From positions 248,001 to 312,000 of the forward strand of contig NZ_JAAAKV010000001.1 of assembly GCF_009905725.1 (NCBI RefSeq): a DNA stretch of 64,000 nucleotides. Reading direction: 5' to 3'. The notes beneath the pieces were generated by a model. The model was not told the DNA's origin. It did not search any database and saw only the letters and a program-made list of their open reading frames with translations. Positions 1 to 64,000 of the stretch are shown here, piece by piece (the stretch's first letter is position 1; the number at the start of each line of letters is the position of its first letter). Source of the DNA: Emticicia sp. CRIBPO (GTDB lineage Bacteria > Bacteroidota > Bacteroidia > Cytophagales > Spirosomataceae). The translations under genes were made by a program, and so were the position numbers.

Positions 1-221
1 CATACACCAGACTTTCTCTCCCTTCTAAAAGCTTTAATCTCTTCAAGAATTTCATCTTCACTCATTTCAGGTTCATTCTGGGGCAGTTTTGATTCCAGCT
101 TATTCCACAAATCCGGCCACGAAGTTTTAATAGAAATTAAATCCAGATCTATAAGATCTTCAATCAGCTTCCTTGCTTTGGGGTTTTTGATTTCTATAGT
201 AAGTGTTTCCATAAAACTCAT
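1..221 (-). CDS. Antitoxin-like small protein (partial, C-terminus off window)
   Basis: An open frame reads from an ATG at 221 (or a second in-frame ATG at 212) to the left edge with no stop in 73 codons. The protein starts with METLTIEIKNPKARKLIEDL after three optional residues, then has a helical stretch, an acidic MSEDEILEEIK segment and a basic RRERKS tail. This layout resembles short Bacteroidota antitoxin-type proteins that precede a PIN or RelE-type toxin; that is recollection of the family style, not a domain hit. The partner gene would lie left of the window, so the toxin-antitoxin reading is an inference. Confidence 0.5.
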   Translation of the reverse strand, partial: MSFMETLTIEIKNPKARKLIEDLIDLDLISIKTSWPDLWNKLESKLPQNEPEMSEDEILEEIKAFRRERKSGV

Positions 222-262
222 TTTTACAAATATGACATTTTTAACTCTAAAAAATTCGTACT

Positions 263-300
263 AAAAAAAAGAGAGCCATTTGTTAACGATGACTCTCTTT
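263..300 (-). terminator. Intrinsic terminator of the VWA gene
   Basis: An imperfect hairpin (GAGAGCCAT / ATGACTCTC with one unpaired base) is followed on the minus strand by eight T residues. It lies 25 nt past the stop of the minus-strand VWA gene. Confidence 0.6.
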
Positions 301-324
301 CTGAAATATTTTTCCGGTTATTAA

Positions 325-1335
325 TTACTTCGGAATCGTCTTTATCTCAAATTTCAATTTGGCGGGTGAAAGTCTCGGAATTACCTGCTGATTTCTCAGG
401 TAGGTTAAATTATAAACATTGGAAATCACTTTAGAGAATTTCTCGAATACACCTTTCAATTCCTTTACATTCTCAGGGAAACTGGCAGATCCTCCGTTGC
501 TCGCCAACTTGTTCAGGACTGTTTTATCCACGCCGCCGTTACCGTTCAGACCGATCGCAAAACTGGTGATCTTATAGGTATTTTTATCTCCCTTGATTTT
601 ATTGATCAGGTAATCCACATTGACGTTAGGGCTGGAGTTGTTGTCTGCACCATCCGTAAAAATAAATAAAACCTTACTTTGGGAAGTAGACATCTGTAGT
701 TTATCAATCCCTTCGTCAACCGCATTGTAAAGTGTCGTAAATTTCCCTTGCTTGAGCCCTTTGATATACTTTTTCAAGGCTTCCCTGTCTGTCGTAAGCG
801 GATAGCTTCTGACATCATCAGCAAAATCGACCACACCCATCTGGACAACCTTCCGGTCGGTAAATACCTTATCGACAAAGTCGGAGGCATATTGCTTGAT
901 CGTTTCAAAATCAGCACCTAATGATTCACTGCGGTCCAGAACCAACATGACACTGATGTCTTCAGACTGGTTAAAGTCCATCGTAAACTCAATGTCTTTT
1001 TTCCACTCACTGTTTCTATACTCATAGGCAGTAATAGATTCAATGTTGTAATTGTTTGACGAAGCATCTACAATCCTGAAATTGTCAATGATCACCTTCG
1101 TGAAGCTCTGCCCTTCTGTTACTCCGCCAAAAGTTTTGGTAAAGTCAATCTTGATTTCCCTGGAAGTTTTTTGTTCGTCGAACCTCACCTCAGGGCTTTT
1201 GCCCGAGATATTCCAGAAGTCAAGATAAATTTCGAAGGTTTTCCCCTTGGGATTTATGCCGCTCCCCCCGCAATTGAACATAATAAGGGAAACTAACACA
1301 AGACTTGTAATTAAGAAAGCATATTTTATTTTCAT
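325..1335 (-). CDS. VWA-domain lipoprotein
   Basis: The 336-aa product begins with a lysine-containing signal peptide (MKIKYAFLITSLVLV) running to a cysteine near residue 22 followed by GGSG, so it is probably an exported lipoprotein; the residues before the cysteine (MFN) are a loose lipobox. A von Willebrand factor A domain occupies the C-terminal two thirds: the MIDAS motif DRSES, the conserved threonine in TTLYNAVDEG and the FTDGADNNS aspartate are all present. VWA domains bind protein ligands through a metal ion. A longer frame starts upstream at 1416, but ATG at 1335 starts the signal peptide and is preferred. It is divergent from mocA. The ligand is unknown. Confidence 0.85.
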   Translation of the reverse strand: MKIKYAFLITSLVLVSLIMFNCGGSGINPKGKTFEIYLDFWNISGKSPEVRFDEQKTSREIKIDFTKTFGGVTEGQSFTKVIIDNFRIVDASSNNYNIESITAYEYRNSEWKKDIEFTMDFNQSEDISVMLVLDRSESLGADFETIKQYASDFVDKVFTDRKVVQMGVVDFADDVRSYPLTTDREALKKYIKGLKQGKFTTLYNAVDEGIDKLQMSTSQSKVLFIFTDGADNNSSPNVNVDYLINKIKGDKNTYKITSFAIGLNGNGGVDKTVLNKLASNGGSASFPENVKELKGVFEKFSKVISNVYNLTYLRNQQVIPRLSPAKLKFEIKTIPK

Positions 1336-1437
1336 AGTACCAAATTTAATAAATTTCAATCCGGATAACGAAACAATCCTGCCAAAACTTTTAAATACCT
1401 CGAAAAAAATGGCCAAATTTGCGTAAATTTTTATCGA

Positions 1438-2034
1438 ATGAATACAGGAATTGTGATTTTAGCAGCCGGATCGTCCCAGAGAATGGGTACTCCCAAGCAG
1501 CTTTTACCGGTGTTTGGCACCAGTCTTATCAAATATTTTATTGAAGAAGCCATGGAAACCCCATGCTACCCTATCACGGTGGTGGTAGGTGCCCACAAAG
1601 CCAAGATCGTTCCTGAACTCAAAAATATGCCCATCAGTATTGTCGATAACCCCGCCTGGGAAACCGGCATCGGCAGTTCCGTCAAAATGGGCGTGGTAGG
1701 CACTTATATGGTCAGTAAAGACATTGAAGGCCTGATCATCATGACCTCCGACATGCCGTTTGTCAACAGGCACTGCATCAAGGCACTCATCCAGAAGGCT
1801 ATAGAAAACCCCGAGAAAGACGTCATCGCCAGTAAATATGCCGGAACAGTCGGTGTGCCCGCCTTGTTCAGAAGGAAGGTCCTGGAGCAGCTTCTTGACC
1901 TAAAAGGAGAGTCAGGGGCAAAAAAAGTAATTGAAAGCAACAAATCCAATGCACTTTTTGTTGACTTTGACAAGGGAGTCGTGGATCTTGATACGCAGAC
2001 CGACTACTTTAATTTTATCCAATCAAAAAACTAA
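1438..2034 (+). CDS. mocA: MocA-like molybdenum cofactor cytidylyltransferase
   Basis: This 198-aa protein has the MobA-like NTP-transferase fold. It shows the nucleotide-binding signature LAAGSSQRMGTPKQLLP near the N-terminus, the family block NPAWETGIGSSVK around residues 64-76, and the metal-binding SDMPF motif near residue 102. Proteins with this set transfer a cytidylyl group from CTP to molybdopterin, preparing the cofactor for xanthine-dehydrogenase-type enzymes; other family members act on different substrates, so specificity is inferred. No molybdoenzyme gene is in the window. The stop is followed after 4 nt by a GTG start for the next gene, indicating a two-gene operon. Confidence 0.8.
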   Translation: MNTGIVILAAGSSQRMGTPKQLLPVFGTSLIKYFIEEAMETPCYPITVVVGAHKAKIVPELKNMPISIVDNPAWETGIGSSVKMGVVGTYMVSKDIEGLIIMTSDMPFVNRHCIKALIQKAIENPEKDVIASKYAGTVGVPALFRRKVLEQLLDLKGESGAKKVIESNKSNALFVDFDKGVVDLDTQTDYFNFIQSKN

Positions 2035-2038
2035 TCAG

Positions 2039-2947
2039 GTGCAGGCAATCTTATATTATCTTTCGTTACCGTTTATTTACCTTTTCTCTTCCTTACCCTT
2101 AAGTGTCCTTTATGGTTTTTCGGATTACCTGGTATTTCCTTTAATGTACCATCTGACCGGATACAGGAGAAAAGTAGTGAGAGAAAACCTTGTCAATTCT
2201 TTCCCGGAGAAAACAACGGAAGAAATCAAAGCCATCGAAGTTAAATTTTACCATTACCTCTCCGACCTTTTCATTGAAATATTCAAAGGCTTCACCATTT
2301 CAAAAGACCAGATCAGGAAAAGAATAAGTTTTGAAAAAAATGATATTTTTCAGAAGTGGTACGATGAAAACAAAGACTGTGTCATGTCGGCAGGACACTA
2401 CGGCAATCACGAATGGGTTTGTATGACCATGCCGCTTTATATGCCGCATCAAATCAAGGTACCGTACCGGGCTTTCAGCAATACCTATATGGAAGGGCTT
2501 TTCAACAGGGCCAGGTCTATTTTCGGAGCTCACATGTTTCCTACCCACAATACTTACAGGGAAATCATGCAGAAACATACACAACCTTTTATTGTTTGCC
2601 TGGCCAACGACCAGTCGGCCCAACCCGACAAAGCTTACTGGACCAGGTTTCTGAACCAGGACACTTCTTTTTTTGTGGGTACGGAGAAAATTGCCAAGCG
2701 ATTTAACATGCCGGTATTTTTCACCAAAATCAAACAGGTTAAACGTGGTTACTATCATGTGTCATTTGAACTGATCAGTGAAAACCCGGCCGAAGAACCT
2801 GAAGGAGCCCTGATGGAAAAACATGCGAAAATCCTGGAAGATGAAATAAAAGCAGCCCCTGAATTCTGGCTCTGGTCGCACCGCCGCTGGAAACACAAAA
2901 TGCCTGAAGGAGTCAGCTATGGTTTTAACATAGCGAAAAAAGACTGA
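2039..2947 (+). CDS. LpxL/HtrB-type lipid A acyltransferase
   Basis: A 302-aa member of the lysophospholipid/lipid A acyltransferase family. An N-terminal hydrophobic anchor (ILYYLSLPFIYLFSSLPLSV) leads into the acyltransferase domain with the catalytic H-x4-E motif in HYGNHEW near residue 121, then the family block ANDQSAQP and a C-terminal FWLWSHRRWKH segment that is very typical. It should add a secondary acyl chain to lipid A at the inner membrane. An ATG in the same frame lies at 1931, but it is inside mocA and encodes nothing family-like; GTG at 2039, 4 nt after the mocA stop, puts the anchor at the N-terminus and is chosen. Confidence 0.85.
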   Translation: MQAILYYLSLPFIYLFSSLPLSVLYGFSDYLVFPLMYHLTGYRRKVVRENLVNSFPEKTTEEIKAIEVKFYHYLSDLFIEIFKGFTISKDQIRKRISFEKNDIFQKWYDENKDCVMSAGHYGNHEWVCMTMPLYMPHQIKVPYRAFSNTYMEGLFNRARSIFGAHMFPTHNTYREIMQKHTQPFIVCLANDQSAQPDKAYWTRFLNQDTSFFVGTEKIAKRFNMPVFFTKIKQVKRGYYHVSFELISENPAEEPEGALMEKHAKILEDEIKAAPEFWLWSHRRWKHKMPEGVSYGFNIAKKD

Positions 2948-3103
2948 CCCACCCTTCTTATCCTTAAATTTACAGGAATTCTACCTTTTTTGGGGAATAA
3001 AATCCCCGAAGCCTGCAGGCCTTTGGCTCATATACCAGCTAAATCACTGATTATAAGCCGGAACGATGTTTTATTATTCTATGGCATAAAACATCTATAA
3101 CAT

Positions 3104-3757
3104 ATGAAAACCAATCAAACCACCATCGTAAAACTAGTACTTTCAGCCCTTGTGCTGTCAGCCTTCGTATCTTGTAAATCAAGCAGGACGATCTCAAAAT
3201 CAAAAACTGAAGCGACTTCTTACTCGGCACCTCCTGCCAATGACATGGAGAGAACCGTCGATAAATACTCAGAAAAAGGAGAAATCGGCAAGCAACTCTA
3301 TATAAAAATGGGAGATTATGCCAAAGTGCTGAACGAAAACCTGAGTGATGTAGCCACCGTAAGCCAGGTCGGCGAAGGTATCATTGTTACCATGAAAAAA
3401 GGAGATTATTTTGACGTGGAGTCATTCATGCTCAAAAAAGACCGTGAACATGATTTCCTTAAAGTAGTGCACTCACTTAAGATGATTCCTGATACTTATG
3501 TCCAGGTTTCTGGACACACCGATAATACCGGTTCAAAAGCTTTCAATGACAAGCTTTCCAAAGAAAGGGCTCACCAGGTAGCTAATTTCATGAACAGGTT
3601 CGGCGTGGAAGAAAGCCGGTTATTTTATGAAGGATACGGAGAGAAAATCCCGGGATTCACCAATAAAACCCTCACCGGACGTGACAGAAACAGAAGAGTA
3701 GACTTTGTAATCATCCCTTCCAACGCTATGAGAGAGGAAGTGGCTAAAAATAATTAA
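3104..3757 (+). CDS. OmpA-family lipoprotein
   Basis: A 217-aa exported lipoprotein: signal peptide with the lipobox region LSAFVSC (cysteine about residue 24), a linker, then an OmpA C-terminal peptidoglycan-binding domain from about residue 85 to 207. Seen motifs are SGHTDNTGS, a helix with NDKLSKERA, YEGYGEK and the closing TGRDRNRRVDFVI with the arginine that contacts diaminopimelate. It should tie the outer membrane to peptidoglycan. It is monocistronic, with a hairpin terminator directly after it. Confidence 0.9.
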   Translation: MKTNQTTIVKLVLSALVLSAFVSCKSSRTISKSKTEATSYSAPPANDMERTVDKYSEKGEIGKQLYIKMGDYAKVLNENLSDVATVSQVGEGIIVTMKKGDYFDVESFMLKKDREHDFLKVVHSLKMIPDTYVQVSGHTDNTGSKAFNDKLSKERAHQVANFMNRFGVEESRLFYEGYGEKIPGFTNKTLTGRDRNRRVDFVIIPSNAMREEVAKNN

Positions 3758-3785
3758 CGCAGCTTAAAAAAGTAAGAACGTTAGA

Positions 3786-3815
3786 AAGGCATGGCTGCTA
3801 AGCCATGTCTTTTTT
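3786..3815 (+). terminator. Intrinsic terminator of the OmpA gene
   Basis: GGCATGGC / GCCATGTC stem (one G-U pair) with a 6-nt loop, followed by a run of T. It ends at the stop codon of the convergent gene at 3814. Confidence 0.75.
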
Positions 3816-5718
3816 ATTCTATGTATGTGTTGTTCTTGTCCCCATCGACAAAACCCCTGATTTTCCGCTCCTGACCATCAATATTTACATATCGCATGGT
3901 AATCCGGCGGGGGTCAACGTTTTTAGGAACCGTCCAGCTGAACACAGCCGGTTTCCTGGAGCTCAGCGTAAAATTGATGATTTTATCACCCACCTTAAGT
4001 TCTATGTTTGTTTTGTCCGTTTCATCATGATACGGATACATCATCACCAGGCTCAGCTTATCCCCCTGGTAAATTCCGGAAGCAAGGATTTCCTTATTTC
4101 TGAAGGTATTCACCGGCGGATTAAACCTGATGTAGCGTAAAGTCTGGTCAAACTTATACTGATTATCTCTGCAGACCTTGGCAAAAGTCTGAACAGCAGC
4201 CGTATAGACCACATACCTTGAATAATTGTCATCTCCGGCAATGTTATCGTTGTATGAAGCATCGTCCGTATTGTTCCAGTAATCCTTAGGCTTATCCCAG
4301 CTGTATCCGGGCACAGGATAGAGTTTCTCTCCTATATGTTTAATATCCTGCCTTCCCTGCCCCACATAAGCCAGAGGTTCTCCCGCCCAGCCGTTATCCC
4401 AGCTTTCAACGTAATCCACGCCGTTAAAAAAGGCAAACAACACCTGGTATAAAATCGCATATTCTCCTGTCTCTCTTATTTTGTACTCGTTTCCTCCATA
4501 AGTCCATGGCTCGGTTCTCGGCCTGAATGTGATCGCCTTCTTTTTACCATATGGCCGCCATTTTGAAATATCAAAATCATTGAATTCGGATTTTGCAAAG
4601 TTCAGGGAAGCGATCGTGAGATAGTCCTGGTACAGATAAAGCTCCTGCAGCATCCATTCCACATCCGTTTTCCAGTCTTTTTTATCAGGTATCTGGCTGT
4701 GTTTCTGCAACTGCACGTCAGGCTGGTTAAGCATCCTGAATTTCCTGCCGAAAATCTCCTCTGTAAAATTATCTTTTCTGAGCACCCTCTTTCCTGAAGC
4801 ATCGAGCACATATTTACCGCCATTTTTCTGGTAAATGGAACCCTTTATTACCGGTACTTTAAAATACCCTCCTGAAACTTCCAGGGTGGCCCGGGCCTGT
4901 GCATAAGAATGAAAGTTAAAGGCAAAACTTCGCAACTCCCTGATATTCAGGATATCACTTTGCGTGAATTTATGCGGATAACTGGTAAGATTAGCCAGGT
5001 AAAAAAAGTTGAATGCCTTTCCGTAGAGGTTGATGATACAGGTGGCATTTTCCATCCGCCAGCCTTTGAGCACATTTCCCAAAAAGGCGTTTACACCTCC
5101 TGAAAATTGCTCCTCATCCAGTAAAAAATACCCATAATCTGACTTCCTGTTGTACGTTTTGGCCGGATAATCGTAGCCAATCCCCCTCCGTTGCCAGCAT
5201 CTTTTACCCATCTCAATGGCTGTTTTCTCCGAAACAGCTGACCAATTGGAGGTGGTCACATTGATGGCATCAGGATATTTCGGGGCCAGTTCTACCGCCA
5301 CTTCCTTAAGCAAGTCGGTAAAGCCGACAAACCAGTGCTGGGTTCTGGCCGGAGCCTGGCTGGCCGTAAAAGCATTGCTGTTTGAAAAATGCGTAAATCC
5401 CTTTTTATATATCTCAAGAGGTTCGCTTCTGCTCCACTCTATAAAAGCCGGAGACCCGAAACCCAATACAGCTTTGTGATTGTCCGGCAGGGCCATGTCC
5501 TTAAACTGCGAAATATTAAAGGTATTCTGGGTGGTTTCCAGTTGATACGGAACAATTACTGAATTGGCAGGGCCACCTTTTACGGGCTCAGCAGCTTTCT
5601 TAGCGACAATATCTGTTCGTTTGGATGGAGACGGATTTGATTTCTCAGAAGACTGGATCCAGGAAACTGAATAAAGAAGGCCGCCGGCGGATAAAAGGAT
5701 TAAAAGTATTTTTTTCAT
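3814..5718 (-). CDS. Exported protein of unknown function (634 aa)
   Basis: I do not recognise this family. The ATG at 5718 gives a signal peptide (MKKILLILLSAGGLLYSV); a TTG two codons upstream is less likely. A low-complexity Ser/Pro/Lys linker follows, then a large domain rich in Trp and Tyr from about residue 60 to 520 with blocks such as SDYGYFLLDEEQF, WRPYGKKKAITF and YVESWDNGWAGEP, and a C-terminal beta-rich module of about 110 residues ending at the stop. The tandem aromatic residues and ESWDNGW block recall carbohydrate-active enzymes with a barrel and a beta-sandwich, but I see no catalytic pair I can assign. It is transcribed alone, convergent with the OmpA gene. Confidence 0.75.
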   Translation of the reverse strand: MKKILLILLSAGGLLYSVSWIQSSEKSNPSPSKRTDIVAKKAAEPVKGGPANSVIVPYQLETTQNTFNISQFKDMALPDNHKAVLGFGSPAFIEWSRSEPLEIYKKGFTHFSNSNAFTASQAPARTQHWFVGFTDLLKEVAVELAPKYPDAINVTTSNWSAVSEKTAIEMGKRCWQRRGIGYDYPAKTYNRKSDYGYFLLDEEQFSGGVNAFLGNVLKGWRMENATCIINLYGKAFNFFYLANLTSYPHKFTQSDILNIRELRSFAFNFHSYAQARATLEVSGGYFKVPVIKGSIYQKNGGKYVLDASGKRVLRKDNFTEEIFGRKFRMLNQPDVQLQKHSQIPDKKDWKTDVEWMLQELYLYQDYLTIASLNFAKSEFNDFDISKWRPYGKKKAITFRPRTEPWTYGGNEYKIRETGEYAILYQVLFAFFNGVDYVESWDNGWAGEPLAYVGQGRQDIKHIGEKLYPVPGYSWDKPKDYWNNTDDASYNDNIAGDDNYSRYVVYTAAVQTFAKVCRDNQYKFDQTLRYIRFNPPVNTFRNKEILASGIYQGDKLSLVMMYPYHDETDKTNIELKVGDKIINFTLSSRKPAVFSWTVPKNVDPRRITMRYVNIDGQERKIRGFVDGDKNNTYIE

Positions 5719-5846
5719 GGACAATGGTTATTTTTTCAAAGGAAGTAATTTAACGACAACAAACCGGAATAATTACAACACCCAGGCAATTAACAGAGAT
5801 TTTAAAAGAAAAACGGCAGTTTCTCTCACTTTTTACAATATTATTT

Positions 5847-5854
5847 TAAATTTG
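5847..5854 (+). promoter_or_regulatory. TAnnTTTG -7 element before the beta-barrel gene
   Basis: TAAATTTG matches the Bacteroidota -7 consensus and lies 42 nt before the ATG. No clear TTG is visible at the usual distance upstream, so this is moderate support. Confidence 0.4.
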
Positions 5855-5895
5855 TCTTCAATATTATCAGTTCTACATACAAATTAAAAATCACC

Positions 5896-6477
5896 ATGAA
5901 AAAAATCCTAAGTTTAATCATTATTCTTTCCATTACTTCTGTCGGTGCATTTGCTCAGTTTGGCGTAAAAGCCGGAGTAAACCTTACCAAAATCTCTACA
6001 GATGCCGGTTCATTTTCTGCCAATGTTGAAGAAAGTCTCAAAAACAGAACAAACTTTGCTTTTGGGGTATGGGCCAGAATGGGAAAAACCATCTATTTGC
6101 AGCCCGAATTCATCGTTGCCTCCAAAGGCGGAGAAGTGGTCGTTGACAATAACCCCATCAAAGCCACTTACACCGATATTGATGTACCTGTTTTGGTCGG
6201 TATCAAAGTCATTCCTTTTCTTAGATTGAATGCCGGGCCTGTAGCCTCTTTTAAAATAGCAGAAGGAAAAGCTTTCGGCGAAGCCATCAAGGACCCCAAC
6301 ACCAAAGACACCTTTAAAGATGCCAAATTCGGCTACCAGGCCGGAGCCGGGGTTACTTTCGGGGGTATAGACATTGATGTCCGCTATCTGGGCAGCTTTG
6401 GCAATGTTTCTTCTGTTGAAGATCTCAAGCAAAAAAGCAGCGGCTGGCAGATAACTGCAGGCCTTAAACTTTTCTGA
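5896..6477 (+). CDS. PorT-like outer membrane beta-barrel protein
   Basis: A 193-aa protein with a signal peptide ending in VGAFAQ, followed at once by FGVKAGVNLTKIS, the typical opening of the Bacteroidota outer membrane beta-barrel family (OMP_b-brl_2, often called PorT family). Alternating amphipathic strands continue to the terminal GWQITAGLKLF, whose last aromatic residue fits a BamA-recognised beta-signal. The barrel is small (about 8 strands). The ligand or role is unknown; some members are receptors or adhesion proteins. A strong terminator follows. Confidence 0.85.
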   Translation: MKKILSLIIILSITSVGAFAQFGVKAGVNLTKISTDAGSFSANVEESLKNRTNFAFGVWARMGKTIYLQPEFIVASKGGEVVVDNNPIKATYTDIDVPVLVGIKVIPFLRLNAGPVASFKIAEGKAFGEAIKDPNTKDTFKDAKFGYQAGAGVTFGGIDIDVRYLGSFGNVSSVEDLKQKSSGWQITAGLKLF

Positions 6478-6503
6478 TCCTTTACGATATTGTGGCATCT
6501 GAT

Positions 6504-6539
6504 TACCGCTTTGATGAAAATTAAAGCGGTATTTTTTTT
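6504..6539 (+). terminator. Intrinsic terminator after the beta-barrel gene
   Basis: Perfect 9-bp stem TACCGCTTT / AAAGCGGTA with a 10-nt loop followed by eight T residues. Confidence 0.85.
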
Positions 6540-6582
6540 ATTCCCGGATATCCTTTTCTAATTTACCCAAAAAAACCAGTTC

Positions 6583-7143
6583 ATGGAAAAATCAAAACCC
6601 GTTTCTTATTCCCGGACAACCATAACCGAGCTGATGATCCCTTCTTATGCCAACTTCGGCGGAAAAATACACGGAGGAATACTCTTGTCGCTCATGGACA
6701 AAGTAGCCTATGCCTGTGCCTCAAAACACGCCGGAGCCTATGTGGTGACGGTTTCTGTCGACGGCGTTAATTTTTTACAACCCATAGAAGTCGGTGAGCT
6801 CGTTTCCCTGATGGCCTCAGTCAATTACGTCGGACGCAGTTCCCTGGTGGTCGGGATAAGGGTAATTTCAGAAAATGTCATTACGGGAGAGCAGAAACAT
6901 ACCAATAATTCATACTTTACCATGGTGGCCAAGGACGAAGAAGGTAAACCCAAAGAAGTCCCTTTCCTTACCCTGGAAACAGAAGATGATGTACGAAGGT
7001 GCCTTGAAGCCATCAAAAGAAAGCAATTAAGAGAAAAATTCAAAGATGATTTCGATAACGAAAAATCGTGCCTGCACCTGGATGAAGACCTGCATTTACT
7101 TGACGGGCAACGGATCAAATTAAAGAAAAAACTGATTCAATAA
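6583..7143 (+). CDS. Acyl-CoA thioesterase, hot-dog fold
   Basis: A 186-aa hot-dog thioesterase of the YciA/BACH type. The N-terminal half has the family core: MIPSYANFGGKIHGGILLS, where the Asn/Gly-rich turn and helix hold the active site, then the strand block VSVDGVNFLQPIEVGELV, NYVGRSSLVVGIRV and NNSYFTMVA. The last 50 residues are charged and helical. The enzyme hydrolyses acyl-CoA to free acid and CoA in the cytoplasm; chain-length preference cannot be told. It stands alone between two intergenic gaps. Confidence 0.85.
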   Translation: MEKSKPVSYSRTTITELMIPSYANFGGKIHGGILLSLMDKVAYACASKHAGAYVVTVSVDGVNFLQPIEVGELVSLMASVNYVGRSSLVVGIRVISENVITGEQKHTNNSYFTMVAKDEEGKPKEVPFLTLETEDDVRRCLEAIKRKQLREKFKDDFDNEKSCLHLDEDLHLLDGQRIKLKKKLIQ

Positions 7144-7341
7144 TACCTGTACGCAATACTCACTGATAAACCGCCCTGCCGGAACAATCGCGGCTTTTAG
7201 TGAGACATGCAGGAGACGTTTCTGCCTGTAATAAAACCGGCAGACTGACATCTCTTTCCCTTCACATTTTTTGGTTAATAAACCGGGCTTCAAACCTCAG
7301 AGGCTGTTGATAAGTGTGTATTATATAAACCTTACCCAAAA

Positions 7342-7369
7342 TTGTGTAATGCATTAACCTGTAGATTTG
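7342..7369 (+). promoter_or_regulatory. Promoter of the PNPOx-like/PA2169 operon
   Basis: TTG at 7342-7344, 17-nt spacer, then TAGATTTG at 7362-7369, a full match to the Bacteroidota TTG/TAnnTTTG promoter. The start codon is 47 nt downstream. Confidence 0.6.
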
Positions 7370-7415
7370 GTGACTTTTGTATAAGACAATCAATCACAAT
7401 TAAAGCTGATACAAA

Positions 7416-7928
7416 ATGAACGAAAAAATCAATTTCCACGATGAGGAAGCCATCAAACAACTTCAGAAACTGGTCGAGGAGATAAACATTTGCCTGTTCT
7501 GCACCAATCTTAAAACAGATGACGGTTCCACATGCCGTCCTATGGGAGCACAAAAGGTTTGTGAACAAGGAAACATCTGGTTTTTCAGCGACGTAAACAG
7601 CTACAAAAACAAAGAAATTGAGCAAAATAAAAATGTTCAGCTATTTTTTTCACATCCTGGCAAAAGCTCATACCTGGTCGTAAACGGTGAGGCAGAAGTA
7701 ATTATTGACCGGAGTAAGACAGAAGAACTATGGACACCATTAGTAAAAACATGGTTTAAAGACGGCAAAGACGATCCTGACATTTCTATAATTAAAGTGG
7801 CTCCGGTAAGTGCCTATTATTGGGACACTGAGGGTAATAAAATGATAAACTTCTTAAAGATGGTAGCTTCAGTGGCCACCGGAACAACGCTTCTTGATAG
7901 CCAGGAAGGATCTATAAATGTAAATTAA
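7416..7928 (+). CDS. Pyridoxamine 5'-phosphate oxidase-like general stress protein
   Basis: A 170-aa flavin-binding split-barrel protein of the general stress protein 26 type (Pyrid_ox_like). Visible blocks are CRPMGAQKV, the hydrophobic strand IWFFSDVNSYKNKEI with the usual Tyr-Lys-Asn, VQLFFSHPGKSSYLVVNGEAEV, and the C-terminal APVSAYYWD. Relatives bind FMN or F420-like cofactors and are induced by stress; a vitamin B6 role is not implied. It is followed after 12 nt by the PA2169-family gene and has a good promoter, so the two form an operon. Confidence 0.85.
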   Translation: MNEKINFHDEEAIKQLQKLVEEINICLFCTNLKTDDGSTCRPMGAQKVCEQGNIWFFSDVNSYKNKEIEQNKNVQLFFSHPGKSSYLVVNGEAEVIIDRSKTEELWTPLVKTWFKDGKDDPDISIIKVAPVSAYYWDTEGNKMINFLKMVASVATGTTLLDSQEGSINVN

Positions 7929-7940
7929 AATGTCTTTAAA

Positions 7941-8399
7941 ATGGAAAATGCCAAATCGATCGAAGTACTAAATACACTTATTACTATTAATAACGACAGG
8001 ATTGAAGGATATCAGACAGCCCTTGAAGAAACAGATGAACAGGAATTAAAAGGCTTGTTTTCTCAGTTTTCGAATACCAGTCAAAAATGCAGACAAGAAT
8101 TGGAAGGCGAAGTCGGTAAACTGGGGGGCATTCCTGCCGAAGGAACTATGATCTCCGGAAAATTCTTCCGTGTCTGGATGGATGTAAAAGCCGCAATCAC
8201 CATGAAAGACCGCAAAGCCATACTTAATTCATGTGAGTATGGAGAAGATATAGCGGTTAGCACCTACGAAAAAGTGTTGAGTGAGCATCTTTCCGATATT
8301 ACAGATGAACAAGCGGCAATGATCAAATCACAACATACATTGATAAAAGCTGATCATAACGAAGTCAAGTCATTGCGTGACGCCTTGTCAGAAGCCTGA
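7941..8399 (+). CDS. PA2169/DUF2383 four-helix-bundle protein
   Basis: A 152-aa all-helical protein that matches the PA2169 family (DUF2383), a ferritin-like four-helix bundle. Characteristic stretches are LNTLITINNDRIEGYQTAL, the FSNTSQKCRQELEGEV helix, GGIPAEGTMISGKFFRVWMD, and the ERGEDIA-like SCEYGEDIAVSTYEK. Family members are found beside stress proteins and may bind metal, but no reaction is established. It is the second gene of the operon starting at 7416. Confidence 0.85.
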   Translation: MENAKSIEVLNTLITINNDRIEGYQTALEETDEQELKGLFSQFSNTSQKCRQELEGEVGKLGGIPAEGTMISGKFFRVWMDVKAAITMKDRKAILNSCEYGEDIAVSTYEKVLSEHLSDITDEQAAMIKSQHTLIKADHNEVKSLRDALSEA

Positions 8400-8458
8400 T
8401 AACGCTAAACAGAACATGTCATACCGCACCTTCAGTGATCATCGGGTTCAACAATAGA

Positions 8459-8492
8459 AACAGTTTCAGAAAAGTCAGTTTCTGAAACTGTT
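8459..8492 (+). terminator. Perfect 14-bp hairpin after the PA2169 gene
   Basis: AACAGTTTCAGAAA / TTTCTGAAACTGTT with a 6-nt loop, 60 nt past the PA2169 stop. There is almost no T tract on the plus side, so it may act as a hairpin-only terminator or an mRNA 3'-end stabiliser. Confidence 0.55.
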
Positions 8493-8670
8493 ATACCTGT
8501 TATCAAGGCTATGCAGCAGATAAACTGAATTATTTATCAATACCTTTTCTTTGGTAACGCCCCCGGAAACCACACAAATCTCATCAGACAGCAAAAATCG
8601 CACAGACTTCACATTCACTTTTTTTTAACTCCTTCTTAGTGTCAAAATCACCGCTCAATAAATCAAGACC

Positions 8671-9045
8671 ATGAAAAAACATAAAGATCAATCAGGTAAA
8701 GAAACCGGCAATGCCGGCTTTCCCCAGCCGCAATCCCATATTATCGTTGAACTCACAGAATACGTTCCTGATTCCATCGTAAGTAAGACTGTTGTAAAAA
8801 AAGCGGGCGGGGATGTAACCGCAAGCTCTTTTGACGAAGGAGAAAAGCTGTGTGAAAAAAGTATTGAATATGACACCTACGTTCAGATTATTGACGGAAA
8901 AGCAGAAGTCACCGTCAGCAATAAAGATTACAAACTTAATCTGGGAGAGGGGATGATCATCCCGGCACACGCATTGCATTGCTTTAAGGCTGACAAGCAG
9001 TTCAAAATGTTAACCACCATTATCAAAGATTTTAAAGAAGATTAG
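8671..9045 (+). CDS. Cupin-domain protein
   Basis: A 124-aa protein with a single cupin_2-like barrel. The first 30 residues are hydrophilic (MKKHKDQSGKETGN). The barrel shows a dyad of strands around EYDTYVQIIDGKAEVTV and the second conserved motif GEGMIIPAHALHCFKA, where the histidine pair would bind metal; the first motif lacks the usual HxH, so metal binding may be incomplete. Small cupins of this kind are common in stress clusters. It lies 270 nt after the PA2169 gene with a hairpin between, so it is likely transcribed separately. Confidence 0.75.
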   Translation: MKKHKDQSGKETGNAGFPQPQSHIIVELTEYVPDSIVSKTVVKKAGGDVTASSFDEGEKLCEKSIEYDTYVQIIDGKAEVTVSNKDYKLNLGEGMIIPAHALHCFKADKQFKMLTTIIKDFKED

Positions 9046-9072
9046 GATACCAAAGTCTGTTACATCAAAAAA

Positions 9073-9267
9073 TCAGGCTTCTCCGTACTCCAGGATATTT
9101 TGTAATCGCATAATAAACTGTTTTCCTTCCCTGCTCAGATTTTCGAATTCCGGGTTTAGTAAATTAAGAACAATGAGGCTTTTGGCTAAAGATTGATTTT
9201 CTGTTGCCGTAGGTTTAACCTGTTCGTTTCCTTCAGGGAGTTGTTGATCATATTTTAGATTTGGCAT
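9073..9267 (-). CDS. Small hypothetical protein (64 aa)
   Basis: I do not recognise this protein. It is a hydrophilic N-terminus (MPNLKYDQQLPEGNEQ) followed by two probable helices with LAKSLIVLNLLNPEFENL and LSREGKQFIMRLQNI. It has no signal peptide or membrane segment. It is convergent with the cupin gene and ends 28 nt from that gene's stop. The frame is clean and its composition is protein-like, but there is no family evidence. Confidence 0.5.
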   Translation of the reverse strand: MPNLKYDQQLPEGNEQVKPTATENQSLAKSLIVLNLLNPEFENLSREGKQFIMRLQNILEYGEA

Positions 9268-9329
9268 GATGGTAACTGAGTTTAAAATAAAGATGATTTA
9301 AGCCGGGGACTTGTTTTGGGAAAGGTATA

Positions 9330-9358
9330 AAAAGCACCATCAAGGGTGTGGTGCTTTT
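9330..9358. terminator. Bidirectional intrinsic terminator
   Basis: Perfect 10-bp stem AAAAGCACCA / TGGTGCTTTT with a 9-nt loop. The minus-strand side reads into TTTTTAT, 36 nt after the small ORF at 9394-9567, and the plus side also has a T run. Confidence 0.75.
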
Positions 9359-9393
9359 ATTATATAAAGAATCAAATCTGGTAACCATTACAA

Positions 9394-9567
9394 TTACCTA
9401 TACATAAACTGCTCGCTTTTTTTAAAGACTCTTTGAATTGAGAGCCTTTCCGGATGCTGGTATAAGATAAGCTCCGGCAATCTCGTACTGAGAAGGACAT
9501 ATTTAAGAACTTTCACTTTTCGTAAAAGGAACGGTTCCATTCTTTCGGGAGTTAAACTGAATTTCAT
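9394..9567 (-). CDS. Candidate small protein (57 aa)
   Basis: A frame from ATG at 9567 to TAA at 9394 encodes MKFSLTPERMEPFLLRKVKV followed by a basic, leucine-rich remainder with PELILYQHPERLSIQRVFKK. No homologue is recognised. Support comes from context: it ends 36 nt before a strong terminator reading in the same direction and it has an A/T-rich leader. Nothing else in the 450-nt stretch between 9268 and 9713 would need that terminator, other than the AraC-type gene upstream. Confidence 0.4.
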   Translation of the reverse strand: MKFSLTPERMEPFLLRKVKVLKYVLLSTRLPELILYQHPERLSIQRVFKKSEQFMYR

Positions 9568-9713
9568 TAAAGTATAATTTAAAAGGAAAAGGCTTTAGTG
9601 CAATATCTCGTCGTTAATTACCCTACAAAAGTCACTGATTCTCAACAAATAATTATTACAAAATAATGATTAGAATTTACATTATTCACAGATTTTCAAG
9701 GTGATTACGCCTT

Positions 9714-10247
9714 TTATCCCCCAGTTTTTTTGAAAAAGGACGGAGTCAGACCAGTATTTTTTTTGAATTGATAAGACAAGTGGCCTACACTGCTGTAATG
9801 AAGTTTGAAGGCAATTTCGGTAATATTGAGTTCATCATAAATGATGAGTTCCTTAACTCTTTCAATTTTATGATTAATCAGAAATCGCTCTATTGTGATT
9901 CCCGTTGCTTCAGAGAAAATATTGGAAAGATAAGTGTAATCATGATTGAGTTTTTTGCTGATAAACTCAGAATTCTTTACTTTGGGAAGTTCATCTGAAT
10001 AATGGACCATTTCAACAATGACGTTCTTGATCTTTTCGATCAAAGTGGCTTTTCTGTCATCCATGAGTTCCAGTCCTGACCGCATCAGGCCCGCTTGCAA
10101 CTTGTCCTTCTGATCTGAAGTAATATCTTCTTCAATCTCCGCTTCTCCCAATTCCACTTTGAAGTATTTTAATCCGAGTTTGCTTAACTCTGATTTCACA
10201 ATCATCTTGCACCGTATACTGACCATGAATTTAATATAGAGTTTCAT
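9714..10247 (-). CDS. AraC-family transcriptional regulator
   Basis: A 177-aa protein with a C-terminal AraC/XylS DNA-binding domain. The two helix-turn-helix units are visible: SEFISKKLNHDYTYLSNIFSE with GITIERFLINHKIERVKELI, then LNITEIAFKLHYSSVGHLSY followed by QFKKNTGLTPSFFKK, the family signature. The N-terminal 75 residues (MVSIRCKMIVKSELSKLGL, ELGEAEI) form a small conserved domain I have seen with this regulator type in Bacteroidota, often near stress genes. Its position next to the PNPOx/PA2169/cupin cluster suggests that it controls it; that is inference. Confidence 0.85.
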   Translation of the reverse strand: MKLYIKFMVSIRCKMIVKSELSKLGLKYFKVELGEAEIEEDITSDQKDKLQAGLMRSGLELMDDRKATLIEKIKNVIVEMVHYSDELPKVKNSEFISKKLNHDYTYLSNIFSEATGITIERFLINHKIERVKELIIYDELNITEIAFKLHYSSVGHLSYQFKKNTGLTPSFFKKTGG

Positions 10248-10281
10248 AACTTAGGGCGTTTTAACAAATCCGCGGAAATTA

Positions 10282-10824
10282 TTAGTACTTATCGGCAGAT
10301 GTATGATCACCTTCCTTCAGAAATATCTCCCTGATTCTCTTAAAATCTGAAAGCAGTGTAGATTTTATTTTACTTTCTGTGGTGCCGAAAAAAACTGTAA
10401 TTTCCTCCATCGTTACAGGATTTTGGATGACCATATTAAGGACCGGAAAGAGGCTGTTGCCGAAACGGCTTTCAATCACCGGCAGTCCTTTCAGTTTCAG
10501 AACCTGTGAAGAAGTGATATAGGTCTGGTGCAAAAGGCACAGGTATAAGGGTTTGGTACTTTCCTCAATTTTCTTCATTTTTTTTAGCTGAAAGAAGCAT
10601 TCCGCCAGGATATCTTCAGCTAAATCCTTTTCATCAGTAAGGCATAAGATCGAAGAATACATCATGGAGCCGTATTTTTCATACATGCATTCCCAACCTT
10701 CCCGGTTATTTTGCATGATCATAAGAATTATATGATCGTCTGTAATGCGATTTGAAGTATTTAACATGGTGTGTGGATTTAACATGGCATTGAGAACCCT
10801 TACTGATCCGGCACGGAGATTCAT
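10282..10824 (-). CDS. Sigma-70-like (ECF type) factor
   Basis: A 180-aa protein with a recognisable sigma region 2: ITDDHIILMIMQNNREGWEC, then YEKYGSMMYSSILCL and EKDLAEDILAECFFQLKK. The region-4 part near PVTMEEITVFFGTTESKIKS aligns with the sigma-4 helix-turn-helix but is divergent. It probably directs RNA polymerase to a stress or envelope regulon. The start is uncertain: ATGs at 10824, 10785 and 10767 are in frame, and the conserved part begins soon after the last one. It is 34 nt upstream of the AraC-type gene on the same strand, so the pair may be one unit. Confidence 0.6.
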   Translation of the reverse strand: MNLRAGSVRVLNAMLNPHTMLNTSNRITDDHIILMIMQNNREGWECMYEKYGSMMYSSILCLTDEKDLAEDILAECFFQLKKMKKIEESTKPLYLCLLHQTYITSSQVLKLKGLPVIESRFGNSLFPVLNMVIQNPVTMEEITVFFGTTESKIKSTLLSDFKRIREIFLKEGDHTSADKY

Positions 10825-11144
10825 TTCAAATATCTTTTGAAATAATCTGTAAAATGCTCAAAATCAGAAGTAAATATGAAATCAGAAGTTATGTTGGTAG
10901 ATTTTATTTTCAAAGAAACAATATGGATTCTTAGTGCAAAGGTCGTCCTATTAATGAGAAATGTCGTTACACAATTATAGAAATAACTTGCATAATTACT
11001 ACTTTTCAAATTACCTAATTATCCGCTGGTACTCAAATACTTATCTCCTGAAAAAACAAAAGACAGGTATCCCTTATTGGTTATGTTCAGGTTGCATCAG
11101 CAGGGAATCATCAAGATCGGAAATCAGCAGGCGAGGCCGGTGAC
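10825..11144. other. Intergenic stretch without a supported gene
   Basis: About 320 nt of A/T-rich DNA between the sigma-like gene and the hairpins after dnaE. Two short frames on opposite strands (10821-11009 minus, 10961-11143 plus) overlap each other and have no protein-like features. It presumably holds the sigma gene promoter, but I see no clean TAnnTTTG there. Confidence 0.5.
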
Positions 11145-11188
11145 GGGGAGTTAGCTATGGGAGAAATTCCCGTCATAGCTAAATCCCC
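11145..11188. repeat. Long imperfect palindrome downstream of dnaE
   Basis: GGGGA-x-TTAGCTATG (11145-11159) pairs with CATAGCTAA-x-TCCCC (11174-11188) and an inner GGA/TCC. A third AGCTATG copy at 11204-11210 belongs to the dnaE terminator beside it, so alternative foldings are possible. Confidence 0.6.
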
Positions 11189-11198
11189 CTTGTTCGGG

Positions 11199-11239
11199 CA
11201 AAAAGCTATGACAGTTTCTTCAGACAGGGTTTCTGTCAT
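11199..11239 (-). terminator. Intrinsic terminator of dnaE
   Basis: On the minus strand, a 7-bp stem ATGACAG / CTGTCAT is followed by AGCTTTTTG, beginning 17 nt past the dnaE stop. Confidence 0.6.
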
Positions 11240-11255
11240 CGTTCAATATATAAGA

Positions 11256-14200
11256 TCAGGCAAAAGTAACGTTCTTGGATCCGGCAATGACCGCCAGCCT
11301 TTTTTGTACTTCCTTGCTGATTTCAATTTTCGTACTTCGCGAGAAAAGCATCAGGTCGATCCTCTCTTCTTCATCAAAAACATTGAGTTTAAGATCGAAT
11401 TTGCCGGGATACTCCTGACTCACAGACTTCAGTTCATCAATCATCACCTCATCAATCTCCTGAAGATTAAGCCTGACATTCACCTCTCTGAACCGCTTTT
11501 CCTTGATATCATTCAGCAGTTCCATCTGGATTGGTTTGAATTCAAGATCATCTTCCCGGTTCCATTTGGCCTGCACTTTCCCTCGGACAAACACAAAGAG
11601 TCCCTGGGTCAGATAATTAGAAAAATTGACATAATCTTTCCCGAAAAGCATCAGTTCAATAAATGAATTATAATCCTCAATCTTAAAAATAGCGAAAGGG
11701 TTTCCATTCTTAGCCTGCTTAAGCTGTACACTGGAAATCACCCCGCCGATCGAAAATTCACGGTCCTGGTTTTCTTTCAGCATCAGTTGGTCCAGCGGCT
11801 TGCAAAGATTCATTTCAATCGAAAACTGGTCAAGCGGGTGTCCTGAAATATAAAAACCAACCACATCCTTCTCATACTTCAGCTTCTCGATATTCCCCCA
11901 GGGCTCCACATGCTCAATCTTCGGCTTCTGAATATCAAAGCCGGTGTCTCCGTCCATATACCCGAACAAAGAGTTCTGGGCAGAAGACTTATCCTCATGA
12001 AATTTATTGGCATACCGGATCAGCCGCTCTATGAAAGTAGAGTTCTCTGTCATGTTAAAATAGACCGCCCTGTGTATGTCTTCAAAGCAGTCGAATGCCC
12101 CCGCATACACCAGCGATTCCAACGTCTTTTTATTAACCGTCCTGATGTTGACGCGGGTTATAAAATCAAAAACATCTTTAAACGGCCCTCTTTTCTCCCT
12201 TTCTTCTATGATGGCATCCACGGCCGCATCGCCTGTCCCTTTGATACCACCCAGTCCGAAACGGATCTCTCCTTTTTTATTTACGCTGAATCTTTTGGAA
12301 GATTCATTGATATCGGGCCCGAGAATTTCGAGACCCAACGCCCGGCATTCTTCCATAAAGAAGGTAATCTTATCGATGTTACCCAGCTGCGAGGTCAATA
12401 CCCCCGCCATATATTCCGAAGGATAATGGGCTTTCAGATAAGCCGTTTGATAGGCCACAAACGCGTAGCAGGTAGAGTGCGATTTGTTAAAGGCGTATTG
12501 GGCAAAGGCTTCCCAGTCTGTCCATATTTTTTCGCATATTTTGGGATCGTGGCCGTTGGACTTGGCTCCGTCAATAAACTGGGCCTTCATTTTGTCCAGT
12601 ACCGCCTTCTGTTTCTTACCCATGGCCTTACGCAGAACGTCGGCATCCCCTTTCGTGAAGTTCCCGAGTTTCTGCGACAAAAGCATTACCTGTTCCTGGT
12701 AAACGGTGATCCCGTAGGTTTCACCCAAAAACTCTTCTACTTCCGGAAGGTCATATTTAATTTCTTCACGCCCGTGTTTTCTGGCAATGAAATTCGGGAT
12801 ATAAGCAATAGGACCCGGACGATACAAGGCATTCATCGCAATAAGGTCATCAAACCTGTCGGGTTTAAGGTCCTTCATGTGCTTTTTCATACCGTCGGAT
12901 TCAAACTGGAAAATCGCGTTGGTTTCACCTCTCTGAAAAAGCTCAAAAGTTTTTGTGTCGTCCAGGGGCACCTCATCAATTTCGATATCCACGCCATGAT
13001 TTTCCTTGATCATTCTCAGGGCTTCTTTGATGATCGAAAGGTTACGCAGCCCCAAAAAGTCCATCTTGATAACACCGGCATCTTCAATGATCTTACCCTC
13101 ATATTGGGTAATCAGCAAATCCGAGTCTTTAGACACACATACCGGGATAATGTCCGAAAGGTCGCTTGGGGCAATGATGATACCTGCAGCGTGGATACCC
13201 GTGTTCCTGACCGTACCTTCGAGCTTTTCAGCCTGTTTAAGTACCTTACTGGTCAGGTCGGAGCCATTATACATGGCCCTTACTTTCTTCACATTCTCCA
13301 CCTCTTCGGGCTGAAGTCCCAGCTTTTCAAGGCTGCCCTCTCCCGAAATCGGGAAATGGATCAGTTTATTGAAATCAATACCATAAGAGGGCTTATCCGG
13401 AATCAGCTTGGCAATGTAGTTGGCATCGGCCAGCGGAAGGTCCATTACCCTCGCCACGTCCTTGATGGATGACTTGGTGGCCATCGTACCATAAGTAATG
13501 ATCTGGGCTACCTGGTTTTTACCATATTTATCAACCACATAATCGATGACCTTCTGCCTGCCTTCATCGTCGAAGTCCGTATCAATATCGGGCATTGACT
13601 TACGGTCAGGATTCAGGAAACGCTCAAAAAGCAGGTTATACTTGATCGGGTCAATGTTGGTGATACCGATACAGTAAGCCACCACCGAACCTGCAGCAGA
13701 TCCCCTGCCCGGCCCGATCATCACACCCATGTTACGCCCGGCCTTGATAAAGTCCATTACAATCAGGAAGTACCCGGCAAAACCCATCGTCCTGATCGTA
13801 AACAATTCAAAGTCAATCCTTTCCTGTGTAGTCAGGGGAATTTCATGATACCTGGCCTTTGCCCCTTCGTAGGTAATGTGCTTCAGATACTCCCATTGAT
13901 TGAGTGTATCCTCCGGGTGGATTTTAAACTCTTCAGGAATGGGGAAGTTAGGCAGTAAAATATCTTTTTTCAGCTGCAGTTTTTCTACCTTGCCTACAAT
14001 CTCATTCGTATTGTCAATCGCCGCCGGGATGTCCGAAAACAGCTGCGTCATTTCAGCCGTCGACTTGAAGTAAAACTGGTCGTTAAAAAAAGCAAAACGC
14101 GTATTTCTTGACCCGCCTGATTCGTCGTCACTGAAATCCTTCGCTGACGGTGTAGCCAGCTTTTCGTTGGTATTGACACAAAGCAGGATATCATGGGCCA

Positions 14201-14846
14201 CCCAGTCACTCTGGTCTACATAGTGGCTGTCATTCGAGGCAATTACTTTTACATTATATTCTTTGGCCCACTTCAGCAGCAGTTTATTTACAGTATTTTG
14301 TTCAGGGATGTCATGCCGCTGTATCTCCACATAATAATCCTCCCCAAACATGTCCAGCCACCATCTGAATTCTTTTTCACCGGCATCTTCCCCATGCTTC
14401 AGGATAGCCCTGGGAACGCTTGCACCGATGCAACAGGTAGTGGCAATAAGTCCTTCCTTATATTTTTCGATCAGGGCTTTGGTAACACGCGGGTATTTGC
14501 TGTACAAACCCTCCATAAAACCCAGGGAGCATAATTTTGTCAGGTTCTTATATCCCTGGGCATTTTTCGCCAGCAGCAGCTGATGCGACCTGATGTCTTT
14601 CTGTTCTTTTGTAAATTGTTTTCTTGTGTGATCTTCTACCACGTAAAACTCGCATCCCACAATCGGCTTGACATTAAATTTCTCGGCCGCCGCCACAAAA
14701 TCAAAGACACCGAACATATTGCCGTGGTCTGTAATGGCCATGGCCGGCATGTTGTCTTTTTCTGCTTTGGCAAAAAGTTTCTTAATATTGGAAGCCCCGT
14801 CGAGGAGTGAGAATTGGGTATGATTATGTAAATGAGAGAATTGCAT
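11256..14846 (-). CDS. dnaE: DNA polymerase III alpha subunit
   Basis: The 1196-aa replicative polymerase subunit. The N-terminal PHP domain opens with FSHLHNHTQFSLLDG and continues with ITDHGNMFGVFDF and GCEFY. The polymerase core has GPGRGSAAGSVVAYCIGI and the catalytic aspartates in PDIDTDFDDEGR near residue 420, plus a third acidic block further on; the YRPGPIAYIPNFIARKHG and QEQVM blocks are standard. A C-terminal OB-fold (FSIGGVISSVQLKQAKNG) follows. The length fits a Bacteroidota DnaE1 with no intein. The ATG at 14846 puts the PHP motif at residue 3, and a TAAATTTG box lies 34 nt upstream. It is essential for chromosome replication. Confidence 0.97.
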   Translation of the reverse strand: MQFSHLHNHTQFSLLDGASNIKKLFAKAEKDNMPAMAITDHGNMFGVFDFVAAAEKFNVKPIVGCEFYVVEDHTRKQFTKEQKDIRSHQLLLAKNAQGYKNLTKLCSLGFMEGLYSKYPRVTKALIEKYKEGLIATTCCIGASVPRAILKHGEDAGEKEFRWWLDMFGEDYYVEIQRHDIPEQNTVNKLLLKWAKEYNVKVIASNDSHYVDQSDWVAHDILLCVNTNEKLATPSAKDFSDDESGGSRNTRFAFFNDQFYFKSTAEMTQLFSDIPAAIDNTNEIVGKVEKLQLKKDILLPNFPIPEEFKIHPEDTLNQWEYLKHITYEGAKARYHEIPLTTQERIDFELFTIRTMGFAGYFLIVMDFIKAGRNMGVMIGPGRGSAAGSVVAYCIGITNIDPIKYNLLFERFLNPDRKSMPDIDTDFDDEGRQKVIDYVVDKYGKNQVAQIITYGTMATKSSIKDVARVMDLPLADANYIAKLIPDKPSYGIDFNKLIHFPISGEGSLEKLGLQPEEVENVKKVRAMYNGSDLTSKVLKQAEKLEGTVRNTGIHAAGIIIAPSDLSDIIPVCVSKDSDLLITQYEGKIIEDAGVIKMDFLGLRNLSIIKEALRMIKENHGVDIEIDEVPLDDTKTFELFQRGETNAIFQFESDGMKKHMKDLKPDRFDDLIAMNALYRPGPIAYIPNFIARKHGREEIKYDLPEVEEFLGETYGITVYQEQVMLLSQKLGNFTKGDADVLRKAMGKKQKAVLDKMKAQFIDGAKSNGHDPKICEKIWTDWEAFAQYAFNKSHSTCYAFVAYQTAYLKAHYPSEYMAGVLTSQLGNIDKITFFMEECRALGLEILGPDINESSKRFSVNKKGEIRFGLGGIKGTGDAAVDAIIEEREKRGPFKDVFDFITRVNIRTVNKKTLESLVYAGAFDCFEDIHRAVYFNMTENSTFIERLIRYANKFHEDKSSAQNSLFGYMDGDTGFDIQKPKIEHVEPWGNIEKLKYEKDVVGFYISGHPLDQFSIEMNLCKPLDQLMLKENQDREFSIGGVISSVQLKQAKNGNPFAIFKIEDYNSFIELMLFGKDYVNFSNYLTQGLFVFVRGKVQAKWNREDDLEFKPIQMELLNDIKEKRFREVNVRLNLQEIDEVMIDELKSVSQEYPGKFDLKLNVFDEEERIDLMLFSRSTKIEISKEVQKRLAVIAGSKNVTFA

Positions 14847-14879
14847 TCGTTATTGTTGATTCACCTTTCTTTGATTAAA

Positions 14880-14887
14880 CAAATTTA
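14880..14887 (-). promoter_or_regulatory. dnaE promoter -7 element
   Basis: On the minus strand TAAATTTG matches TAnnTTTG, with a TTG 15 nt upstream (slightly short spacing) and a 28-nt inferred leader to the dnaE ATG. Confidence 0.45.
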
Positions 14888-14989
14888 AGATAAATAGTGA
14901 TGCAATACCATTATGTTTTGAAAAATAGCTCTTCTTCCGGAGAACGGAAAAAGGGAACGCGGATCAAGGCTTATATGGTCTGAACAAAA

Positions 14990-15400
14990 TTACTGACTTT
15001 CATTTACGGGGTTCGTACGGCCGAAAAACAGGACGTATCCGTCTGCATCTTCAATCTCAAATCCAAGCAGGCCATCAGCGGTGTTTCCCAATGGCCTAAA
15101 AAACGCCACGTCACGGGAAGCAAATTCCAGGGCCAGGGCATCAGGATCCGGGGTATACACAAACGCATCCCAGCTGGCGATTCCCATTTTAACATCACGG
15201 GTGTAATTCGGCACCGGGGTCACGCCGATATGTTTGAGCAGTATCTCCACACCACCTCTCTGAACAATACCAAAGTAAATATCATCAGGCTCAAGCCCCT
15301 GGAAGGTAACTTCAAACCCAAGCCGGTCACGGTAGAATGCCAGTGAAGACGGCACATGTTTTGAAATAAAAAACGGAGAAATTGACACTAAATCTTTCAT
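14990..15400 (-). CDS. VOC-family (glyoxalase/bleomycin resistance-like) protein
   Basis: A 136-aa vicinal-oxygen-chelate protein. Two beta-alpha-beta-beta-beta halves are visible: SISPFFISKHVPSSLAFYRD with LGFEVTF, and the later FEIEDADGYVLFFGRTNP, where the aspartate-Gly-Tyr is the usual end motif. Members include glyoxalases, dioxygenases and resistance proteins; specific activity cannot be assigned. It lies upstream of dnaE on the same strand, 143 nt away. Confidence 0.8.
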   Translation of the reverse strand: MKDLVSISPFFISKHVPSSLAFYRDRLGFEVTFQGLEPDDIYFGIVQRGGVEILLKHIGVTPVPNYTRDVKMGIASWDAFVYTPDPDALALEFASRDVAFFRPLGNTADGLLGFEIEDADGYVLFFGRTNPVNESQ

Positions 15401-15630
15401 TTTCAGTCTCTAATAAATGATGAATCTATCAAAAATAGTCAATAATCAACATAAAAATCCGGAAAAATACCGGGAATTCAAATCTGCCCGGGGCCGGATT
15501 TAGCGACAGGAATAATACACAATCACCTTATTATCAAAACATAACGCTTTCATTTCTGCGACAGAGTCCTTTCTCCCCTTTTCCGTCCCCTCGTTGATTC
15601 ACACTTTTATACCGGCACAAATAATCTAAA
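15401..15630. other. Upstream region of rpmI; no gene seen
   Basis: The gap between the VOC gene and rpmI is 306 nt. It holds the rpmI promoter at 15631-15662, and infC is not present here. I see no other gene or strong hairpin. Confidence 0.5.
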
Positions 15631-15662
15631 TTTGCTAATTATAAGTTTTTTTACTATTTTTG
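15631..15662 (+). promoter_or_regulatory. Promoter of rpmI-rplT
   Basis: TTTG at 15631-15634, a 20-nt spacer and TATTTTTG at 15655-15662 followed by CACC; this is a full consensus promoter, 45 nt before the rpmI ATG. Confidence 0.7.
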
Positions 15663-15706
15663 CACCCCAATTAACTTTTTCTAATACTTAAATCTGTTTT
15701 GTAAAA

Positions 15707-15901
15707 ATGCCAAAGCAAAAAACAAATTCAGGAGCGAAAAAGCGTTTCAAAATCACTGGTACTGGTAAAATCAAGCGTAAGCATGCTTTTCACAGCCACA
15801 TTTTGACGAAAAAGTCAACCAAGAGAAAAAGAAATCTTGCTTCGGCTACGCTCGTAAGTCCTTCTGACGAGGGACGTATCAAAACTTTGTTGAGTTTATA
15901 A
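15707..15901 (+). CDS. rpmI: Ribosomal protein L35
   Basis: The 64-aa large-subunit protein bL35: [20 protein letters not shown], then [24 protein letters not shown]. The highly basic composition and length are exact for the family. It is the first gene of a two-gene unit with rplT after a 93-nt spacer. Unusually for this operon, infC is not directly upstream. Confidence 0.97.
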
Positions 15902-15994
15902 TTCAATAAAGAGGTTCAATTGTTTCACCAGACCCAAGGCCGTTAAAAGAGTTTCGGAAACGAAGCCGCCTTTAGTCAAAAAACTTAATTTTTT

Positions 15995-16339
15995 ATGCCA
16001 CGTAGTGTCAATCATGCCGCGTCTAAAGCAAGACGCAAAAAGATCTTAAAATTAGCCAAAGGCTATTTTGGTCGTAGAAAAAATGTATGGACAGTTGCTA
16101 AAAACGCTGTCGAAAAAGGTTTAGGCTATGCTTACATAGGCCGTAAACAGAAAAAAAGAAATTTCCGTCGTTTGTGGATTGTTCGTATCAATGCCGGTGT
16201 AAGACCTTTCGGTTTGTCATATTCGGTATTCATCAACAAACTTTCAAACTCTGGCATCGAGCTTAACCGTAAAGTATTGGCTGATTTAGCGATGAATCAT
16301 CCCGAAGCTTTCAAGGCTATCGTAGAAAAAGTAAAATAA
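15995..16339 (+). CDS. rplT: Ribosomal protein L20
   Basis: The 114-aa large-subunit protein bL20, with the family opening [20 protein letters not shown], the helix [20 protein letters not shown] and [22 protein letters not shown]20 represses its own operon in several bacteria. The rpmI-rplT spacer contains a weak hairpin (GGCGG-type pairing 15936-15972 with inner GTTTCGGAAAC), which could be a site for that, but I cannot show it. A strong terminator follows the gene. Confidence 0.97.
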
Positions 16340-16357
16340 TTGATTTTTTTTATCCGG

Positions 16358-16392
16358 AAAAAAGGACGCCCTTAAAAAGCGTCCTTTTTTTT
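16358..16392 (+). terminator. Intrinsic terminator of rpmI-rplT
   Basis: Stem AAAAAAGGACGC / GCGTCCTTTTTT with a 9-nt loop and eight T residues at the end. Confidence 0.9.
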
Positions 16393-16489
16393 GTTACTTT
16401 TTACCAAAGATTCTGTCTCAATGATAGTGGCAATATGAAAATTTATTTCACATTTGTACCCAAATTCAAAACTCAAAAATAAAACAACT

Positions 16490-17095
16490 ATGTTAGACGT
16501 ACTAGAAGGCCTGGTAAGACAATACGGACAGGGAGCCGTAGTCGAAAATAAGGAAGTTCCTAATGAGCATAATGAAGGAATTATTCAGGATGTCACGCAG
16601 GGTATCCTTGGCGGACTGACCAAACAGGCTAACGCACAGGGCGGCTTAGGAAGCCTTTTAGGCCTTTTCACAGGTGGTGGTGCAAGCCAGTCGCAAGGCG
16701 TGAACGGCCTGATGAGCAACCCGATGGTTCAGATGATTGCCAAAAATGTAATCAGCAACATCATGCAGAAGTACGGCTTATCCAACAATGCAGCTTCAGG
16801 CATCATCGGAAACATCCTTCCTTCGGTTTTGGGAGGTTTGATTTCGAAAACCAATGATCCTAATGACAACTCAGTAGATCTTGGCGGCCTGATGGGTACG
16901 CTTTCAGGCGGGAAAACCAATGGTATTGACTTCGGAAGCATCATGGGTCAGGCAAGCAATGCCCTGGCTGATGGTAAACTTGACATGAACGACCTTCTTA
17001 ACCTCGCTTCAGGTGGCGGATCAAAACCTAACGCCGGCGGTGGCGGACTGGGAGACCTTCTGGGTGGACTGGGCGGATTGTTCGGCAAAAAATAA
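16490..17095 (+). CDS. Gly-rich DUF937-like protein
   Basis: A 201-aa protein starting MLDVLEGLVRQYGQGAVVEN; an upstream in-frame ATG at 16454 lies 12 codons earlier and does not add conserved residues. It has the pattern of DUF937-like (YidB-type) proteins: a short N-terminal helical domain with VPNEHNEGIIQDVTQGIL, several repeats of glycine-rich turns and short helices (NNAASGIIGNILPSVLGGL), and a glycine-only tail ending LLGGLGGLFGKK. Members are often fused to OmpA or occur in envelope contexts; no function is established. No signal peptide is visible. Confidence 0.7.
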   Translation: MLDVLEGLVRQYGQGAVVENKEVPNEHNEGIIQDVTQGILGGLTKQANAQGGLGSLLGLFTGGGASQSQGVNGLMSNPMVQMIAKNVISNIMQKYGLSNNAASGIIGNILPSVLGGLISKTNDPNDNSVDLGGLMGTLSGGKTNGIDFGSIMGQASNALADGKLDMNDLLNLASGGGSKPNAGGGGLGDLLGGLGGLFGKK

Positions 17096-17108
17096 ACAGC
17101 ATAATTGA

Positions 17109-17156
17109 AGGTTCGTGCCTCGAGGCACGAACGTACTTTTATCGAGGCACGAACCT
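17109..17156. repeat. Three half-sites of an inverted repeat before dnaK
   Basis: TCGAGGCACGAAC occurs in plus orientation at 17142-17154 and in both orientations overlapping at 17111-17132, where two half-sites fuse to a 22-bp perfect palindrome. AGGTTCGTGCCTCGA at 17109-17123 also pairs perfectly with TCGAGGCACGAACCT at 17142-17156, so two mutually exclusive hairpins can form. Confidence 0.85.
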
Positions 17157-17195
17157 GACAGGTGTAGTAATATTACGCCTGTCTTTTATTTTAAA
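17157..17195 (+). terminator. Intrinsic terminator after the DUF937-like gene
   Basis: GACAGGTGTA / TACGCCTGTC (one G-U pair), 7-nt loop, then TTTTATTTT. It follows the three-copy repeat directly. Confidence 0.65.
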
Positions 17196-17281
17196 TCCAT
17201 TCATTTAGTCAGTATTTGATTTTATAATTCTCCGAAAACCGGCCCTTATTGCTTCAAAATACATTTTTCAAATTCAAACCA

Positions 17282-17332
17282 TGACAATCTGTCAGAATTT
17301 CTGTCCGATTTTTTGCTTGGCATATTCATTGA
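17282..17332 (+). promoter_or_regulatory. Candidate sigma-54-type promoter and inverted-repeat operator of dnaK
   Basis: TGACA-ATC-TGTCA (17282-17294) is a 5-bp inverted repeat; 22 nt later TTGGCATATTCATTGA (17317-17332) matches the sigma-54 form TTGGCA...TTGC with the last C replaced by A and the correct 10-nt interval between GG and G. The inferred start is about 35 nt before the dnaK ATG. No TAnnTTTG is seen here. Confidence 0.4.
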
Positions 17333-17380
17333 TGAAACAGAGACATAGAAACATTTTAATTTATAATACTGACATACAAA

Positions 17381-19279
17381 ATGGGAAAAATTATTGGAAT
17401 TGACTTAGGAACTACCAACTCGTGCGTAGCCGTAATGGAAGGTAATGAGCCTGTAGTTATTGCAAATAGTGAGGGAGCCAGAACAACCCCTTCAATTGTT
17501 GCTTTTTTGGACAATGGTGAGAAAAAAGTTGGTGCCCCTGCAAAAAGACAAGCTATTACAAACCCTAAAAACACGATTGCTTCGGTGAAGCGTTTCATGG
17601 GTAAAAAATATTCGGACGTTGGAAGCGAACTTAAAACCATCGCATACGACATTGAAAAAGGAGCAAACGATACTTCAAGAGTAAGAATCGGTGACCGTCA
17701 ATACACACCACAGGAAATCTCAGCCTTCATTCTTCAGAAAATGAAGTCTACTGCCGAAGATTATCTTGGACAAACCATCACAGAAGCCGTTATTACCGTT
17801 CCTGCTTACTTTAATGACGCAGAACGTCAGGCCACTAAAGAAGCCGGTATCATTGCCGGTCTTGATGTCAAAAGGATCATCAACGAACCAACCGCTGCTG
17901 CACTGGCTTACGGCCTTGACAAACAGGGACAAGACATGACTGTCGTGGTATTTGACCTTGGTGGTGGTACTTTCGACGTATCTATCCTTGACCTTGGTGA
18001 CGGCGTGTTCGAAGTAAAAGCTACCGATGGTGATACTCACCTGGGTGGTGACGACTTTGACCAGGTAATCATCGAATGGCTGGCTGAAGAATTCAAGAAA
18101 GACGAAGGTGTTGACCTGAGACATGATGCCATGGCTCTTCAACGTCTGAAAGAAGCTGCTGAAAGAGCGAAAATCGAACTTTCAAGCTCTACTCAGGCTG
18201 AAATCAACCTTCCTTATATCTTCCCTGTTGACGGTGTGCCTAAACACCTGGTAAGATCTCTTACCCGTTCGAAATTCGAACAACTGGCAGATTCACTTCT
18301 GAAAAGAATGATGGAGCCTTGTAAGAGAGCTATGAAAAATGCAGGTATCTCAAACAGCCAGATCACAGAAGTACTTTTAGTGGGCGGATCAACCCGTATT
18401 CCTAAAGTACAGGAAGAAGTGGAAGCGTTCTTTGGCAAAAAACCTTCGAAAGGTGTTAACCCTGACGAAGCCGTAGCCATCGGTGCTGCTATCCAGGGTG
18501 GTGTGTTAACAGGAGAAGTGAAAGACATCTTGCTTCTTGACGTTATCCCTCTTTCATTAGGTATCGAAACCCTTGGCGGTGTGTTTACCAAAATGATCGA
18601 AGCCAACACGACCATTCCGACCAACAAAGTTGAAACATTCTCGACAGCTGCTGATAACCAGCCTTCTGTAGAGCTTCATATCCTTCAGGGAGAAAGACCA
18701 ATGGCGGCTCAGAACCGTACACTGGGTAGATTCCACCTGGATGGTATTCCACCATCCCAGAGAGGTATTCCTCAGATCGAGGTATCATTTGATGTCGATG
18801 CCAACGGTATCCTGAATGTAACAGCCAAAGACAAAGGCACAGGTAAAGAACAAAAAATCAGGATCGAAGCATCAAGCGGGTTGTCGGATGCGGATATTCA
18901 GAGAATGCGTGACGAAGCCAAAGCTAACGAAGAAGCTGATAAACTTGAAAAAGAAAAAATCGAGAAAGTAAACGCGGCCGATTCAACCATCTTCAGTACT
19001 GAAAAGCAACTGAAAGAATACGGTGACAAACTTTCTGAAGCCAATAAATCAGCCATCGAGGCTGCGTTGACTGAGCTGAGAGCTGCTCATGGCACCAAAG
19101 ACATCGCTGCCATTGACGCTTCACTTGAGAAAATCAATGCGGCATGGCAGGCAGCCAGCCAGGACATTTACAATGCCCAGCAAGCGGCGGCTCCGGCTGG
19201 TGAAGCAGGTGGAGACACCCAAAACACCGGTAAAGCTGACGAAGGCGTTACAGATGTTAATTACGAAGAAGTTAAATAA
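17381..19279 (+). CDS. dnaK: Chaperone DnaK (Hsp70)
   Basis: A 632-aa Hsp70. ATPase domain motifs are [49 protein letters not shown] and [19 protein letters not shown], followed by [14 protein letters not shown]; the substrate-binding domain has [20 protein letters not shown], and the tail is the helical lid. It refolds proteins with DnaJ and GrpE, which are not in this window. The gene is monocistronic, with an unusual promoter region and a strong terminator. Codon use looks highly expressed. Confidence 0.98.
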
Positions 19280-19304
19280 TTGACAGAATAGAGATTATTT
19301 CAAT

Positions 19305-19336
19305 AAAAAAAGGAAGCCGTCTGGCTTCCTTTTTTT
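19305..19336. terminator. Bidirectional terminator between dnaK and the GH65 gene
   Basis: AAAAAAAGGAAGCC / GGCTTCCTTTTTTT with a 4-nt loop serves dnaK on the plus strand and the maltose phosphorylase gene on the minus strand. Confidence 0.9.
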
Positions 19337-19358
19337 ATTTATCGATCTTCTCAGGATA

Positions 19359-21680
19359 TTACTTTGATTGTCTTGCCACCTTTCCGGCCTCAACCACCAC
19401 GTCCTGGTCATAAAGCCTGATCACCACATCTTTATCCGACAGGTTTTCAACCAGAACCGCTTCTTTTTCTATATTGATCTGGATCAGCGATCCTCCGAAT
19501 CCTATCCTGAATGAAAACGATTCCCACTGCTCAGGTAAAACCGGGCTGAAATGTAACTTCCCTCCTTTTACCCGCATTCCTCCGAAACCTTTGATGACAG
19601 ACATCCAGGTGCCTGCCATAGACGTGATATGAAGACCGTCTTCCGTATCATTGTTATAATCGTCAATGTCCAGACGGGCAGTTCTGACATACATCTCGTA
19701 AGCCTTCTCATTCTTGCCCAGTTTATTGGCCAGGATCACGTGCACACACGGAGAAAGCGAAGATTCATGAACAGTCATCGGCTCATAAAAATCAAAATTC
19801 CTTCTCAGTGCCTCCAGGTCAAAATCATCTTCAAAAAAGTACATTCCCTGCAAAACATCCGCCTGCTTGATAAAACATGACCTCAGGATGCGGTCCCATG
19901 ACCATTTCTGGTTGATAGGACGATGTTCTGTGATCTGATCAACCGTGAGCAATTCTTTATCCAGGAAACCGTCCTGCTGCAGAAACACCTGACGCTCTTC
20001 GTCATAAGGAAAATACATATTATCAATGATATGCTGCCATTTTTCAGACTCTGAAGTTACATCAAAAGCCAGGCCTGAGGCTATCTCAGCAAACCTGTTC
20101 TCATCCTTTCTCACCAGGTCAATAGCTTCCAGGGTATATTTCAGCGTCCAGACTGCCAGGTAATTGGTATACCAGTTATTATTGACGTTATTTTCATACT
20201 CATTCGGGCCGGTTACCCCCAGCATCACATATTTCTGTTTATCAGTCGACCAGTTGACACGTTGCGACCAGAATCTTGAAATAGAAATCAGGACATCCAG
20301 TCCGTATTCACCCAGGTAAGACTGATCGCCGGTATAATTGATGTAGTCGTAAATGGCGTAGGCAATCGCCCCGTTACGGTGTATTTCCTCAAAGGTAATC
20401 TCCCATTCATTGTGACACTCCTCTCCATTCATGGTCACCATGGGATACAAGGCAGCTCCGCCGCTAAAGCCCAGTTTTTCAGCATTTTCAATGGCTTTCT
20501 GCAATTGATTATGACGATACACCAGCAGGTTTCTCGCTACCTTCTTATCAGCTGTCGACAAATAGAAAGGAATACAATATGCCTCGGTATCCCAATAAGT
20601 GACTCCACCGTATTTTTCTCCTGTAAAGCCTTTAGGGCCGATATTCAGACGGGCATCTTCACCTGTGTAAGTTTGTTCGAGATGGAAAATATTGAACCTG
20701 ATACCCTGCTGTGCAGCCACATCGCCTTTGATGATGATATCGTTCTGATTCCATTTCTCAGCCCAGGCCGATTTATGGGCATCCAGCAAAGCTTCAAAAC
20801 CAAGGTCAAAAATCTTATCAATATAAGCTTTCGAAGCCGTCAGCAATTCTTCTGTTTTATAGTTTTCAGAAGACAGATTCACAGCATATTTATAAATAAT
20901 GGTTTCTTCTCCCTCGAAAACATACAGTTTCACTTCCGAACCTACAAATTTCTCAGATTTAACGGGCAGGGATTTAAAATCAAAAGCCTTACCATCCTGG
21001 TAAATTTCGAACTTCATACCCGAGCAAACCTGGAAAACAGGCACCGTATCCCAGGCAGATTTCCGGGTCTCAAGCGTCAGGTAACCTTCTCCATGGGCTG
21101 TTTCCTTCTCTACTTCATTCCAGAATTTCTCGCCGTGATTGGAGTCCCTGTTGCTCACGTCACCGTCAAGAAACGGGTTAATGACAATTTCTCCGCTGAA
21201 ATTCAGCGGTGTAATGGCATACTTAATGGCTCCTGATTCGTCAAAAGCCATATTACAAAAACGGTAAGATTCGATTTTCAGCCTTTTGCCGCTTTTCAGT
21301 TCAATTTCAGAAGAACGCCAGAGCGTTCCGTCTTTCATGTTCAACACCCTTTTGAAACCAAGGATGTTACTTTCGGCCAAATCAACCGCTTCGCCGTCTA
21401 TTTCCACATGGATCCCGATCCAGTTACAGGCGTTAATGACTTTAGCAAAATAATTCGGATAACCGTTTTTCCACCAACCCACCCGGGTTTTGTCCGGAAA
21501 CCAGACCCCTGCTACATAGTTACCCTGCAACGAATGTCCTGAATACCTTTCTTCGAAATTTCCCCTCTGTCCCATCCGGCCGTTGCCGAGACTCATCAAA
21601 CTCTCTGTTATTTCGTTATATTCAGGATGAAAGCCCTCTTCGATGACACACCATTCGTCATGTGTGATATAATTTTTCAT
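19359..21680 (-). CDS. Glycoside hydrolase family 65 phosphorylase, probably maltose phosphorylase
   Basis: A 773-aa GH65 enzyme with the N-terminal beta-sandwich, (alpha/alpha)6 barrel and C-terminal sheet. Key blocks are GVTYWDTEAYCIPF, the general-acid glutamate in VTGPNEYENNVNNNWYTN, KQADVLQGMY and the phosphate-binding HESSLSPCVHVILA. Such enzymes split an alpha-glucobiose with phosphate into beta-glucose-1-phosphate and glucose. The adjacent pgmB and the maltose-type MFS carrier point to maltose rather than trehalose or kojibiose. It is the last gene of a minus-strand unit (22369 gene, pgmB, this gene), with a 35-nt gap after pgmB. The protein has no signal peptide and is cytoplasmic. 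Confidence 0.9.
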   Translation of the reverse strand: MKNYITHDEWCVIEEGFHPEYNEITESLMSLGNGRMGQRGNFEERYSGHSLQGNYVAGVWFPDKTRVGWWKNGYPNYFAKVINACNWIGIHVEIDGEAVDLAESNILGFKRVLNMKDGTLWRSSEIELKSGKRLKIESYRFCNMAFDESGAIKYAITPLNFSGEIVINPFLDGDVSNRDSNHGEKFWNEVEKETAHGEGYLTLETRKSAWDTVPVFQVCSGMKFEIYQDGKAFDFKSLPVKSEKFVGSEVKLYVFEGEETIIYKYAVNLSSENYKTEELLTASKAYIDKIFDLGFEALLDAHKSAWAEKWNQNDIIIKGDVAAQQGIRFNIFHLEQTYTGEDARLNIGPKGFTGEKYGGVTYWDTEAYCIPFYLSTADKKVARNLLVYRHNQLQKAIENAEKLGFSGGAALYPMVTMNGEECHNEWEITFEEIHRNGAIAYAIYDYINYTGDQSYLGEYGLDVLISISRFWSQRVNWSTDKQKYVMLGVTGPNEYENNVNNNWYTNYLAVWTLKYTLEAIDLVRKDENRFAEIASGLAFDVTSESEKWQHIIDNMYFPYDEERQVFLQQDGFLDKELLTVDQITEHRPINQKWSWDRILRSCFIKQADVLQGMYFFEDDFDLEALRRNFDFYEPMTVHESSLSPCVHVILANKLGKNEKAYEMYVRTARLDIDDYNNDTEDGLHITSMAGTWMSVIKGFGGMRVKGGKLHFSPVLPEQWESFSFRIGFGGSLIQINIEKEAVLVENLSDKDVVIRLYDQDVVVEAGKVARQSK

Positions 21681-21715
21681 AATTAAGCGAGTATAAACAT
21701 TATAATTTCAACGTA

Positions 21716-22366
21716 CTATTTAATTTTCCGGGCCAGTTTTTCAGGATCTACCCCTTTGAAATCAGGAATGACCATGCTGGCATTGTAAAGAACTTCTTTT
21801 TTGCCGATACCCACAGACTTCATCCCTGCAGCGATCGCCGCCTGAACTCCGGCAAAGGCATCTTCAAAAACGACACATTCCCCTGCCTCAAGCTGAAGCC
21901 CCTGTGCCCCCTTCAGGAACACTTCAGGGTCAGGTTTACTTTTGGACACCTTCGTACCGTCAATGATGACGTCGAAGTATTCAATAAGGCCTGTTTTGTC
22001 TAATATTTTCGGAGCGTTTTTGCTGGCAGAGCCCAAACCTATCTTGATGCCTGCCTCCCTGGAAAGCTCAAGGAAATCCAGTACATAGGGCAACACATCA
22101 TCCGGGGTCATGTCTTCGACCAGGTCGAGGTACCATTCATTTTTGCGGGTAGCCAGCCTGATTTTTTCTTCTTCCGTGATCTCAATCTGACCATGAAGCA
22201 GGACCTCATTCAGGGAATCCATCCGGCTGATGCCTTTCAGTCTTTCGTTAAATTCTTCATCAATATCAAATCCTAATTCGTTGGCGAGGCGTTTCCATGC
22301 CTTATAGTGAAATACAGCGGTGTCGACGATCACACCGTCAAGATCAAATAAAAATCCTTTAATCAT
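21716..22366 (-). CDS. pgmB: Beta-phosphoglucomutase
   Basis: A 216-aa haloacid-dehalogenase enzyme. The nucleophile and general acid are in FLFDLDGVIVDTAVFHYKAW, the cap shows ERLKGISRMDSL, typical of beta-phosphoglucomutase, and the later blocks are GLGSASKNAP, SKPDPEVFLKGAQGL and VVFEDAFAGVQAAIAAGM. It converts beta-glucose-1-phosphate to glucose-6-phosphate, the step directly after GH65 phosphorolysis. It starts 2 nt from the stop of the upstream GH13 gene and precedes the GH65 gene, so it is an operon member. Confidence 0.95.
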   Translation of the reverse strand: MIKGFLFDLDGVIVDTAVFHYKAWKRLANELGFDIDEEFNERLKGISRMDSLNEVLLHGQIEITEEEKIRLATRKNEWYLDLVEDMTPDDVLPYVLDFLELSREAGIKIGLGSASKNAPKILDKTGLIEYFDVIIDGTKVSKSKPDPEVFLKGAQGLQLEAGECVVFEDAFAGVQAAIAAGMKSVGIGKKEVLYNASMVIPDFKGVDPEKLARKIK

Positions 22367-22368
22367 AC

Positions 22369-24249
22369 TTATTTTATTTCGAACACTAAGGTTTCCTTTG
22401 GTTTTATTTTTAATGTGCTAAACTGGTCGTGTGTAGTATTATTGATGATATTGCGTGCCGTTGGTGTCTTACCAATGATCTCTTCAAATCTGGAAGTGCC
22501 GACTTCCTTCAGCTGATCCGAAGTATTTGAAATAACCATGACTTTCTGACTGGCAGAGACCCTGAAATAGGCATAGATACCATCGTCAAAAGGCGTAAAC
22601 TGGACGAATTTCCCGGTGGTCAGTGCTGAAGAATTCTTCCTGAAATCAGCCAGTAATTTAACAAATGCGAAAGCTTCATTTTCTTTGTCGGTCCGGCCCG
22701 ACTTCACAAATTTATTGGCAGCGTCACCCTCCCAGCCACCCGGAAAGTCCCTGCGGACCTCAGCATCGCTCGGATTCTTGAAATTTTTCATCATGATCTC
22801 AGTACCGTAATACAACTGGGGAATGCCCCTCAGGGTCATGAGCCAGATCAGCCCGGTCCTGAATTTGTTCTCATCTTCTCCGATCACCGATAAGAATCTG
22901 TCCAGGTCATGGTTATCAAGGAAATTCACAAGTTTTTCGGGATGCTGATAAAGATAATCCTGTGCAAGCACCTGGTAAAGTTTCTGAACGCCGTCATTCC
23001 AGCCCGGTTTTTCATTCAGAGCGGCATTGATGGCAAAATACAGCTGAAAATCAACCGTTCCGGGCAGATTGCATTTAAAAGGTACGTTGATGTTGTTCTT
23101 TGTAAAATAAGCCTGGTTAGCCACAGAATTCACCCAAGACTCTCCGAATATATGAATTTTAGGATATTCATCCAGCAGTGCCTGATTGCAGCGATTCATG
23201 AATTCCATATCGTTATAAAAATAAGTATCGATACGCCAGGCGTCTATACCAAAATATTCAACGGTCCAGAGGGCATGCTGAATAAGGTAGTTGGCTACAA
23301 ACGGATTGGCATGATTCAGATCAGGCAGAAAAGGCACAAACCACCCATCTCTGGCTACTTTGCGGTCATAAGCCGACGCATGCGGATCCAGCAAAGCCTG
23401 GTCTTTATAACTGGTGTTGGTATAATTATCCCAGCGGTTAAGCCAGCTGGCCATTGGCAGGTCATTGATAAACCAGTGATTAACCCCTACATGATTGTAA
23501 ACCGCATCCTGCACAATCTTGAGGCCCTTTTTGTGGGCTTCATCAATCAGTTTTTTATAAGCTTCATTTCCACCCAGGCGTTTATCTACGGCATAATGGT
23601 CCGTAAAACCGTAACCATGATAAGCACTCCTCATCTGCCCACCTTCATTGGTCAGCGGCTGGTTGTTTTCTATGACCGGATTAAGCCAGAGGGCTGTGGC
23701 CCCCAGCTCCGTGAAATAATCCAGGTGATTGATCACGCCCTGAAGGTCTCCCCCATGCCTTGACCATGGATTTCTCCTGTCCATCTGGGTATCGGCCATG
23801 TCACTGAATTTATCATTGGAAGGGTCACCGTTCGAAAAACGATCCGGTAAAAGCAGGTAAATAAAATCTCTGGCGTCCACTCCGGCAGGCTGAAAACCCG
23901 TTCTGGCTTTCAACTCATATGTTTTTTCAACATTTCCTGAAGCATTCTCAAAAACGAAAGTGATTTTTCCGGGTCTGGCAGTTTTTGAAATTTCAATGTC
24001 CAGGAAAAGGTAATTGGGATTTTCTGTCTCCTGTGTTTTTTTCAGTTTTACTCCCGGATATTTCCTGAGAGCCACTTTAGAAGCTGAAATGTCCCGTCCG
24101 TAGACAAGTAACTGCACCTCAGGGTTTTTCATCCCTACCCACCAGTTGGATGGGTCAATTCTTTTGATTTCGGGGATTTGGGCACCAGCGGTTAAACTAC
24201 AACAAAGCCACCAAAACACCACTGTTCCGGCTGATAGTTTACATTTCAT
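22369..24249 (-). CDS. GH13 cyclomaltodextrinase/neopullulanase-like enzyme, exported
   Basis: A 626-aa GH13 enzyme with a signal peptide ending near LTAGAQ, then the N-terminal immunoglobulin-like domain of cyclomaltodextrinases (EIKRIDPSNWWVGMKNPE). Four GH13 regions are seen: QDAVYNHVG near residue 247, AWRIDTYFY near 336 with the nucleophile Asp, the general-acid Glu in FGESWVNS near 370 and FLDNHDLDR near 448. A C-terminal beta domain with VMVISNTSDQLKEV follows. It should cleave alpha-1,4 links of cyclic or linear maltodextrins in the periplasm or outside. It is the first gene of the minus-strand unit and divergent from a second GH13 gene. Confidence 0.9.
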   Translation of the reverse strand: MKCKLSAGTVVFWWLCCSLTAGAQIPEIKRIDPSNWWVGMKNPEVQLLVYGRDISASKVALRKYPGVKLKKTQETENPNYLFLDIEISKTARPGKITFVFENASGNVEKTYELKARTGFQPAGVDARDFIYLLLPDRFSNGDPSNDKFSDMADTQMDRRNPWSRHGGDLQGVINHLDYFTELGATALWLNPVIENNQPLTNEGGQMRSAYHGYGFTDHYAVDKRLGGNEAYKKLIDEAHKKGLKIVQDAVYNHVGVNHWFINDLPMASWLNRWDNYTNTSYKDQALLDPHASAYDRKVARDGWFVPFLPDLNHANPFVANYLIQHALWTVEYFGIDAWRIDTYFYNDMEFMNRCNQALLDEYPKIHIFGESWVNSVANQAYFTKNNINVPFKCNLPGTVDFQLYFAINAALNEKPGWNDGVQKLYQVLAQDYLYQHPEKLVNFLDNHDLDRFLSVIGEDENKFRTGLIWLMTLRGIPQLYYGTEIMMKNFKNPSDAEVRRDFPGGWEGDAANKFVKSGRTDKENEAFAFVKLLADFRKNSSALTTGKFVQFTPFDDGIYAYFRVSASQKVMVISNTSDQLKEVGTSRFEEIIGKTPTARNIINNTTHDQFSTLKIKPKETLVFEIK

Positions 24250-24321
24250 TTTATATTGTTAAAGTATTACAGTTGTACAAAATAAAGCAATAAGAGTGTT
24301 TTATCATAAAAAAAACCTAAT

Positions 24322-24329
24322 TACCTTTG
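24322..24329 (+). promoter_or_regulatory. -7 element before the plus-strand GH13 gene
   Basis: TACCTTTG matches TAnnTTTG, 21 nt before the ATG of the GH13 gene at 24351. The 101-nt gap to the divergent GH13 gene is where a shared regulator would bind; no operator is obvious. Confidence 0.45.
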
Positions 24330-24350
24330 AAAACTTTACTTTAACTTAGA

Positions 24351-26156
24351 ATGAAATCAATTTTATCCATTATTATTGCCCTATTAGTATTTAAGAACAT
24401 GGCCCTCGCTCAAACGGACAAGAAAAAAAAAACAGACAAGATAGCGGTTTACCAGGTATTTACCCGCTTATTCGGCAATCAGAACACCACCAACACCTTC
24501 AATGGCACCAGAGAACAGAATGGGGTAGGCAAATTCAATGACATCAATAAAAATGCCCTGAACTCTATCAGGAAACTGGGCATTACGCACATATGGTATA
24601 CCGGGGTAATCGAACATGCTACCATGACCGATTTCTCAGCCTATGGCATTCTTAAAGATCATCCACAGGTGGTCAAAGGCATTGCGGGATCGCCGTATGC
24701 CATAAAAGATTATTATGATGTCAACCCTGACCTCGCCATAGACGTCAGCAAAAGAATGGAAGAGTTTGAGGCACTCCTTGAACGCTCTCATCAGGCGGGC
24801 CTTGAGGTCATCATTGATTTCGTGCCCAACCATGTGGCCAGACAGTATGCTTCCGATAAAAAACCGGCCGGTGTTAAGGATTTCGGTGAAACGGACGACA
24901 AAAATGTCGTTTTCTCAAACCAGAACAACTTCTATTATATACCCGGGCAGGCATTTGCAGTTCCGGAAGAAGTAAACCCTCCCGTAAAATTTGACAAAAA
25001 GTATGAGGAGTTTCCGGCCAAAGCCACCGGAAATGATGTTTTCAGTGCCAGACCGACGATCAACGACTGGTTTGAAACCGTTAAACTCAATTACGGCATA
25101 GATTACCTGAGCAACCGGAAAAAGAACTTTGATCCGGTACCCGACACCTGGAACAAGATGAAAGATATCCTTTCTTTCTGGGCTGAAAAAGGGGTAAACG
25201 GATTCCGCTGCGACATGGCCGAAATGGTACCGGTTGAATTCTGGGGATGGGTTATTCCGCAGGTAAAAAAGATCAATCCTGACATTATATTCATTGCCGA
25301 AATCTATAATCCTGATTTGTACGCCTCTTATATCCGCCAGGGACATTTTGATTATCTATATGACAAAGTCGGCCTTTATGATGCTTTGAGAAGGTTGATT
25401 GAGGGCCATGGCAATGCTGAAGACATTACCCGGGTCTGGCAAAAAGAATCGGGGGAATTTTCCAGCCACATGCTCAGATTCCTTGAAAACCACGATGAAC
25501 AGAGAATTGCTTCAAAATATTTCGGAAAAAGGCCGGAAAGTGCCTTTACGTCCATGATGCTTTCGGCGACACTTCATACCGGGCCTGTGATGGTTTATTC
25601 AGGTCAGGAACTGGGTGTCAACCCTGTCAAAGCCGAAGGATTTCAGGGAGAAGACGGCCGGACCACCATTTTCGACTACTGGGGCATCACAGAAATGCAA
25701 AGCTGGATCAATGAGGGGAAATTCTCAGAAAAAACCTTAAGCCCCCACCAAAAAGAAATCAGGGATTTTTACAAAAAGATACTCACTTTTGCTACTGAAA
25801 ATGAAGCCGTTAGCCATGGCCATTTCCACGACCTTCAATATCTGAATCATCATGGTAAATCGGAAAACTATGATCAGACGAGAATTTATTCTTACCTGAG
25901 ACATACAGATCACCAAACTTTGTTGTTTATTTATAACTTTGATTTGAATAATACCATTTCTACGCATGTGAAGCTCCCTGCCGGTGTTTTAAAGACACAG
26001 TTCGGTGAAGCAAAAAACATACAGTTGAAAAACGTATTTGACAAAAAAGATCAGAGAAAAGTGAACATCAGTGAAGTGACCGACCTTACCGGAAAAGACC
26101 TGGGTATTGAAGTTACTTTAAAACCCGATTCCTTTCTCATATTTGAGATAAAATAA
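24351..26156 (+). CDS. GH13 alpha-amylase family enzyme, exported
   Basis: A 601-aa GH13 enzyme with signal peptide ending VFKNMALAQ. GH13 regions are DFVPNHVARQ near residue 156, GFRCDMAEM near 285, FIAEIYNP near 314 and FLENHDEQR near 377, so the Asp/Glu/Asp triad is intact. An insertion after region I (SDKKPAGVKDFGETDDKNVV) and the later VYSGQELGVNP segment are typical of Bacteroidota amylases. The C-terminal beta domain is short. It would digest starch or maltodextrins before uptake. The MFS carrier gene follows after 46 nt. Confidence 0.88.
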   Translation: MKSILSIIIALLVFKNMALAQTDKKKKTDKIAVYQVFTRLFGNQNTTNTFNGTREQNGVGKFNDINKNALNSIRKLGITHIWYTGVIEHATMTDFSAYGILKDHPQVVKGIAGSPYAIKDYYDVNPDLAIDVSKRMEEFEALLERSHQAGLEVIIDFVPNHVARQYASDKKPAGVKDFGETDDKNVVFSNQNNFYYIPGQAFAVPEEVNPPVKFDKKYEEFPAKATGNDVFSARPTINDWFETVKLNYGIDYLSNRKKNFDPVPDTWNKMKDILSFWAEKGVNGFRCDMAEMVPVEFWGWVIPQVKKINPDIIFIAEIYNPDLYASYIRQGHFDYLYDKVGLYDALRRLIEGHGNAEDITRVWQKESGEFSSHMLRFLENHDEQRIASKYFGKRPESAFTSMMLSATLHTGPVMVYSGQELGVNPVKAEGFQGEDGRTTIFDYWGITEMQSWINEGKFSEKTLSPHQKEIRDFYKKILTFATENEAVSHGHFHDLQYLNHHGKSENYDQTRIYSYLRHTDHQTLLFIYNFDLNNTISTHVKLPAGVLKTQFGEAKNIQLKNVFDKKDQRKVNISEVTDLTGKDLGIEVTLKPDSFLIFEIK

Positions 26157-26202
26157 AGACTCGGTCTGCCGGTCTTTACAACAAAACTTTAACCTTAAAA
26201 AT

Positions 26203-27558
26203 ATGGCTGGCCATTCTAATTTTAATTCCGGGGGCTTCAACAAAAAGCCCAACCTGTCTAACTATGCTATCTGGAACATGAGTTTCGGTTTTCTGGGTAT
26301 TCAAATGGGTTTTGCCCTGCAAAACGCCAACGCCAGCCGGATACTGCAGACTTTCGGTGCCAACGTGGAGCATTTATCATGGTTCTGGATCGTAGCACCG
26401 CTCACCGGGATGATTGTCCAGCCTATCATCGGACACTACAGTGACAAAACCTGGACCAGGCTCGGACGCCGGAGGCCTTTCTTCCTGGCCGGGGCCCTTT
26501 TGTCGGCCATCGGCTTATTGCTGATGCCCAATGCCGGAAGTTTCACTTCCATACTGCCCGCTTTGTGGATAGGTGCCGGTTTTCTGATGATCATGGATGC
26601 CTCGTTCAATGTTGCCATGGAGCCTTTCAGGGCCCTGGTGGCTGATAAATTAAATTCTTCTCAAAGGACCAAAGGCTTTTCCATCCAGACTGTCCTGATC
26701 GGGGTAGGCTCGGTGTTCGGTTCCTGGCTTCCTTACGTTTTGGCTGAATGGGTAGGCATAGAAAAAAATGCAGCCGTAGGCCAGGTCCCCTTAAACGTTA
26801 TCCTGTCATTTTTTATAGGAGCAGCTTTTCTGGTAGCCACCATTATATGGACAGTAGCGAAAACTTCGGAATATTCACCTGACGAACTGCTGGCTTTTGA
26901 AGAAGCTTCGGAAGTACATCACAAAACCAACATCATTTCAGACATCATTTCGATGCCCAAAACCATGCGTCAGCTGGGAGTTGTTCAGTTTTTTTCCTGG
27001 TTCGGCCTCTTTTCCATGTGGGTTTTCACGACGCCGGCCATCGCTCAGCATATTTACAAGCTACCGGTAAGCGATACCAGTTCAGAGGCTTACAACGAAG
27101 CCGGTAACTGGGTGGGCATTATTTTCGGTGTTTACAACGCCATATCAGCTATTTACGCCTTCCTGTTGCCCAAAATATCCGAAAGAATAGGAAGAAGGCA
27201 AACCCATGCTTTTTCGTTGATCTGCGGTGCCATAGGCCTGATATCCATTTATTTTGTTCAGAATCACCAGATGCTTATCGTTTCAATGGTAGGCGTCGGT
27301 ATGGCCTGGGCCAGTATCCTTGCCATGCCTTATGCCATCCTGGGCGGCTCTATTCCGCCGAGAAAAATAGGGATCTACATGGGTATTTTCAATTTCTTCA
27401 TCACCATTCCCCAGATTGTCAATGCACTGATCGGCGGGCTCATGGTTAAACACCTGTTTGACAACCAGGCCATCTTCAGTCTTGTATTTGGCGGGGTTTG
27501 TTTTATTATCGCAGCAGCGAGCGTCATTTTTGTGGATGACAAAGATGATGAGAAGTGA
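26203..27558 (+). CDS. MFS sugar transporter, maltose type (SLC45-like)
   Basis: A 451-aa polytopic carrier with 12 predicted membrane segments. Opening SNYAIWNMSFGFLGIQMGFA and the loop GHYSDKTWTRLGRRRPFFLAG are diagnostic of the SLC45/MalT group of MFS cation-symporters, and the second half has PKISERIGRRQTHAFS with another R-x-G-R-R pattern. The likely substrate is maltose or a short maltodextrin by proton symport, supported by the adjacent GH13, GH65 and pgmB genes. There is no SusC/SusD pair in the locus. A terminator follows. Confidence 0.88.
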   Translation: MAGHSNFNSGGFNKKPNLSNYAIWNMSFGFLGIQMGFALQNANASRILQTFGANVEHLSWFWIVAPLTGMIVQPIIGHYSDKTWTRLGRRRPFFLAGALLSAIGLLLMPNAGSFTSILPALWIGAGFLMIMDASFNVAMEPFRALVADKLNSSQRTKGFSIQTVLIGVGSVFGSWLPYVLAEWVGIEKNAAVGQVPLNVILSFFIGAAFLVATIIWTVAKTSEYSPDELLAFEEASEVHHKTNIISDIISMPKTMRQLGVVQFFSWFGLFSMWVFTTPAIAQHIYKLPVSDTSSEAYNEAGNWVGIIFGVYNAISAIYAFLLPKISERIGRRQTHAFSLICGAIGLISIYFVQNHQMLIVSMVGVGMAWASILAMPYAILGGSIPPRKIGIYMGIFNFFITIPQIVNALIGGLMVKHLFDNQAIFSLVFGGVCFIIAAASVIFVDDKDDEK

Positions 27559-27585
27559 AAAGTACTAAGTCTGAGTGATATGGAG

Positions 27586-27622
27586 GGGTATAATGTAATT
27601 GCTTATGTTATATCCTTTTTTA
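27586..27622 (+). terminator. Intrinsic terminator of the GH13-MFS unit
   Basis: GGGTATAAT / GTTATATCC (two wobble pairs) with a 12-nt loop and TTTTTTATT after it. Confidence 0.55.
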
Positions 27623-27856
27623 TTATCCTCCGGTTACGGATGAATCTTCATTCTATTCGTCTGATCATATCTGTTCTGTTATCCCATCCCCTTTGAGTAT
27701 TATCCCGGTGTTTTCAAAATTCCTTCAAAACTGAAGTCTCATCCGGCAATATCTCAGTTGCAGATTAACCCTTTCGGAACATACTTTTAAAAATTTAAAG
27801 GCCTTGATGGCTAAACAAATTAAGTTTTTTAGCATTTTTGTGAATATTTTGAAAGT

Positions 27857-28321
27857 ATGAATAATAAAGAACTAGAAAGGATCATCGACAATCTTGACAC
27901 TGTTTTCAGAGGGGATGCCTGGCACGGGCCTTCCGTCATGGAAATCATCAACAGCCTTCCGCTCGACAAAGTCAATCTCAACAACGGTTTTTCGAAACGA
28001 ACCATCACCCAGCACGTTTATCATATCCTGTCCTGGAAAAAGTTTGTCCTCGAAAAACTGAATGATAATATCCACTTCAGTTTGCCTTCTGAGGAAGAAA
28101 ACTGGGGTACAGAAACCGAAACCTCAGAAGCCAACTGGAAAAACCTGGTAGCGGAATTAAAGAGTGTCCATAATCAGCTGGTTGAAAAACTGGAGACTTT
28201 TGATGATGAGCTGCTCGAAAAACGGGTTCCCGGTGAATATTACGATTACTACAAACTCTTAACAGGTATTATTCAGCATGACACCTATCATTTGGGGATG
28301 ATATGGATTCTGTGGGAATAA
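27857..28321 (+). CDS. DinB/YfiT-like four-helix protein (copy 1)
   Basis: A 154-aa four-helix DinB-fold protein. It opens with ELERIIDNLDTVFRGDAWHG and keeps the metal-site histidines in ITQHVYHILSWKKF and GIIQHDTYHLGMI, a typical three-histidine arrangement. Members include thiol transferases and hydrolases that use mycothiol or bacillithiol, but many have no known activity. A paralog follows after 34 nt; both share the AWHGPSV motif near residue 26, so they are a tandem duplication. A 298-nt gap lies upstream. Confidence 0.8.
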   Translation: MNNKELERIIDNLDTVFRGDAWHGPSVMEIINSLPLDKVNLNNGFSKRTITQHVYHILSWKKFVLEKLNDNIHFSLPSEEENWGTETETSEANWKNLVAELKSVHNQLVEKLETFDDELLEKRVPGEYYDYYKLLTGIIQHDTYHLGMIWILWE

Positions 28322-28355
28322 TGAAGGTGAAATTTCCTGACTAAATATAAATCAA

Positions 28356-28916
28356 ATGGCAGATAAAACAGACAATTTACTCGTTCTGAGAATCAAAGAA
28401 TTATTAAACGCTTCTTTTCACGGCGGAGCATGGCACGGGCCGTCGGTGCTGGAAGTAACCAAAGGATTAAAGGTAAAAGAAGCCGCTTTCAAGGCCGGTA
28501 ACGTTCATACTATCGCAGAGTTGATCTATCACATGACCAGCTGGAGGATCTTCGTTTTGAAGAGGTTCCAGGGTGATGCAGAGTACAACATCGAAAATGA
28601 AAAAATGAACTGGGGAAATTTCGATAAAATCGACGCCTTTGAACTCGAAACCCTGATGATGGAAATGACCCTGAGTCATGACGAACTCATCAAGGAGCTG
28701 GAAAGTAAAAATGATGATTTCCTGAATGAAATTGTTCCGGGCAGTGAGTATAACTATTATACACTGATTCACGGGATCATTCAGCATGACCTTTATCACA
28801 CGGGCCAGATGGCCATCCTCAAAAAACTGGCCGCCAAGTCATCGGGCAAGTTTGACGATGACGACTTTGAAGGAAGCCGCTATTTCGAAGATGATTTTGA
28901 TGACAACCTGATATAA
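28356..28916 (+). CDS. DinB/YfiT-like four-helix protein (copy 2)
   Basis: A 186-aa paralog of the preceding gene: NASFHGGAWHGPSVLEVTKG, ELIYHMTSWRIFVLKRF and GIIQHDLYHTGQMAILKKLA keep the three histidines at the same spacing. It differs by a C-terminal acidic extension of about 30 residues (DDDDFEGSRYFEDDFDDN). The two copies are co-oriented and the second ends at a strong terminator, so they are probably one transcript. The acid tail has no counterpart in copy 1; its purpose is unknown. Confidence 0.8.
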   Translation: MADKTDNLLVLRIKELLNASFHGGAWHGPSVLEVTKGLKVKEAAFKAGNVHTIAELIYHMTSWRIFVLKRFQGDAEYNIENEKMNWGNFDKIDAFELETLMMEMTLSHDELIKELESKNDDFLNEIVPGSEYNYYTLIHGIIQHDLYHTGQMAILKKLAAKSSGKFDDDDFEGSRYFEDDFDDNLI

Positions 28917-28917
28917 C

Positions 28918-28949
28918 AAAAAAGCTCCGGAGTGATCCGGAGCTTTTTT
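28918..28949 (+). terminator. Intrinsic terminator after the DinB pair
   Basis: AAAAAGCTCCGGA / TCCGGAGCTTTTTT with a 4-nt loop: a very strong terminator. Confidence 0.9.
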
Positions 28950-29130
28950 GTTTAACACCCTCCTGCCGGCTCACACCCCACTAAAAATTCTTTCTGCACA
29001 TTCTCCCCGTTTTTACTGCATAAAAAGAGCATTCCGGCGTTCTTTAAAAACTATTCCTGAAATTTTTCGCGAAAGTCTGGTTTATAAATATAAATATACT
29101 AATTTTAAATATACTCTAATTTATAACCTT

Positions 29131-29862
29131 GTGAAATCAACCTTAACATTACCTTCCCTCCTTTCATTATGCCTTTTTTCCACCCTCACATTCGCCCAGG
29201 TAAGCCCTGACATCGAGTTTGGCAAAATAAAACAAAAAAAGATCCGGAGCCTGATGCTCAAAAACGACCTGCACCAAAGCTATGATTTTGAGCACCTGCA
29301 GGAGGTTTGCACACTGACGGAAGAAAAAGAAACCTATAGCCGGCACACCAAGACTTTCTATGTGCATGACAGCATTGAAAATGTCTGGAAAACTTATTGC
29401 ACCATCTCTCCCAAACAAAGCTGGTGTGGTAAAATGGTGTCATTCGGGACTTTATTCAACTCCTCGTCAAAACCACTGATTTATGCCAACGATCCTTATG
29501 AAGGACTCAAGGTGGGCCAGATCCTGTTCATTCAGCTGAAGCTGTTCAAGGGACTTTATAAGCTCGCTGTGGCCCACAAAGTAACCGGCATAGATGCTGA
29601 AAAGAAGCTCATCCAGATATGTTATCTTAAAAACGGGGCTTCGGCAGGAAGTCAGTACATCAAAATGAGGACTTTGGAAAACGGATATACAGAAATTGTA
29701 CACGAGACGTTCTACAGGAGTAAATCCAAATTCAGAGATGCCAGGATCTATCCGAAAATCCACGAGAAAGTCATTTCGGAATTTCACGAAAATGTAGCTT
29801 CAAAAATAATTGCGGGGTCTGTCTCAGAAACTTATATGGAAGGGAATTCAGAGGATAAATAA
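29131..29862 (+). CDS. Exported protein of unknown function, SRPBCC-like
   Basis: The frame extends to 28948, but the first 61 codons overlap a terminator and look non-coding; GTG at 29131 starts a signal peptide (SLLSLCLFSTLTFAQ) and is preferred, giving 243 aa. The mature protein has TKTFYVHDSIENVWKTYCTI, then long beta strands and a C-terminal helix (IHEKVISEFHENVASKII). The order of helix-grip elements resembles SRPBCC/polyketide-cyclase folds, which bind small hydrophobic ligands, but this is a guess from layout. A strong terminator follows. Confidence 0.65.
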   Translation: MKSTLTLPSLLSLCLFSTLTFAQVSPDIEFGKIKQKKIRSLMLKNDLHQSYDFEHLQEVCTLTEEKETYSRHTKTFYVHDSIENVWKTYCTISPKQSWCGKMVSFGTLFNSSSKPLIYANDPYEGLKVGQILFIQLKLFKGLYKLAVAHKVTGIDAEKKLIQICYLKNGASAGSQYIKMRTLENGYTEIVHETFYRSKSKFRDARIYPKIHEKVISEFHENVASKIIAGSVSETYMEGNSEDK

Positions 29863-29874
29863 GACATGAAAAAT

Positions 29875-29902
29875 AAAACCGGGGAGAACATCCCCGGTTT
29901 TT
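29875..29902. terminator. Bidirectional terminator
   Basis: AAAACCGGGG / CCCCGGTTTT with an 8-nt loop, between the convergent genes at 29131-29862 and 29907-30332. Confidence 0.85.
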
Positions 29903-29906
29903 ATAT

Positions 29907-30332
29907 TTAGTCCGCTTTTGTAAACTTCGTTGTTCTGCCTATCAGCGAAATGCCGATATATCCTCTGACATTGAGCTGGGTGGCACTTACCAAAGTCATT
30001 TCACTGGAATAAGTCTTGCCGTTTTTCGGGTCGTAGATTTCACCGTCTTCCCACTTTTTAGCTCCGTCTGCCTTGAAATTCTTCAGAAAGATAAGTCCCA
30101 TGAGCGGAAGCTCCTTCTTTTTCGGGTCGGGATTAAATTCGTCGGTGCGGGGTTTCCCGTTTTTATTGGGATCATCAAGCCATACAATCTTGCCGAATAA
30201 CTTATCTCCTTGCTTATAAAACTGCACTTTGGCACTCTTTTCTTCATTATACCAGGTGCCTTTGGTAATGTCCTGGGCCCTGGCGGCGAATGCCGCAAAG
30301 AAAAAGAGCATTAAAAAAACATTTTTCTTCAT
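29907..30332 (-). CDS. DUF2147-family exported protein
   Basis: A frame starting at 30398 is longer, but ATG at 30332 gives a signal peptide (MKKNVFLMLFFFAAFAARAQ). The 141-aa product matches DUF2147: GTWYNEEKSAKVQFYKQGDK, KIVWLDDPNKNGKPRTDEFN, GLIFLKNFKADG, GEIYDPKNGKTYSS and the ending LIGRTTKF. DUF2147 proteins are beta-barrel lipocalin-like proteins secreted or periplasmic in Bacteroidota and Proteobacteria; their function is unknown. It lies 11 nt from the PAP2 gene on the same strand. Confidence 0.85.
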   Translation of the reverse strand: MKKNVFLMLFFFAAFAARAQDITKGTWYNEEKSAKVQFYKQGDKLFGKIVWLDDPNKNGKPRTDEFNPDPKKKELPLMGLIFLKNFKADGAKKWEDGEIYDPKNGKTYSSEMTLVSATQLNVRGYIGISLIGRTTKFTKAD

Positions 30333-30342
30333 AGTAAAAATT

Positions 30343-30900
30343 TTAGGTTTTAATAATTCTTGTTCGTAAGAGTTGAAACAGAAAAGCAAAAAAGACACCC
30401 ACTAGTCCCCCCAGAAATATATCGCTGAAATAGTGAACGCCAAGATAAATACGGCTGTAAGATACAATTATTGCCCATATCAGCATGAATTTGGAGACAG
30501 GATGCAGCCATCCGAATACAAAGATGATGCCACACGCCAGTCCGAAAGAAGTGGACGCATGAGAAGACACGAAACCGTACATTCCGCCGCAGCCGTCTAC
30601 TATATGAACCAGCGAACCGATAACCGGGTCATGGCACGGCCGGGGTCTCTGGAAAAAAGGCTTGATGATACCCGAGGCCAGGTAGTCAGAACATCCCACC
30701 ACAATCAGGAGAAACAGGATTTGCTGAAAAGCCTGCTTTTTAGGGAATGTTCTGAATATCAGAACAATGAGAAACAAATAAAGCGGAATCCAGGTAAACT
30801 TGTAACTGATCCAGTGCATCAGCACATCAAAGAAGGGAGAATGATGGCCATTCAACCATAAAAACCAGTCGTACTCCGCGTTATTTAAATGTTCTATCAA
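30343..30900 (-). CDS. PAP2-family phosphatase
   Basis: A 185-aa membrane phosphatase with five or six hydrophobic segments. All three active-site motifs are present: KPFFQRPRP (K-x6-RP), SSHAS in GFVSSHASTSFG and SRIYLGVHYFSDIFLGG (SR-x5-H-x3-D). Enzymes of this kind dephosphorylate undecaprenyl pyrophosphate, phosphatidylglycerophosphate or lipid A. The exact substrate is not evident. It lies between trpS and the DUF2147 gene on the same strand. Confidence 0.92.
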   Translation of the reverse strand: MIEHLNNAEYDWFLWLNGHHSPFFDVLMHWISYKFTWIPLYLFLIVLIFRTFPKKQAFQQILFLLIVVGCSDYLASGIIKPFFQRPRPCHDPVIGSLVHIVDGCGGMYGFVSSHASTSFGLACGIIFVFGWLHPVSKFMLIWAIIVSYSRIYLGVHYFSDIFLGGLVGVFFAFLFQLLRTRIIKT

Positions 30901-30916
30901 TTTCCCGGCTATTTAA

Positions 30917-31894
30917 TCAGCTGATGAATCCCAGCTTGTTTCTTACTTCAGTGATGGTCTCTCTGGCTATGAGTTCAGCCCGGGCCTCTCCCATTTTCAG
31001 TTTGGCTTCCAGGGCTTCATTGTTGCTCATATAAAAATTAAACAACTCACGTTCTTTTTCATATTTCTTCCAAAGGACTTCAAACAGCTCTTTTTTGGCA
31101 TGTCCGTAGCCATAACCGCCGTTCAGGAAGTTATTTCTCATCGTGCTTACAGAAGCTTCATCTGCTACAAGGGCAAACAACTTATAGACAATGCAGGTAT
31201 CGGGATCTTTCGGTTCTTCAAGAGGCGTAGCATCCGTTACGATTTTCTTCACCACTTTATACAACTCGTTTTCCGGCAAAAAGACATCAATAAAATTATG
31301 ATACGACTTGCTCATTTTATTGCCGTCAATACCCGGAATAACCATCGAATTTTCATCGATCATCGGCTCCGGAAGGGTAAATACCTCACCATAGGTGCGG
31401 TTAAACACTTCTGCCATGTCTTTTGACATTTCCAGGTGCTGTTTCTGGTCTTTTCCGACAGGCACAAAATTGGCCTGGTATAAAATGATATCAGCCGCCT
31501 GAAGCACAGGATATGTAAACAAGCCCGCGTTGACATCCGACAACTTATCTGACTTGTCCTTGAACGAGTGGGCATTCGCCAGCATCGGATAAGGGGTCAG
31601 ACAGCTGAGATACCACATTAACTCAGTATGATAACCTGCCAGCCTTGATTGTCTGTAGAAGTAATTTTTCTCTGCATCAAAACCAAACGCCAGCCACGAA
31701 CTGGCCACTGCTTTGGTATTGTCTATCAGCGTAGCCGAATCCTTGATACTGGTCATGGAATGCAGGTCCGCTATGAATAAAAATGATTCGTTTTCTGGAT
31801 TTTGAGATAGTTGAACTGCCGGATGAATCGCCCCAAGAATATTTCCTAAATGTGGTCTGCCGCTAGCTTGTACTCCTGTAAGAATTCTTGCCAT
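30917..31894 (-). CDS. trpS: Tryptophanyl-tRNA synthetase
   Basis: A 325-aa class I synthetase. The HIGH-equivalent is SGRPHLGNILGAI near residue 12 and the KMSKS motif is GNKMSKSYHN near residue 196. Other family blocks are MWYLSCLTPYPMLANAHSFK, LQAADIILYQANFVPVGKDQ and QHLEMSKDMAE. It charges tRNA-Trp. The ATG at 31894 is preceded by a TATTTTTG box on the minus strand. Confidence 0.97.
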   Translation of the reverse strand: MARILTGVQASGRPHLGNILGAIHPAVQLSQNPENESFLFIADLHSMTSIKDSATLIDNTKAVASSWLAFGFDAEKNYFYRQSRLAGYHTELMWYLSCLTPYPMLANAHSFKDKSDKLSDVNAGLFTYPVLQAADIILYQANFVPVGKDQKQHLEMSKDMAEVFNRTYGEVFTLPEPMIDENSMVIPGIDGNKMSKSYHNFIDVFLPENELYKVVKKIVTDATPLEEPKDPDTCIVYKLFALVADEASVSTMRNNFLNGGYGYGHAKKELFEVLWKKYEKERELFNFYMSNNEALEAKLKMGEARAELIARETITEVRNKLGFIS

Positions 31895-31932
31895 TACTTT
31901 TACTTGACTATTAGATATTACTTATTTTTTCA

Positions 31933-31940
31933 CAAAAATA
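31933..31940 (-). promoter_or_regulatory. trpS promoter -7 element
   Basis: TATTTTTG on the minus strand matches TAnnTTTG, 38 nt upstream of the trpS ATG. No TTG is obvious at the usual distance. Confidence 0.45.
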
Positions 31941-31993
31941 TAAGAACTTTTTGCCTTAATGGAATAATATACTTTTTTTTAAGCAGATAAAGT

Positions 31994-32001
31994 TATTTTT
32001 G
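31994..32001 (+). promoter_or_regulatory. -7 element of the DUF2461 gene
   Basis: TATTTTTG in plus orientation, 43 nt before the ATG at 32045, divergent from the trpS promoter. Confidence 0.45.
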
Positions 32002-32044
32002 AGCATAAAATGAATTAATTAAAAATCCCAATCAGGTAAATAAA

Positions 32045-32701
32045 ATGATCAACGAAAGTACATTAATCTTTTTAAAAGATCTTAAAGAAAACAACCACAG
32101 AGAATGGTTTGCAGAAAACAGAAACCGCTATGATGAAAGCCGGACCAATTTTGTCGAATTTTGCGACGAACTGCTCTCCGACCTGAAGGTTTTGCAACCT
32201 AGTTTACTCAACACTTCCATTAAAGACTGTATATTCAGGATCAACCGGGACATCCGCTTTTCCAAGGATAAAAGCCCTTACAAAAATCATTTCTCGGCGG
32301 CTTTCGGACCTAACGGCCGTAATTCGGGTAAAATAGACTTCTATTTCCAGATGGAGTCCGACCGGGCATTTATCGGAGGCGGTATCTGGCAGCCTTCGCC
32401 TCAGAACCTGGCAAGGTTCAGGCAGGAGATTGACTATAATCCGGAAGTATTGAAATCGATCATTTATGATAAGACTTTCCTCGAATATTTCGGTGAACCG
32501 CATGGAGAGAAACTAAAGACAACGCCTAAAAACTACCCGGCAGATCACCCGGATATCGAACTTCTTAAATTCAAGGAGATTTTCTACACGAAAGAGTTTA
32601 CCGCCAGAGAAATCCTGAACAAAGACTTCCGGGCACAGGTAGTAAAAGCCTGCACTTACCTGAAACCCTACCTGGATTATGTGAATGAGGTTTTCGAATA
32701 A
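32045..32701 (+). CDS. DUF2461-family protein
   Basis: A 218-aa protein that fits DUF2461 (TIGR02453). Blocks are TLIFLKDLKENNHREWFAEN, the strongly conserved FRINRDIRFSKDKSPYKNHF, IGGGIWQPSPQNLARFRQEI and KFKEIFYTKEFT. The function is unknown; homologues are cytoplasmic and widely distributed in Bacteroidota and some eukaryotes. It is transcribed alone and the next gene is 307 nt away. Confidence 0.9.
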   Translation: MINESTLIFLKDLKENNHREWFAENRNRYDESRTNFVEFCDELLSDLKVLQPSLLNTSIKDCIFRINRDIRFSKDKSPYKNHFSAAFGPNGRNSGKIDFYFQMESDRAFIGGGIWQPSPQNLARFRQEIDYNPEVLKSIIYDKTFLEYFGEPHGEKLKTTPKNYPADHPDIELLKFKEIFYTKEFTAREILNKDFRAQVVKACTYLKPYLDYVNEVFE

Positions 32702-32952
32702 AAGGCAGAAGAACCAAACCAAATAAAATTCTCCATTTATCAAAAAGGTCAAAATTTATTAAATCTGATAATTTTAAACCTGTTTTTCAAAATATTATAA
32801 AATATTATTCAACAATAACAGATTTTTAAACGCATTTTCCGGAAATAGTTAAAAATAAATTGCACTATTCTTATTATTTAATTAACTATTTAAATTTATT
32901 ATCAGAATTATATTCTTTTATTAAACATTTAAACAAAATATACTTTCGAAAA
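32702..32952. other. A/T-rich intergenic region, no gene seen
   Basis: About 250 nt of very A/T-rich DNA between the DUF2461 gene and the promoter of the small membrane protein. No open frame or strong hairpin is visible. Confidence 0.5.
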
Positions 32953-32985
32953 TTTGGAAATAGCAAAACTTTTGTATTAACTTTG
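32953..32985 (+). promoter_or_regulatory. Promoter of the small membrane protein
   Basis: TTTG at 32953-32956, a 21-nt spacer and TAACTTTG at 32978-32985: a full match to the TTG/TAnnTTTG form, 23 nt before the ATG. Confidence 0.7.
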
Positions 32986-33008
32986 TTTCAACAAAACATC
33001 AATTAATT

Positions 33009-33299
33009 ATGAGAAACAATATCGACAAAGAGACTTACAATTGGTTATTCAAAATCCTTAGTTTTTTCGGAATACTTTTAGTTTTCATTAATATTATGTT
33101 GTACTTCAATCCGACAACATATACTCCGCAAACAACAAGTTTTGCCAACGCTACTCTTTTATTGTTGCTGGGTGTTTCTTTATGGGTGAGGGTTGAGTAC
33201 CTGAAACTTTACAATTTCAATTCTTACAAAACAAGAAGAGTGCCGATGATAGCTTCGGCTGTTGTGGCGATCTTCTCTGCGATCTACAGATTATTCTGA
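33009..33299 (+). CDS. Small membrane protein (96 aa)
   Basis: I do not recognise a family. It begins with a charged stretch (MRNNIDKETYNWLFK) and has three hydrophobic segments: ILSFFGILLVFINIMLYF, NATLLLLLGVSLWV and MIASAVVAIFSAIY, with a basic loop between the second and third. It is probably an inner-membrane protein. The frame is supported by a full consensus promoter and a terminator right after it, so it is a real single-gene unit. Confidence 0.75.
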   Translation: MRNNIDKETYNWLFKILSFFGILLVFINIMLYFNPTTYTPQTTSFANATLLLLLGVSLWVRVEYLKLYNFNSYKTRRVPMIASAVVAIFSAIYRLF

Positions 33300-33319
33300 T
33301 ATACAGTTATATATACAAT

Positions 33320-33346
33320 AAAAAAGGGGCTTAAAGCCCCTTTTTT
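33320..33346. terminator. Bidirectional terminator
   Basis: AAAAAAGGGGCT / AGCCCCTTTTTT with a 3-nt loop; it serves both the small membrane protein gene and the convergent metZ. Confidence 0.9.
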
Positions 33347-34517
33347 ATTTTGAATTCTGTATTGCCTGAATAAAATCTTCAATCAGATCATCGGGATCTT
33401 CAAGTCCCACCGAAAGCCTCATCAGGCCTTCCGTAATCCCCAGTTCCTTTTTAAGGTCTGCAGGTACTTTGGCATGCGTCGTCGTATTAGGATTGGTCAG
33501 CGTCGTACGGCTGTCACCAAGATTAGACGTCAGTGAAGGAATAGTCAGTAATTTCGTAAAACGGACCACCCTTTCAAAACCACCTTCCAGGTCAAAGGTT
33601 ACCAATGCCCCGCCTGAACTCATCTGCTTCACCGCCAGGTCATACTGGGGATGTGATTTGAGGAAAGGATATTTAACAGAGTTTACACCTTCTATTTTTT
33701 CAAGAGCTTCTGCCACTTTCAGGGCATTGCTGCAGTGTTTTTCCATTCTCAGTGTCAGCGTCTCCAGGCTTTTCGTCAATATCCAGGCATTAAAGGCGGA
33801 CATTGAAGGGCCGGTCTGGCGACAGAAGAAACGAAGTGGTTCAATCATCTCTTTGGTTCCGCAAATGACCCCACCCAAAACACGGCCTTGTCCGTCCATA
33901 AACTTGGTGGCCGAGTGAATGATCAGATTGGCACCGTATTCCACCGGATTCTGAATCACCGGTGTGGCAAAGCAATTGTCCACGCAATAGATCAGCTCGT
34001 GCTTTTTAGCCAGTCTGCCGATCATTTCCATATCCACCAGCTCCAGACCCGGATTGGAAGGAGTTTCCAGGTAAATCATCTTTGTAGCAGGCTGAATGGC
34101 ACTCTCCCACTCCTGCTCAGTAGCATCAGCATTCAGATAAGTATGCGTAATACCCCATTTAGGTAAAATCTGTGTAATGATCTGATGTGCCGAGCCAAAT
34201 AAAGCCTTGGAAGACACAATGTGATCTCCGCTCTGCAATAGTCCGCCAAAAGCAGCAAAAACAGCCGCCATACCTGTGGCTGTAGCAATACCATCTTCAC
34301 AATCTTCGAGCATACACACTTTATCTACAAACTCCTGTACCGTCGGATTTGAGAATCTCGAATAAATATTTCCTTCCAGGGTATTGTCAAAAAGATCCTT
34401 ACCCATTTCAGCGTCTTCAAAACAAAAACTACTGGTCAAATACAAGGGAGTCGAATGCTCCCTGAAACCCGATTTTTCGGTTTGAATCCTGATTAACTTT
34501 GTCTGCTTCTTCATCAA
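33345..34517 (-). CDS. metZ: O-succinylhomoserine/O-acetylhomoserine sulfhydrylase
   Basis: A 390-aa PLP enzyme of the Cys/Met metabolism family. Blocks are STPLYLTSSFCFEDAEMGK, YSRFSNPTVQEF, ATATGMAAVFAAF, the PLP lysine in HSATKFMDGQGRVLGGV, and SLGDSRTTLTNPNTTTHA-like near the end. The latter with GITEGLMRLSVGLEDPDDLI is typical of MetZ. It makes homocysteine from an activated homoserine and sulfide in methionine synthesis. It lies 5 nt from an acyltransferase gene upstream, in one long minus-strand run. Confidence 0.85.
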   Translation of the reverse strand: MMKKQTKLIRIQTEKSGFREHSTPLYLTSSFCFEDAEMGKDLFDNTLEGNIYSRFSNPTVQEFVDKVCMLEDCEDGIATATGMAAVFAAFGGLLQSGDHIVSSKALFGSAHQIITQILPKWGITHTYLNADATEQEWESAIQPATKMIYLETPSNPGLELVDMEMIGRLAKKHELIYCVDNCFATPVIQNPVEYGANLIIHSATKFMDGQGRVLGGVICGTKEMIEPLRFFCRQTGPSMSAFNAWILTKSLETLTLRMEKHCSNALKVAEALEKIEGVNSVKYPFLKSHPQYDLAVKQMSSGGALVTFDLEGGFERVVRFTKLLTIPSLTSNLGDSRTTLTNPNTTTHAKVPADLKKELGITEGLMRLSVGLEDPDDLIEDFIQAIQNSK

Positions 34518-34522
34518 ATCAA

Positions 34523-35089
34523 CTATTCGAATATATTATTTTTATAATTTTTAATCCAGTCTTTCTGAAAACCTCCGATGTTCTCAAAAAACGGCACGAA
34601 ATATTTCTTCATGTCTTCTTTATAATCGCCTGAGGGGTAAAATGGTTCAGCCAGTTTCACCTCTTTGCTTTCAAAATCAAAACCCACCATGATAATGGGT
34701 ATGCCTGCCCCGTGAGCCATGTAATAGAACCCGGTCTTCAGTTTTGAGACATTCTTCCGGGTGCCTTCAGGAGCGAGGGCGAATAATTTATCTTCTGCTT
34801 TATTAATTGCTTCCACATGGCTGGCCACCAGGTTGGTATTCTTGTTTCTGACCGTAGGTGTCCCGCCTAACCACCTGAATATAAAGCCGAACGGCGGCTT
34901 AAAAAGTTCTTCTTTACCAAAATATCCTATGTTTAATTTCAAAGCGGCCCTCACGCCGATACCCAGAAAGAAGTCTTTCCAGGTGTTGTGCGGACAAACG
35001 GCAAAAACCCCTTTTTTAACTTCATAGGGAATCCTGCCGGCTATTTTCCAGCCGAAAAGATAAAAAAACATTTTGAAAATGGCATTCAT
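34523..35089 (-). CDS. 1-acyl-sn-glycerol-3-phosphate acyltransferase-like protein
   Basis: A 188-aa acyltransferase with the catalytic H-x4-D in CPHNTWKDFFLG, the glycerol-phosphate site block GGTPTVRN and APEGTRKNVSKLKTGFYYMA. The family adds a second acyl chain to lysophosphatidate; this short subtype has a short N-terminal membrane anchor (FKMFFYLFGW). The substrate is inferred. The gene starts 1 nt from the M50 protease stop and lies in the minus-strand run. Confidence 0.85.
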   Translation of the reverse strand: MNAIFKMFFYLFGWKIAGRIPYEVKKGVFAVCPHNTWKDFFLGIGVRAALKLNIGYFGKEELFKPPFGFIFRWLGGTPTVRNKNTNLVASHVEAINKAEDKLFALAPEGTRKNVSKLKTGFYYMAHGAGIPIIMVGFDFESKEVKLAEPFYPSGDYKEDMKKYFVPFFENIGGFQKDWIKNYKNNIFE

Positions 35090-35090
35090 T

Positions 35091-36230
35091 TCAATTGATC
35101 GGGTAAGGCGAAAAACAAAGAATAAAAACCCCTAAAGTTAACCATCCCAGCACGACCCTGACCCAACCCAACGGCCTTACGTCTTCAGTCGGGGGATGAT
35201 ATACACCAAGCACTCTGCCGATCAGAAACCCGAAAGCCAGAAAACCGGAATAACCCATTACCTGAGGATACCAGTGTGTCAAAAGGAGCTGAAACAGCAC
35301 CACAGCGAGAGCCAGGGCCCAGTTCGTCATCCTTTTTTCGGAAATCCTCGAAAAGCAAAGATAATTGAAATACACAAACAGTAAAAAATAGAGCAATTGT
35401 GTCCCGGCCTCTTCAGTGGCTCCATATCCGAAGTCAGATATCCTGAACATTCCCAGTCCTGAGAAAGTCACCAGGATGACTAAAAAGACAGGAGATACAA
35501 TGTCGAAAGCTTTTTTACCGATCAACCCGAAAAGAATATGCCCTCCGTCCAGCTGTCCGATGGGAATGAGATTAAGGGCCGTAAAAAACAAACCCAGAAA
35601 CCCGGCCAGCAGAAAAGGGTAATGAGTCAGCTCAAAATCATGGGGAATACGTGAAGGGTCGGCAAAAGTACTTTCCAGGAATTGGAAAAGAATACTCTTT
35701 CCGATCACCACGGCCTCTCCTGCGTCTGTCCTGTTTTCCAGGTAAGCCCGGTAATCTGCTCCGTGCTGGAAATATTCCGGGTGGATGCTGAAAACATACT
35801 CATCCGTCGGTAAATTGGCAAAACCATAGATCAGAATAGCCACCGTAACCACAAAACCCGCCAGCGGACCGGCAATGCCGATGTCAAAGTAATCGTTTTT
35901 GGTCCTGACTTTTTCCTTGATCCTGATGAAAGCCCCCATGGTACCGATGGTTGTAAATATCACCAGCCATATAGGGATATAATAAGGTAAAGTCACCTTA
36001 ATTTTCCGGTATTTGGCCATAAAGTAGTGACCGAACTCATGGGTGGTCAGGAAGCCCAGAAAAGGGATTGAAAATAAAAACCCTTTTTTGAACTCGTTCC
36101 AGCCCATTTCACCGGAGTGAAAAAAGAAAGATTTCCCGAAGGTCCATTCCGCACCGGCAAGGGTGGTGGTAATCAGCGTAATAATGAACAAACTAAGCTG
36201 TATATAAATTATTCTCCGGGGTTTATTCAT
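35091..36230 (-). CDS. Site-2 protease-like M50 family metalloprotease
   Basis: A 379-aa polytopic protease. The zinc motif HEFGH is in LTTHEFGHYFMAKY near residue 63, and the second metal ligand with the family block NLIPIGQLDGGHILFG lies near residue 225. Eight or so hydrophobic segments follow, with an extra C-terminal set. It may cut membrane-bound regulators. The ATG overlaps the stop of the HAD gene by 1 nt (TAATG), which implies translational coupling. Confidence 0.9.
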   Translation of the reverse strand: MNKPRRIIYIQLSLFIITLITTTLAGAEWTFGKSFFFHSGEMGWNEFKKGFLFSIPFLGFLTTHEFGHYFMAKYRKIKVTLPYYIPIWLVIFTTIGTMGAFIRIKEKVRTKNDYFDIGIAGPLAGFVVTVAILIYGFANLPTDEYVFSIHPEYFQHGADYRAYLENRTDAGEAVVIGKSILFQFLESTFADPSRIPHDFELTHYPFLLAGFLGLFFTALNLIPIGQLDGGHILFGLIGKKAFDIVSPVFLVILVTFSGLGMFRISDFGYGATEEAGTQLLYFLLFVYFNYLCFSRISEKRMTNWALALAVVLFQLLLTHWYPQVMGYSGFLAFGFLIGRVLGVYHPPTEDVRPLGWVRVVLGWLTLGVFILCFSPYPIN

Positions 36231-36862
36231 TAAAATTCAAGGTAATTGATATAGGCAGTGGCTCCCTTTGGCGGGTCAACTTTTATGACGTTAATTCCAA
36301 GTTCGGCCGCTGACTCAACATTATGAGGGTTATCATCCAGAAACAAAACTTCTTCGGGTTTCAAACCTATTTCTTCGAGTACTTTAAGATAAATCTGATG
36401 ATCAGGTTTCCACAGCCCCATTTTATAGGAAAGGAAAGATTCCGTAAAAAGCTCATCCAGTCCTGAAATCCCGAACTCTTTCTGGAAATACTTTTCGCAG
36501 GCCTGGATATGAATAGAGCTGGTATTGCTCAACAGGTAAACCGGCACCCTTTCTCTCAGATTTCTTAACAATTCTATTCTTTCAAGTGGAATGTCCAGTA
36601 ACAAAGCATTCCAGGCCTGGTCAATTTCAGCGTCATTTAATGGAAAACCGATAGATTGTCTGACAATCTCGCGAAACTCGTCATCTTCAAAAAGTCCGAG
36701 TTCATATCGCTTAAAAATATCATTCTCATCAAAAATCTGCTTTATTCTTTCCGGGCTTTTAAAACAAAGCTTACCGAAAGCCTCGTAAGTCAGATTAAGA
36801 TCGATGTTGATAATTACGTTTCCAAAATCAAAAATGACTGCTTTGTAATTCTTTTTCATCAA
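36230..36862 (-). CDS. HAD-IA phosphatase, YihX-like
   Basis: A 210-aa haloacid-dehalogenase phosphatase. The nucleophile motif is AVIFDFGNVIINIDL, in which the usual Asp-x-Asp is Asp-x-Gly-Asn as in YihX-type enzymes. Other motifs are LLSNTSSIHIQACEK, YKMGLWKPDHQIYLKV and VLFLDDNPHNVESAAELGI. Relatives dephosphorylate hexose phosphates such as glucose-1-phosphate. It is 18 nt downstream of accA and coupled to the M50 gene. Confidence 0.85.
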   Translation of the reverse strand: MMKKNYKAVIFDFGNVIINIDLNLTYEAFGKLCFKSPERIKQIFDENDIFKRYELGLFEDDEFREIVRQSIGFPLNDAEIDQAWNALLLDIPLERIELLRNLRERVPVYLLSNTSSIHIQACEKYFQKEFGISGLDELFTESFLSYKMGLWKPDHQIYLKVLEEIGLKPEEVLFLDDNPHNVESAAELGINVIKVDPPKGATAYINYLEF

Positions 36863-36880
36863 GTAAATATTAAGTGTGAA

Positions 36881-37834
36881 TTACTCTACAACCACACCCA
36901 TTGAACAGAATTTGTCAATTCTTTTGTTGATTCTGTCCTGGGCAGACATTTTTTCAAGTTTCTTAATTTCAGACAAAATGGTCTTTTTTAAAGTCAGGGA
37001 CATCTGATCATAGTCCAGGTGGGCACCGCCTTTAGGCTCACTGATGATGTCATCTACCAGACCATTGCCTTTCATATCGGTAGCCGTCAGTTTCAACGCT
37101 TCAGCCGCCTGCTCTTTAAACTCCCAGGTACGCCACAGGATGGTCGAGCAGTTTTCTGGGGAAATTACCGAATACCATGAGTTTTCAAGCATCAATACCC
37201 TGTCGCCGATCGCAATGCCCAAGGCACCACCAGAGGCTCCTTCGCCGATGATGATACAGATAACAGGCACTTTAAGGGTCATCATTTCCTTGATGTTACG
37301 GGCAATGGCCTCTCCCTGTCCTCTTTCCTCAGCTTCCAGCCCCGGAAAAGCACCCGGAGTATCGATCAGGGTAACGATAGGCACATTGAATTTCTCAGCC
37401 ATTTTCATCAACCTCAAGGCTTTTCTGTAACCTTCCGGATTAGGCATCCCGAAATTACGGAATTGTCTTTCTTTGGTTTTCCGGCCTTTCTGCTGACCAA
37501 TGATCATCACGGCTTTACCGTCGATGTCAGCCATACCTGCCACAATGGCCGGATCGTCTTTAACCGTCCTGTCTCCATGCAATTCATGAAATTCCGAACA
37601 GATCTTTTCAATGTAATCAAGTGTGTAAGGTCTGTCCGGATGCCTTGAAAGCTGAACCCTTTGCCATCTGGTAAGGTTTTCAAAAGTTTCTTTTCTCAAT
37701 GTTTCAATACTCTCTGTTAAATTTCTTACAGCTGAACTCACATCCACGTTGTTCTCTTCAGCCAATTTTTTCATATCCTCCAGTTTCGCTTCCAGTTCGG
37801 CGATTGGTTTTTCAAATTCCAGCAAAGTTCTCAT
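36881..37834 (-). CDS. accA: Acetyl-CoA carboxylase carboxyltransferase alpha subunit
   Basis: A 317-aa AccA. The N-terminal helix block [20 protein letters not shown] is followed by [76 protein letters not shown] and [20 protein letters not shown]. It forms the carboxyltransferase with AccD and makes malonyl-CoA for fatty acid synthesis. accD is not in the window. It is followed on the same strand by the HAD and M50 genes. Confidence 0.97.
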
Positions 37835-37844
37835 TAAAAAAAAA

Positions 37845-39269
37845 TTAAATTTCGTATGATTGATTAAGTTCCGGGATCAGCACATTGTCAAATCCCTTTT
37901 GGTTAAGCACCTCTTTAAAACTGACCATAGAATCAAAGTCTCCGTGTACCAAAAATACATTTTTAAGCATTGAAACCTCCTGGGAACTGATAAATCTCAG
38001 CAAATCATGGATATCTCCGTGACCACTGAAAACATCAATCCTCCTGATTCTGGCCCTTACTTCCAGCTTTTTGCCATTGATCGTCAGCTCTTTGATCTCC
38101 CCCGAAGCCAGTTTGGCCCCTATTGAACCCTCAGTGGCATAACCAATCAAAAGAATGGTGGCATAAGGATTTTCAATATTCTTTTCGATGTGATGTTCAA
38201 TTCTTCCTCCCTGAATCATCCCGGATGAAGAAATAATTACACATGGCTCGCCATGGTTCGAAATCTCACGGCTGGCCTTATCAGACTCCAAATATATTAA
38301 ATTTTCGAAATCAAAAAGCAGATCGTTGTCTTCTTTAAATTCCCGGGCGGCAGTATTCAGGCTCTTTGAATATTTTTCGTACACTTTTGTACTGGCTTTG
38401 GCCAGCGGACTGTCCGTAAAAACCTTGATCGGTTTGATCACATTTTTAGCATAAAGCCTGTTGAGCGTATACAGCATGGCTTGCGTCCGTCCCACACTGA
38501 AAGCCGGTATAATGAGCCTTCCGGGGATATCGATACAGGCTTCCCTGATAATTTCTTCCAGTAAATCTTCCGGATTTTCCTGATTATAGTGCCCCCTGCG
38601 TCCGTAGGTGGACTCCATGACCAGGTAATCGACCTGAGGGATTTTCTGAGGGTCTACCAGCAGCGGATAATTCTCCCGTCCGATGTCACCTGAAAAACAT
38701 ATCTTTTTCATCACTCCGCCGTCCATAACCTCAATCAGCAAATGAGCGGCACCCAGCAGGTGGCCTGCCGGAATAAAAGTAACATAACCATTCTCTTTAA
38801 ATCTGAAGCGGTTGTTGAAGGCGATCGGCACAAAATTCCCGATGGCTTCCTTTACCTGGCGGCTCAAAAACAGGCCTTTGGAGTCAATCGCCCTGAATTT
38901 CTTTGAACGGTTTTTAATTTTCTCCAGTTTCTTCAGCTTGTTCTGATTCAGCGAAGCCGCATCGTATAATAACAGCTCTGTAAGATCCAGCGTCGGGCTT
39001 GTACATAAAACCTGGCCTTCAAAGCCTTCTACATATAAATTAGGTATTTGTCCTGAATGATCAATGTGAGCGTGTGTGAGTAAAACAAGATTTATTAAAG
39101 AAGCGTCAAAAGGAAAATTTCCGAAATAGTTTTCATTTTCATTATTCTGGTCACTTTTAGTATCCAGATCAGTCCCACAGTCAATTAATATTCGGTATTC
39201 ATCATCCAGTTCCAACAGAAACTTACTCCCCGTCACTTTCCTTACTGCACCATAGAATGTTAACCTCAT
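37845..39269 (-). CDS. Beta-CASP metallo-beta-lactamase (RNA-processing type hydrolase)
   Basis: A 474-aa MBL-fold protein with the beta-CASP insert. The zinc motif is [16 protein letters not shown] near residue 78, with further ligands in [14 protein letters not shown] and FSGDIGREN, the RNA-specificity domain has [19 protein letters not shown], and the C-terminal zinc ligand is [12 protein letters not shown]. Such proteins are CPSF73-like nucleases that cleave RNA. Eukaryote-like and archaeal versions process mRNA ends; bacterial orthologues are poorly known. It lies 10 nt upstream of accA on the same strand and is divergent from dacB. Confidence 0.88.
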
Positions 39270-39362
39270 TAAAAATTACTAAATTTGAGTATGATTTAAT
39301 TTTGCAAAGATTGCAAAGATAATACATTCTGTTTCCCGAACATTTAAAATAGAGAAAACCTG

Positions 39363-40784
39363 ATGAAAATCTTTTGTTTCGTTATTTTACAATTCCTCAG
39401 TTATAAAGACAATTTACTGAAACAATTAGCCGATTTTCAGGAGAGTACCGGCAGCAATCAGCTGACGGTTTCAGCCAGTATCAGGAACATAACAGACAAT
39501 CGGGTTTTCCTTGAATATAACCAGGGGCTGGCGATTTCGCCTGCATCCACCCAGAAGCTGATCACAACATCCACCGCCCTGATGTCTCTTGGCGAAAACT
39601 TCACATTCCAGACCCATCTCCAGATCGACGGCCCGGTGATCAACAACACCTTAAGAGGAAATGTGATCATTACAGGTAACGGCGACCCCACATTCGGTTC
39701 TCCGCGAAACAGCAGGCCCATTGACACCCTGCTGAACGAATGGAGCTGGCAATTGAAAAAAATGGGCATTCACAAAATAGAAGGGAAAATCATCGTTCCT
39801 GAAAGTGAATTCGAGACTTATGACATCCCCGACAACTGGCTCTGGGGAGACATGGGTAATTATTACGGGGCCATTCCGCTGAATGTCAACCTCAACGAAA
39901 ATTATTTTACCGTTTTCTTTAAATCGGGCATCAAAACCGGTGAGCCGGTCGAGATCATCAATTTCAAGCCATTTGACAAAGACTGGAAAATCATCAACCA
40001 GGTAAAGTCAGCCGAAAGAGGCACGGGTGACCAGGTGAGGATATTCACCTCTCCCCTTTCCAATACTATATTACTGAAAGGTACCATCCCCGTCGGCAGT
40101 CCTGCGTTCCCGGTCAAGGGGTCAATCCCGAACCCGCCGGATCTGCTTCAGAAATTATTCAGGAACGCCCTCCTGGAAAGAAGTATTTTAGTGGAAGACA
40201 AAACCATGAACCTGGTCCTGAGTGAGCGTAAAATCATAGCGACTGTAAACTCCGTTCCGCTCAGGGATTTGATCGCCGAATGTAATTTTTACAGCATCAA
40301 TATTTATGCCGACGCTCTCGCAAAAGCGGTCTGCAGAGCCTCAGGAGTGGCTCCGACCTTTGAAAATTACGAAAAACTCCTCAAAGATTTCTGGCTGATG
40401 AAAGGGGTCGATCTCAGCAATTTTGAACTCGAGGACGGCAGTGGTTTATCTCCCAATAACTTCATTTCGTCAGATAAAATGACGGCTATCCTCCAGTATA
40501 TAGGCTCACAGCCCAATTTTCCTGTATTTTTCCGGGCTGTACCGGTAGTCGGCAAACATGGGACTGTAGCCATGCTCGACAAGAAGAAAAAAACAGGGGG
40601 CCTCGTACATGCAAAAAGCGGAAGTATCTCAAAAACAAGAACTTACGCCGGATATTTCAACAATAAAGAGGGCAATTTATTCTGTTTTATGTTTAACATT
40701 TCGAGATATCCATCAAACAAAGAGGGCGAAGTAAAAGCATTTCTTGAAAATATTTTAGTCAACTTAATTGATTTAAATCAATAA
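39363..40784 (+). CDS. dacB: D-alanyl-D-alanine carboxypeptidase/endopeptidase (S13)
   Basis: A 473-aa peptidase S13 (PBP4-type) with an N-terminal hydrophobic stretch (MKIFCFVILQFLSY). The three serine-peptidase motifs are intact: SxxK in PASTQKLITTS near residue 60, SxN in NFYSINIYADALAKAV and KTG-type in VHAKSGSISKTRTYAGY. It trims or cleaves peptidoglycan peptides in the periplasm. The signal peptide is short and lacks a clear cleavage site, so the start may be later. A hairpin terminator follows. Confidence 0.9.
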   Translation: MKIFCFVILQFLSYKDNLLKQLADFQESTGSNQLTVSASIRNITDNRVFLEYNQGLAISPASTQKLITTSTALMSLGENFTFQTHLQIDGPVINNTLRGNVIITGNGDPTFGSPRNSRPIDTLLNEWSWQLKKMGIHKIEGKIIVPESEFETYDIPDNWLWGDMGNYYGAIPLNVNLNENYFTVFFKSGIKTGEPVEIINFKPFDKDWKIINQVKSAERGTGDQVRIFTSPLSNTILLKGTIPVGSPAFPVKGSIPNPPDLLQKLFRNALLERSILVEDKTMNLVLSERKIIATVNSVPLRDLIAECNFYSINIYADALAKAVCRASGVAPTFENYEKLLKDFWLMKGVDLSNFELEDGSGLSPNNFISSDKMTAILQYIGSQPNFPVFFRAVPVVGKHGTVAMLDKKKKTGGLVHAKSGSISKTRTYAGYFNNKEGNLFCFMFNISRYPSNKEGEVKAFLENILVNLIDLNQ

Positions 40785-40799
40785 TATTCTTTAATTAGC

Positions 40800-40840
40800 G
40801 GTTGATTACGTGCCCCAAAAACAATTAACCGTTCTTCTTA
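40800..40840 (+). terminator. Intrinsic terminator after dacB
   Basis: CGGTTGATT / AATTAACCG (one wobble) with a 15-nt loop, then TTCTTCTT. Confidence 0.5.
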
Positions 40841-40906
40841 TGCAAAGGTTTATGCCTTGTACACTCCCCGTTTTTTCATTATACCTAATAAAAAATTGAT
40901 AATCCA

Positions 40907-42181
40907 ATGGGGAATTCATTATTCGCAAAATTCAAGGAGAATCTCGGTCCTTTAGGAGCGGTCTCCCATTTCAGCCATCACTATTTCAGTTATCCAATGC
41001 TTGAAGGAGAGATAGGCCCCTACATGGAGTTTAACGGACAGAAGATTCTGAACTGGTCTTTAAACAACTACCTGGGCCTTGCCAATCACCCTGAAGTGAG
41101 GAAAGCTGATTCCGATGCCATTGATAAATATGGTCTTTGTTACCCTATGGGTTCTAGAATCATGAGTGGCGACTCAGTACATCACGAGGAATTTGAGAGA
41201 CAATTAGCTGATTTTTCAGGCTTCGAAGGTGCTTTTCTGATGAACTTCGGTTACCAGGGCATCATGTCTACTATCGAAGCACTTGTGGATCACCGTGATG
41301 TAATTGTGTACGATAGTGACTGTCATGCCTGCCTGATTGACGGTGTACGTCTTCACAAGGCCAAAGGTGGTGTATATTATCAGTATGCCCATAATAACAT
41401 GGAAAGTTTTGAAAAAAACCTGATCAGAGCAAGCAAATATGCCAACCAGACCGGTGGCGGTGTGCTGGTGATCACTGAAGGGGTTTTCGGAATGACCGGA
41501 CAGGTGGGTAAAATCGATGAGATCGCTAAATTTAAGGAAAAATACGAGTTTAAACTCCTGGTTGACGATGCCCACGGATTTGGTGTTATCGGCGAAACAG
41601 GCCGCGGCGTAGGCGAATACCTGGGATGTCAGGACAAAATCGATGTGTATTTTGCGACATTCACCAAATCAATGGCCGCTATGGGTTGTTTTGTAGCCAC
41701 TGAGAAATACATGGTCAGCTACCTTAAATATGCTGTAAGATCACAGATCTACGCCAAATCACTGCCTATGGGCTATGTTCTGGGAGGTATCAAAAGATTG
41801 CAGATGATCCGTGAAAATCCTCAGTTCAGAGAAAAACTATGGCATGTGGCCAACCGCCTTCAGCAAGGACTTAAAGACAAAGGATTTAACCTCGGCACTT
41901 CCAATTCGCATGTAACTCCGGTGCACCTTAATCAGGACTTTAACCTGAACGAAGTGGGTAACCTCACCATAGACCTGAGAGAAAACATGGGCATCTTCTG
42001 TTCTATCGTGGTCTATCCTTTTGTTCCTAAAAACGTCATCATCCTGAGATTAATACCGACCTCAACGCACTCAGACGAGGACATAGATTACACGATCACG
42101 TGTTTCGAAAAAATCCGTGAAAAACTGGCTAACGGTGAGTACAATTTTGAGATTCCTATAAAAAGTGAATTATTTACTTAA
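40907..42181 (+). CDS. Alpha-oxoamine synthase: serine palmitoyltransferase or cysteate acyltransferase
   Basis: A 424-aa PLP enzyme of the alpha-oxoamine synthase family. Blocks are ILNWSLNNYLGLANHPEVRK, YPMGSRIMSGDSVHHEEFE, VYDSDCHACLIDGVRLHKA, TEGVFGMTGQVGKIDEI, LLVDDAHGFGVIGETGRGVG and the PLP lysine in TFTKSMAAMGCFVA. It condenses serine (sphingolipid route) or cysteate (sulfonolipid/capnine route) with an acyl thioester; the two cannot be split by eye. Cytophagales often make sulfonolipids. It is a single copy in this window, followed within 14 nt by an alpha/beta hydrolase gene with a GTG start. Confidence 0.9.
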   Translation: MGNSLFAKFKENLGPLGAVSHFSHHYFSYPMLEGEIGPYMEFNGQKILNWSLNNYLGLANHPEVRKADSDAIDKYGLCYPMGSRIMSGDSVHHEEFERQLADFSGFEGAFLMNFGYQGIMSTIEALVDHRDVIVYDSDCHACLIDGVRLHKAKGGVYYQYAHNNMESFEKNLIRASKYANQTGGGVLVITEGVFGMTGQVGKIDEIAKFKEKYEFKLLVDDAHGFGVIGETGRGVGEYLGCQDKIDVYFATFTKSMAAMGCFVATEKYMVSYLKYAVRSQIYAKSLPMGYVLGGIKRLQMIRENPQFREKLWHVANRLQQGLKDKGFNLGTSNSHVTPVHLNQDFNLNEVGNLTIDLRENMGIFCSIVVYPFVPKNVIILRLIPTSTHSDEDIDYTITCFEKIREKLANGEYNFEIPIKSELFT

Positions 42182-42195
42182 AAACATAAGCGAAA

Positions 42196-42990
42196 GTGCC
42201 GAAGCTTAAAGTTAACAATGTTGAGTATTACTATGAAGAATTTGGATCCGGCGACGAAACAATAGTGTTTTCACACGGATTGCTATGGAGTGGATGGATG
42301 TTTCACCCTCAGGTTGAGGTACTGAAAGATCGTTACAAAATTATTACTTACGACCATCGCGGACAGGGTAAAACCGAAGCCACCGAAGATGGTTATGACA
42401 TGGAAACGTTATACGATGATACCGTAAAACTTATTAAAACACTCACCGATAAACCCGTTATTTTTGCGGGTTTATCTATGGGTGGTTATGTCGGAATGAG
42501 ACTGGCAGCCAGAAATCCGGAGATGATCAAAAAGCTCATTTTAATGGAAACTGCCTGTGATAAAGAACCTGAAGAAAATTTTCGGTTATATAAAATACTA
42601 TCATTCCTGGTTAAATATGTAGGATACTGGCCGGTAGAGTCAACAGTAATGAAAAGGATGTTCGGGGAGAAATTCCTGACCAACCCGGACCGGAAAGCAG
42701 ATTACAAAAAATACCTGGATAAATTAAGACTGAACAACAGGACCTCGGTCATCAAAGCCCTCTGGGGTGTGGCAGACAGAAACGGAATTGAAGAAGAACT
42801 TCAGAACATCAACTGTCCTACGCTTGTGATTGTCGGTGATATGGACATGCCGGTTCCCGTTGAAAAATCGGAAGATATACATGCCAGGATCAAAAATTCA
42901 AAATTAGTGATCATCAAAGGCGGTGGTCATACGGGAAGTATTGAAGAGCCTCAGCAATATAACGAAGCTATTTTGTCTTTTCTGGCCTGA
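42196..42990 (+). CDS. Alpha/beta hydrolase (tandem copy 1)
   Basis: A 264-aa alpha/beta hydrolase, starting with GTG 14 nt after the synthase gene. The nucleophile elbow is GLSMGGYVGMRLAARNPE (Ser near residue 95), the oxyanion region is FSHGLLWSGWMF, the acid lies in VIVGDMDMPVPVEKS and the histidine in GGGHTGSIEEP. Such enzymes hydrolyse esters or lactones, like 3-oxoadipate enol-lactonase. It aligns without gaps over its whole length with the next gene. A TATCTGAA/TTCAGATA hairpin follows. Confidence 0.88.
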   Translation: MPKLKVNNVEYYYEEFGSGDETIVFSHGLLWSGWMFHPQVEVLKDRYKIITYDHRGQGKTEATEDGYDMETLYDDTVKLIKTLTDKPVIFAGLSMGGYVGMRLAARNPEMIKKLILMETACDKEPEENFRLYKILSFLVKYVGYWPVESTVMKRMFGEKFLTNPDRKADYKKYLDKLRLNNRTSVIKALWGVADRNGIEEELQNINCPTLVIVGDMDMPVPVEKSEDIHARIKNSKLVIIKGGGHTGSIEEPQQYNEAILSFLA

Positions 42991-43000
42991 TAACCCCTAT

Positions 43001-43038
43001 TATCTGAAAAAAATCCTCTTCAGATACACTTTTTTAAA
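43001..43038 (+). terminator. Intrinsic terminator after hydrolase copy 1
   Basis: TATCTGAA / TTCAGATA with a 10-nt loop, then CACTTTTTT; it separates copies 1 and 2 of the hydrolase. Confidence 0.6.
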
Positions 43039-43041
43039 GTT

Positions 43042-43057
43042 TTGGCATTTAAATTGT
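43042..43057 (+). promoter_or_regulatory. Sigma-54-like sequence before hydrolase copy 2
   Basis: TTGGCATTTAAATTGT has the -24 TTGGCA, the right 10-nt interval and TTGT for TTGC at -12. The start codon is 118 nt downstream. There is no inverted repeat operator like that of dnaK. Weak on its own. Confidence 0.2.
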
Positions 43058-43175
43058 TCTGTTAATATTTAAACATCTGATATACGGATTTTCGATACAC
43101 GAAATATCCTTGCTCAAAGAAAACACGACTTTAAGATAAATCTGAATATGTGTTTTACTATAAAAATTATAAAAA

Positions 43176-43970
43176 GTGCCAACAATATCAGTCAGGGGAG
43201 TCAATTATAACTACGATGAATACGGTTCAGGAGAAGAAACGCTGGTTTTTTCTCACGGAATGCTGTTCGCAGGATGGATGTTTGAACATCAGGTAGAATA
43301 TTTCAAAAACAAATACAGGGTCATCACTTATGACTTCAGAGGCCAGGGAAAAACCCAGATCACTGATGACGGGTATGATATCGATTCTCTTTATGAGGAT
43401 ACGGTAGAATTAATCAGGGCCTTATGCCCTAAACCGGTCATTTATGTAGGTCTGTCGATGGGTGGATTCGTGGGAATGCGTCTGGCGGCGAGAAATCCCG
43501 AGCTGGTAGAGAAACTCATCCTGCTCGATACGACCTGCAAGGAAGAACCCTTCGAGAATATTCCCAAGTATAAAATGATGAATAATATAGTGAGGACGGT
43601 GGGATACTGGCCTGTGGAGAAAAATATCATGGAGATCATGTTCGGGGATTCGTTCCTGAAAGACAAAAGCCGTAAACCGCTGTACGATCTTTACTTGTCA
43701 AGATTCAAGCAAAATAATAAATCTGCCGTAGTCAAAGCCGTTCTGGGGGTTGTCGAAAGAAAAGGCATTCAGTTCGAACTCAAAAATATCGTATGCCCTA
43801 CACTGATCGTCAGGGGTAGCGAAGACAAACAGGTGACGCTCGAACGGTCGCTGATGATCCATGAAAACATCAAAGGTTCGGTGCACGTGGAAATTGAAGG
43901 GGCAGGACACTCCGGTACCCTGGAAGAACCTGACAAATATAACAAGGCCATAGAAGATTTTATATCCTGA
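43176..43970 (+). CDS. Alpha/beta hydrolase (tandem copy 2)
   Basis: A 264-aa paralog of the previous gene, also with a GTG start. Same elbow GLSMGGFVGMRLAARNPE, FSHGMLFAGWMF before it, acid in IVRGSEDKQVTLERS and histidine in GAGHSGTLEEP. The two proteins have identical length and about half of the residues agree by eye, so this is an old tandem duplication. The 185-nt gap between them has a terminator and a possible promoter, so it may be controlled separately. A strong terminator follows. Confidence 0.88.
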   Translation: MPTISVRGVNYNYDEYGSGEETLVFSHGMLFAGWMFEHQVEYFKNKYRVITYDFRGQGKTQITDDGYDIDSLYEDTVELIRALCPKPVIYVGLSMGGFVGMRLAARNPELVEKLILLDTTCKEEPFENIPKYKMMNNIVRTVGYWPVEKNIMEIMFGDSFLKDKSRKPLYDLYLSRFKQNNKSAVVKAVLGVVERKGIQFELKNIVCPTLIVRGSEDKQVTLERSLMIHENIKGSVHVEIEGAGHSGTLEEPDKYNKAIEDFIS

Positions 43971-43994
43971 TAATCAGGTCATTAAAAAATAATC

Positions 43995-44037
43995 AAAAAA
44001 AGGAGCAGCAAATAAAAACTTTTGCTGCTCCTTTTTT
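43995..44037 (+). terminator. Intrinsic terminator after hydrolase copy 2
   Basis: AAAAAAGGAGCAGCAAA / TTTGCTGCTCCTTTTTT stem with an 8-nt loop. Confidence 0.9.
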
Positions 44038-44102
44038 GTTTCCGATAAAAGTAATATTTTTTATAAATATTATTATATTAATGCACTTATCGTTTAGGAA
44101 AT

Positions 44103-44615
44103 ATGAAATCAGCTGTTATACTGTTACTTTTACTTACAGGTTGTTCGTCCAAACACTTTCTGATCGGAACCACATTAGATGAAAGGGTGTCCGGAAATCA
44201 TCTCACTTTTAACATCATCAATGCTGACGAAGACACTGATCTGTCGGCAAAAGAGAATGAAACGATAAGAGAAGAAATCAAGCATGCCCTGCAAAGAAAA
44301 GGCATGATGTACAGCCCTGCCGGTTCGGATTTAATCGTAGTTTATAAATATTTCGAGAAGAAAACGAAAGTTATCAAGCAGAACTACCTTTACCTGCCTG
44401 AAGATAAAATACCCGACCTCTCCATCAAAAAGACGATGCCGAGGTCATTGCTCATGCAGATTTCAGATACCAACAACAACAGCGTCGTGTGGGGAGCTTA
44501 TGCTACGGACCTTCCGAAAAATCTGAATGAGCGGCAATATAAATCTGTCGTAAACCACCTGATCGGGAAACTAAAATATGACGATCGCACGTTTGTCTTT
44601 ACACAGACAAAATAA
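44103..44615 (+). CDS. DUF4136-like lipoprotein
   Basis: A 170-aa lipoprotein with a clear lipobox (LLLLLTGC, Cys near residue 14). The mature part has a DUF4136-like pattern: helix with REEIKHALQRKGMMY, DLIVVYKYFEKKTKVIKQNY, and the C-terminal helix LNERQYKSVVNHLIGKL. DUF4136 proteins are Bacteroidota and Proteobacteria envelope lipoproteins of unknown function. It is followed after 8 nt by a TTG-started membrane protein gene. Confidence 0.7.
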   Translation: MKSAVILLLLLTGCSSKHFLIGTTLDERVSGNHLTFNIINADEDTDLSAKENETIREEIKHALQRKGMMYSPAGSDLIVVYKYFEKKTKVIKQNYLYLPEDKIPDLSIKKTMPRSLLMQISDTNNNSVVWGAYATDLPKNLNERQYKSVVNHLIGKLKYDDRTFVFTQTK

Positions 44616-44623
44616 TTGCTGAT

Positions 44624-45469
44624 TTGAAAAAAACTTTTCCTTCTGTATTCAAAAGCCTGCATTTTCTCAGTTTGGACGTCGCTGCCGGTGCGGTCATATC
44701 CTCATGGATGTTCTGGAAACTCCCCTTGGGTACCGGTTCTCCTGACAGGGTTACGCTCATTACCCTGGGTATCTGCACCTGGTTTATTTACCTGACAGAC
44801 AGGCTTCTCGACATCATCCATACAGAAAAAGAAGAACTCACCCATCGTCACAGTTTCATTGCCAAGCATCAGTACAATATCCAGGTGCTGACCATCGCCC
44901 TGGGCCTGGCAGGTTTATTTCTGTGTTTTTTCATGCCGTTACATGTGCTTTTTCCGGGGATTGCCATCGCATTATGTATGGGGGGCTATTTCTTTCTGAT
45001 CAACAAAACAGGGCAGATCACGACGTTTTTCACCCATACCAAGGAGATTGCCGTAACCATCATCTATACTGCCGCTGTTGTGGGCATTCCTTTGTACAAC
45101 CGTTCGAGTTTAAATCTGAGCGACTGGATACTGGCGGCTTGTTTTCTGCTGATCGTTTTTCAAAACCTGATTACGTTCTCGTTGTTTGAGCATCTTGACA
45201 ATCCTGAAAACCACAACATTGTCAGGTTTACAGGAAAGAAAGCGGCCAAAAGAGTGATCAATTTTATTGCTCTGGTAGTCATTTTTACGGCCATTTTCCT
45301 GTTTTCAGGCGGAGCCGGCTACACCAATAAAGTAGCTTTGATTGAGGTTTTAATGACGCTTACACTGTCATTTATGCCGGCATTACCGGCTTTTTTCGCC
45401 GGCAACGAAAGATACCGCTGGCTGGGAGACCTCGTCTTTTTATATCCCTTACTTATTCTTTTTGCCTGA
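44624..45469 (+). CDS. Polytopic membrane protein, UbiA-like
   Basis: A 281-aa protein starting with TTG and having about eight hydrophobic segments. The motif YLTDRLLDIIHTEKEELTHR, near residue 57, resembles the Asp-rich motif 1 of UbiA-type prenyltransferases, but the second Asp-rich motif is not clear, so it may be a divergent or inactive member. It is 8 nt after the DUF4136-like gene. The 3' end overlaps the convergent gene at 45449 by 21 nt. Confidence 0.6.
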   Translation: MKKTFPSVFKSLHFLSLDVAAGAVISSWMFWKLPLGTGSPDRVTLITLGICTWFIYLTDRLLDIIHTEKEELTHRHSFIAKHQYNIQVLTIALGLAGLFLCFFMPLHVLFPGIAIALCMGGYFFLINKTGQITTFFTHTKEIAVTIIYTAAVVGIPLYNRSSLNLSDWILAACFLLIVFQNLITFSLFEHLDNPENHNIVRFTGKKAAKRVINFIALVVIFTAIFLFSGGAGYTNKVALIEVLMTLTLSFMPALPAFFAGNERYRWLGDLVFLYPLLILFA

Positions 45470-45670
45470 CTTGGGTTTCTTATCGTCTTCTTTGTTTTCT
45501 TCTATTTTCCTCTGGCCTCTTCTGTAAACATAGTACAGGAATCCTGCCAGCGAGAACATGAGAAAGAAGTAGCTGTCTTTTAAAGGCACACCTTTATAAA
45601 CCACCTGGTCAACCCACATGATCAGTAAGGCAAGACTGGCAAATAGTATCAGGGTATCGATTAATTTCAT
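45449..45670 (-). CDS. Small membrane protein (73 aa)
   Basis: A 73-aa protein with two membrane segments (LILFASLALLIMWV and DSYFFLMFSLAGFLYYVY) and a strongly charged C-terminal tail rich in Lys and Asp. I do not recognise a family. It is on the strand opposite the UbiA-like gene and shares 21 nt with its end. It lies 25 nt downstream of the cytochrome b5-like gene on the same strand, and may be co-transcribed with it. Confidence 0.6.
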   Translation of the reverse strand: MKLIDTLILFASLALLIMWVDQVVYKGVPLKDSYFFLMFSLAGFLYYVYRRGQRKIEENKEDDKKPKSGKKNK

Positions 45671-45695
45671 TGGTCTGTAATGTTTGGGTAAATGA

Positions 45696-45980
45696 TCAGG
45701 AAAGTTTTCCTATGATCTCAAATTTTTCAAAAACTTTTTCGGTGTGCGGAGCATCTTTCAGCTCTTCGGTCAGGTCCTGCCCTGCCCAGTGCTCATAATG
45801 CGTGCCGTTTCTCCATAACCTGGAAGAGCCTACATCGTAGATATTTCCGTTGAAAGCCACCCAGATTTCTTCTTTATCCCGGCCATTTCTCAGGGCAAGC
45901 TGATTTTTTGTAAAAACTTTCAACGTTTTGTCATTTTTTATCGTATTAATATCAAATGCAAATTTATCAGGTTTTAACAC
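45696..45980 (-). CDS. Cytochrome b5-like heme/steroid-binding domain protein
   Basis: A 94-aa protein that is almost all a cytochrome b5-like domain: VFTKNQLALRNGRDKEEIWV, AFNGNIYDVGSSRLWRNG and HYEHWAGQDLTEELKDAPH, with the candidate axial histidines in the last block. It has no signal peptide; the first 20 residues are variable. Members bind heme or steroids and act in electron transfer or membrane-associated roles. The next gene on the strand is a small membrane protein. Confidence 0.8.
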   Translation of the reverse strand: MLKPDKFAFDINTIKNDKTLKVFTKNQLALRNGRDKEEIWVAFNGNIYDVGSSRLWRNGTHYEHWAGQDLTEELKDAPHTEKVFEKFEIIGKLS

Positions 45981-46016
45981 TTGATTATCCGGTTTATAAA
46001 AAAAATGGTAAAATTA

Positions 46017-46047
46017 TTGTCATTGAGAGCCGAAAGAAATATATTCG
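46017..46047 (+). promoter_or_regulatory. Promoter before the lipoprotein gene at 46081
   Basis: TTG at 46017-46019, 20-nt spacer and TATATTCG at 46040-46047, one mismatch from TAnnTTTG, 33 nt before the ATG. Confidence 0.4.
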
Positions 46048-46080
46048 CAAATTGAATTAAACAATTAAATATTCTTTTCC

Positions 46081-46527
46081 ATGAACAAAAAAATATTGCT
46101 GTCGGCAATTCTTGCGTGTTCTGTATTTGTGATCTCTTCATGCAAAACAAAAGTTACGCCGCTTTCAGAGAAAATAGCCAAGGTATGGACAGCACGTCTG
46201 GTGAAAGAAAACAATGAGATTGTATATCAAAACGGAGCTACTTCCAATATCAAACCAGGTTACTCATCTTACCGTCTTGATTTATCTTCTGCCCCGACTG
46301 CCATTATCAAGGATGTGGACGGCGGAACTTACTCAGGAACGTACAGTTTACAGGGAGAAACCAAATTACTGATCACCGGACTTAATCCTCAGCCAACGGG
46401 GACTGGTGGAAATCTTAACTTCACCATCACATCTATCGGAGATGCTGAATTAATCCTGACGGCCGATCAGGCCTATCCGAAAACAGGCAATACGACCAAC
46501 ACTTATACCCTGATTTCGGCTCAATAA
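46081..46527 (+). CDS. Lipoprotein of unknown function (148 aa)
   Basis: A 148-aa protein with a signal peptide ending in ISSCKTK (cysteine near residue 21). The mature part is beta-rich and has YSSYRLDLSSAPTAIIKDVD, GTYSGTYSLQGETKLLITGL and ELILTADQAYPKTGNTTNTY, resembling lipocalin-like Bacteroidota lipoproteins with a conserved repeating beta-strand plan. I cannot name the family with certainty. It is transcribed alone with a strong terminator, which overlaps the thiL promoter region. Confidence 0.65.
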   Translation: MNKKILLSAILACSVFVISSCKTKVTPLSEKIAKVWTARLVKENNEIVYQNGATSNIKPGYSSYRLDLSSAPTAIIKDVDGGTYSGTYSLQGETKLLITGLNPQPTGTGGNLNFTITSIGDAELILTADQAYPKTGNTTNTYTLISAQ

Positions 46528-46551
46528 GACACAAGTCAATTTTTTATATCG

Positions 46552-46582
46552 AAAAGGCAGAACCCGGGTTCTGCCTTTTTTT
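46552..46582 (+). terminator. Intrinsic terminator after the 46081 gene
   Basis: AAAAGGCAGAACC / GGTTCTGCCTTTTT stem around CGG, followed by seven T residues. Confidence 0.85.
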
Positions 46583-46606
46583 GTTTTATAGCCGGTAAAT
46601 AAATCG

Positions 46607-46614
46607 TATTTTTG
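46607..46614 (+). promoter_or_regulatory. thiL promoter, probably leaderless
   Basis: TATTTTTG ends 4 nt before the thiL ATG at 46619, so a start at +1 would fall at or next to the codon. A TTG lies 23 nt upstream at the end of the preceding terminator. Confidence 0.5.
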
Positions 46615-46618
46615 CACC

Positions 46619-47644
46619 ATGGAAGAACAAAAACTATCAGATCTCGGTGAATTCGGGCTCATTAACCGCATCAAAGAAAAAGTAAGTCTATATCATTCTG
46701 AAAGCATAAAAGGCATCGGTGACGACGCCGCCGTCATCGACAACGGGCAGAAATATACCCTCGTCAGCACAGATTTGCTGGTTGAAGGCGTACATTTTGA
46801 CCTCGCTTATGTTCCGTTGGCTCACCTGGGTTACAAAGCCGTCGCCGTCAATGTCTCTGATATTGCGGCCATGAATGGCATTCCAAAGCAAATTACGGTT
46901 TCAATTGCTATCAGCAGCCGTTTCGGACTGGAAGCCATCGATGAACTTTATGAAGGCATTAATGCTGCCTGTGAAAACTACAAGGTAGACCTGGTGGGTG
47001 GCGACACCTCTTCCTCGAGGTCAGGCCTGATCATCTCAGTGACGGCGGTCGGTGAAGTGGAAAAAGACAAGATTGCTTACAGGCACGGAGCCGGTTTGAA
47101 CGATATCGTTTGTGTAACAGGTGACCTTGGGGCGGCCTATGCCGGCCTTCAGATCCTGGAGCGTGAAAAACAGGTATTTTTAGCCAATCCGGAAATGCAG
47201 CCGGAACTGGATAACAAAAGTTATGTCGTAGGCCGTCAGCTTAAACCTGAAGGCAGGACAGATATTGTTCATGAACTTTACGCCAAGGGAATTGTACCTA
47301 CTTCGATGATCGACATCTCTGACGGGTTAGCTTCAGAAATTTTACACCTGAGCACTGCCTCCGGTCTTGGATTTACTGTTTTTGTGGATAATATCCCGAT
47401 CGAAAACCAGACCCTCGAGACGTCGTCTGAGCTAAACCTGAGCCCGATTACGATGGTCATGAACGGCGGAGAGGATTACGAATTGCTGATGACGATCAGC
47501 CAGGCTGATTTTGAAAAAATAAAAGGTATTCCGGAAATTACCCCGATCGGGTTTGTGACGGAAGACAAGAATAATGTACTGGTGCTGAATTCCGGCGAAA
47601 GGGCCCAGATTACCGCCCAGGGCTGGAATCATATCAAACCATAA
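46619..47644 (+). CDS. thiL: Thiamine-monophosphate kinase
   Basis: A 341-aa ThiL. The N-terminal ATP/substrate block is GIGDDAAVIDNGQKYTLVS TD with the paired Asp motifs, then YVPLAHLGYKAVAVNVSDIA, LVGGDTSSSRSG, VTGDLGAAYAGLQILE, MIDISDGLASEILHL and VMNGGEDYELLMTIS. It makes thiamine diphosphate from thiamine monophosphate and ATP. No other thi gene is in the window, and no TPP riboswitch is seen. Confidence 0.95.
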   Translation: MEEQKLSDLGEFGLINRIKEKVSLYHSESIKGIGDDAAVIDNGQKYTLVSTDLLVEGVHFDLAYVPLAHLGYKAVAVNVSDIAAMNGIPKQITVSIAISSRFGLEAIDELYEGINAACENYKVDLVGGDTSSSRSGLIISVTAVGEVEKDKIAYRHGAGLNDIVCVTGDLGAAYAGLQILEREKQVFLANPEMQPELDNKSYVVGRQLKPEGRTDIVHELYAKGIVPTSMIDISDGLASEILHLSTASGLGFTVFVDNIPIENQTLETSSELNLSPITMVMNGGEDYELLMTISQADFEKIKGIPEITPIGFVTEDKNNVLVLNSGERAQITAQGWNHIKP

Positions 47645-47667
47645 GATTATCCGACAGAAAGTATTTG

Positions 47668-47700
47668 AAAGCCCGGCACAACCGGGCTTTATTATTTTTA
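47668..47700 (+). terminator. Intrinsic terminator after thiL
   Basis: AAAGCCCGG / CCGGGCTTT with a 5-nt loop, then ATTATTTTT. Confidence 0.8.
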
Positions 47701-47875
47701 TGCTTCACGGATAATACTTCTCCGGCATTCCTCCGGGAAAAACCCTAGTTTCGAAGATAAAAACCGGAATAAAATTCTTTCAGATTTCAGTTTGGCAAAA
47801 GATTTACTAATTTCATGCTTAAATTGAAAAGTGATGCATTTTTTAACACTATTAATTATTCAACCATAATACAAA

Positions 47876-50869
47876 ATGAAGAAATACCTAGTAATGATTT
47901 TGCTTGGGGGCATCTCTCTGGCCTTCTACCAGGACAAAAAACTCAGCCTCGAAGATTACCAAAAACTTTCCAATGAAGAAAAAAGAAGTGTAGCACATGC
48001 CCTTGACGGCATAGACCTGCTTGACGAAGACCTTGACATTACGTTATTTGCCTCTGAGCCTATGATGATGAATCCGACCAACATGGACATCGATCAGAAA
48101 GGAAGGGTATGGATATGCGAAGCCTACAACTACAGGAATGCCCTGAATCCGAGAAATCCTTACAACAAGTCCGGTGACCGCATCCTGATCATGGAAGACA
48201 CCAACGGAGATGGCAAAGCCGATACTTCTAAGGTATTTTACCAGGGAGAAGACATTAACGCTGCCCTGGGCATCAGTGTCATGGGCAACAAAGTGTTTGT
48301 TTCCTGCAGCCCTAATGTGTTCGTATTCACAGACACCAATGGTGACGACATTCCTGACAAAAAAGAGATACTTTTCAAAGGCATCCAGGGTCAGCAGCAT
48401 GACCACGGTATGCACGCGTTTGTTTTCGGACCTGACGGAAAACTATATTTTAACCACGGCAACGAAGGAAAAGGCTTGCTTGACAAAAACGGTCAGCCCA
48501 TCAAAGATGATCTGGGAAGGGTGATCAACAACGACGGAAAACCTTATCGCGAGGGCATGATTTACAGGTCGGATGCTGATGGCAACAACGTGGAAATCAG
48601 GGCCTGGAATTTCAGAAATAATTTTGAAGTGGCCGTGGATTCCTATGGCAGAATGTGGCAGTCGGATAACGATGATGATGGTAACCGCTCTACCCGTATC
48701 AACTACGTCATGGATTATGGTAATTATGGTTTCAAAGACGAAATCACCGGAGCCGACTGGAGAATCAGGAGAACCAACATGGAAGACTCTGTTTTTCATC
48801 AGCACTGGCACCTGAACGACCCCGGCGTAGTGCCGAATCTGCTGCAGACCTATGCGGGATCGCCTACCGGTATTATTGTTTATGAAGGTAAATTACTCCC
48901 TCAGAAATATCAGAACAAGGTTATCCACTGCGATGCCGGACCGAATATTGTAAGGGCCTACCCTACCCAGAAAAAAGGGGCGGGTTTTACTGCCGGAATC
49001 CTGAATATACTGGACGGTTCAAAAAGAGACCAGTGGTTCAGACCCTCAGACATCACAGTGGCCCCTGACGGTTCCATCTTTGTTTCCGACTGGTATGATC
49101 CGGGTGTCGGCGGACACGCCATGGGAGATTCACTGCGTGGAAGGGTCTACAGAATTGCTCCGAAAGGCTCCAGGTACAATGTTCCGAAATATAACTATGG
49201 CGACCCGAAAAGTGTTGTTGAAGCTCTTCAGAACCCGAATCTGGCGATCAGGTATATGGCCTGGAATGCTTTGCACAACATGGGAGCCAAGGCAGAAGCA
49301 GAACTGGCTAATCTCTATAAAAGCGGAGAATCAGCTATGAGAGCCAGGGCTTTGTGGTTGCTTGCAGATATTAATGGTTCTTATCTTGACGCCGCTTCGA
49401 CAGACAAAGATGAGGACATCAGGGTAACAGCCGTCAGAATAGCTGCAGAGAACAGCAAAACGCCGAAAACTTTCTACAGCAAAATGGCTGCCGACAACTC
49501 TGTTCAAGTCAAAAGAGAAGTCTTGCTGGCCATCAGGCATAAAAACTACGGCGACATCTGGACCCAGCTGGCCAATGATTACAAGTCAGGAGACAGATGG
49601 TACCTGGAGGCTCTGGGAGTCTCTGCCGATGGTGCCTGGGACAGTTATTTGCCGGAGTACAGCAAAGGTAAACCGCAAAACTGGCTGGAAGCCGACGCCT
49701 CTAAAGACATTGTCTGGAGAAGCCGTTCCAATCAGACCACGGGCTTGCTGGCCGACCTGATCAAAAAATCGGAAGGCAAAAACAAGCTGAGGTACTACAG
49801 GGCTTTTGATTTCCAGAATGATGCGAACAAAAACAACGTCCTTCTGACTTTGTTGAAAGCCAGCAAGTCGACCGACGAAAAAGTAATCATATTCAAGCAC
49901 TTCGATCAGAAAACGATCAGGACCAATCCTGATTTTGTAAAGGAGCTGCCATTAGTAGTAAATGCGATCGAAAACCCTTATGATTTTCTTGAAATCCTCA
50001 ACAAATACGAGGTCAAGACGCAGTATGAGCGATTGAGAAAACTAATGTTTGAATCGACCGACAGAAGACTGAACGGCGAAGCTTCAAGAACCATGGTGCA
50101 GCTTTACGGAGCAGAACCGTTCAAAAAGATGCTGCTTGATCCTAAAGTGGCTGTTAAAGCGATTCAAAGATTCGGCAGCGTGGATGTAGAGGCTATTACT
50201 GCACAGTTGGTACCGATATTCACTTCCAAAAAATATCCGCTGAACTACCGCCAGGAAGCTATGAAGGCAATGGCCGGATGGAACAGTGAAGAAACGCTCT
50301 GGAAGTTGTTCCAGGACAATAAAATCCCGGAAGATGTGATGCCTGAAGCCAGAAATATCCTGACCAGGACCTGGCATTCGGATATCAAGGCCGCTGCCAA
50401 CAAAATATTCGAAAAAGACATGGTTAAAACCGAAAAGGTAGATGTGGCAGCTCTTGTAAAACAAAAAGGTGACGTAGCTAAAGGTAAAGAAGTGTTTGAC
50501 ATGTATTGTCAGACCTGCCACGTGGTCAACGGTGCAGGCAATGACTTTGGTCCGGGCCTGAGCCTGATCGGCAAGAAATTCCCTAAAGAAGGACTTTACA
50601 ACGCTATTCTTTATCCTAGTGAAGGGATCAGTTTCGGTTATGAAGGACACAAAATATCCATGAAAGATGGTTCTGAAATGCAGGCCATCATCACCAGCAA
50701 AACTGAGAACGAACTGATGCTGAAATTCCCGGGATCAGGCACTCCGACCCCTTACAAAAGGTCTGCGATCAAATCAACAGAAGAGATCAAGGAGTCGCTG
50801 ATGCCTAAGTTTCCGCTTCAGAACAAAGAACTTGTAGACCTTGTGGAATACCTGAGTGCTCTGAAATAA
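47876..50869 (+). CDS. Membrane-bound dehydrogenase/heme-binding protein with HEAT repeats
   Basis: A 997-aa exported protein. After a signal peptide (VMILLGGISLAFYQ) comes a beta-propeller like that of membrane-bound dehydrogenases (TIGR02604) with blocks PTNMDIDQKGRVWICEAYNY, EDTNGDGKADT, FTDTNGDDIPD and PSDITVAPDGSIFVSDWYDPG; the NGD/DDD repeats look like calcium-binding turns. A HEAT-repeat region follows (about 430-830). The C-terminus has a heme c motif, CQTCH near residue 878, in the TIGR02603-type domain ending SLMPKFPLQNKELVDLVEYL. It should be a periplasmic sugar-type dehydrogenase that passes electrons through its own cytochrome. It is single-copy here. Confidence 0.88.
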   Translation: MKKYLVMILLGGISLAFYQDKKLSLEDYQKLSNEEKRSVAHALDGIDLLDEDLDITLFASEPMMMNPTNMDIDQKGRVWICEAYNYRNALNPRNPYNKSGDRILIMEDTNGDGKADTSKVFYQGEDINAALGISVMGNKVFVSCSPNVFVFTDTNGDDIPDKKEILFKGIQGQQHDHGMHAFVFGPDGKLYFNHGNEGKGLLDKNGQPIKDDLGRVINNDGKPYREGMIYRSDADGNNVEIRAWNFRNNFEVAVDSYGRMWQSDNDDDGNRSTRINYVMDYGNYGFKDEITGADWRIRRTNMEDSVFHQHWHLNDPGVVPNLLQTYAGSPTGIIVYEGKLLPQKYQNKVIHCDAGPNIVRAYPTQKKGAGFTAGILNILDGSKRDQWFRPSDITVAPDGSIFVSDWYDPGVGGHAMGDSLRGRVYRIAPKGSRYNVPKYNYGDPKSVVEALQNPNLAIRYMAWNALHNMGAKAEAELANLYKSGESAMRARALWLLADINGSYLDAASTDKDEDIRVTAVRIAAENSKTPKTFYSKMAADNSVQVKREVLLAIRHKNYGDIWTQLANDYKSGDRWYLEALGVSADGAWDSYLPEYSKGKPQNWLEADASKDIVWRSRSNQTTGLLADLIKKSEGKNKLRYYRAFDFQNDANKNNVLLTLLKASKSTDEKVIIFKHFDQKTIRTNPDFVKELPLVVNAIENPYDFLEILNKYEVKTQYERLRKLMFESTDRRLNGEASRTMVQLYGAEPFKKMLLDPKVAVKAIQRFGSVDVEAITAQLVPIFTSKKYPLNYRQEAMKAMAGWNSEETLWKLFQDNKIPEDVMPEARNILTRTWHSDIKAAANKIFEKDMVKTEKVDVAALVKQKGDVAKGKEVFDMYCQTCHVVNGAGNDFGPGLSLIGKKFPKEGLYNAILYPSEGISFGYEGHKISMKDGSEMQAIITSKTENELMLKFPGSGTPTPYKRSAIKSTEEIKESLMPKFPLQNKELVDLVEYLSALK

Positions 50870-50880
50870 AATACTTTTTT

Positions 50881-50938
50881 AGTATGTTTTAATTTCTGTT
50901 TCGTTTATTTTGAAGCCGGAATTAAAACATACTTTAAA
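50881..50938 (+). terminator. Perfect 14-bp inverted repeat after the dehydrogenase gene
   Basis: AGTATGTTTTAATT / AATTAAAACATACT with a 25-nt loop, then TTAAATTT. It may be a terminator, although the loop is long and the arms are A/T-rich. Confidence 0.5.
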
Positions 50939-50949
50939 TTTATTCACAG

Positions 50950-51621
50950 ATGAAAAGAATCATAGCCGCTTTAACGTTAGCCACACTTTTTGTATTTCCC
51001 ACCTACGCTCAGACGGTCCTTAAAGAAGGAGAAATTATTTTCGGGGCAGAATGGCAACTCCCGCCCGGTGCTCCTGAAGGTTTAAATGAAAGCTTACCTA
51101 AAGAAATCAGCTCATTTTACAAAGGCACAAAGACATACTCCAAAATCGCGATTGAGGTCATGGGCCAGGAAACGGTTGTCAGGGTATTTATGGACAACGA
51201 CCCTTTACAATCCACCCTGTTAATGGACATGATGGGACAAAAATTCGGAATACGCACCAGCACAGAAGACTTCAAAAAGATATATGATACTTTAAAGGTA
51301 GAGTTCGAATACCTGAAAGAGTACAAAGACATCATCGGTTACAAATCCCAGAAAGTGATGATGAACAACAAATCTACCAATGAACAGTCTGAAATGTGGG
51401 TTACAGAACAACTTTCATTGCCTGCCAACCAGTACACCATGTATTTTAAAGGGTTAAAAGGCGTACCGCTGGAATTCAACCAGACCCAAAACGGTATGAA
51501 AATAAAGCTGATAGCCAAGAAACTGATTGAAAAAACACTTCCTGACGACCTTTTTGCCGTCCCTGACGGTTACCAGGTTATTTCGCTGGAAGAAGCACTT
51601 AAAATGGGATTCCAAAATTAA
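50950..51621 (+). CDS. Exported protein of unknown function (GLPGLI/DUF4412-like)
   Basis: A 223-aa protein with a signal peptide (LTLATLFVFPTYAQ). The mature part starts with VLKEGEIIFGAEWQLPPGAP and then beta strands with LLMDMMGQKFGIR, ILEYKDIIGYKSQKVMM-type repeats and SEMWVTEQLSLPANQYTMYF. This plan resembles GLPGLI or DUF4412-type Bacteroidota secreted proteins; I can only place it loosely. It is 4 nt upstream of the SelT/W/H gene, so it is probably in one operon with it. Confidence 0.65.
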   Translation: MKRIIAALTLATLFVFPTYAQTVLKEGEIIFGAEWQLPPGAPEGLNESLPKEISSFYKGTKTYSKIAIEVMGQETVVRVFMDNDPLQSTLLMDMMGQKFGIRTSTEDFKKIYDTLKVEFEYLKEYKDIIGYKSQKVMMNNKSTNEQSEMWVTEQLSLPANQYTMYFKGLKGVPLEFNQTQNGMKIKLIAKKLIEKTLPDDLFAVPDGYQVISLEEALKMGFQN

Positions 51622-51625
51622 TACC

Positions 51626-51907
51626 ATGAAGAAAGCAAACATTACGATAGAGTATTGCCCCAAATGTGGCTGGCTGCTCAGATCAGCCTGGATGGCCCAG
51701 GAACTACTGACCACCTTTGAACTGGAGATTGACTCGGTGAGTCTAAAGCCTTCAGAAACCGGGGGGCTGTTCCAGATTTCGGTAGACGGGGACGTCATCT
51801 ATGACCGTAAAACCGCCGGAGGCTTTCCGCAACCCAAAGAACTGAAACAACTGATCAGGGATAAAATCGCTCCCGATAAATCACTGGGACATTCTGAAGC
51901 TAAATAA
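51626..51907 (+). CDS. SelT/SelW/SelH-family thioredoxin-like protein
   Basis: A frame extends up to 51527, but ATG at 51626 starts the family: 93 aa with EYCPKCGWLLRSAWMAQELL, i.e. a CxxC redox site, then SLKPSETGGLFQISVDGDVI and GGFPQPKELKQLIRDKI. In eukaryotes some members are selenoproteins, but here both positions are cysteine. They are cytoplasmic redox proteins of poorly known role. The start lies 4 nt after the previous stop and 2 nt before the chloride-channel gene. Confidence 0.9.
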   Translation: MKKANITIEYCPKCGWLLRSAWMAQELLTTFELEIDSVSLKPSETGGLFQISVDGDVIYDRKTAGGFPQPKELKQLIRDKIAPDKSLGHSEAK

Positions 51908-51909
51908 AT

Positions 51910-53331
51910 ATGGCGAAGAAATTTCAACCGGATATATGGGAAAAGAGGTTTTTACAATTCTGGAAACAGGTAAAAACCTCTTCTCTTTTCGCGTTTCTGG
52001 AAAAGAAATTTCACAAAAACCACCTTACAAAAATATCTCTCGACACGCTTCCCCTTCTCGTTGCCTCGGTATTGGTAGGCCTGATGGCGGTTGCCTATGA
52101 AAGGCTCTTTGAAATATTTGAATCTATCTCTCTGAAAATTGTTGATTTTTCACCCTATGCTCTTTTTATAGTCAGTCCTCTTTGTTTTCTGGGTTCATGG
52201 CTAATGGTCACCAGGCTCGCCCCCACCGCGGGAGGAAGCGGAATTCCGCAATTGATGGCTGCCGCTGAACTTGCAGAAACTCCCAAAAGTAAATGGGTAG
52301 ACAAGCTGCTCAGCCTGAGGATAATCATTGTCAAAATACTAAGCAGTCTGCTTATGCTGACGGGCGGCGGGGCCATTGGCCGGGAAGGCCCTACCCTACA
52401 GATTTCAGGCTCTGTTTTTCAGCTGATCCACCGTTTTGCTTCAGGCATTTCTTTCAACAGGGTTTCACAAAGGGTCATGATCATTACCGGAGGGGCCTCG
52501 GGACTGGCCGCGGCTTTCAATACTCCGTTGGGAGGGATTGTTTATGTGGTAGAAGAGCTTACCAAAACGCATATCGGTAAATTCAGGACCGCCATTTTCA
52601 CGGCTGTGATTATTGCGGGAATGACTGCCCAGCAGTTTCTGGGTTCCTATCTTTACCTGGGATTTCCGAAAATTGCCACCCTGCCCTTTAACCTGATTTT
52701 CTGGGCGATACTCATCCCCCTGTTTTCGGGCTTTCTCGGCAGCTGGTTTACGAGGCTTGTGCTTGCATTGGCGGAATTCAGAAAGCGTTTCAATTCTCCT
52801 GTCTCTAAAATCGTCTTTGTACTTAGTCTGGGCTTACTTTTTGCTTTCCTGGTCTATTTCACGGGGCATCAAAGCATGGGTACAGGCAAGCCCCTGATCA
52901 ATAAAATACTTTTTACAAACCCGGAAACACTACCCTGGTTTACCTTCCCCGGAAGATTTTTAGGAAGCCTGATTTCATTCGGAGCAGGGGGTGCCGGGGG
53001 TATTTTTGCCACTTCTTTATCATCCGGGGCAGCCTTCGGAGCATTGGTAGCCAAAATTGCCGACATTCCGCATCAACATGAAAACTTACTGATTCTTCTT
53101 TCAATGATTGGTTTTCTGACCGGGGTTACCCGGTCTCCTTTCACTTCGGCCATCCTGGTTCTGGAAATGACAGACAGACACTCAGCCATCTTTTATTTTT
53201 TGATGGCCGGACTTCTTTCCAATCTTTCGGCAGGATTGGTGCTCAGAAAATCATTCTATGAAATACAGAAGCAAAAAATAATCCTCGGCTTCGAAACCGG
53301 GGATCATAAAAAAGTTAACACTAAGGAATAA
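51910..53331 (+). CDS. ClC-family chloride transporter
   Basis: A 473-aa ClC protein with the paired-repeat topology. Signatures are GGSGIPQLMAAAEL (Ser of the Cl site), GREGPTLQISGSVFQL (gating Glu), and FGAGGAGGIFATSLSSGAAF; the proton Glu region GGIVYVVEELTKTH has both Glu. So H+/Cl- exchange is likely. In the third motif, GIFAP is replaced by GIFAT. It has no C-terminal CBS domains. It lies 2 nt after the Sel family gene. Confidence 0.9.
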   Translation: MAKKFQPDIWEKRFLQFWKQVKTSSLFAFLEKKFHKNHLTKISLDTLPLLVASVLVGLMAVAYERLFEIFESISLKIVDFSPYALFIVSPLCFLGSWLMVTRLAPTAGGSGIPQLMAAAELAETPKSKWVDKLLSLRIIIVKILSSLLMLTGGGAIGREGPTLQISGSVFQLIHRFASGISFNRVSQRVMIITGGASGLAAAFNTPLGGIVYVVEELTKTHIGKFRTAIFTAVIIAGMTAQQFLGSYLYLGFPKIATLPFNLIFWAILIPLFSGFLGSWFTRLVLALAEFRKRFNSPVSKIVFVLSLGLLFAFLVYFTGHQSMGTGKPLINKILFTNPETLPWFTFPGRFLGSLISFGAGGAGGIFATSLSSGAAFGALVAKIADIPHQHENLLILLSMIGFLTGVTRSPFTSAILVLEMTDRHSAIFYFLMAGLLSNLSAGLVLRKSFYEIQKQKIILGFETGDHKKVNTKE

Positions 53332-54594
53332 CTAGGTTTTAAGCTTTTTCTTCTTGGCAGCCGGAAAAAGTACATTGTTCAGAATCAACCTGTATCCGGC
53401 AGAATTAGGATGGAGATTCAGATCAGTAGGTTCTTCGTTGACCAGGTGCTGATAATCTTCCGGATCATGGCCCCCGTAAAACGTCCAGAAGCCCTTGCCC
53501 ATTGTGCCGTGGATGTACCTGGCTTCATTTGATATCCTGCTTTCTGCCATGATGATCACATCCGGTTTAACGAATTTCTTTTTGAAGGCGGTGGTCTGTC
53601 CCAGGAATCCTTTGATCAGGTTCTGGTGATTCTGGGTCAGCATGCTTGGGATCGGGTCATATTTGGCCGAAAACTCAAACAGGTTAAAATAATCATTGGA
53701 CTCTGACACCCCTCTCTCGCCCGGTACATTATCTATATTGGAAAACTCTACCTCATAAGGATCGTAGATCAGCGAAAAGTCTTTAAATGCAAACGTTTTG
53801 GAATAATTCAGTTTTGAATCGGCATCAGGATCAGCTCCGTCGCCGTCATAAGGACTTTCTACAATATCAAGTCCCTGGGCTGCCAGTGCAATGTCAAAAG
53901 TATCGGTGGCATTACACATCGCGAACATATAACCTCCACCCAGCACGAACTCGTTGATTTTCATGACCACGGCACTTTTCAGCTGTGGTATCTTCGTGAA
54001 TCCGTATTTGCTGGCAATCATTTCCGCGTCACGTTTCTGTTCCTGGAACCACGATGAGCTCCTCATCCTGATGAACTTACCGAACTGCCCGGTAAAATCC
54101 TCATGGTGCAGGTGCAGCCAGTCGTATTCGGGCAGTTTGCCTTCCATGATTTCGCCATCATATATCTTATCATAAGGAATTTCTGCATAAGTAAGGGCCA
54201 GGGTAACCGCGTCGTCCCATGGCGAAGCACTTTTTGGGGTATAGACCGCAATTTTAGGAGCTTTCTGTAATTTTACGGCATCCATATTGGCATCGGGGTC
54301 TTTAACCTGTGCCAGGATAGCCCCGGCTTCAGCATCTGAGATCATCTCATAGCTGATGCCCCTGATCACACATTCATTGATAAAATTCTGTGAGGCCGGA
54401 AACATAAAACTGCCTCCGCGGTAGTTCAGCAGCCAGTCAATCTCAGTGTCGTATTTCTGCAATACCCAAAAAGCAAGACCATAGGATTTAAGGTGATTTT
54501 TCTGCCCGCCGTCCATTGGTATCAGCAACTGATTCCCAAATGAGTGGAGTGTGGTAACTAAAAAAATGATAAGCGGCAAAATCACTCGTTTCAT
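53332..54594 (-). CDS. Exported protein of unknown function (often labelled asparagine synthetase B)
   Basis: A 420-aa protein with a signal peptide (ILPLIIFLVTTLHSFG). The mature part begins LLIPMDGGQKNHLKSYGLAFWVLQ and includes LNYRGGSFMF and GGGYMFAMCNATDTFDIALAAQG, the latter resembling the nucleophile region of class I amidotransferase/DJ-1-like folds, with Cys in MCNAT. I recall such proteins in Cytophagales carrying the asparagine synthetase B label, but there is no PP-loop (SGGxDS) and no N-terminal Cys, so that label is doubtful. It is convergent with the ClC gene, sharing an end junction. Confidence 0.7.
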   Translation of the reverse strand: MKRVILPLIIFLVTTLHSFGNQLLIPMDGGQKNHLKSYGLAFWVLQKYDTEIDWLLNYRGGSFMFPASQNFINECVIRGISYEMISDAEAGAILAQVKDPDANMDAVKLQKAPKIAVYTPKSASPWDDAVTLALTYAEIPYDKIYDGEIMEGKLPEYDWLHLHHEDFTGQFGKFIRMRSSSWFQEQKRDAEMIASKYGFTKIPQLKSAVVMKINEFVLGGGYMFAMCNATDTFDIALAAQGLDIVESPYDGDGADPDADSKLNYSKTFAFKDFSLIYDPYEVEFSNIDNVPGERGVSESNDYFNLFEFSAKYDPIPSMLTQNHQNLIKGFLGQTTAFKKKFVKPDVIIMAESRISNEARYIHGTMGKGFWTFYGGHDPEDYQHLVNEEPTDLNLHPNSAGYRLILNNVLFPAAKKKKLKT

Positions 54595-54728
54595 AGGTTT
54601 GCTTGTTTTGATTGCAATATCGAAATTTGTATTTTAAACTCAACAGTGTGTTTTTTATTATTGAGTTATGACAATTTAACAAAAATAAGACAAAAACTAT
54701 TCCAATCAGTTAGAAATATAGCAATACA

Positions 54729-55967
54729 ATGAATATAAGAGAAAATGTTCTGGAAGGCCTGAGATCGATCAAAGGCAACATGTTGAGAACGGTGCTGACG
54801 GCCATGATCATTACTTTCGGTATTACGGCCCTGGTAGGTATCCTGACGACCATTGACGGTATGCAGGGTTCTGTCAACAAAAGCTTTGAAGGCCTGGGAG
54901 CCAACTCATTCGATATCAGGATAGAACAATCATTCGGACGCCGAAACGGGATGTCCCAGAAACGGGTAGAACCTATTACTTACCGTCAGGCACGCAAATA
55001 CAACGAACTCTTTTCCGGCAAAACAAACGCAGTCGTAAGTACCTATACCAACGTGTCGGGAGCCGTGGTGATCAAGTATGAGTCTCTGAAAACCAACCCG
55101 AATGTACTGGTGATGGGTGTGGATGAAAACTACACCGCCATGAAAGGTTACAAAATACAAAGCGGCCGTTCTATCTCCACCACCGACGAAGAATATGCCA
55201 GCAGCGTGGTTATTCTTGGAAATGAGATTGCCCAGACCCTGTTTCCGAAACAAAGTCCGATCGGAAAATCCATTTCAGTGATGGGTGATAAATACCAGGT
55301 GATCGGTGTCCTTGAAAAGAAAGGAAGCATAACCGGCGGCGGTGATGACCGCGTAGCCCTGATTCCCCTGCATGCGTCAAGAAAATATGACACCAAAGGT
55401 ACATTCTCTTATGAAATCACCACATCGGTTCCGAATGCCTCAGACATGGATTATATCATCGGGGAAGCCACGGCCGTGATGCGTCAGGTGAGAGGTGACA
55501 GAGCGGGAGTTGACGATACATTTAAAATAGAAAGATCTGATGCTCTTTTGAAAGATTTTGAAGAGGTAACAGGATATCTCAGGGTGGGCGGATTCGGCAT
55601 TTCATTCATTACTTTATTAGGAGCTTCGATTGCCCTCATGAACATCATGATGGTGTCGGTAACCGAAAGAACCCGTGAAATAGGCATCAGGAAAGCTTTG
55701 GGGGCCTCCCCGAGTAAAATCCGTTTCCAGTTTCTGATAGAAGCCATCGTGATCTGTATCCTGGGCGGGCTGGCAGGTATCATTATCGGTATCAGTGTAG
55801 GAAATATGGTGGCTGTATTTATGAGTGATAACAGTTCGTTTATCGTTCCATGGGCCTGGATTACCCTCGGGCTGGTGGTTTGTGTTACTGTGGGCTTACT
55901 GTCAGGCTTTTACCCGGCGTATAAAGCTTCCAAGCTTGACCCTATCGAAGCATTGCGGTACGAATAA
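54729..55967 (+). CDS. ABC transporter permease, MacB type
   Basis: A 412-aa permease with an N-terminal membrane segment ([19 protein letters not shown]), a periplasmic MacB_PCD domain of about 200 residues with [20 protein letters not shown] and [15 protein letters not shown], and a C-terminal FtsX domain ([40 protein letters not shown]). It should work with a separate ATPase in lipoprotein, peptide or drug export. No ATPase gene is adjacent, so it may be encoded elsewhere. Confidence 0.9.
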
Positions 55968-56009
55968 GCGATAAAGGCCTGAAAAAAACCGAATATTATT
56001 GAATAATTA

Positions 56010-56041
56010 TTTGGAACAATACATTTCATCTTCTACTTTTG
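56010..56041 (+). promoter_or_regulatory. tRNA-Leu promoter
   Basis: TTTG at 56010-56013, a 20-nt spacer and TACTTTTG at 56034-56041, a full match to the TTG/TAnnTTTG form, 22 nt before the tRNA. Confidence 0.7.
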
Positions 56042-56062
56042 CACTCCCAACGAAGACGATAT

Positions 56063-56146
56063 GCCCGGATGGCGGAATTGGTAGACGCGTTGGTCTCAAA
56101 CACCAATGAGGTTATACTCGTGCCGGTTCGACTCCGGCTCCGGGTA
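56063..56146 (+). tRNA. tRNA-Leu (anticodon CAA)
   Basis: An 84-nt class II tRNA. The acceptor stem is GCCCGGA / TCCGGGT with discriminator A. The anticodon stem TTGGT / ACCAA encloses CTCAAAC, so the anticodon is CAA, reading UUG. A long variable arm follows (TGAGGTTATACTCG), then the T-arm GCCGGTTCGACTCCGGC. The 3' CCA is not encoded. A promoter and a terminator flank it. Confidence 0.97.
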
Positions 56147-56152
56147 CGAAAC
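56142..56152 (+). repeat. Direct repeat GGGTACGAAAC, copy 1 (tRNA-Leu 3' end)
   Basis: Eleven bases covering the last five of the tRNA and six of flank are repeated at 63990-64000 in the same orientation. It may be an att core; see the finding. Confidence 0.4.
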
Positions 56153-56182
56153 GGAACTCCAGCAATGAAGTTCCGTTTTTTT
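56151..56182 (+). terminator. Terminator of tRNA-Leu
   Basis: ACGGAACT / AGTTCCGT with a 10-nt loop, followed by six T residues. Confidence 0.85.
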
Positions 56183-56236
56183 ATGCCCTGTTTTTTGTCA
56201 GACAGGATTTCAGGATGAGCAGGATGAGGGGTAACG

Positions 56237-57262
56237 GTGGATCAAAACCAAAACTTGTGTAGTGAGTTGTATTTTTTAAGTTTGCAAGAAAAACTACATT
56301 TGGAGAGTTTCTTACCCTTAGTGGCCTATCTGTTGCCAGACTACCTTTTATCATATTTTGAATTAAGCCCAGTCGGGTGTCATTCGGAAGTACTTCACCT
56401 TTATTTGCTGGAGAAGAATTATTCTCCAGAACAGATTTCAGAGAAAGGTCAATTGTCTAATGGTTTTCTTCCTGAGATTAGCATACAAGATTTCCCTATC
56501 CGTGAGCATCGTGTTTTTCTTCATGTCCGTCGCCGCGGTTGGCTGAATACACAGACAGACAAAGTAGAACTGCGAGATTGGAAAGAGATATCACAGGGTA
56601 CGTGAATGACGACAGACTTCGCGGCTTTTTTAAAAGAAATTGAAGGATTTATACCCCCAAAGTACCAGTAGTTTGTTCAGGCTTTACAACGTTGATGGCC
56701 ATCGGCTGCGACGTCAGTACCGTAATCATTTAAGCGATTTAAAAAGCTGGCCCTAGCGATCACATGTAAAGACTGGCTTTTATACCCTGAAAACTCAGGT
56801 ACTCATTTATCTATTGACGAAACGAGTTTTTCTCATGGGGAGATTTATACAATTCTGACCGACAAGGCTGCAAGAAAGGTAGTATTGTGGCTATTACTGC
56901 AGGAACAAAAGCCGAAGCAGTTGTTCGAATTCTGAGGCAACTCCCTGAAAGAAAACGTGAAAAGGTGATGGAAGTTACCTTAGACATGGCAGGTAATACG
57001 GAACTGATTGTGAAGCGATGTTTGCCAATATCGTCAGGTTCACCGATTGGGCGTCCCCGAGCGGTTCCATGTCCAAACGCTGGGAAGCCGTTAAAAATCA
57101 TTATAAGACCATTATCAATTATTTGATACAGATCTGCCAATGCTTCCGCGGAGTCTTTCAACCGTGCGACGGACCGGCCAAGGTAAAGGCGTTCAGGTTA
57201 CAGTTCAGAGGCGTAAAAAATGTAGAACTCTTCCAATACAGACTAGCTCAATTATATGCATA
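56237..57262 (+). pseudogene. Decayed ISAon1-type transposase
   Basis: The first part (56237-56605, GTG start) is an intact frame of 122 codons that matches the N-terminal piece of ISAon1-family transposases: YFELSPVGCHSEVLHLYLLE and EISIQDFPIREHRVFLHVRR, ending in WKEISQGT. The main DDE frame begins at 56607 with MTTDFAAFLKEIEGFIPPKY, but it hits a stop at 56670, and continues in shifting frames: SIDETSFSHGEIYTI (first Asp), VTLDMAGNTELIVKRC (second Asp), then a jump to RWEAVKNHYKTIINY and KAFRLQFRGVKNVELFQYRL, the usual C-terminus. A large middle part and the Glu motif are missing. It is a dead insertion sequence remnant 90 nt past a tRNA. Confidence 0.8.
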
Positions 57263-57443
57263 ATCTAAGTCGATCCCCAATTATGTGCTTGATCCATCTT
57301 CTATGATTATCACATCAATGACGGCATCGGCGTTTCTAAGTAATTGCCTGCCTTCCGCACACAGGTATTTCAGATGAGTCCTTTTTCCTATTTTTGTCAT
57401 ATCATTCTGTAATCCTGTTTAATACCAACAATTAATTTTTTCA
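57263..57443. other. Gap between transposase remnant and DUF2490 gene
   Basis: About 180 nt with no supported gene. A 39-codon minus-strand frame at 57281-57400 is of doubtful value. TTGATCCA at 57289-57296 is the reverse complement of TGGATCAA at 56238-56245, which could be the ends of the lost insertion sequence. Confidence 0.3.
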
Positions 57444-58169
57444 TTACAGTTTTTTTAACAGATAGCTCAGGTTGACAAAAATGTTGTTTTCATTTAATCT
57501 GTCAGTGGCTGTAGTGGGTAGTCTGGAAATGTACACGTATCCAAAGTCTGACTTGAGCCGGTCTGAAATCTGATACTCCAAACTCAGACCTACCCTGTTA
57601 TGATCATAAAAATGAAGGAGAGATACTCCCGTCGCGTTCACCAGTATTTCATCATAGAGACTAAGTTTAAAACGCTCCTGAAACTCGAAACGAATACCGA
57701 GGCGGTTTCTAAACCTGGTAATATCAGCCTGGCTGTTGTTAAAAATACGATATTCCACGGCACTTCTCCCTGTTAAATAAAACTTTTCAAAAAACCGCTG
57801 CTGGATATCTGCAGCTGCCGAAAACCGGATCTCTGTTACAGGTCTTGCGGTTTCGTCTTCGGGCCTTTGAATGATCCTGTAATGGGAAAACAAGGCAAAT
57901 GGTGAAACTGAAAACCTTATTTCCTTATTGTACTGGTAATGTGTCCAGTTTCTGAAGGTAAACATCAGGTTCTTATTAAGCATATCATTATTGCCAAAGC
58001 CGTTTTGCCGACGGTATTGCAACTCTGAATCGGTTTTTATTTTTTTATTTAAGGAAATACTTAATGTACCACGCAACCAGGCATTGTGATGTTGTGCCCT
58101 CAATGTCTGTGTAATAAAAAGCCACGCTGTCAGAATATACAGCGACTTTAAGTTTACTGTAAGTCCCAT
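57444..58169 (-). CDS. DUF2490-family outer membrane protein
   Basis: A 241-aa protein with a signal peptide ending in TLRAQ, then HHNAWLRGTLSISLNKKIKT, DSELQYRRQNGFG, NRLGIRFEFQERFKLSLYDE and a terminal NNIFVNLSYLLKKL. This matches DUF2490, a small outer membrane barrel-type family common in Bacteroidota. Its role is unknown. The ATG lies 2 nt from the stop of the YeeE-type gene upstream, so it is the last gene of the sulfur operon, which hints at a substrate-entry role. Confidence 0.85.
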   Translation of the reverse strand: MGLTVNLKSLYILTAWLFITQTLRAQHHNAWLRGTLSISLNKKIKTDSELQYRRQNGFGNNDMLNKNLMFTFRNWTHYQYNKEIRFSVSPFALFSHYRIIQRPEDETARPVTEIRFSAAADIQQRFFEKFYLTGRSAVEYRIFNNSQADITRFRNRLGIRFEFQERFKLSLYDEILVNATGVSLLHFYDHNRVGLSLEYQISDRLKSDFGYVYISRLPTTATDRLNENNIFVNLSYLLKKL

Positions 58170-58170
58170 A

Positions 58171-58671
58171 TTAATGAGGAAGCTTTTCTCTCAGAAATCC
58201 GTAAGTCCAGGTTCCGGCTATGGCACTCAGAAGCGTAACAATGGTGATGGTTGAACCTGTCCCGATTTGTGCAAACAGAGGGCCCGGGCATGCTCCTGTA
58301 AGGGCCCAGCCAAAACCGAATAACAAACCGCCATATATTTGTCCTTTGTTAAATTGCTTGGGGTGTAATTCTATTCTTTCACCGTAAATGGTTTTAATCT
58401 TGAATCGTTTAATCAGCCAGACTGAAATCATTCCGGTCAACACAGCACTTCCGATAATTCCGTACATATGAAAAGACTGCAAACGAAACATTTCCTGGAT
58501 TCGAAACCAACTCACAATCTCCGCCTTTACGAATACGATGCCGAATAAAATTCCGACTGCCAGGTATTTTAAATTATGATGCCATTTGTGTTCCAAACGG
58601 CTTTCATTTACACACATGGCATCCAGCGACCTTACTTCAAAATCTGTTTTTGTACCTGTATATTGCTGCAT
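58171..58671 (-). CDS. YeeE/YedE-family half-transporter (second half)
   Basis: An upstream start at 58815 is in an overlapping frame; ATG at 58671, 4 nt after the previous stop, is preferred, giving 166 aa with four membrane segments. It has GILFGIVFVKAEIVSWFRIQ, a repeat-type loop LHPKQFNKGQIYGGLLFGFG and the conserved WALTGACPGPLFAQIG with a cysteine. YeeE/YedE (thiosulfate permease TsuA-like) proteins occur either as one long protein or as two halves like this pair. It should carry thiosulfate or a similar sulfur species. Confidence 0.85.
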   Translation of the reverse strand: MQQYTGTKTDFEVRSLDAMCVNESRLEHKWHHNLKYLAVGILFGIVFVKAEIVSWFRIQEMFRLQSFHMYGIIGSAVLTGMISVWLIKRFKIKTIYGERIELHPKQFNKGQIYGGLLFGFGWALTGACPGPLFAQIGTGSTITIVTLLSAIAGTWTYGFLREKLPH

Positions 58672-58675
58672 TCGC

Positions 58676-59239
58676 TTAGAGAGAAAAAATAAAAGGTAAA
58701 ATAAGGTTTGCCATGATAAAACCACCTGCCATAAAGCAGGCCGTCGCAACCAGGGAGGGCCATTGCAGGTTGGAGAGCCCCATGATGGCATGACCACTGG
58801 TACAGCCTCCTGCATAACGTGCTCCGAAACCCACTAAAAAACCTCCGGCTATGATCATTAAAAATCCTTTCATGGTCATTAAAGACTGCCAGTTGATGAT
58901 ATCGTCCGGGATCAGGTTGCTGTAATGGGTAATTCCATAACCGGCAAGTTCAGAAGCTAACACAGGATGGATTTCAACCGGATTTGGGTTGCCTAAAAGA
59001 TTCGCAGCGATTGCTCCTCCCAGGAAAATGCCGGATACGAAGACCAGGTTCCAGACTTCTTTTTTCCAATCGTATTTAAAAAAAGGGATGTTGGCAGGTA
59101 GACAAGAAGCACAAATATGCCTCAGGGATGAACTGATACCAAATGACTTATTTCCTAAAATCAGTAGTGCCGGAACCGTCAGTCCGATCATTGGGCCCGC
59201 TATGTACCAGGGCCAGGATTGTCTTATCAACTCAATCAT
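58676..59239 (-). CDS. YeeE/YedE-family half-transporter (first half)
   Basis: A 187-aa membrane protein with four to five hydrophobic segments. The conserved sulfur-relay block is GFGARYAGGCTSGHAIMGLS near residue 140, with the critical cysteine, and TVPALLILGNKSFGISSSLR lies near the N-terminus. In thiosulfate uptake proteins the cysteines of both halves pass the ion across. It is followed after 4 nt by the second half. The start is 2 nt from the end of a 42-codon frame. Confidence 0.88.
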   Translation of the reverse strand: MIELIRQSWPWYIAGPMIGLTVPALLILGNKSFGISSSLRHICASCLPANIPFFKYDWKKEVWNLVFVSGIFLGGAIAANLLGNPNPVEIHPVLASELAGYGITHYSNLIPDDIINWQSLMTMKGFLMIIAGGFLVGFGARYAGGCTSGHAIMGLSNLQWPSLVATACFMAGGFIMANLILPFIFSL

Positions 59240-59241
59240 TT

Positions 59242-59370
59242 TTATTGTTTTCCGTGTTTTTTAACAGCGTTCGTGGTGGTATTAATATTCTGTAAAAGTT
59301 CAGTAACAGAAAGCCCCCGATTCTCACTGTTCGGTTTGTCCTCAGGCACAGCTACACATTTTGCAGCCAT
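59242..59370 (-). CDS. Candidate small protein (42 aa) upstream of YeeE
   Basis: ATG at 59370 to TAA at 59242 encodes MAAKCVAVPEDKPNSENRGL followed by SVTELLQNINTTTNAVKKHG and KQ. It is hydrophilic with one cysteine and one probable helix. It has no recognised family. It fills the gap between the small membrane protein gene and YeeE and stops 2 nt before the YeeE ATG, as operon genes do. Confidence 0.4.
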   Translation of the reverse strand: MAAKCVAVPEDKPNSENRGLSVTELLQNINTTTNAVKKHGKQ

Positions 59371-59435
59371 GCCTGAAATGAAGATTATTTTATATATTCA
59401 TCAGGTCTTTGTCAGCCACTTTGGACAGGTGCTTC

Positions 59436-59669
59436 CTATCGGATTTCTTCATAGGTAGTATCTTCTGCTTTCTTATTGCTTTTTAAAACAGGTACTCCGC
59501 AGCCTGAAGCACCACAACAACCTATATTCAGGAGCGGCAATAAAGAAAATAACCCACCTGATGTCACAAAGAGCCATTCCCGGGAATGAATACCCTGAAC
59601 CACAATGAAGATACCCATTGCTAAACGCAGAGCACGCACAAAAGTCCAGCTTCTGAGATAGTTCTTCAT
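59436..59669 (-). CDS. Small membrane protein with Cys motif (77 aa)
   Basis: A 77-aa protein with two membrane stretches (ALRLAMGIFIVVQGIHS and LFVTSGGLFSLLPLLNI) and a cysteine-rich CCGASGCGVPV segment. It resembles the DUF2892-type (YgaP membrane part) small proteins but with an extra CCxxxxC that may carry sulfane sulfur or metal. It overlaps the preceding gene by 4 nt (ATGA), so the two are translationally coupled. Confidence 0.75.
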   Translation of the reverse strand: MKNYLRSWTFVRALRLAMGIFIVVQGIHSREWLFVTSGGLFSLLPLLNIGCCGASGCGVPVLKSNKKAEDTTYEEIR

Positions 59670-59875
59670 GGCTTCTTTTTTTTAAGGGTGCTGATGCCGA
59701 ATGGCAAATACAAAGGGCAGAAACTCATAAACGAGGTAAAGATAAAGACCCCTGCTAAAATACCCAAAACGGTTGCCGTTGTGCCTGAAATGATGTTGGC
59801 ATAATACAAAACGCCTATAACAACCGCCACTAATATGCGGATGGCCTTGTCTGTTGTTCCCATGTTCTTTTTCAT
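59666..59875 (-). CDS. DUF2892-family membrane protein (69 aa)
   Basis: A 69-aa DUF2892 protein: MKKNMGTTDKAIRILVAVVI, then GTTATVLGILAGVFIFTSFM and SFCPLYLPFGISTLKKKKP. DUF2892 is the transmembrane part of YgaP, a rhodanese with two membrane helices, so here it is likely the membrane partner of the separate rhodanese next door. It is the first of an overlapping pair and lies 69 nt after the rhodanese gene. Confidence 0.88.
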   Translation of the reverse strand: MKKNMGTTDKAIRILVAVVIGVLYYANIISGTTATVLGILAGVFIFTSFMSFCPLYLPFGISTLKKKKP

Positions 59876-59944
59876 ACTTCCTGTTTTGTTAATAAGGTTA
59901 TTAAATACTTCCTGAACGGTTTTCGCGGGCTTACAAAGTTTTGA

Positions 59945-60271
59945 TTATTCTTCGTTTTGTTCCCCTGCTATCTGGCTGACATTGTGCCAGGTACCACCGT
60001 TGATTACATTTTGAAAACCGTTCTTCTCCAGAATGCTCCTGGCCTGGCTGCTCCGGCCGCCACTCATGCAAAAAACAACGATATTTTTCCTGTCCCTGAA
60101 TCTGGACAGCTGGCTTTGAAGCTTATCCAGCGGAATGTTTACCGCTCCCTTTACACTCCCTGCCGAAAATTCCTGCGGGGTTCTGACATCCACCAAAAAA
60201 GCCCCGTTTCTGATGGCTTCAGACAATTGACTGTTGTCTGTTTTACCGAATAATGCTGAAAATATTCCCAT
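59945..60271 (-). CDS. Single-domain rhodanese
   Basis: A longer frame starts at 60319, but ATG at 60271 gives MGIFSALFGKTDNSQL and lies 13 nt past the MBL gene stop. The 108-aa rhodanese has RNGAFLVDVRTPQEFSAGSV, NIPLDKLQSQL and the active site FCMSGGRSSQARSIL with Cys and Arg, near residue 70. It transfers sulfane sulfur. It follows the MBL-rhodanese fusion gene on the same strand, so it is part of that operon. Confidence 0.9.
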   Translation of the reverse strand: MGIFSALFGKTDNSQLSEAIRNGAFLVDVRTPQEFSAGSVKGAVNIPLDKLQSQLSRFRDRKNIVVFCMSGGRSSQARSILEKNGFQNVINGGTWHNVSQIAGEQNEE

Positions 60272-60284
60272 AATAGTGTTTTGT

Positions 60285-61703
60285 TTATGCATTGATACAA
60301 GTAGCCTCCTTACAGGCAATAGTTTCTCCTTTCCCGGCCAGCCACTCTTTCATGCCCCCTGAAAAATTCTTAACATTCTTAAAACCGTTTTTTGCCAGAA
60401 GTGAGCAGGCAACTGCCGACCGGTCACCTGCCTGGCAATGGACGACGACCTGTTTATCTTTGCTGATTTTATCCAGGTTGTCGCCGAGGGTCCCCACAAA
60501 AAGGTTGATGGCTCCGTCTATGTGCCCTGCTTCGTATTCTGTGATCCCACGCACATCTACTACCTGGGCATCATCGTTATTTATATATGTTTTAAACTCT
60601 TCAAGCGAAATGACGTCTGCGGTCTGAAGCTCAATGCCTGATTCATAAACATCAGGGATATAGCCGTACATATTGTCAAGTCCGATACGCATCAGTTTGC
60701 GGGTCAGGTCTTCCATTTGGCTTCCGTCGGCTACAAGGATAAACTGCTCCTGGTAATTCAGCAACCAGCCGCACCAGGTAGCAAAAGAATTGTTGCCCTG
60801 GATGTTGAGACTTCCGGGAATAAACCCTTTGGCAAAATCTGTTTTTTTGCGGGTATCAATTACTTTAATGCCTTTTTCGTAAGCAGAAATAAACTGTTCT
60901 TTATTAAGCTCAGGATGCACAGGCACTTCTGTCAAAAGCGGACGATTCACCTTATTGAGGAGTTTCATCATGGCAAAGTACTTCGGCGGCTCGGGCTGAT
61001 CTGCCAGCAAGTAATCGGTAAACGATTGTTCGTCTTCACCATAACGGAAAGCCCAGTTACGTATTTTTTCATAGCCTACTGTAGAACTGTGGACCGCTCC
61101 GAGGGCTTTCCCACAGGCAGAACCAGCTCCATGGGCTGACCATACCTGGACATATTCAGGTAATGCCGCAAATTTTTTCAAAGACCTGAACATTTGCCTG
61201 GCACCAATTTCTTTTGTTCCGATCAGTCCTGCAGCTTTTTCAAGCAAGTCAGGACGTCCAATGTCGCCGACAAATACAAAGTCGCCCGTGAAAACCATTA
61301 CCGGTTTTTCTGTTGCCGGGTGATCTGTCAGCAGAAAACTGATGCTTTCCGGCGTATGTCCCGGAGTGTGCATTACTGCCAGGGACAGGTTGCCTACTTT
61401 GATAACATCCCCATCTTTCAGCCCGATGTGATCAAACTGGTACTGCCAGTCACTCCCCCCTTCGTCGGATAGATAAACTGATGCACCGGTTACCGCAGCC
61501 AGTTCTCTTGATCCGCAAAGAAAGTCTGCATGAATATGCGTTTCGGTAATATGCGTAATGAGAAGGTTGTTTTGCCTGGCTATATCAAGATACACATCAA
61601 TATCCCTTTGGGCATCTATTACTATTGCCTCGCCCGTGGCCTGACAGCCCACTACATAACTGCCTTGTGCCAGACTTTTATCATAAACGTGTTGAAAAAA
61701 CAT
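60285..61703 (-). CDS. MBL-fold persulfide dioxygenase with rhodanese domains
   Basis: A 472-aa protein. The N-terminal 240 residues are an ETHE1-like MBL domain with THIHADFLCGSRELA near residue 56, HTPGHTPESISFLL and VFTGDFVFVGDIGRPDL. Two rhodanese-like domains follow: the first, with VIDTRKKTDFAKGFIPGSL, lacks the active cysteine (FILVADGSQ), and the second has VVVHCQAGDRSAVACSLLA with the cysteine. The C-terminus ends CKEATCINA. It fits the CstB-type persulfide dioxygenase/transferase that turns glutathione or other persulfides plus oxygen into sulfite and thiosulfate. It heads the second operon of the sulfur block, under a shared promoter element. Confidence 0.93.
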   Translation of the reverse strand: MFFQHVYDKSLAQGSYVVGCQATGEAIVIDAQRDIDVYLDIARQNNLLITHITETHIHADFLCGSRELAAVTGASVYLSDEGGSDWQYQFDHIGLKDGDVIKVGNLSLAVMHTPGHTPESISFLLTDHPATEKPVMVFTGDFVFVGDIGRPDLLEKAAGLIGTKEIGARQMFRSLKKFAALPEYVQVWSAHGAGSACGKALGAVHSSTVGYEKIRNWAFRYGEDEQSFTDYLLADQPEPPKYFAMMKLLNKVNRPLLTEVPVHPELNKEQFISAYEKGIKVIDTRKKTDFAKGFIPGSLNIQGNNSFATWCGWLLNYQEQFILVADGSQMEDLTRKLMRIGLDNMYGYIPDVYESGIELQTADVISLEEFKTYINNDDAQVVDVRGITEYEAGHIDGAINLFVGTLGDNLDKISKDKQVVVHCQAGDRSAVACSLLAKNGFKNVKNFSGGMKEWLAGKGETIACKEATCINA

Positions 61704-61736
61704 AGGTATCTATTTTTAATCGTTAATACTCTTTTA

Positions 61737-61787
61737 ATACTGCAAATCTCCTTTAAGATTTTTTCCTGTACAGCTACTTTAGTTACA
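61737..61787 (-). promoter_or_regulatory. Crp/Fnr-type box and promoter of the MBL-rhodanese operon
   Basis: On the minus strand, TGTAACTAAAGTAGCTGTAC (61787-61768), a 21-nt spacer and TTTGCAGTAT (61746-61737). The whole plan is repeated at 63051-63101 with one mismatch in the 20-mer and none in the 10-mer. Confidence 0.75.
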
Positions 61788-62222
61788 TTAGCTGATATCC
61801 GGGCTCAATAATATCTCAGTTTTCATAGAATTGGTCACCAGGCATCCGGCTTTTGCTTTTTCAACAATGCGTTGAGCTTTGTCGCTATCTTTTTCCGCGT
61901 TGATTAACTTTACAACAGGGAACATTTCCGCCTGGGTAAAAAGGTATTTCCCCTCCACCATCTCCAGTTTTGCAACGGTCCTGCAGCTCAGACTTTCTAT
62001 TTCAACTTTAAAATTGTAAGCTATCGCCAGAAATGTGGCCATATAACAGCTGTTGATAGCAGCAACAAATAAATGTTCAGGCGACCAGATATTAGGAACT
62101 CCCTGAGGAAACTCGGGGGGCGTGGCACAGGTTATGGTCTTTTCCAAAACAGGAGATGATAATTCCCCGATCCTTCCTTCTTTCCACTGAATGTTAACTT
62201 CGTAAAAATGTGTCTGTGACAT
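61788..62222 (-). CDS. OsmC-family protein
   Basis: A 144-aa OsmC-like protein. Blocks are YEVNIQWKEGRIGELSSPVL, NIWSPEHLFVAAINSCYMAT, and EKAKAGCLVTNSMKTEILL, with the peroxidatic Cys of the first and resolving Cys of the second. Family members reduce peroxides and, in sulfur operons, may act on persulfides. It is 14 nt after the TauE/SafE gene and its stop abuts the box of the next promoter. It is the second gene of the first operon. Confidence 0.9.
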   Translation of the reverse strand: MSQTHFYEVNIQWKEGRIGELSSPVLEKTITCATPPEFPQGVPNIWSPEHLFVAAINSCYMATFLAIAYNFKVEIESLSCRTVAKLEMVEGKYLFTQAEMFPVVKLINAEKDSDKAQRIVEKAKAGCLVTNSMKTEILLSPDIS

Positions 62223-62236
62223 ATCTGTTTTTATAT

Positions 62237-63034
62237 TTATTGAATAAGCGTTTCCTTAACGATGATATATATACCCATTACGAGCACAAACCAGCCGAAG
62301 GCGGGCCGGAGCTTATCACCGTTTATTTTTCTGGAAAGTACGATACCCAGAAGAATGCCTGTAACAGCGAATCCGGATACTCTTGAGAGAAATAACCAGT
62401 CAATGGCGGTTTCGCCGTTTTCTCCAAAAAAGCCGATTAATGATTTGGCAGCAATGATGACCAGAGACGTTCCTACGGCTTCTTTCATCGGTAACTTGCT
62501 CAAGAGCACCAATGCCGGAATAATCAAAAAACCTCCTCCAGCCCCTACCAGGCCTGTCAGCACCCCTACAAAAGCCCCTTCCACAAGAATAAGCGGGTAG
62601 TTAAACCGCTGCTTCACAGGTTTTTCGTCAGTAGTGGCTTTGTCCTTCTTAATCATACTGTAAGAAGCAGTAATCATCAGTACCGCAAAAAGAAGCATCA
62701 GCAAATTACTTTTGGTAACGATAAACCCGCCGGTACGGAATATTTCGTTAGGTATGGCTGGAACGACATAGGCTCTCGTCAGAAAGACTGCCGCAATGGA
62801 GGGAATGCCGAAAACAATTGCGGTTCTGATATTGACCAGTCCTTTTCTGAAATAGGAGACAGAACCGAAAACACTTGTTATCCCGACAATAAAAAGAGAA
62901 TATGCAGTGGCCAGCACGGCATCTATGCTGAATAAATAAACTAAAACGGGAACGGTCAGGATACTGCCCCCACCGCCGATCAGCCCTAAAGCGATTCCTA
63001 TAAAAATTGAAGCCAGATAACCTGCAATGTCCAT
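62237..63034 (-). CDS. TauE/SafE-family anion exporter
   Basis: A frame starts at 63070, but ATG at 63034 is preferred, giving 265 aa with eight membrane segments. The repeated half motifs are GIALGLIGGGGSILTVPVLV near the N-terminus and GVLTGLVGAGGGFLIIPALV near the middle, then KEAVGTSLVIIAAKSLIGFF. The family exports sulfite, sulfoacetate or related anions. It has its own copy of the sulfur-block promoter, 18-67 nt upstream. With OsmC it forms the first operon. Confidence 0.9.
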   Translation of the reverse strand: MDIAGYLASIFIGIALGLIGGGGSILTVPVLVYLFSIDAVLATAYSLFIVGITSVFGSVSYFRKGLVNIRTAIVFGIPSIAAVFLTRAYVVPAIPNEIFRTGGFIVTKSNLLMLLFAVLMITASYSMIKKDKATTDEKPVKQRFNYPLILVEGAFVGVLTGLVGAGGGFLIIPALVLLSKLPMKEAVGTSLVIIAAKSLIGFFGENGETAIDWLFLSRVSGFAVTGILLGIVLSRKINGDKLRPAFGWFVLVMGIYIIVKETLIQ

Positions 63035-63050
63035 TTGTTTTCTGATGTTG

Positions 63051-63101
63051 ATACTGCAAAAGTGCATCAACTCAAAAAACCGTACAGCTACTTTGGTTAC
63101 A
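63051..63101 (-). promoter_or_regulatory. Crp/Fnr-type box and promoter of the TauE/SafE operon
   Basis: On the minus strand, TGTAACCAAAGTAGCTGTAC (63101-63082), a 21-nt spacer and TTTGCAGTAT (63060-63051). The box includes the last bases of the regulator gene upstream. The box centre lies about 41 nt before the inferred start, the class II activator position. Confidence 0.75.
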
Positions 63102-63720
63102 CAAGGGTAATTTTATTCCTGCCGAGTAAAACAAGACCGCTTTCTTCCAGTTGTTTTAATAACCTCGATACAACTACCCGGGCAGTTCCCAATTCGTTAG
63201 CCAGCTGTTCATGGGTGACCTGAATGGTTTTGGATTGTATGAGTTCGGACTTCTTTTTCATTAAGTTTAATAACCTTTCATCCACCTTTTTAAAGGCAAT
63301 GGCATTTACAATATCGAGCAGCTCTTCAAAACGCTTATGGTATAAACGGAAAATATAGTCCAGCCATTGAGGATATTCTTTAATGAAGAGTGAAACCTTG
63401 TCTACCGGCAAAAAGAGGATTTCAGCATCTTCTTCTATTTCAGCTTTGACCTTGCTGGTTTCATTGTGTAAACCTCCCAAAAAAGACATGATGCAACTTT
63501 CGCCTGCTTTAATGTAATAGAGCAGAATTTCTCTCCCGTCCTCTTCAGTACGGATTACTTTCATAACTCCTTTCGTTACAATAGGAATAGAGCGGATATA
63601 AGCATTCTCATTCAGAATAACACTTCCAGCCTCATACTTTTTCTGCACACTGTATTTGTACAGTTTCTCTACCAATTCAGGTGAGGACTTAAATTCTTCG
63701 ATTTCATCAAGATTATCCAT
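63097..63720 (-). CDS. Crp/Fnr-family transcriptional regulator
   Basis: A 207-aa regulator with a cNMP-binding-type domain (YKYSVQKKYEAGSVILNENA, IRTEEDGREILLYYIKAGES) and a C-terminal winged helix-turn-helix (VTHEQLANELGTARVVVSRL LKQLEES). It has no Fnr-type cysteine cluster at the N-terminus; a single Cys lies in ESCIMSFLGG. It may sense a small molecule or persulfide through that cysteine (inference). It is adjacent to the TauE/SafE and MBL operons, and its likely sites are the shared boxes. Confidence 0.93.
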   Translation of the reverse strand: MDNLDEIEEFKSSPELVEKLYKYSVQKKYEAGSVILNENAYIRSIPIVTKGVMKVIRTEEDGREILLYYIKAGESCIMSFLGGLHNETSKVKAEIEEDAEILFLPVDKVSLFIKEYPQWLDYIFRLYHKRFEELLDIVNAIAFKKVDERLLNLMKKKSELIQSKTIQVTHEQLANELGTARVVVSRLLKQLEESGLVLLGRNKITLV

Positions 63721-63789
63721 TTTGTAAAATTATGATATTGCATGATTACAAGCATTACTTTCTTAAATAAAGATTAAGTTTAAGTTTTC

Positions 63790-63824
63790 ATCAATAAAAG
63801 AAAACCCTCACCAAATGATGAGGG
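63790..63824 (-). terminator. Intrinsic terminator on the minus strand
   Basis: CCCTCATC / GGTGAGGG (minus strand) followed by TTTTCTTTTATT. It would end a minus-strand gene entering from the right. Confidence 0.6.
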
Positions 63825-63854
63825 CTTCTGACCATACAATTTTATAAGGAGTTT

Positions 63855-63953
63855 CTAGTCAATTTTCACGATCCTGAGGGTTTTATTTTCCTGAGATGTT
63901 CTTAAGTTAAGCAAATAGCTACAAAGAGTCCGCACATCGGGGTAGAAGTGTTT
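63855..63953 (-). pseudogene. C-terminal fragment of an exported protein (T9SS-like tail)
   Basis: A minus-strand frame ends in TAG at 63855 after SYLLNLRTSQENKTLRIVKI plus a last Asp. This resembles the last strands of a type IX secretion sorting domain. An in-frame stop lies 32 codons upstream and no longer frame joins it within the window, so it is either frameshifted or a fragment. A terminator follows in the correct direction. Confidence 0.25.
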
Positions 63954-63989
63954 TCAGACGAAACATTTTTTCGAAATCAACTCTGATAA

Positions 63990-64000
63990 GGGTACGAAAC
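63990..64000 (+). repeat. Direct repeat GGGTACGAAAC, copy 2 (window end)
   Basis: Identical to 56142-56152 at the tRNA-Leu 3' end; it may extend beyond the window. Confidence 0.4.

Follow-up and report, generated by a model that had tools for sequence, protein, structure and literature searches.

How do two neighbouring sulfur gene units come to carry the same upstream layout, and is this layout read by the Crp/Fnr-family regulator encoded beside them? In the window, i.e. the whole stretch of 64,000 nt that was analysed, both units lie on the minus strand. The original prediction had described two paired 20-mers, each followed at an equal distance by an identical 10-mer, and every one of these elements was found in its place. 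The regulator box of the tauE promoter, TGTAACCAAAGTAGCTGTAC, is a predicted operator at 63082..63101 that reaches into the 3' end of the crp/fnr gene; the box of the MBL-rhodanese promoter, TGTAACTAAAGTAGCTGTAC, likewise a predicted operator, occupies 61768..61787 and begins directly after osmC. The boxes differ at 1 position, and each is followed, after a gap of 21 nt, by a copy of TTTGCAGTAT (63051-63060 and 61737-61746, respectively).

The proposed box binder is a Crp/Fnr-family regulator of 207 aa (63097..63720, minus strand; Pfam cNMP_binding and HTH_Crp_2). Its gene ends inside one box, as had been claimed: the stop codon at 63097-63099 falls within 63082-63101 and contributes to the first operator half (GTG TAA C). 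The first gene after this box encodes a TauE/SafE-family exporter (62237..63034, minus strand; PF01925), and an OsmC-like protein (61788..62222, minus strand; PF02566) is the second gene product of the tauE unit. Following the box at 61768-61787, the first gene codes for a protein with MBL-fold and rhodanese domains (60285..61703, minus strand; PF00753, PF00581), which is persulfide-dioxygenase-like, judged by domain make-up. A single-domain rhodanese (59945..60271; Pfam), a YeeE/YedE-type sulfur transport half (58676..59239; PF04143) and a second YeeE/YedE-type half (58171..58815; PF04143, DUF6691), the real start of which is probably further inside the listed ORF, are encoded on the same strand.

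A chance repeat was ruled out by searches of the window and the genome, together with shuffled and reversed controls on the loci of relatives. At up to 3 mismatches the 20-mer occurs in the window just at the two known places, and 100 shuffles gave 0 matches. TTTGCAGTAT alone is matched 9 times in the window at up to 1 mismatch, with 5.5 matches expected; because it is not rare by itself, the evidence lies in pairing and spacing. The genome-wide box search suggested by the original prediction (6.06 Mb, 97.8% complete) returned only the two window sites at up to 3 mismatches, with 1 match for the reversed control. A looser composite of box and downstream element led to the same 2 genome places at up to 2 mismatches (control, 4).

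The layout recurs in other Bacteroidota. When named genomes were scanned with the regulator as query, 340 relatives were obtained, of which the best 80 loci were kept; their proteins are 78-89% identical, and the records include Pedobacter, Sphingobacterium, Flavobacterium, Chryseobacterium, Porphyromonas, Chitinophagaceae and others. At least one composite site lies nearby in 79 of these best 80 of 340 crp loci, giving 150 sites in total, and in 64 of the 80 a box sits at the crp stop, same as in the window. On the 1.30 Mb of these 80 loci the composite had 151 matches at up to 3 mismatches, whereas the reversed pattern had 0 and six shuffled boxes had 0, 0, 0, 2, 0 and 0. Since the 80 loci contain near copies (L131/L135/L142/L143 and L130/L136, as seen when 15 chosen loci were compared), a non-redundant set was built: 143 of 161 unique sites were kept for the site logo, those with more than 3 mismatches being dropped, and 110 were left once near copies had been removed. 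Searching the family for the 20-mer alone, with 3 mismatches allowed, gave matches in 108 of 200 genomes, many of which matched the control as well, so that the result is mostly noise; it was used just to choose loci in two genomes (G073, G023) and to note a third (G049).

In the 110 non-redundant sites the box follows the consensus TGTRAC-HAAA-GTARC-TGTAY. TTTG stands exactly 21 nt after the box in 96 of these sites and at other offsets in a mean of 0.6 and at most 10, which, together with the shuffle controls, amounts to a fixed distance of class II type between operator and sigma element. When spacers were forced to differ, TTTG remained at offset 21 in 44 of 50. Eleven gaps between box and AnnTTTG were tried on the 80 loci (1.30 Mb); a gap of 18 nt had 133 matches, the two adjacent lengths had 15 and 23, and the rest 0 to 9. 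Columns 21-38, between box and AnnTTTG, hold less than 0.4 bits each in the 110 sites. In 65 pairs of sites from the same locus the boxes are 87% identical and the AnnTTTG elements 80%, whereas the 18-nt spacers share 30% (27% when shuffled). As the boxes are alike and the spacers unrelated within loci, the spacing is kept while the spacer sequence is free.

The second box had been read as a -7 element, and this reading is upheld by the A of AnnTTTG, present in 109 of 110 sites. In the window the -7 elements lie at 63057..63063 for the tauE promoter, overlapping the TTTGCAGTAT copy there, and, by sequence match, at 61743..61749 for the MBL-rhodanese promoter (both minus strand). What relatives keep of the second box is AnnTTTG, together with an A that is frequent at the predicted +1 (box position 50; 87 of 110 sites), not the whole of TTTGCAGTAT. 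In the accessible part of a flavobacterial start-site map, TAnnTTTG is placed at -12 to -5 (PMC9723704). From this position the predicted transcription starts are the A at 63052 (tauE) and the A at 61738 (MBL-rhodanese), both on the minus strand. The ATG of tauE at 63034 is downstream of the predicted +1; a longer ORF starts at 63070, before it. The same published position and the fixed spacing put the centre (8.5) of the core TGTRAC-N4-GTARC at -41.5 from the predicted start, the class II position, in agreement with the original placement of the first box near -41 (PMC9723704, as far as its accessible text goes). Box positions 15-20 (CTGTAC) thereby fall at -35 to -30, and TGTAC at -34 to -30. 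According to the accessible text of PMC7366714, a -33 element is described for B. fragilis, whereas none was detected in Flavobacterium johnsoniae. The leading T of TAnnTTTG is a T in 19 of the 110 sites (G in 47, C in 40, A in 4); because it is mostly missing, the promoter would be weak and probably regulator-dependent. An ECF-type -35/-10 reading of TGTAAC was rejected, as it lies 35 nt away from TTTG and the sites have a primary-sigma -7 element.

With good confidence we take the boxes to be operators of the adjacent Crp/Fnr regulator within two class II activator promoters, through which both sulfur units would be induced together. Binding, activation, the signal, the transcription starts and the extent of the operons are what we infer from sequence. 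A regulator dimer would sit on TGTRAC-N4-GTARC, centred at -41.5, with one operator per promoter, and the end of the box, TGTAC (-34 to -30), would occupy the place of a -33 element. The primary sigma factor would read AnnTTTG, whose TTTG lies 21 nt after the box, at a promoter that is probably weak without the regulator. Sulfide or persulfide may be sensed, perhaps via the invariant Cys76, upon which tauE-osmC and MBL-rhodanese-rhodanese-yeeE would be turned on together.

Repression by the same regulator at the same site is an unlikely alternative, in which the protein would block the -33 region and be released when persulfidated or oxidised, cf. BigR. The overlap of the box with the -33 region speaks for it, the operator position is in itself compatible with repression, and known controls of similar genes differ in sign, FisR activating and BigR repressing in Acinetobacter as far as the accessible text of PMC7315123 goes. 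Yet a class II activator requires just such a fixed spacing (here 21 nt) and a core at -41.5. Repressors usually tolerate variable operator positions. Moreover, the absence of the leading T from 91 of 110 sites fits a promoter that requires help, as expected under activation.

Turning to the candidate activator itself, membership of the Crp/Fnr superfamily is backed by scores above cut-off for PF00027 (42.6 bits) and PF13545 (42.8 bits). The predicted structure (mean pLDDT 76) comprises a sensor domain, a long helix 119-161 and a helix 181-193. The protein is neither CRP proper nor FNR proper: the NCBIfam equivalog for cAMP-binding CRP scores 57.7 bits versus a cut-off of 266, Val182 and TGTAAC boxes are found where CRP proper has Glu181 and TGTGA, the FnrL model reaches 21.7 bits versus 300, and the four Cys residues of a [4Fe-4S] FNR are missing, 97 of 108 orthologue rows having 1 Cys and none more than 3. 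These 108 rows remained of 111 matches after crp translations below 190 aa had been dropped. Cys76 is conserved in 109 of 109 rows, the window copy being counted twice, and is the sole Cys in 97 of 108. It is also found in more distant paralogues, for which the readable rows L048, L052, L053, L057 and L061 were realigned; Cys76 is therefore not specific to the group, a candidate sensor rather than proof of one.

The recognition helix reads T-A-R-V-V-V-S-R, and its V182, close to the predicted helix start at 181, aligns with Glu181 of CRP. In CRP, Glu181 contacts exactly the base pair that corresponds to box base 4, and E. coli CRP mutants with Val181 or Leu181 accept A:T at that base. The combination of V182 and TGTAAC looks like the natural counterpart of the CRP Val181 mutant change. 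For a covariation analysis the set was reduced from 122 to 94 loci by dropping those with two crp genes, those lacking sites, and those with identical protein and sites; L139, with one site of each kind, was counted as not mostly G. All 6 loci with mostly TGTGAC have Ala or Thr at residue 182, the other loci have Val in 85 of 88, and a TGTGAC site occurs in none of the 85 V182 loci, which carry TGTAAC only. Three loci deviate, namely L120 (Thr, TGTAAC), L139 (Thr, one each) and L150 (Ala, both TGTAAC). Fisher's test relates residue 182 to base 4 at 1e-7, a statistic that ignores relatedness. The best tree implies 6 changes of base 4, with a scatter close to that of shuffled labels, and well-supported branches force just 2 base-4 changes, so that a sign test has no power. 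Judged from sequence comparison, this covariation would be the strongest link tying the neighbouring Crp/Fnr protein to the box.

The claim of an imperfect palindrome was confirmed, and a fuller form, TGTAAC-N4-GTTACA, stands before crp in a few relatives. Locus L127 has TGTAAC-AAAA-GTTACA with the same 21-nt spacing; close forms precede crp in L134, L130 and L136, and weaker ones in L128, L129, L132, L140 and L141. Altogether a site upstream of crp was found in 12 of 108 orthologue rows, 9 with the 21-nt spacing, several of these being near copies, which suggests that crp may control itself in some relatives. In the upstream scan no site was found before the window's own crp.

In 395 genomes drawn evenly from the phylum, the composite at up to 2 mismatches gave 32 hits, compared with 11 when the pattern was reversed. 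Fifteen hits have zero mismatches (the window itself contributes 2), and every one of them has a crp orthologue no more than about 2.2 kb away. In 247 genomes of the class, 22 hits were obtained at up to 1 mismatch, 15 of them new, versus 0 for the control; with 79 of 80 named loci bearing a site, phylogenetic comparison thus turned out mostly as the original prediction had it. A crp orthologue (E <=1e-60) is present in 48 of the 395 genomes, and 14 of these have a composite hit at up to 2 mismatches, one of them (G221) on a different contig from the orthologue. No such hit was found in the other 34 of the 48, and diverged orthologues therefore use diverged or weaker sites, or none.

That some other regulator, not linked to the locus, reads the boxes, with the neighbouring crp as a bystander, is very improbable in our judgement. 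It draws on the 7 of 21 hit genomes of the 395-genome sample, with 9 hits, that have no crp orthologue at E <=1e-60, and on sites before sulfur genes in L167, L169, L170, L173 and L189, where a Crp-like gene lies inside the 3-kb locus for L169 only, as for just 1 of the 9 hits. In L169, however, a 35%-identical Crp lies directly before box and tauE, and 8 of the 15 new hits of the class sample have a Crp match within the 3-kb locus. Orthologue and hit, moreover, co-occur (14 of 48 versus 7 of 347 genomes; Fisher 1.5e-9), residue 182 tracks box base 4, and a box precedes crp itself in L127, L134, L130 and L136. The boxes are thus very probably docking sites of the neighbouring Crp/Fnr-type regulator. 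That the two copies reflect a recent local duplication, or a terminator or RNA element at gene ends, and no promoter, is hardly credible: although both boxes sit at the end of the preceding gene and the genome has only two copies, the separated blocks have kept their distance across spacers that show no relation, a wide variety of genes follows the sites in other genomes, and the box is upstream of the predicted start and therefore outside that RNA.

A dedicated sulfur regulon, as postulated, is supported by the genes that the sites serve. By BLAST match, 135 of the 150 sites (best 80 of 340 loci) precede sulfur genes, namely TauE (64), MBL-rhodanese (60, of two types, 30 + 30), OsmC (5), YeeE (4), SQR (1) and rhodanese (1); it is by site position only that these 135 place the regulator on promoters of sulfide-detoxification genes, as is the case for persulfide-sensing regulators such as FisR and BigR. 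Two of the 150 sites precede crp itself, and the other 13 include, by Pfam, sites before peroxiredoxin (L120, L128), thioredoxin-like (L100) and outer-membrane efflux protein (L097) genes. Gene context was examined for 30 of the 32 phylum-sample hits, 2 having no locus; 24 precede sulfur genes (22 by ORF match, plus L165 and L175) and 6 are not clearly before one. Likewise, 12 of the 15 new class-sample hits stand at the head of units that contain MBL-rhodanese, TauE, OsmC or rhodanese matches, the first gene being a small membrane protein in 4 of the 12 units. The remaining new hits stand before genes named by eye as thioredoxin-reductase-like (L215), efflux-protein-like (L225) and small membrane protein (L226).

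Some of these sites point beyond the core genes. Composite sites before a 1-Cys peroxiredoxin gene, a likely further regulon member, occur at L120:2341 (TTTG) and L128:7342 (TTAG); L129, L132 and L140 are near copies of the L128 peroxiredoxin locus. In Flavobacterium antarcticum (L097:9857-15623) a box and -7 element precede the gene for an outer-membrane efflux protein (Pfam), and the ORFs that follow resemble, by eye, a membrane-fusion protein and an RND pump. The first ORF at L102:9815 and at L225 is similar to the L097 efflux gene, by size or eye. These three loci make an efflux branch of the regulon possible. In L171 and L172, both without a close crp orthologue, a 1-mismatch composite site precedes the gene for a DUF2202 protein (Pfam for L171, by eye for L172).

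In L131, L135, L142 and L143 (18621 bases each) an 18.6-kb sulfur locus is 99.95-100% identical, and the records are named Pedobacter nutrimenti, Chitinophagaceae, Filimonas and unclassified Bacteroidetes; recent transfer, mislabelling or contamination may account for this. Between L128 and L132 on the one hand and L129 and L140 on the other, about 9.3-9.8 kb around crp are 96.6-97.0% identical in Pedobacter versus Flavobacterium records, which indicates horizontal transfer of the sulfur locus. Among plasmid records no close crp relative was found; 3 records matched, all below 60% identity. In a genome of the same genus (G073:C1:1022381-1022845) a second crp copy is incomplete, with 2 internal TAA, and its boxes still adjoin, before the TauE and MBL-rhodanese genes.

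A wider picture can be put forward tentatively, and we would not call it the probable one: a phylum-wide, horizontally moving regulon in which one regulator would sense reactive sulfur via Cys76 and carry a natural Glu181-to-Val change, Ala/Thr lineages would have gone to TGTGAC, and the regulon would extend from sulfur enzymes to peroxiredoxins and, in some Flavobacterium, to an RND-type efflux pump. Since the same layout lies beside the same regulator in many Bacteroidota, the sulfur-response circuit is directly testable. The locus offers a candidate regulator for sulfide and persulfide handling with operator detail down to the single base, a natural specificity switch (residue 182 versus base 4), and predicted regulon members across many species. 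It is also a naturally occurring case of a Bacteroidota promoter that is likely to depend on an activator: the spacing is fixed, the -7 element is weakened and the -33 region is covered by a box.

We class the system as a predicted Crp/Fnr regulon that is dedicated to sulfur and whose promoters resemble those of class II. Among the open-access papers listed for a limited set of queries, which slash spellings may escape, no Crp/Fnr sulfur regulator of Bacteroidota was found, nor any other regulator of sulfide and persulfide handling in the phylum; the Porphyromonas orthologue may be among the regulators already studied in P. gingivalis. The nearest solved chain by sequence is a Crp/Fnr family regulator, PDB 3dv8 (E 1.3e-20), which is distant in sequence and has a Cys aligned with Cys76.

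E. coli CRP binds TGTGA-N6-TCACA and acts at class II promoters. The present system resembles CRP class II activation in the Crp/Fnr fold, the recognition-helix arginines (R181, R186), the probable position of the core at -41.5 and the overlap with the -35/-33 region; it differs in having Val in place of Glu181 in the alignment and TGTAAC as operator. With respect to the genes, the closest parallels are the FisR and BigR regulons of Acinetobacter, which, in the accessible text of PMC7315123, comprise the same kinds: persulfide dioxygenase, SQR and TauE under FisR, and YeeE-YedE-PDO2 under BigR. There, however, the activator FisR works with sigma-54 and BigR is from a different protein family, whereas here a Crp/Fnr protein is combined with a primary-sigma promoter of the Bacteroidota. 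Finally, as in the Bacteroidota primary-sigma promoters TAnnTTTG described in the accessible parts of PMC9723704 and PMC7366714, AnnTTTG is correctly spaced relative to the expected +1, where an A is conserved. Unlike the standard promoters of those accounts (PMC9723704, PMC7366714), the sites reported here mostly lack the leading T and bear a 20-nt regulator box at a fixed distance.
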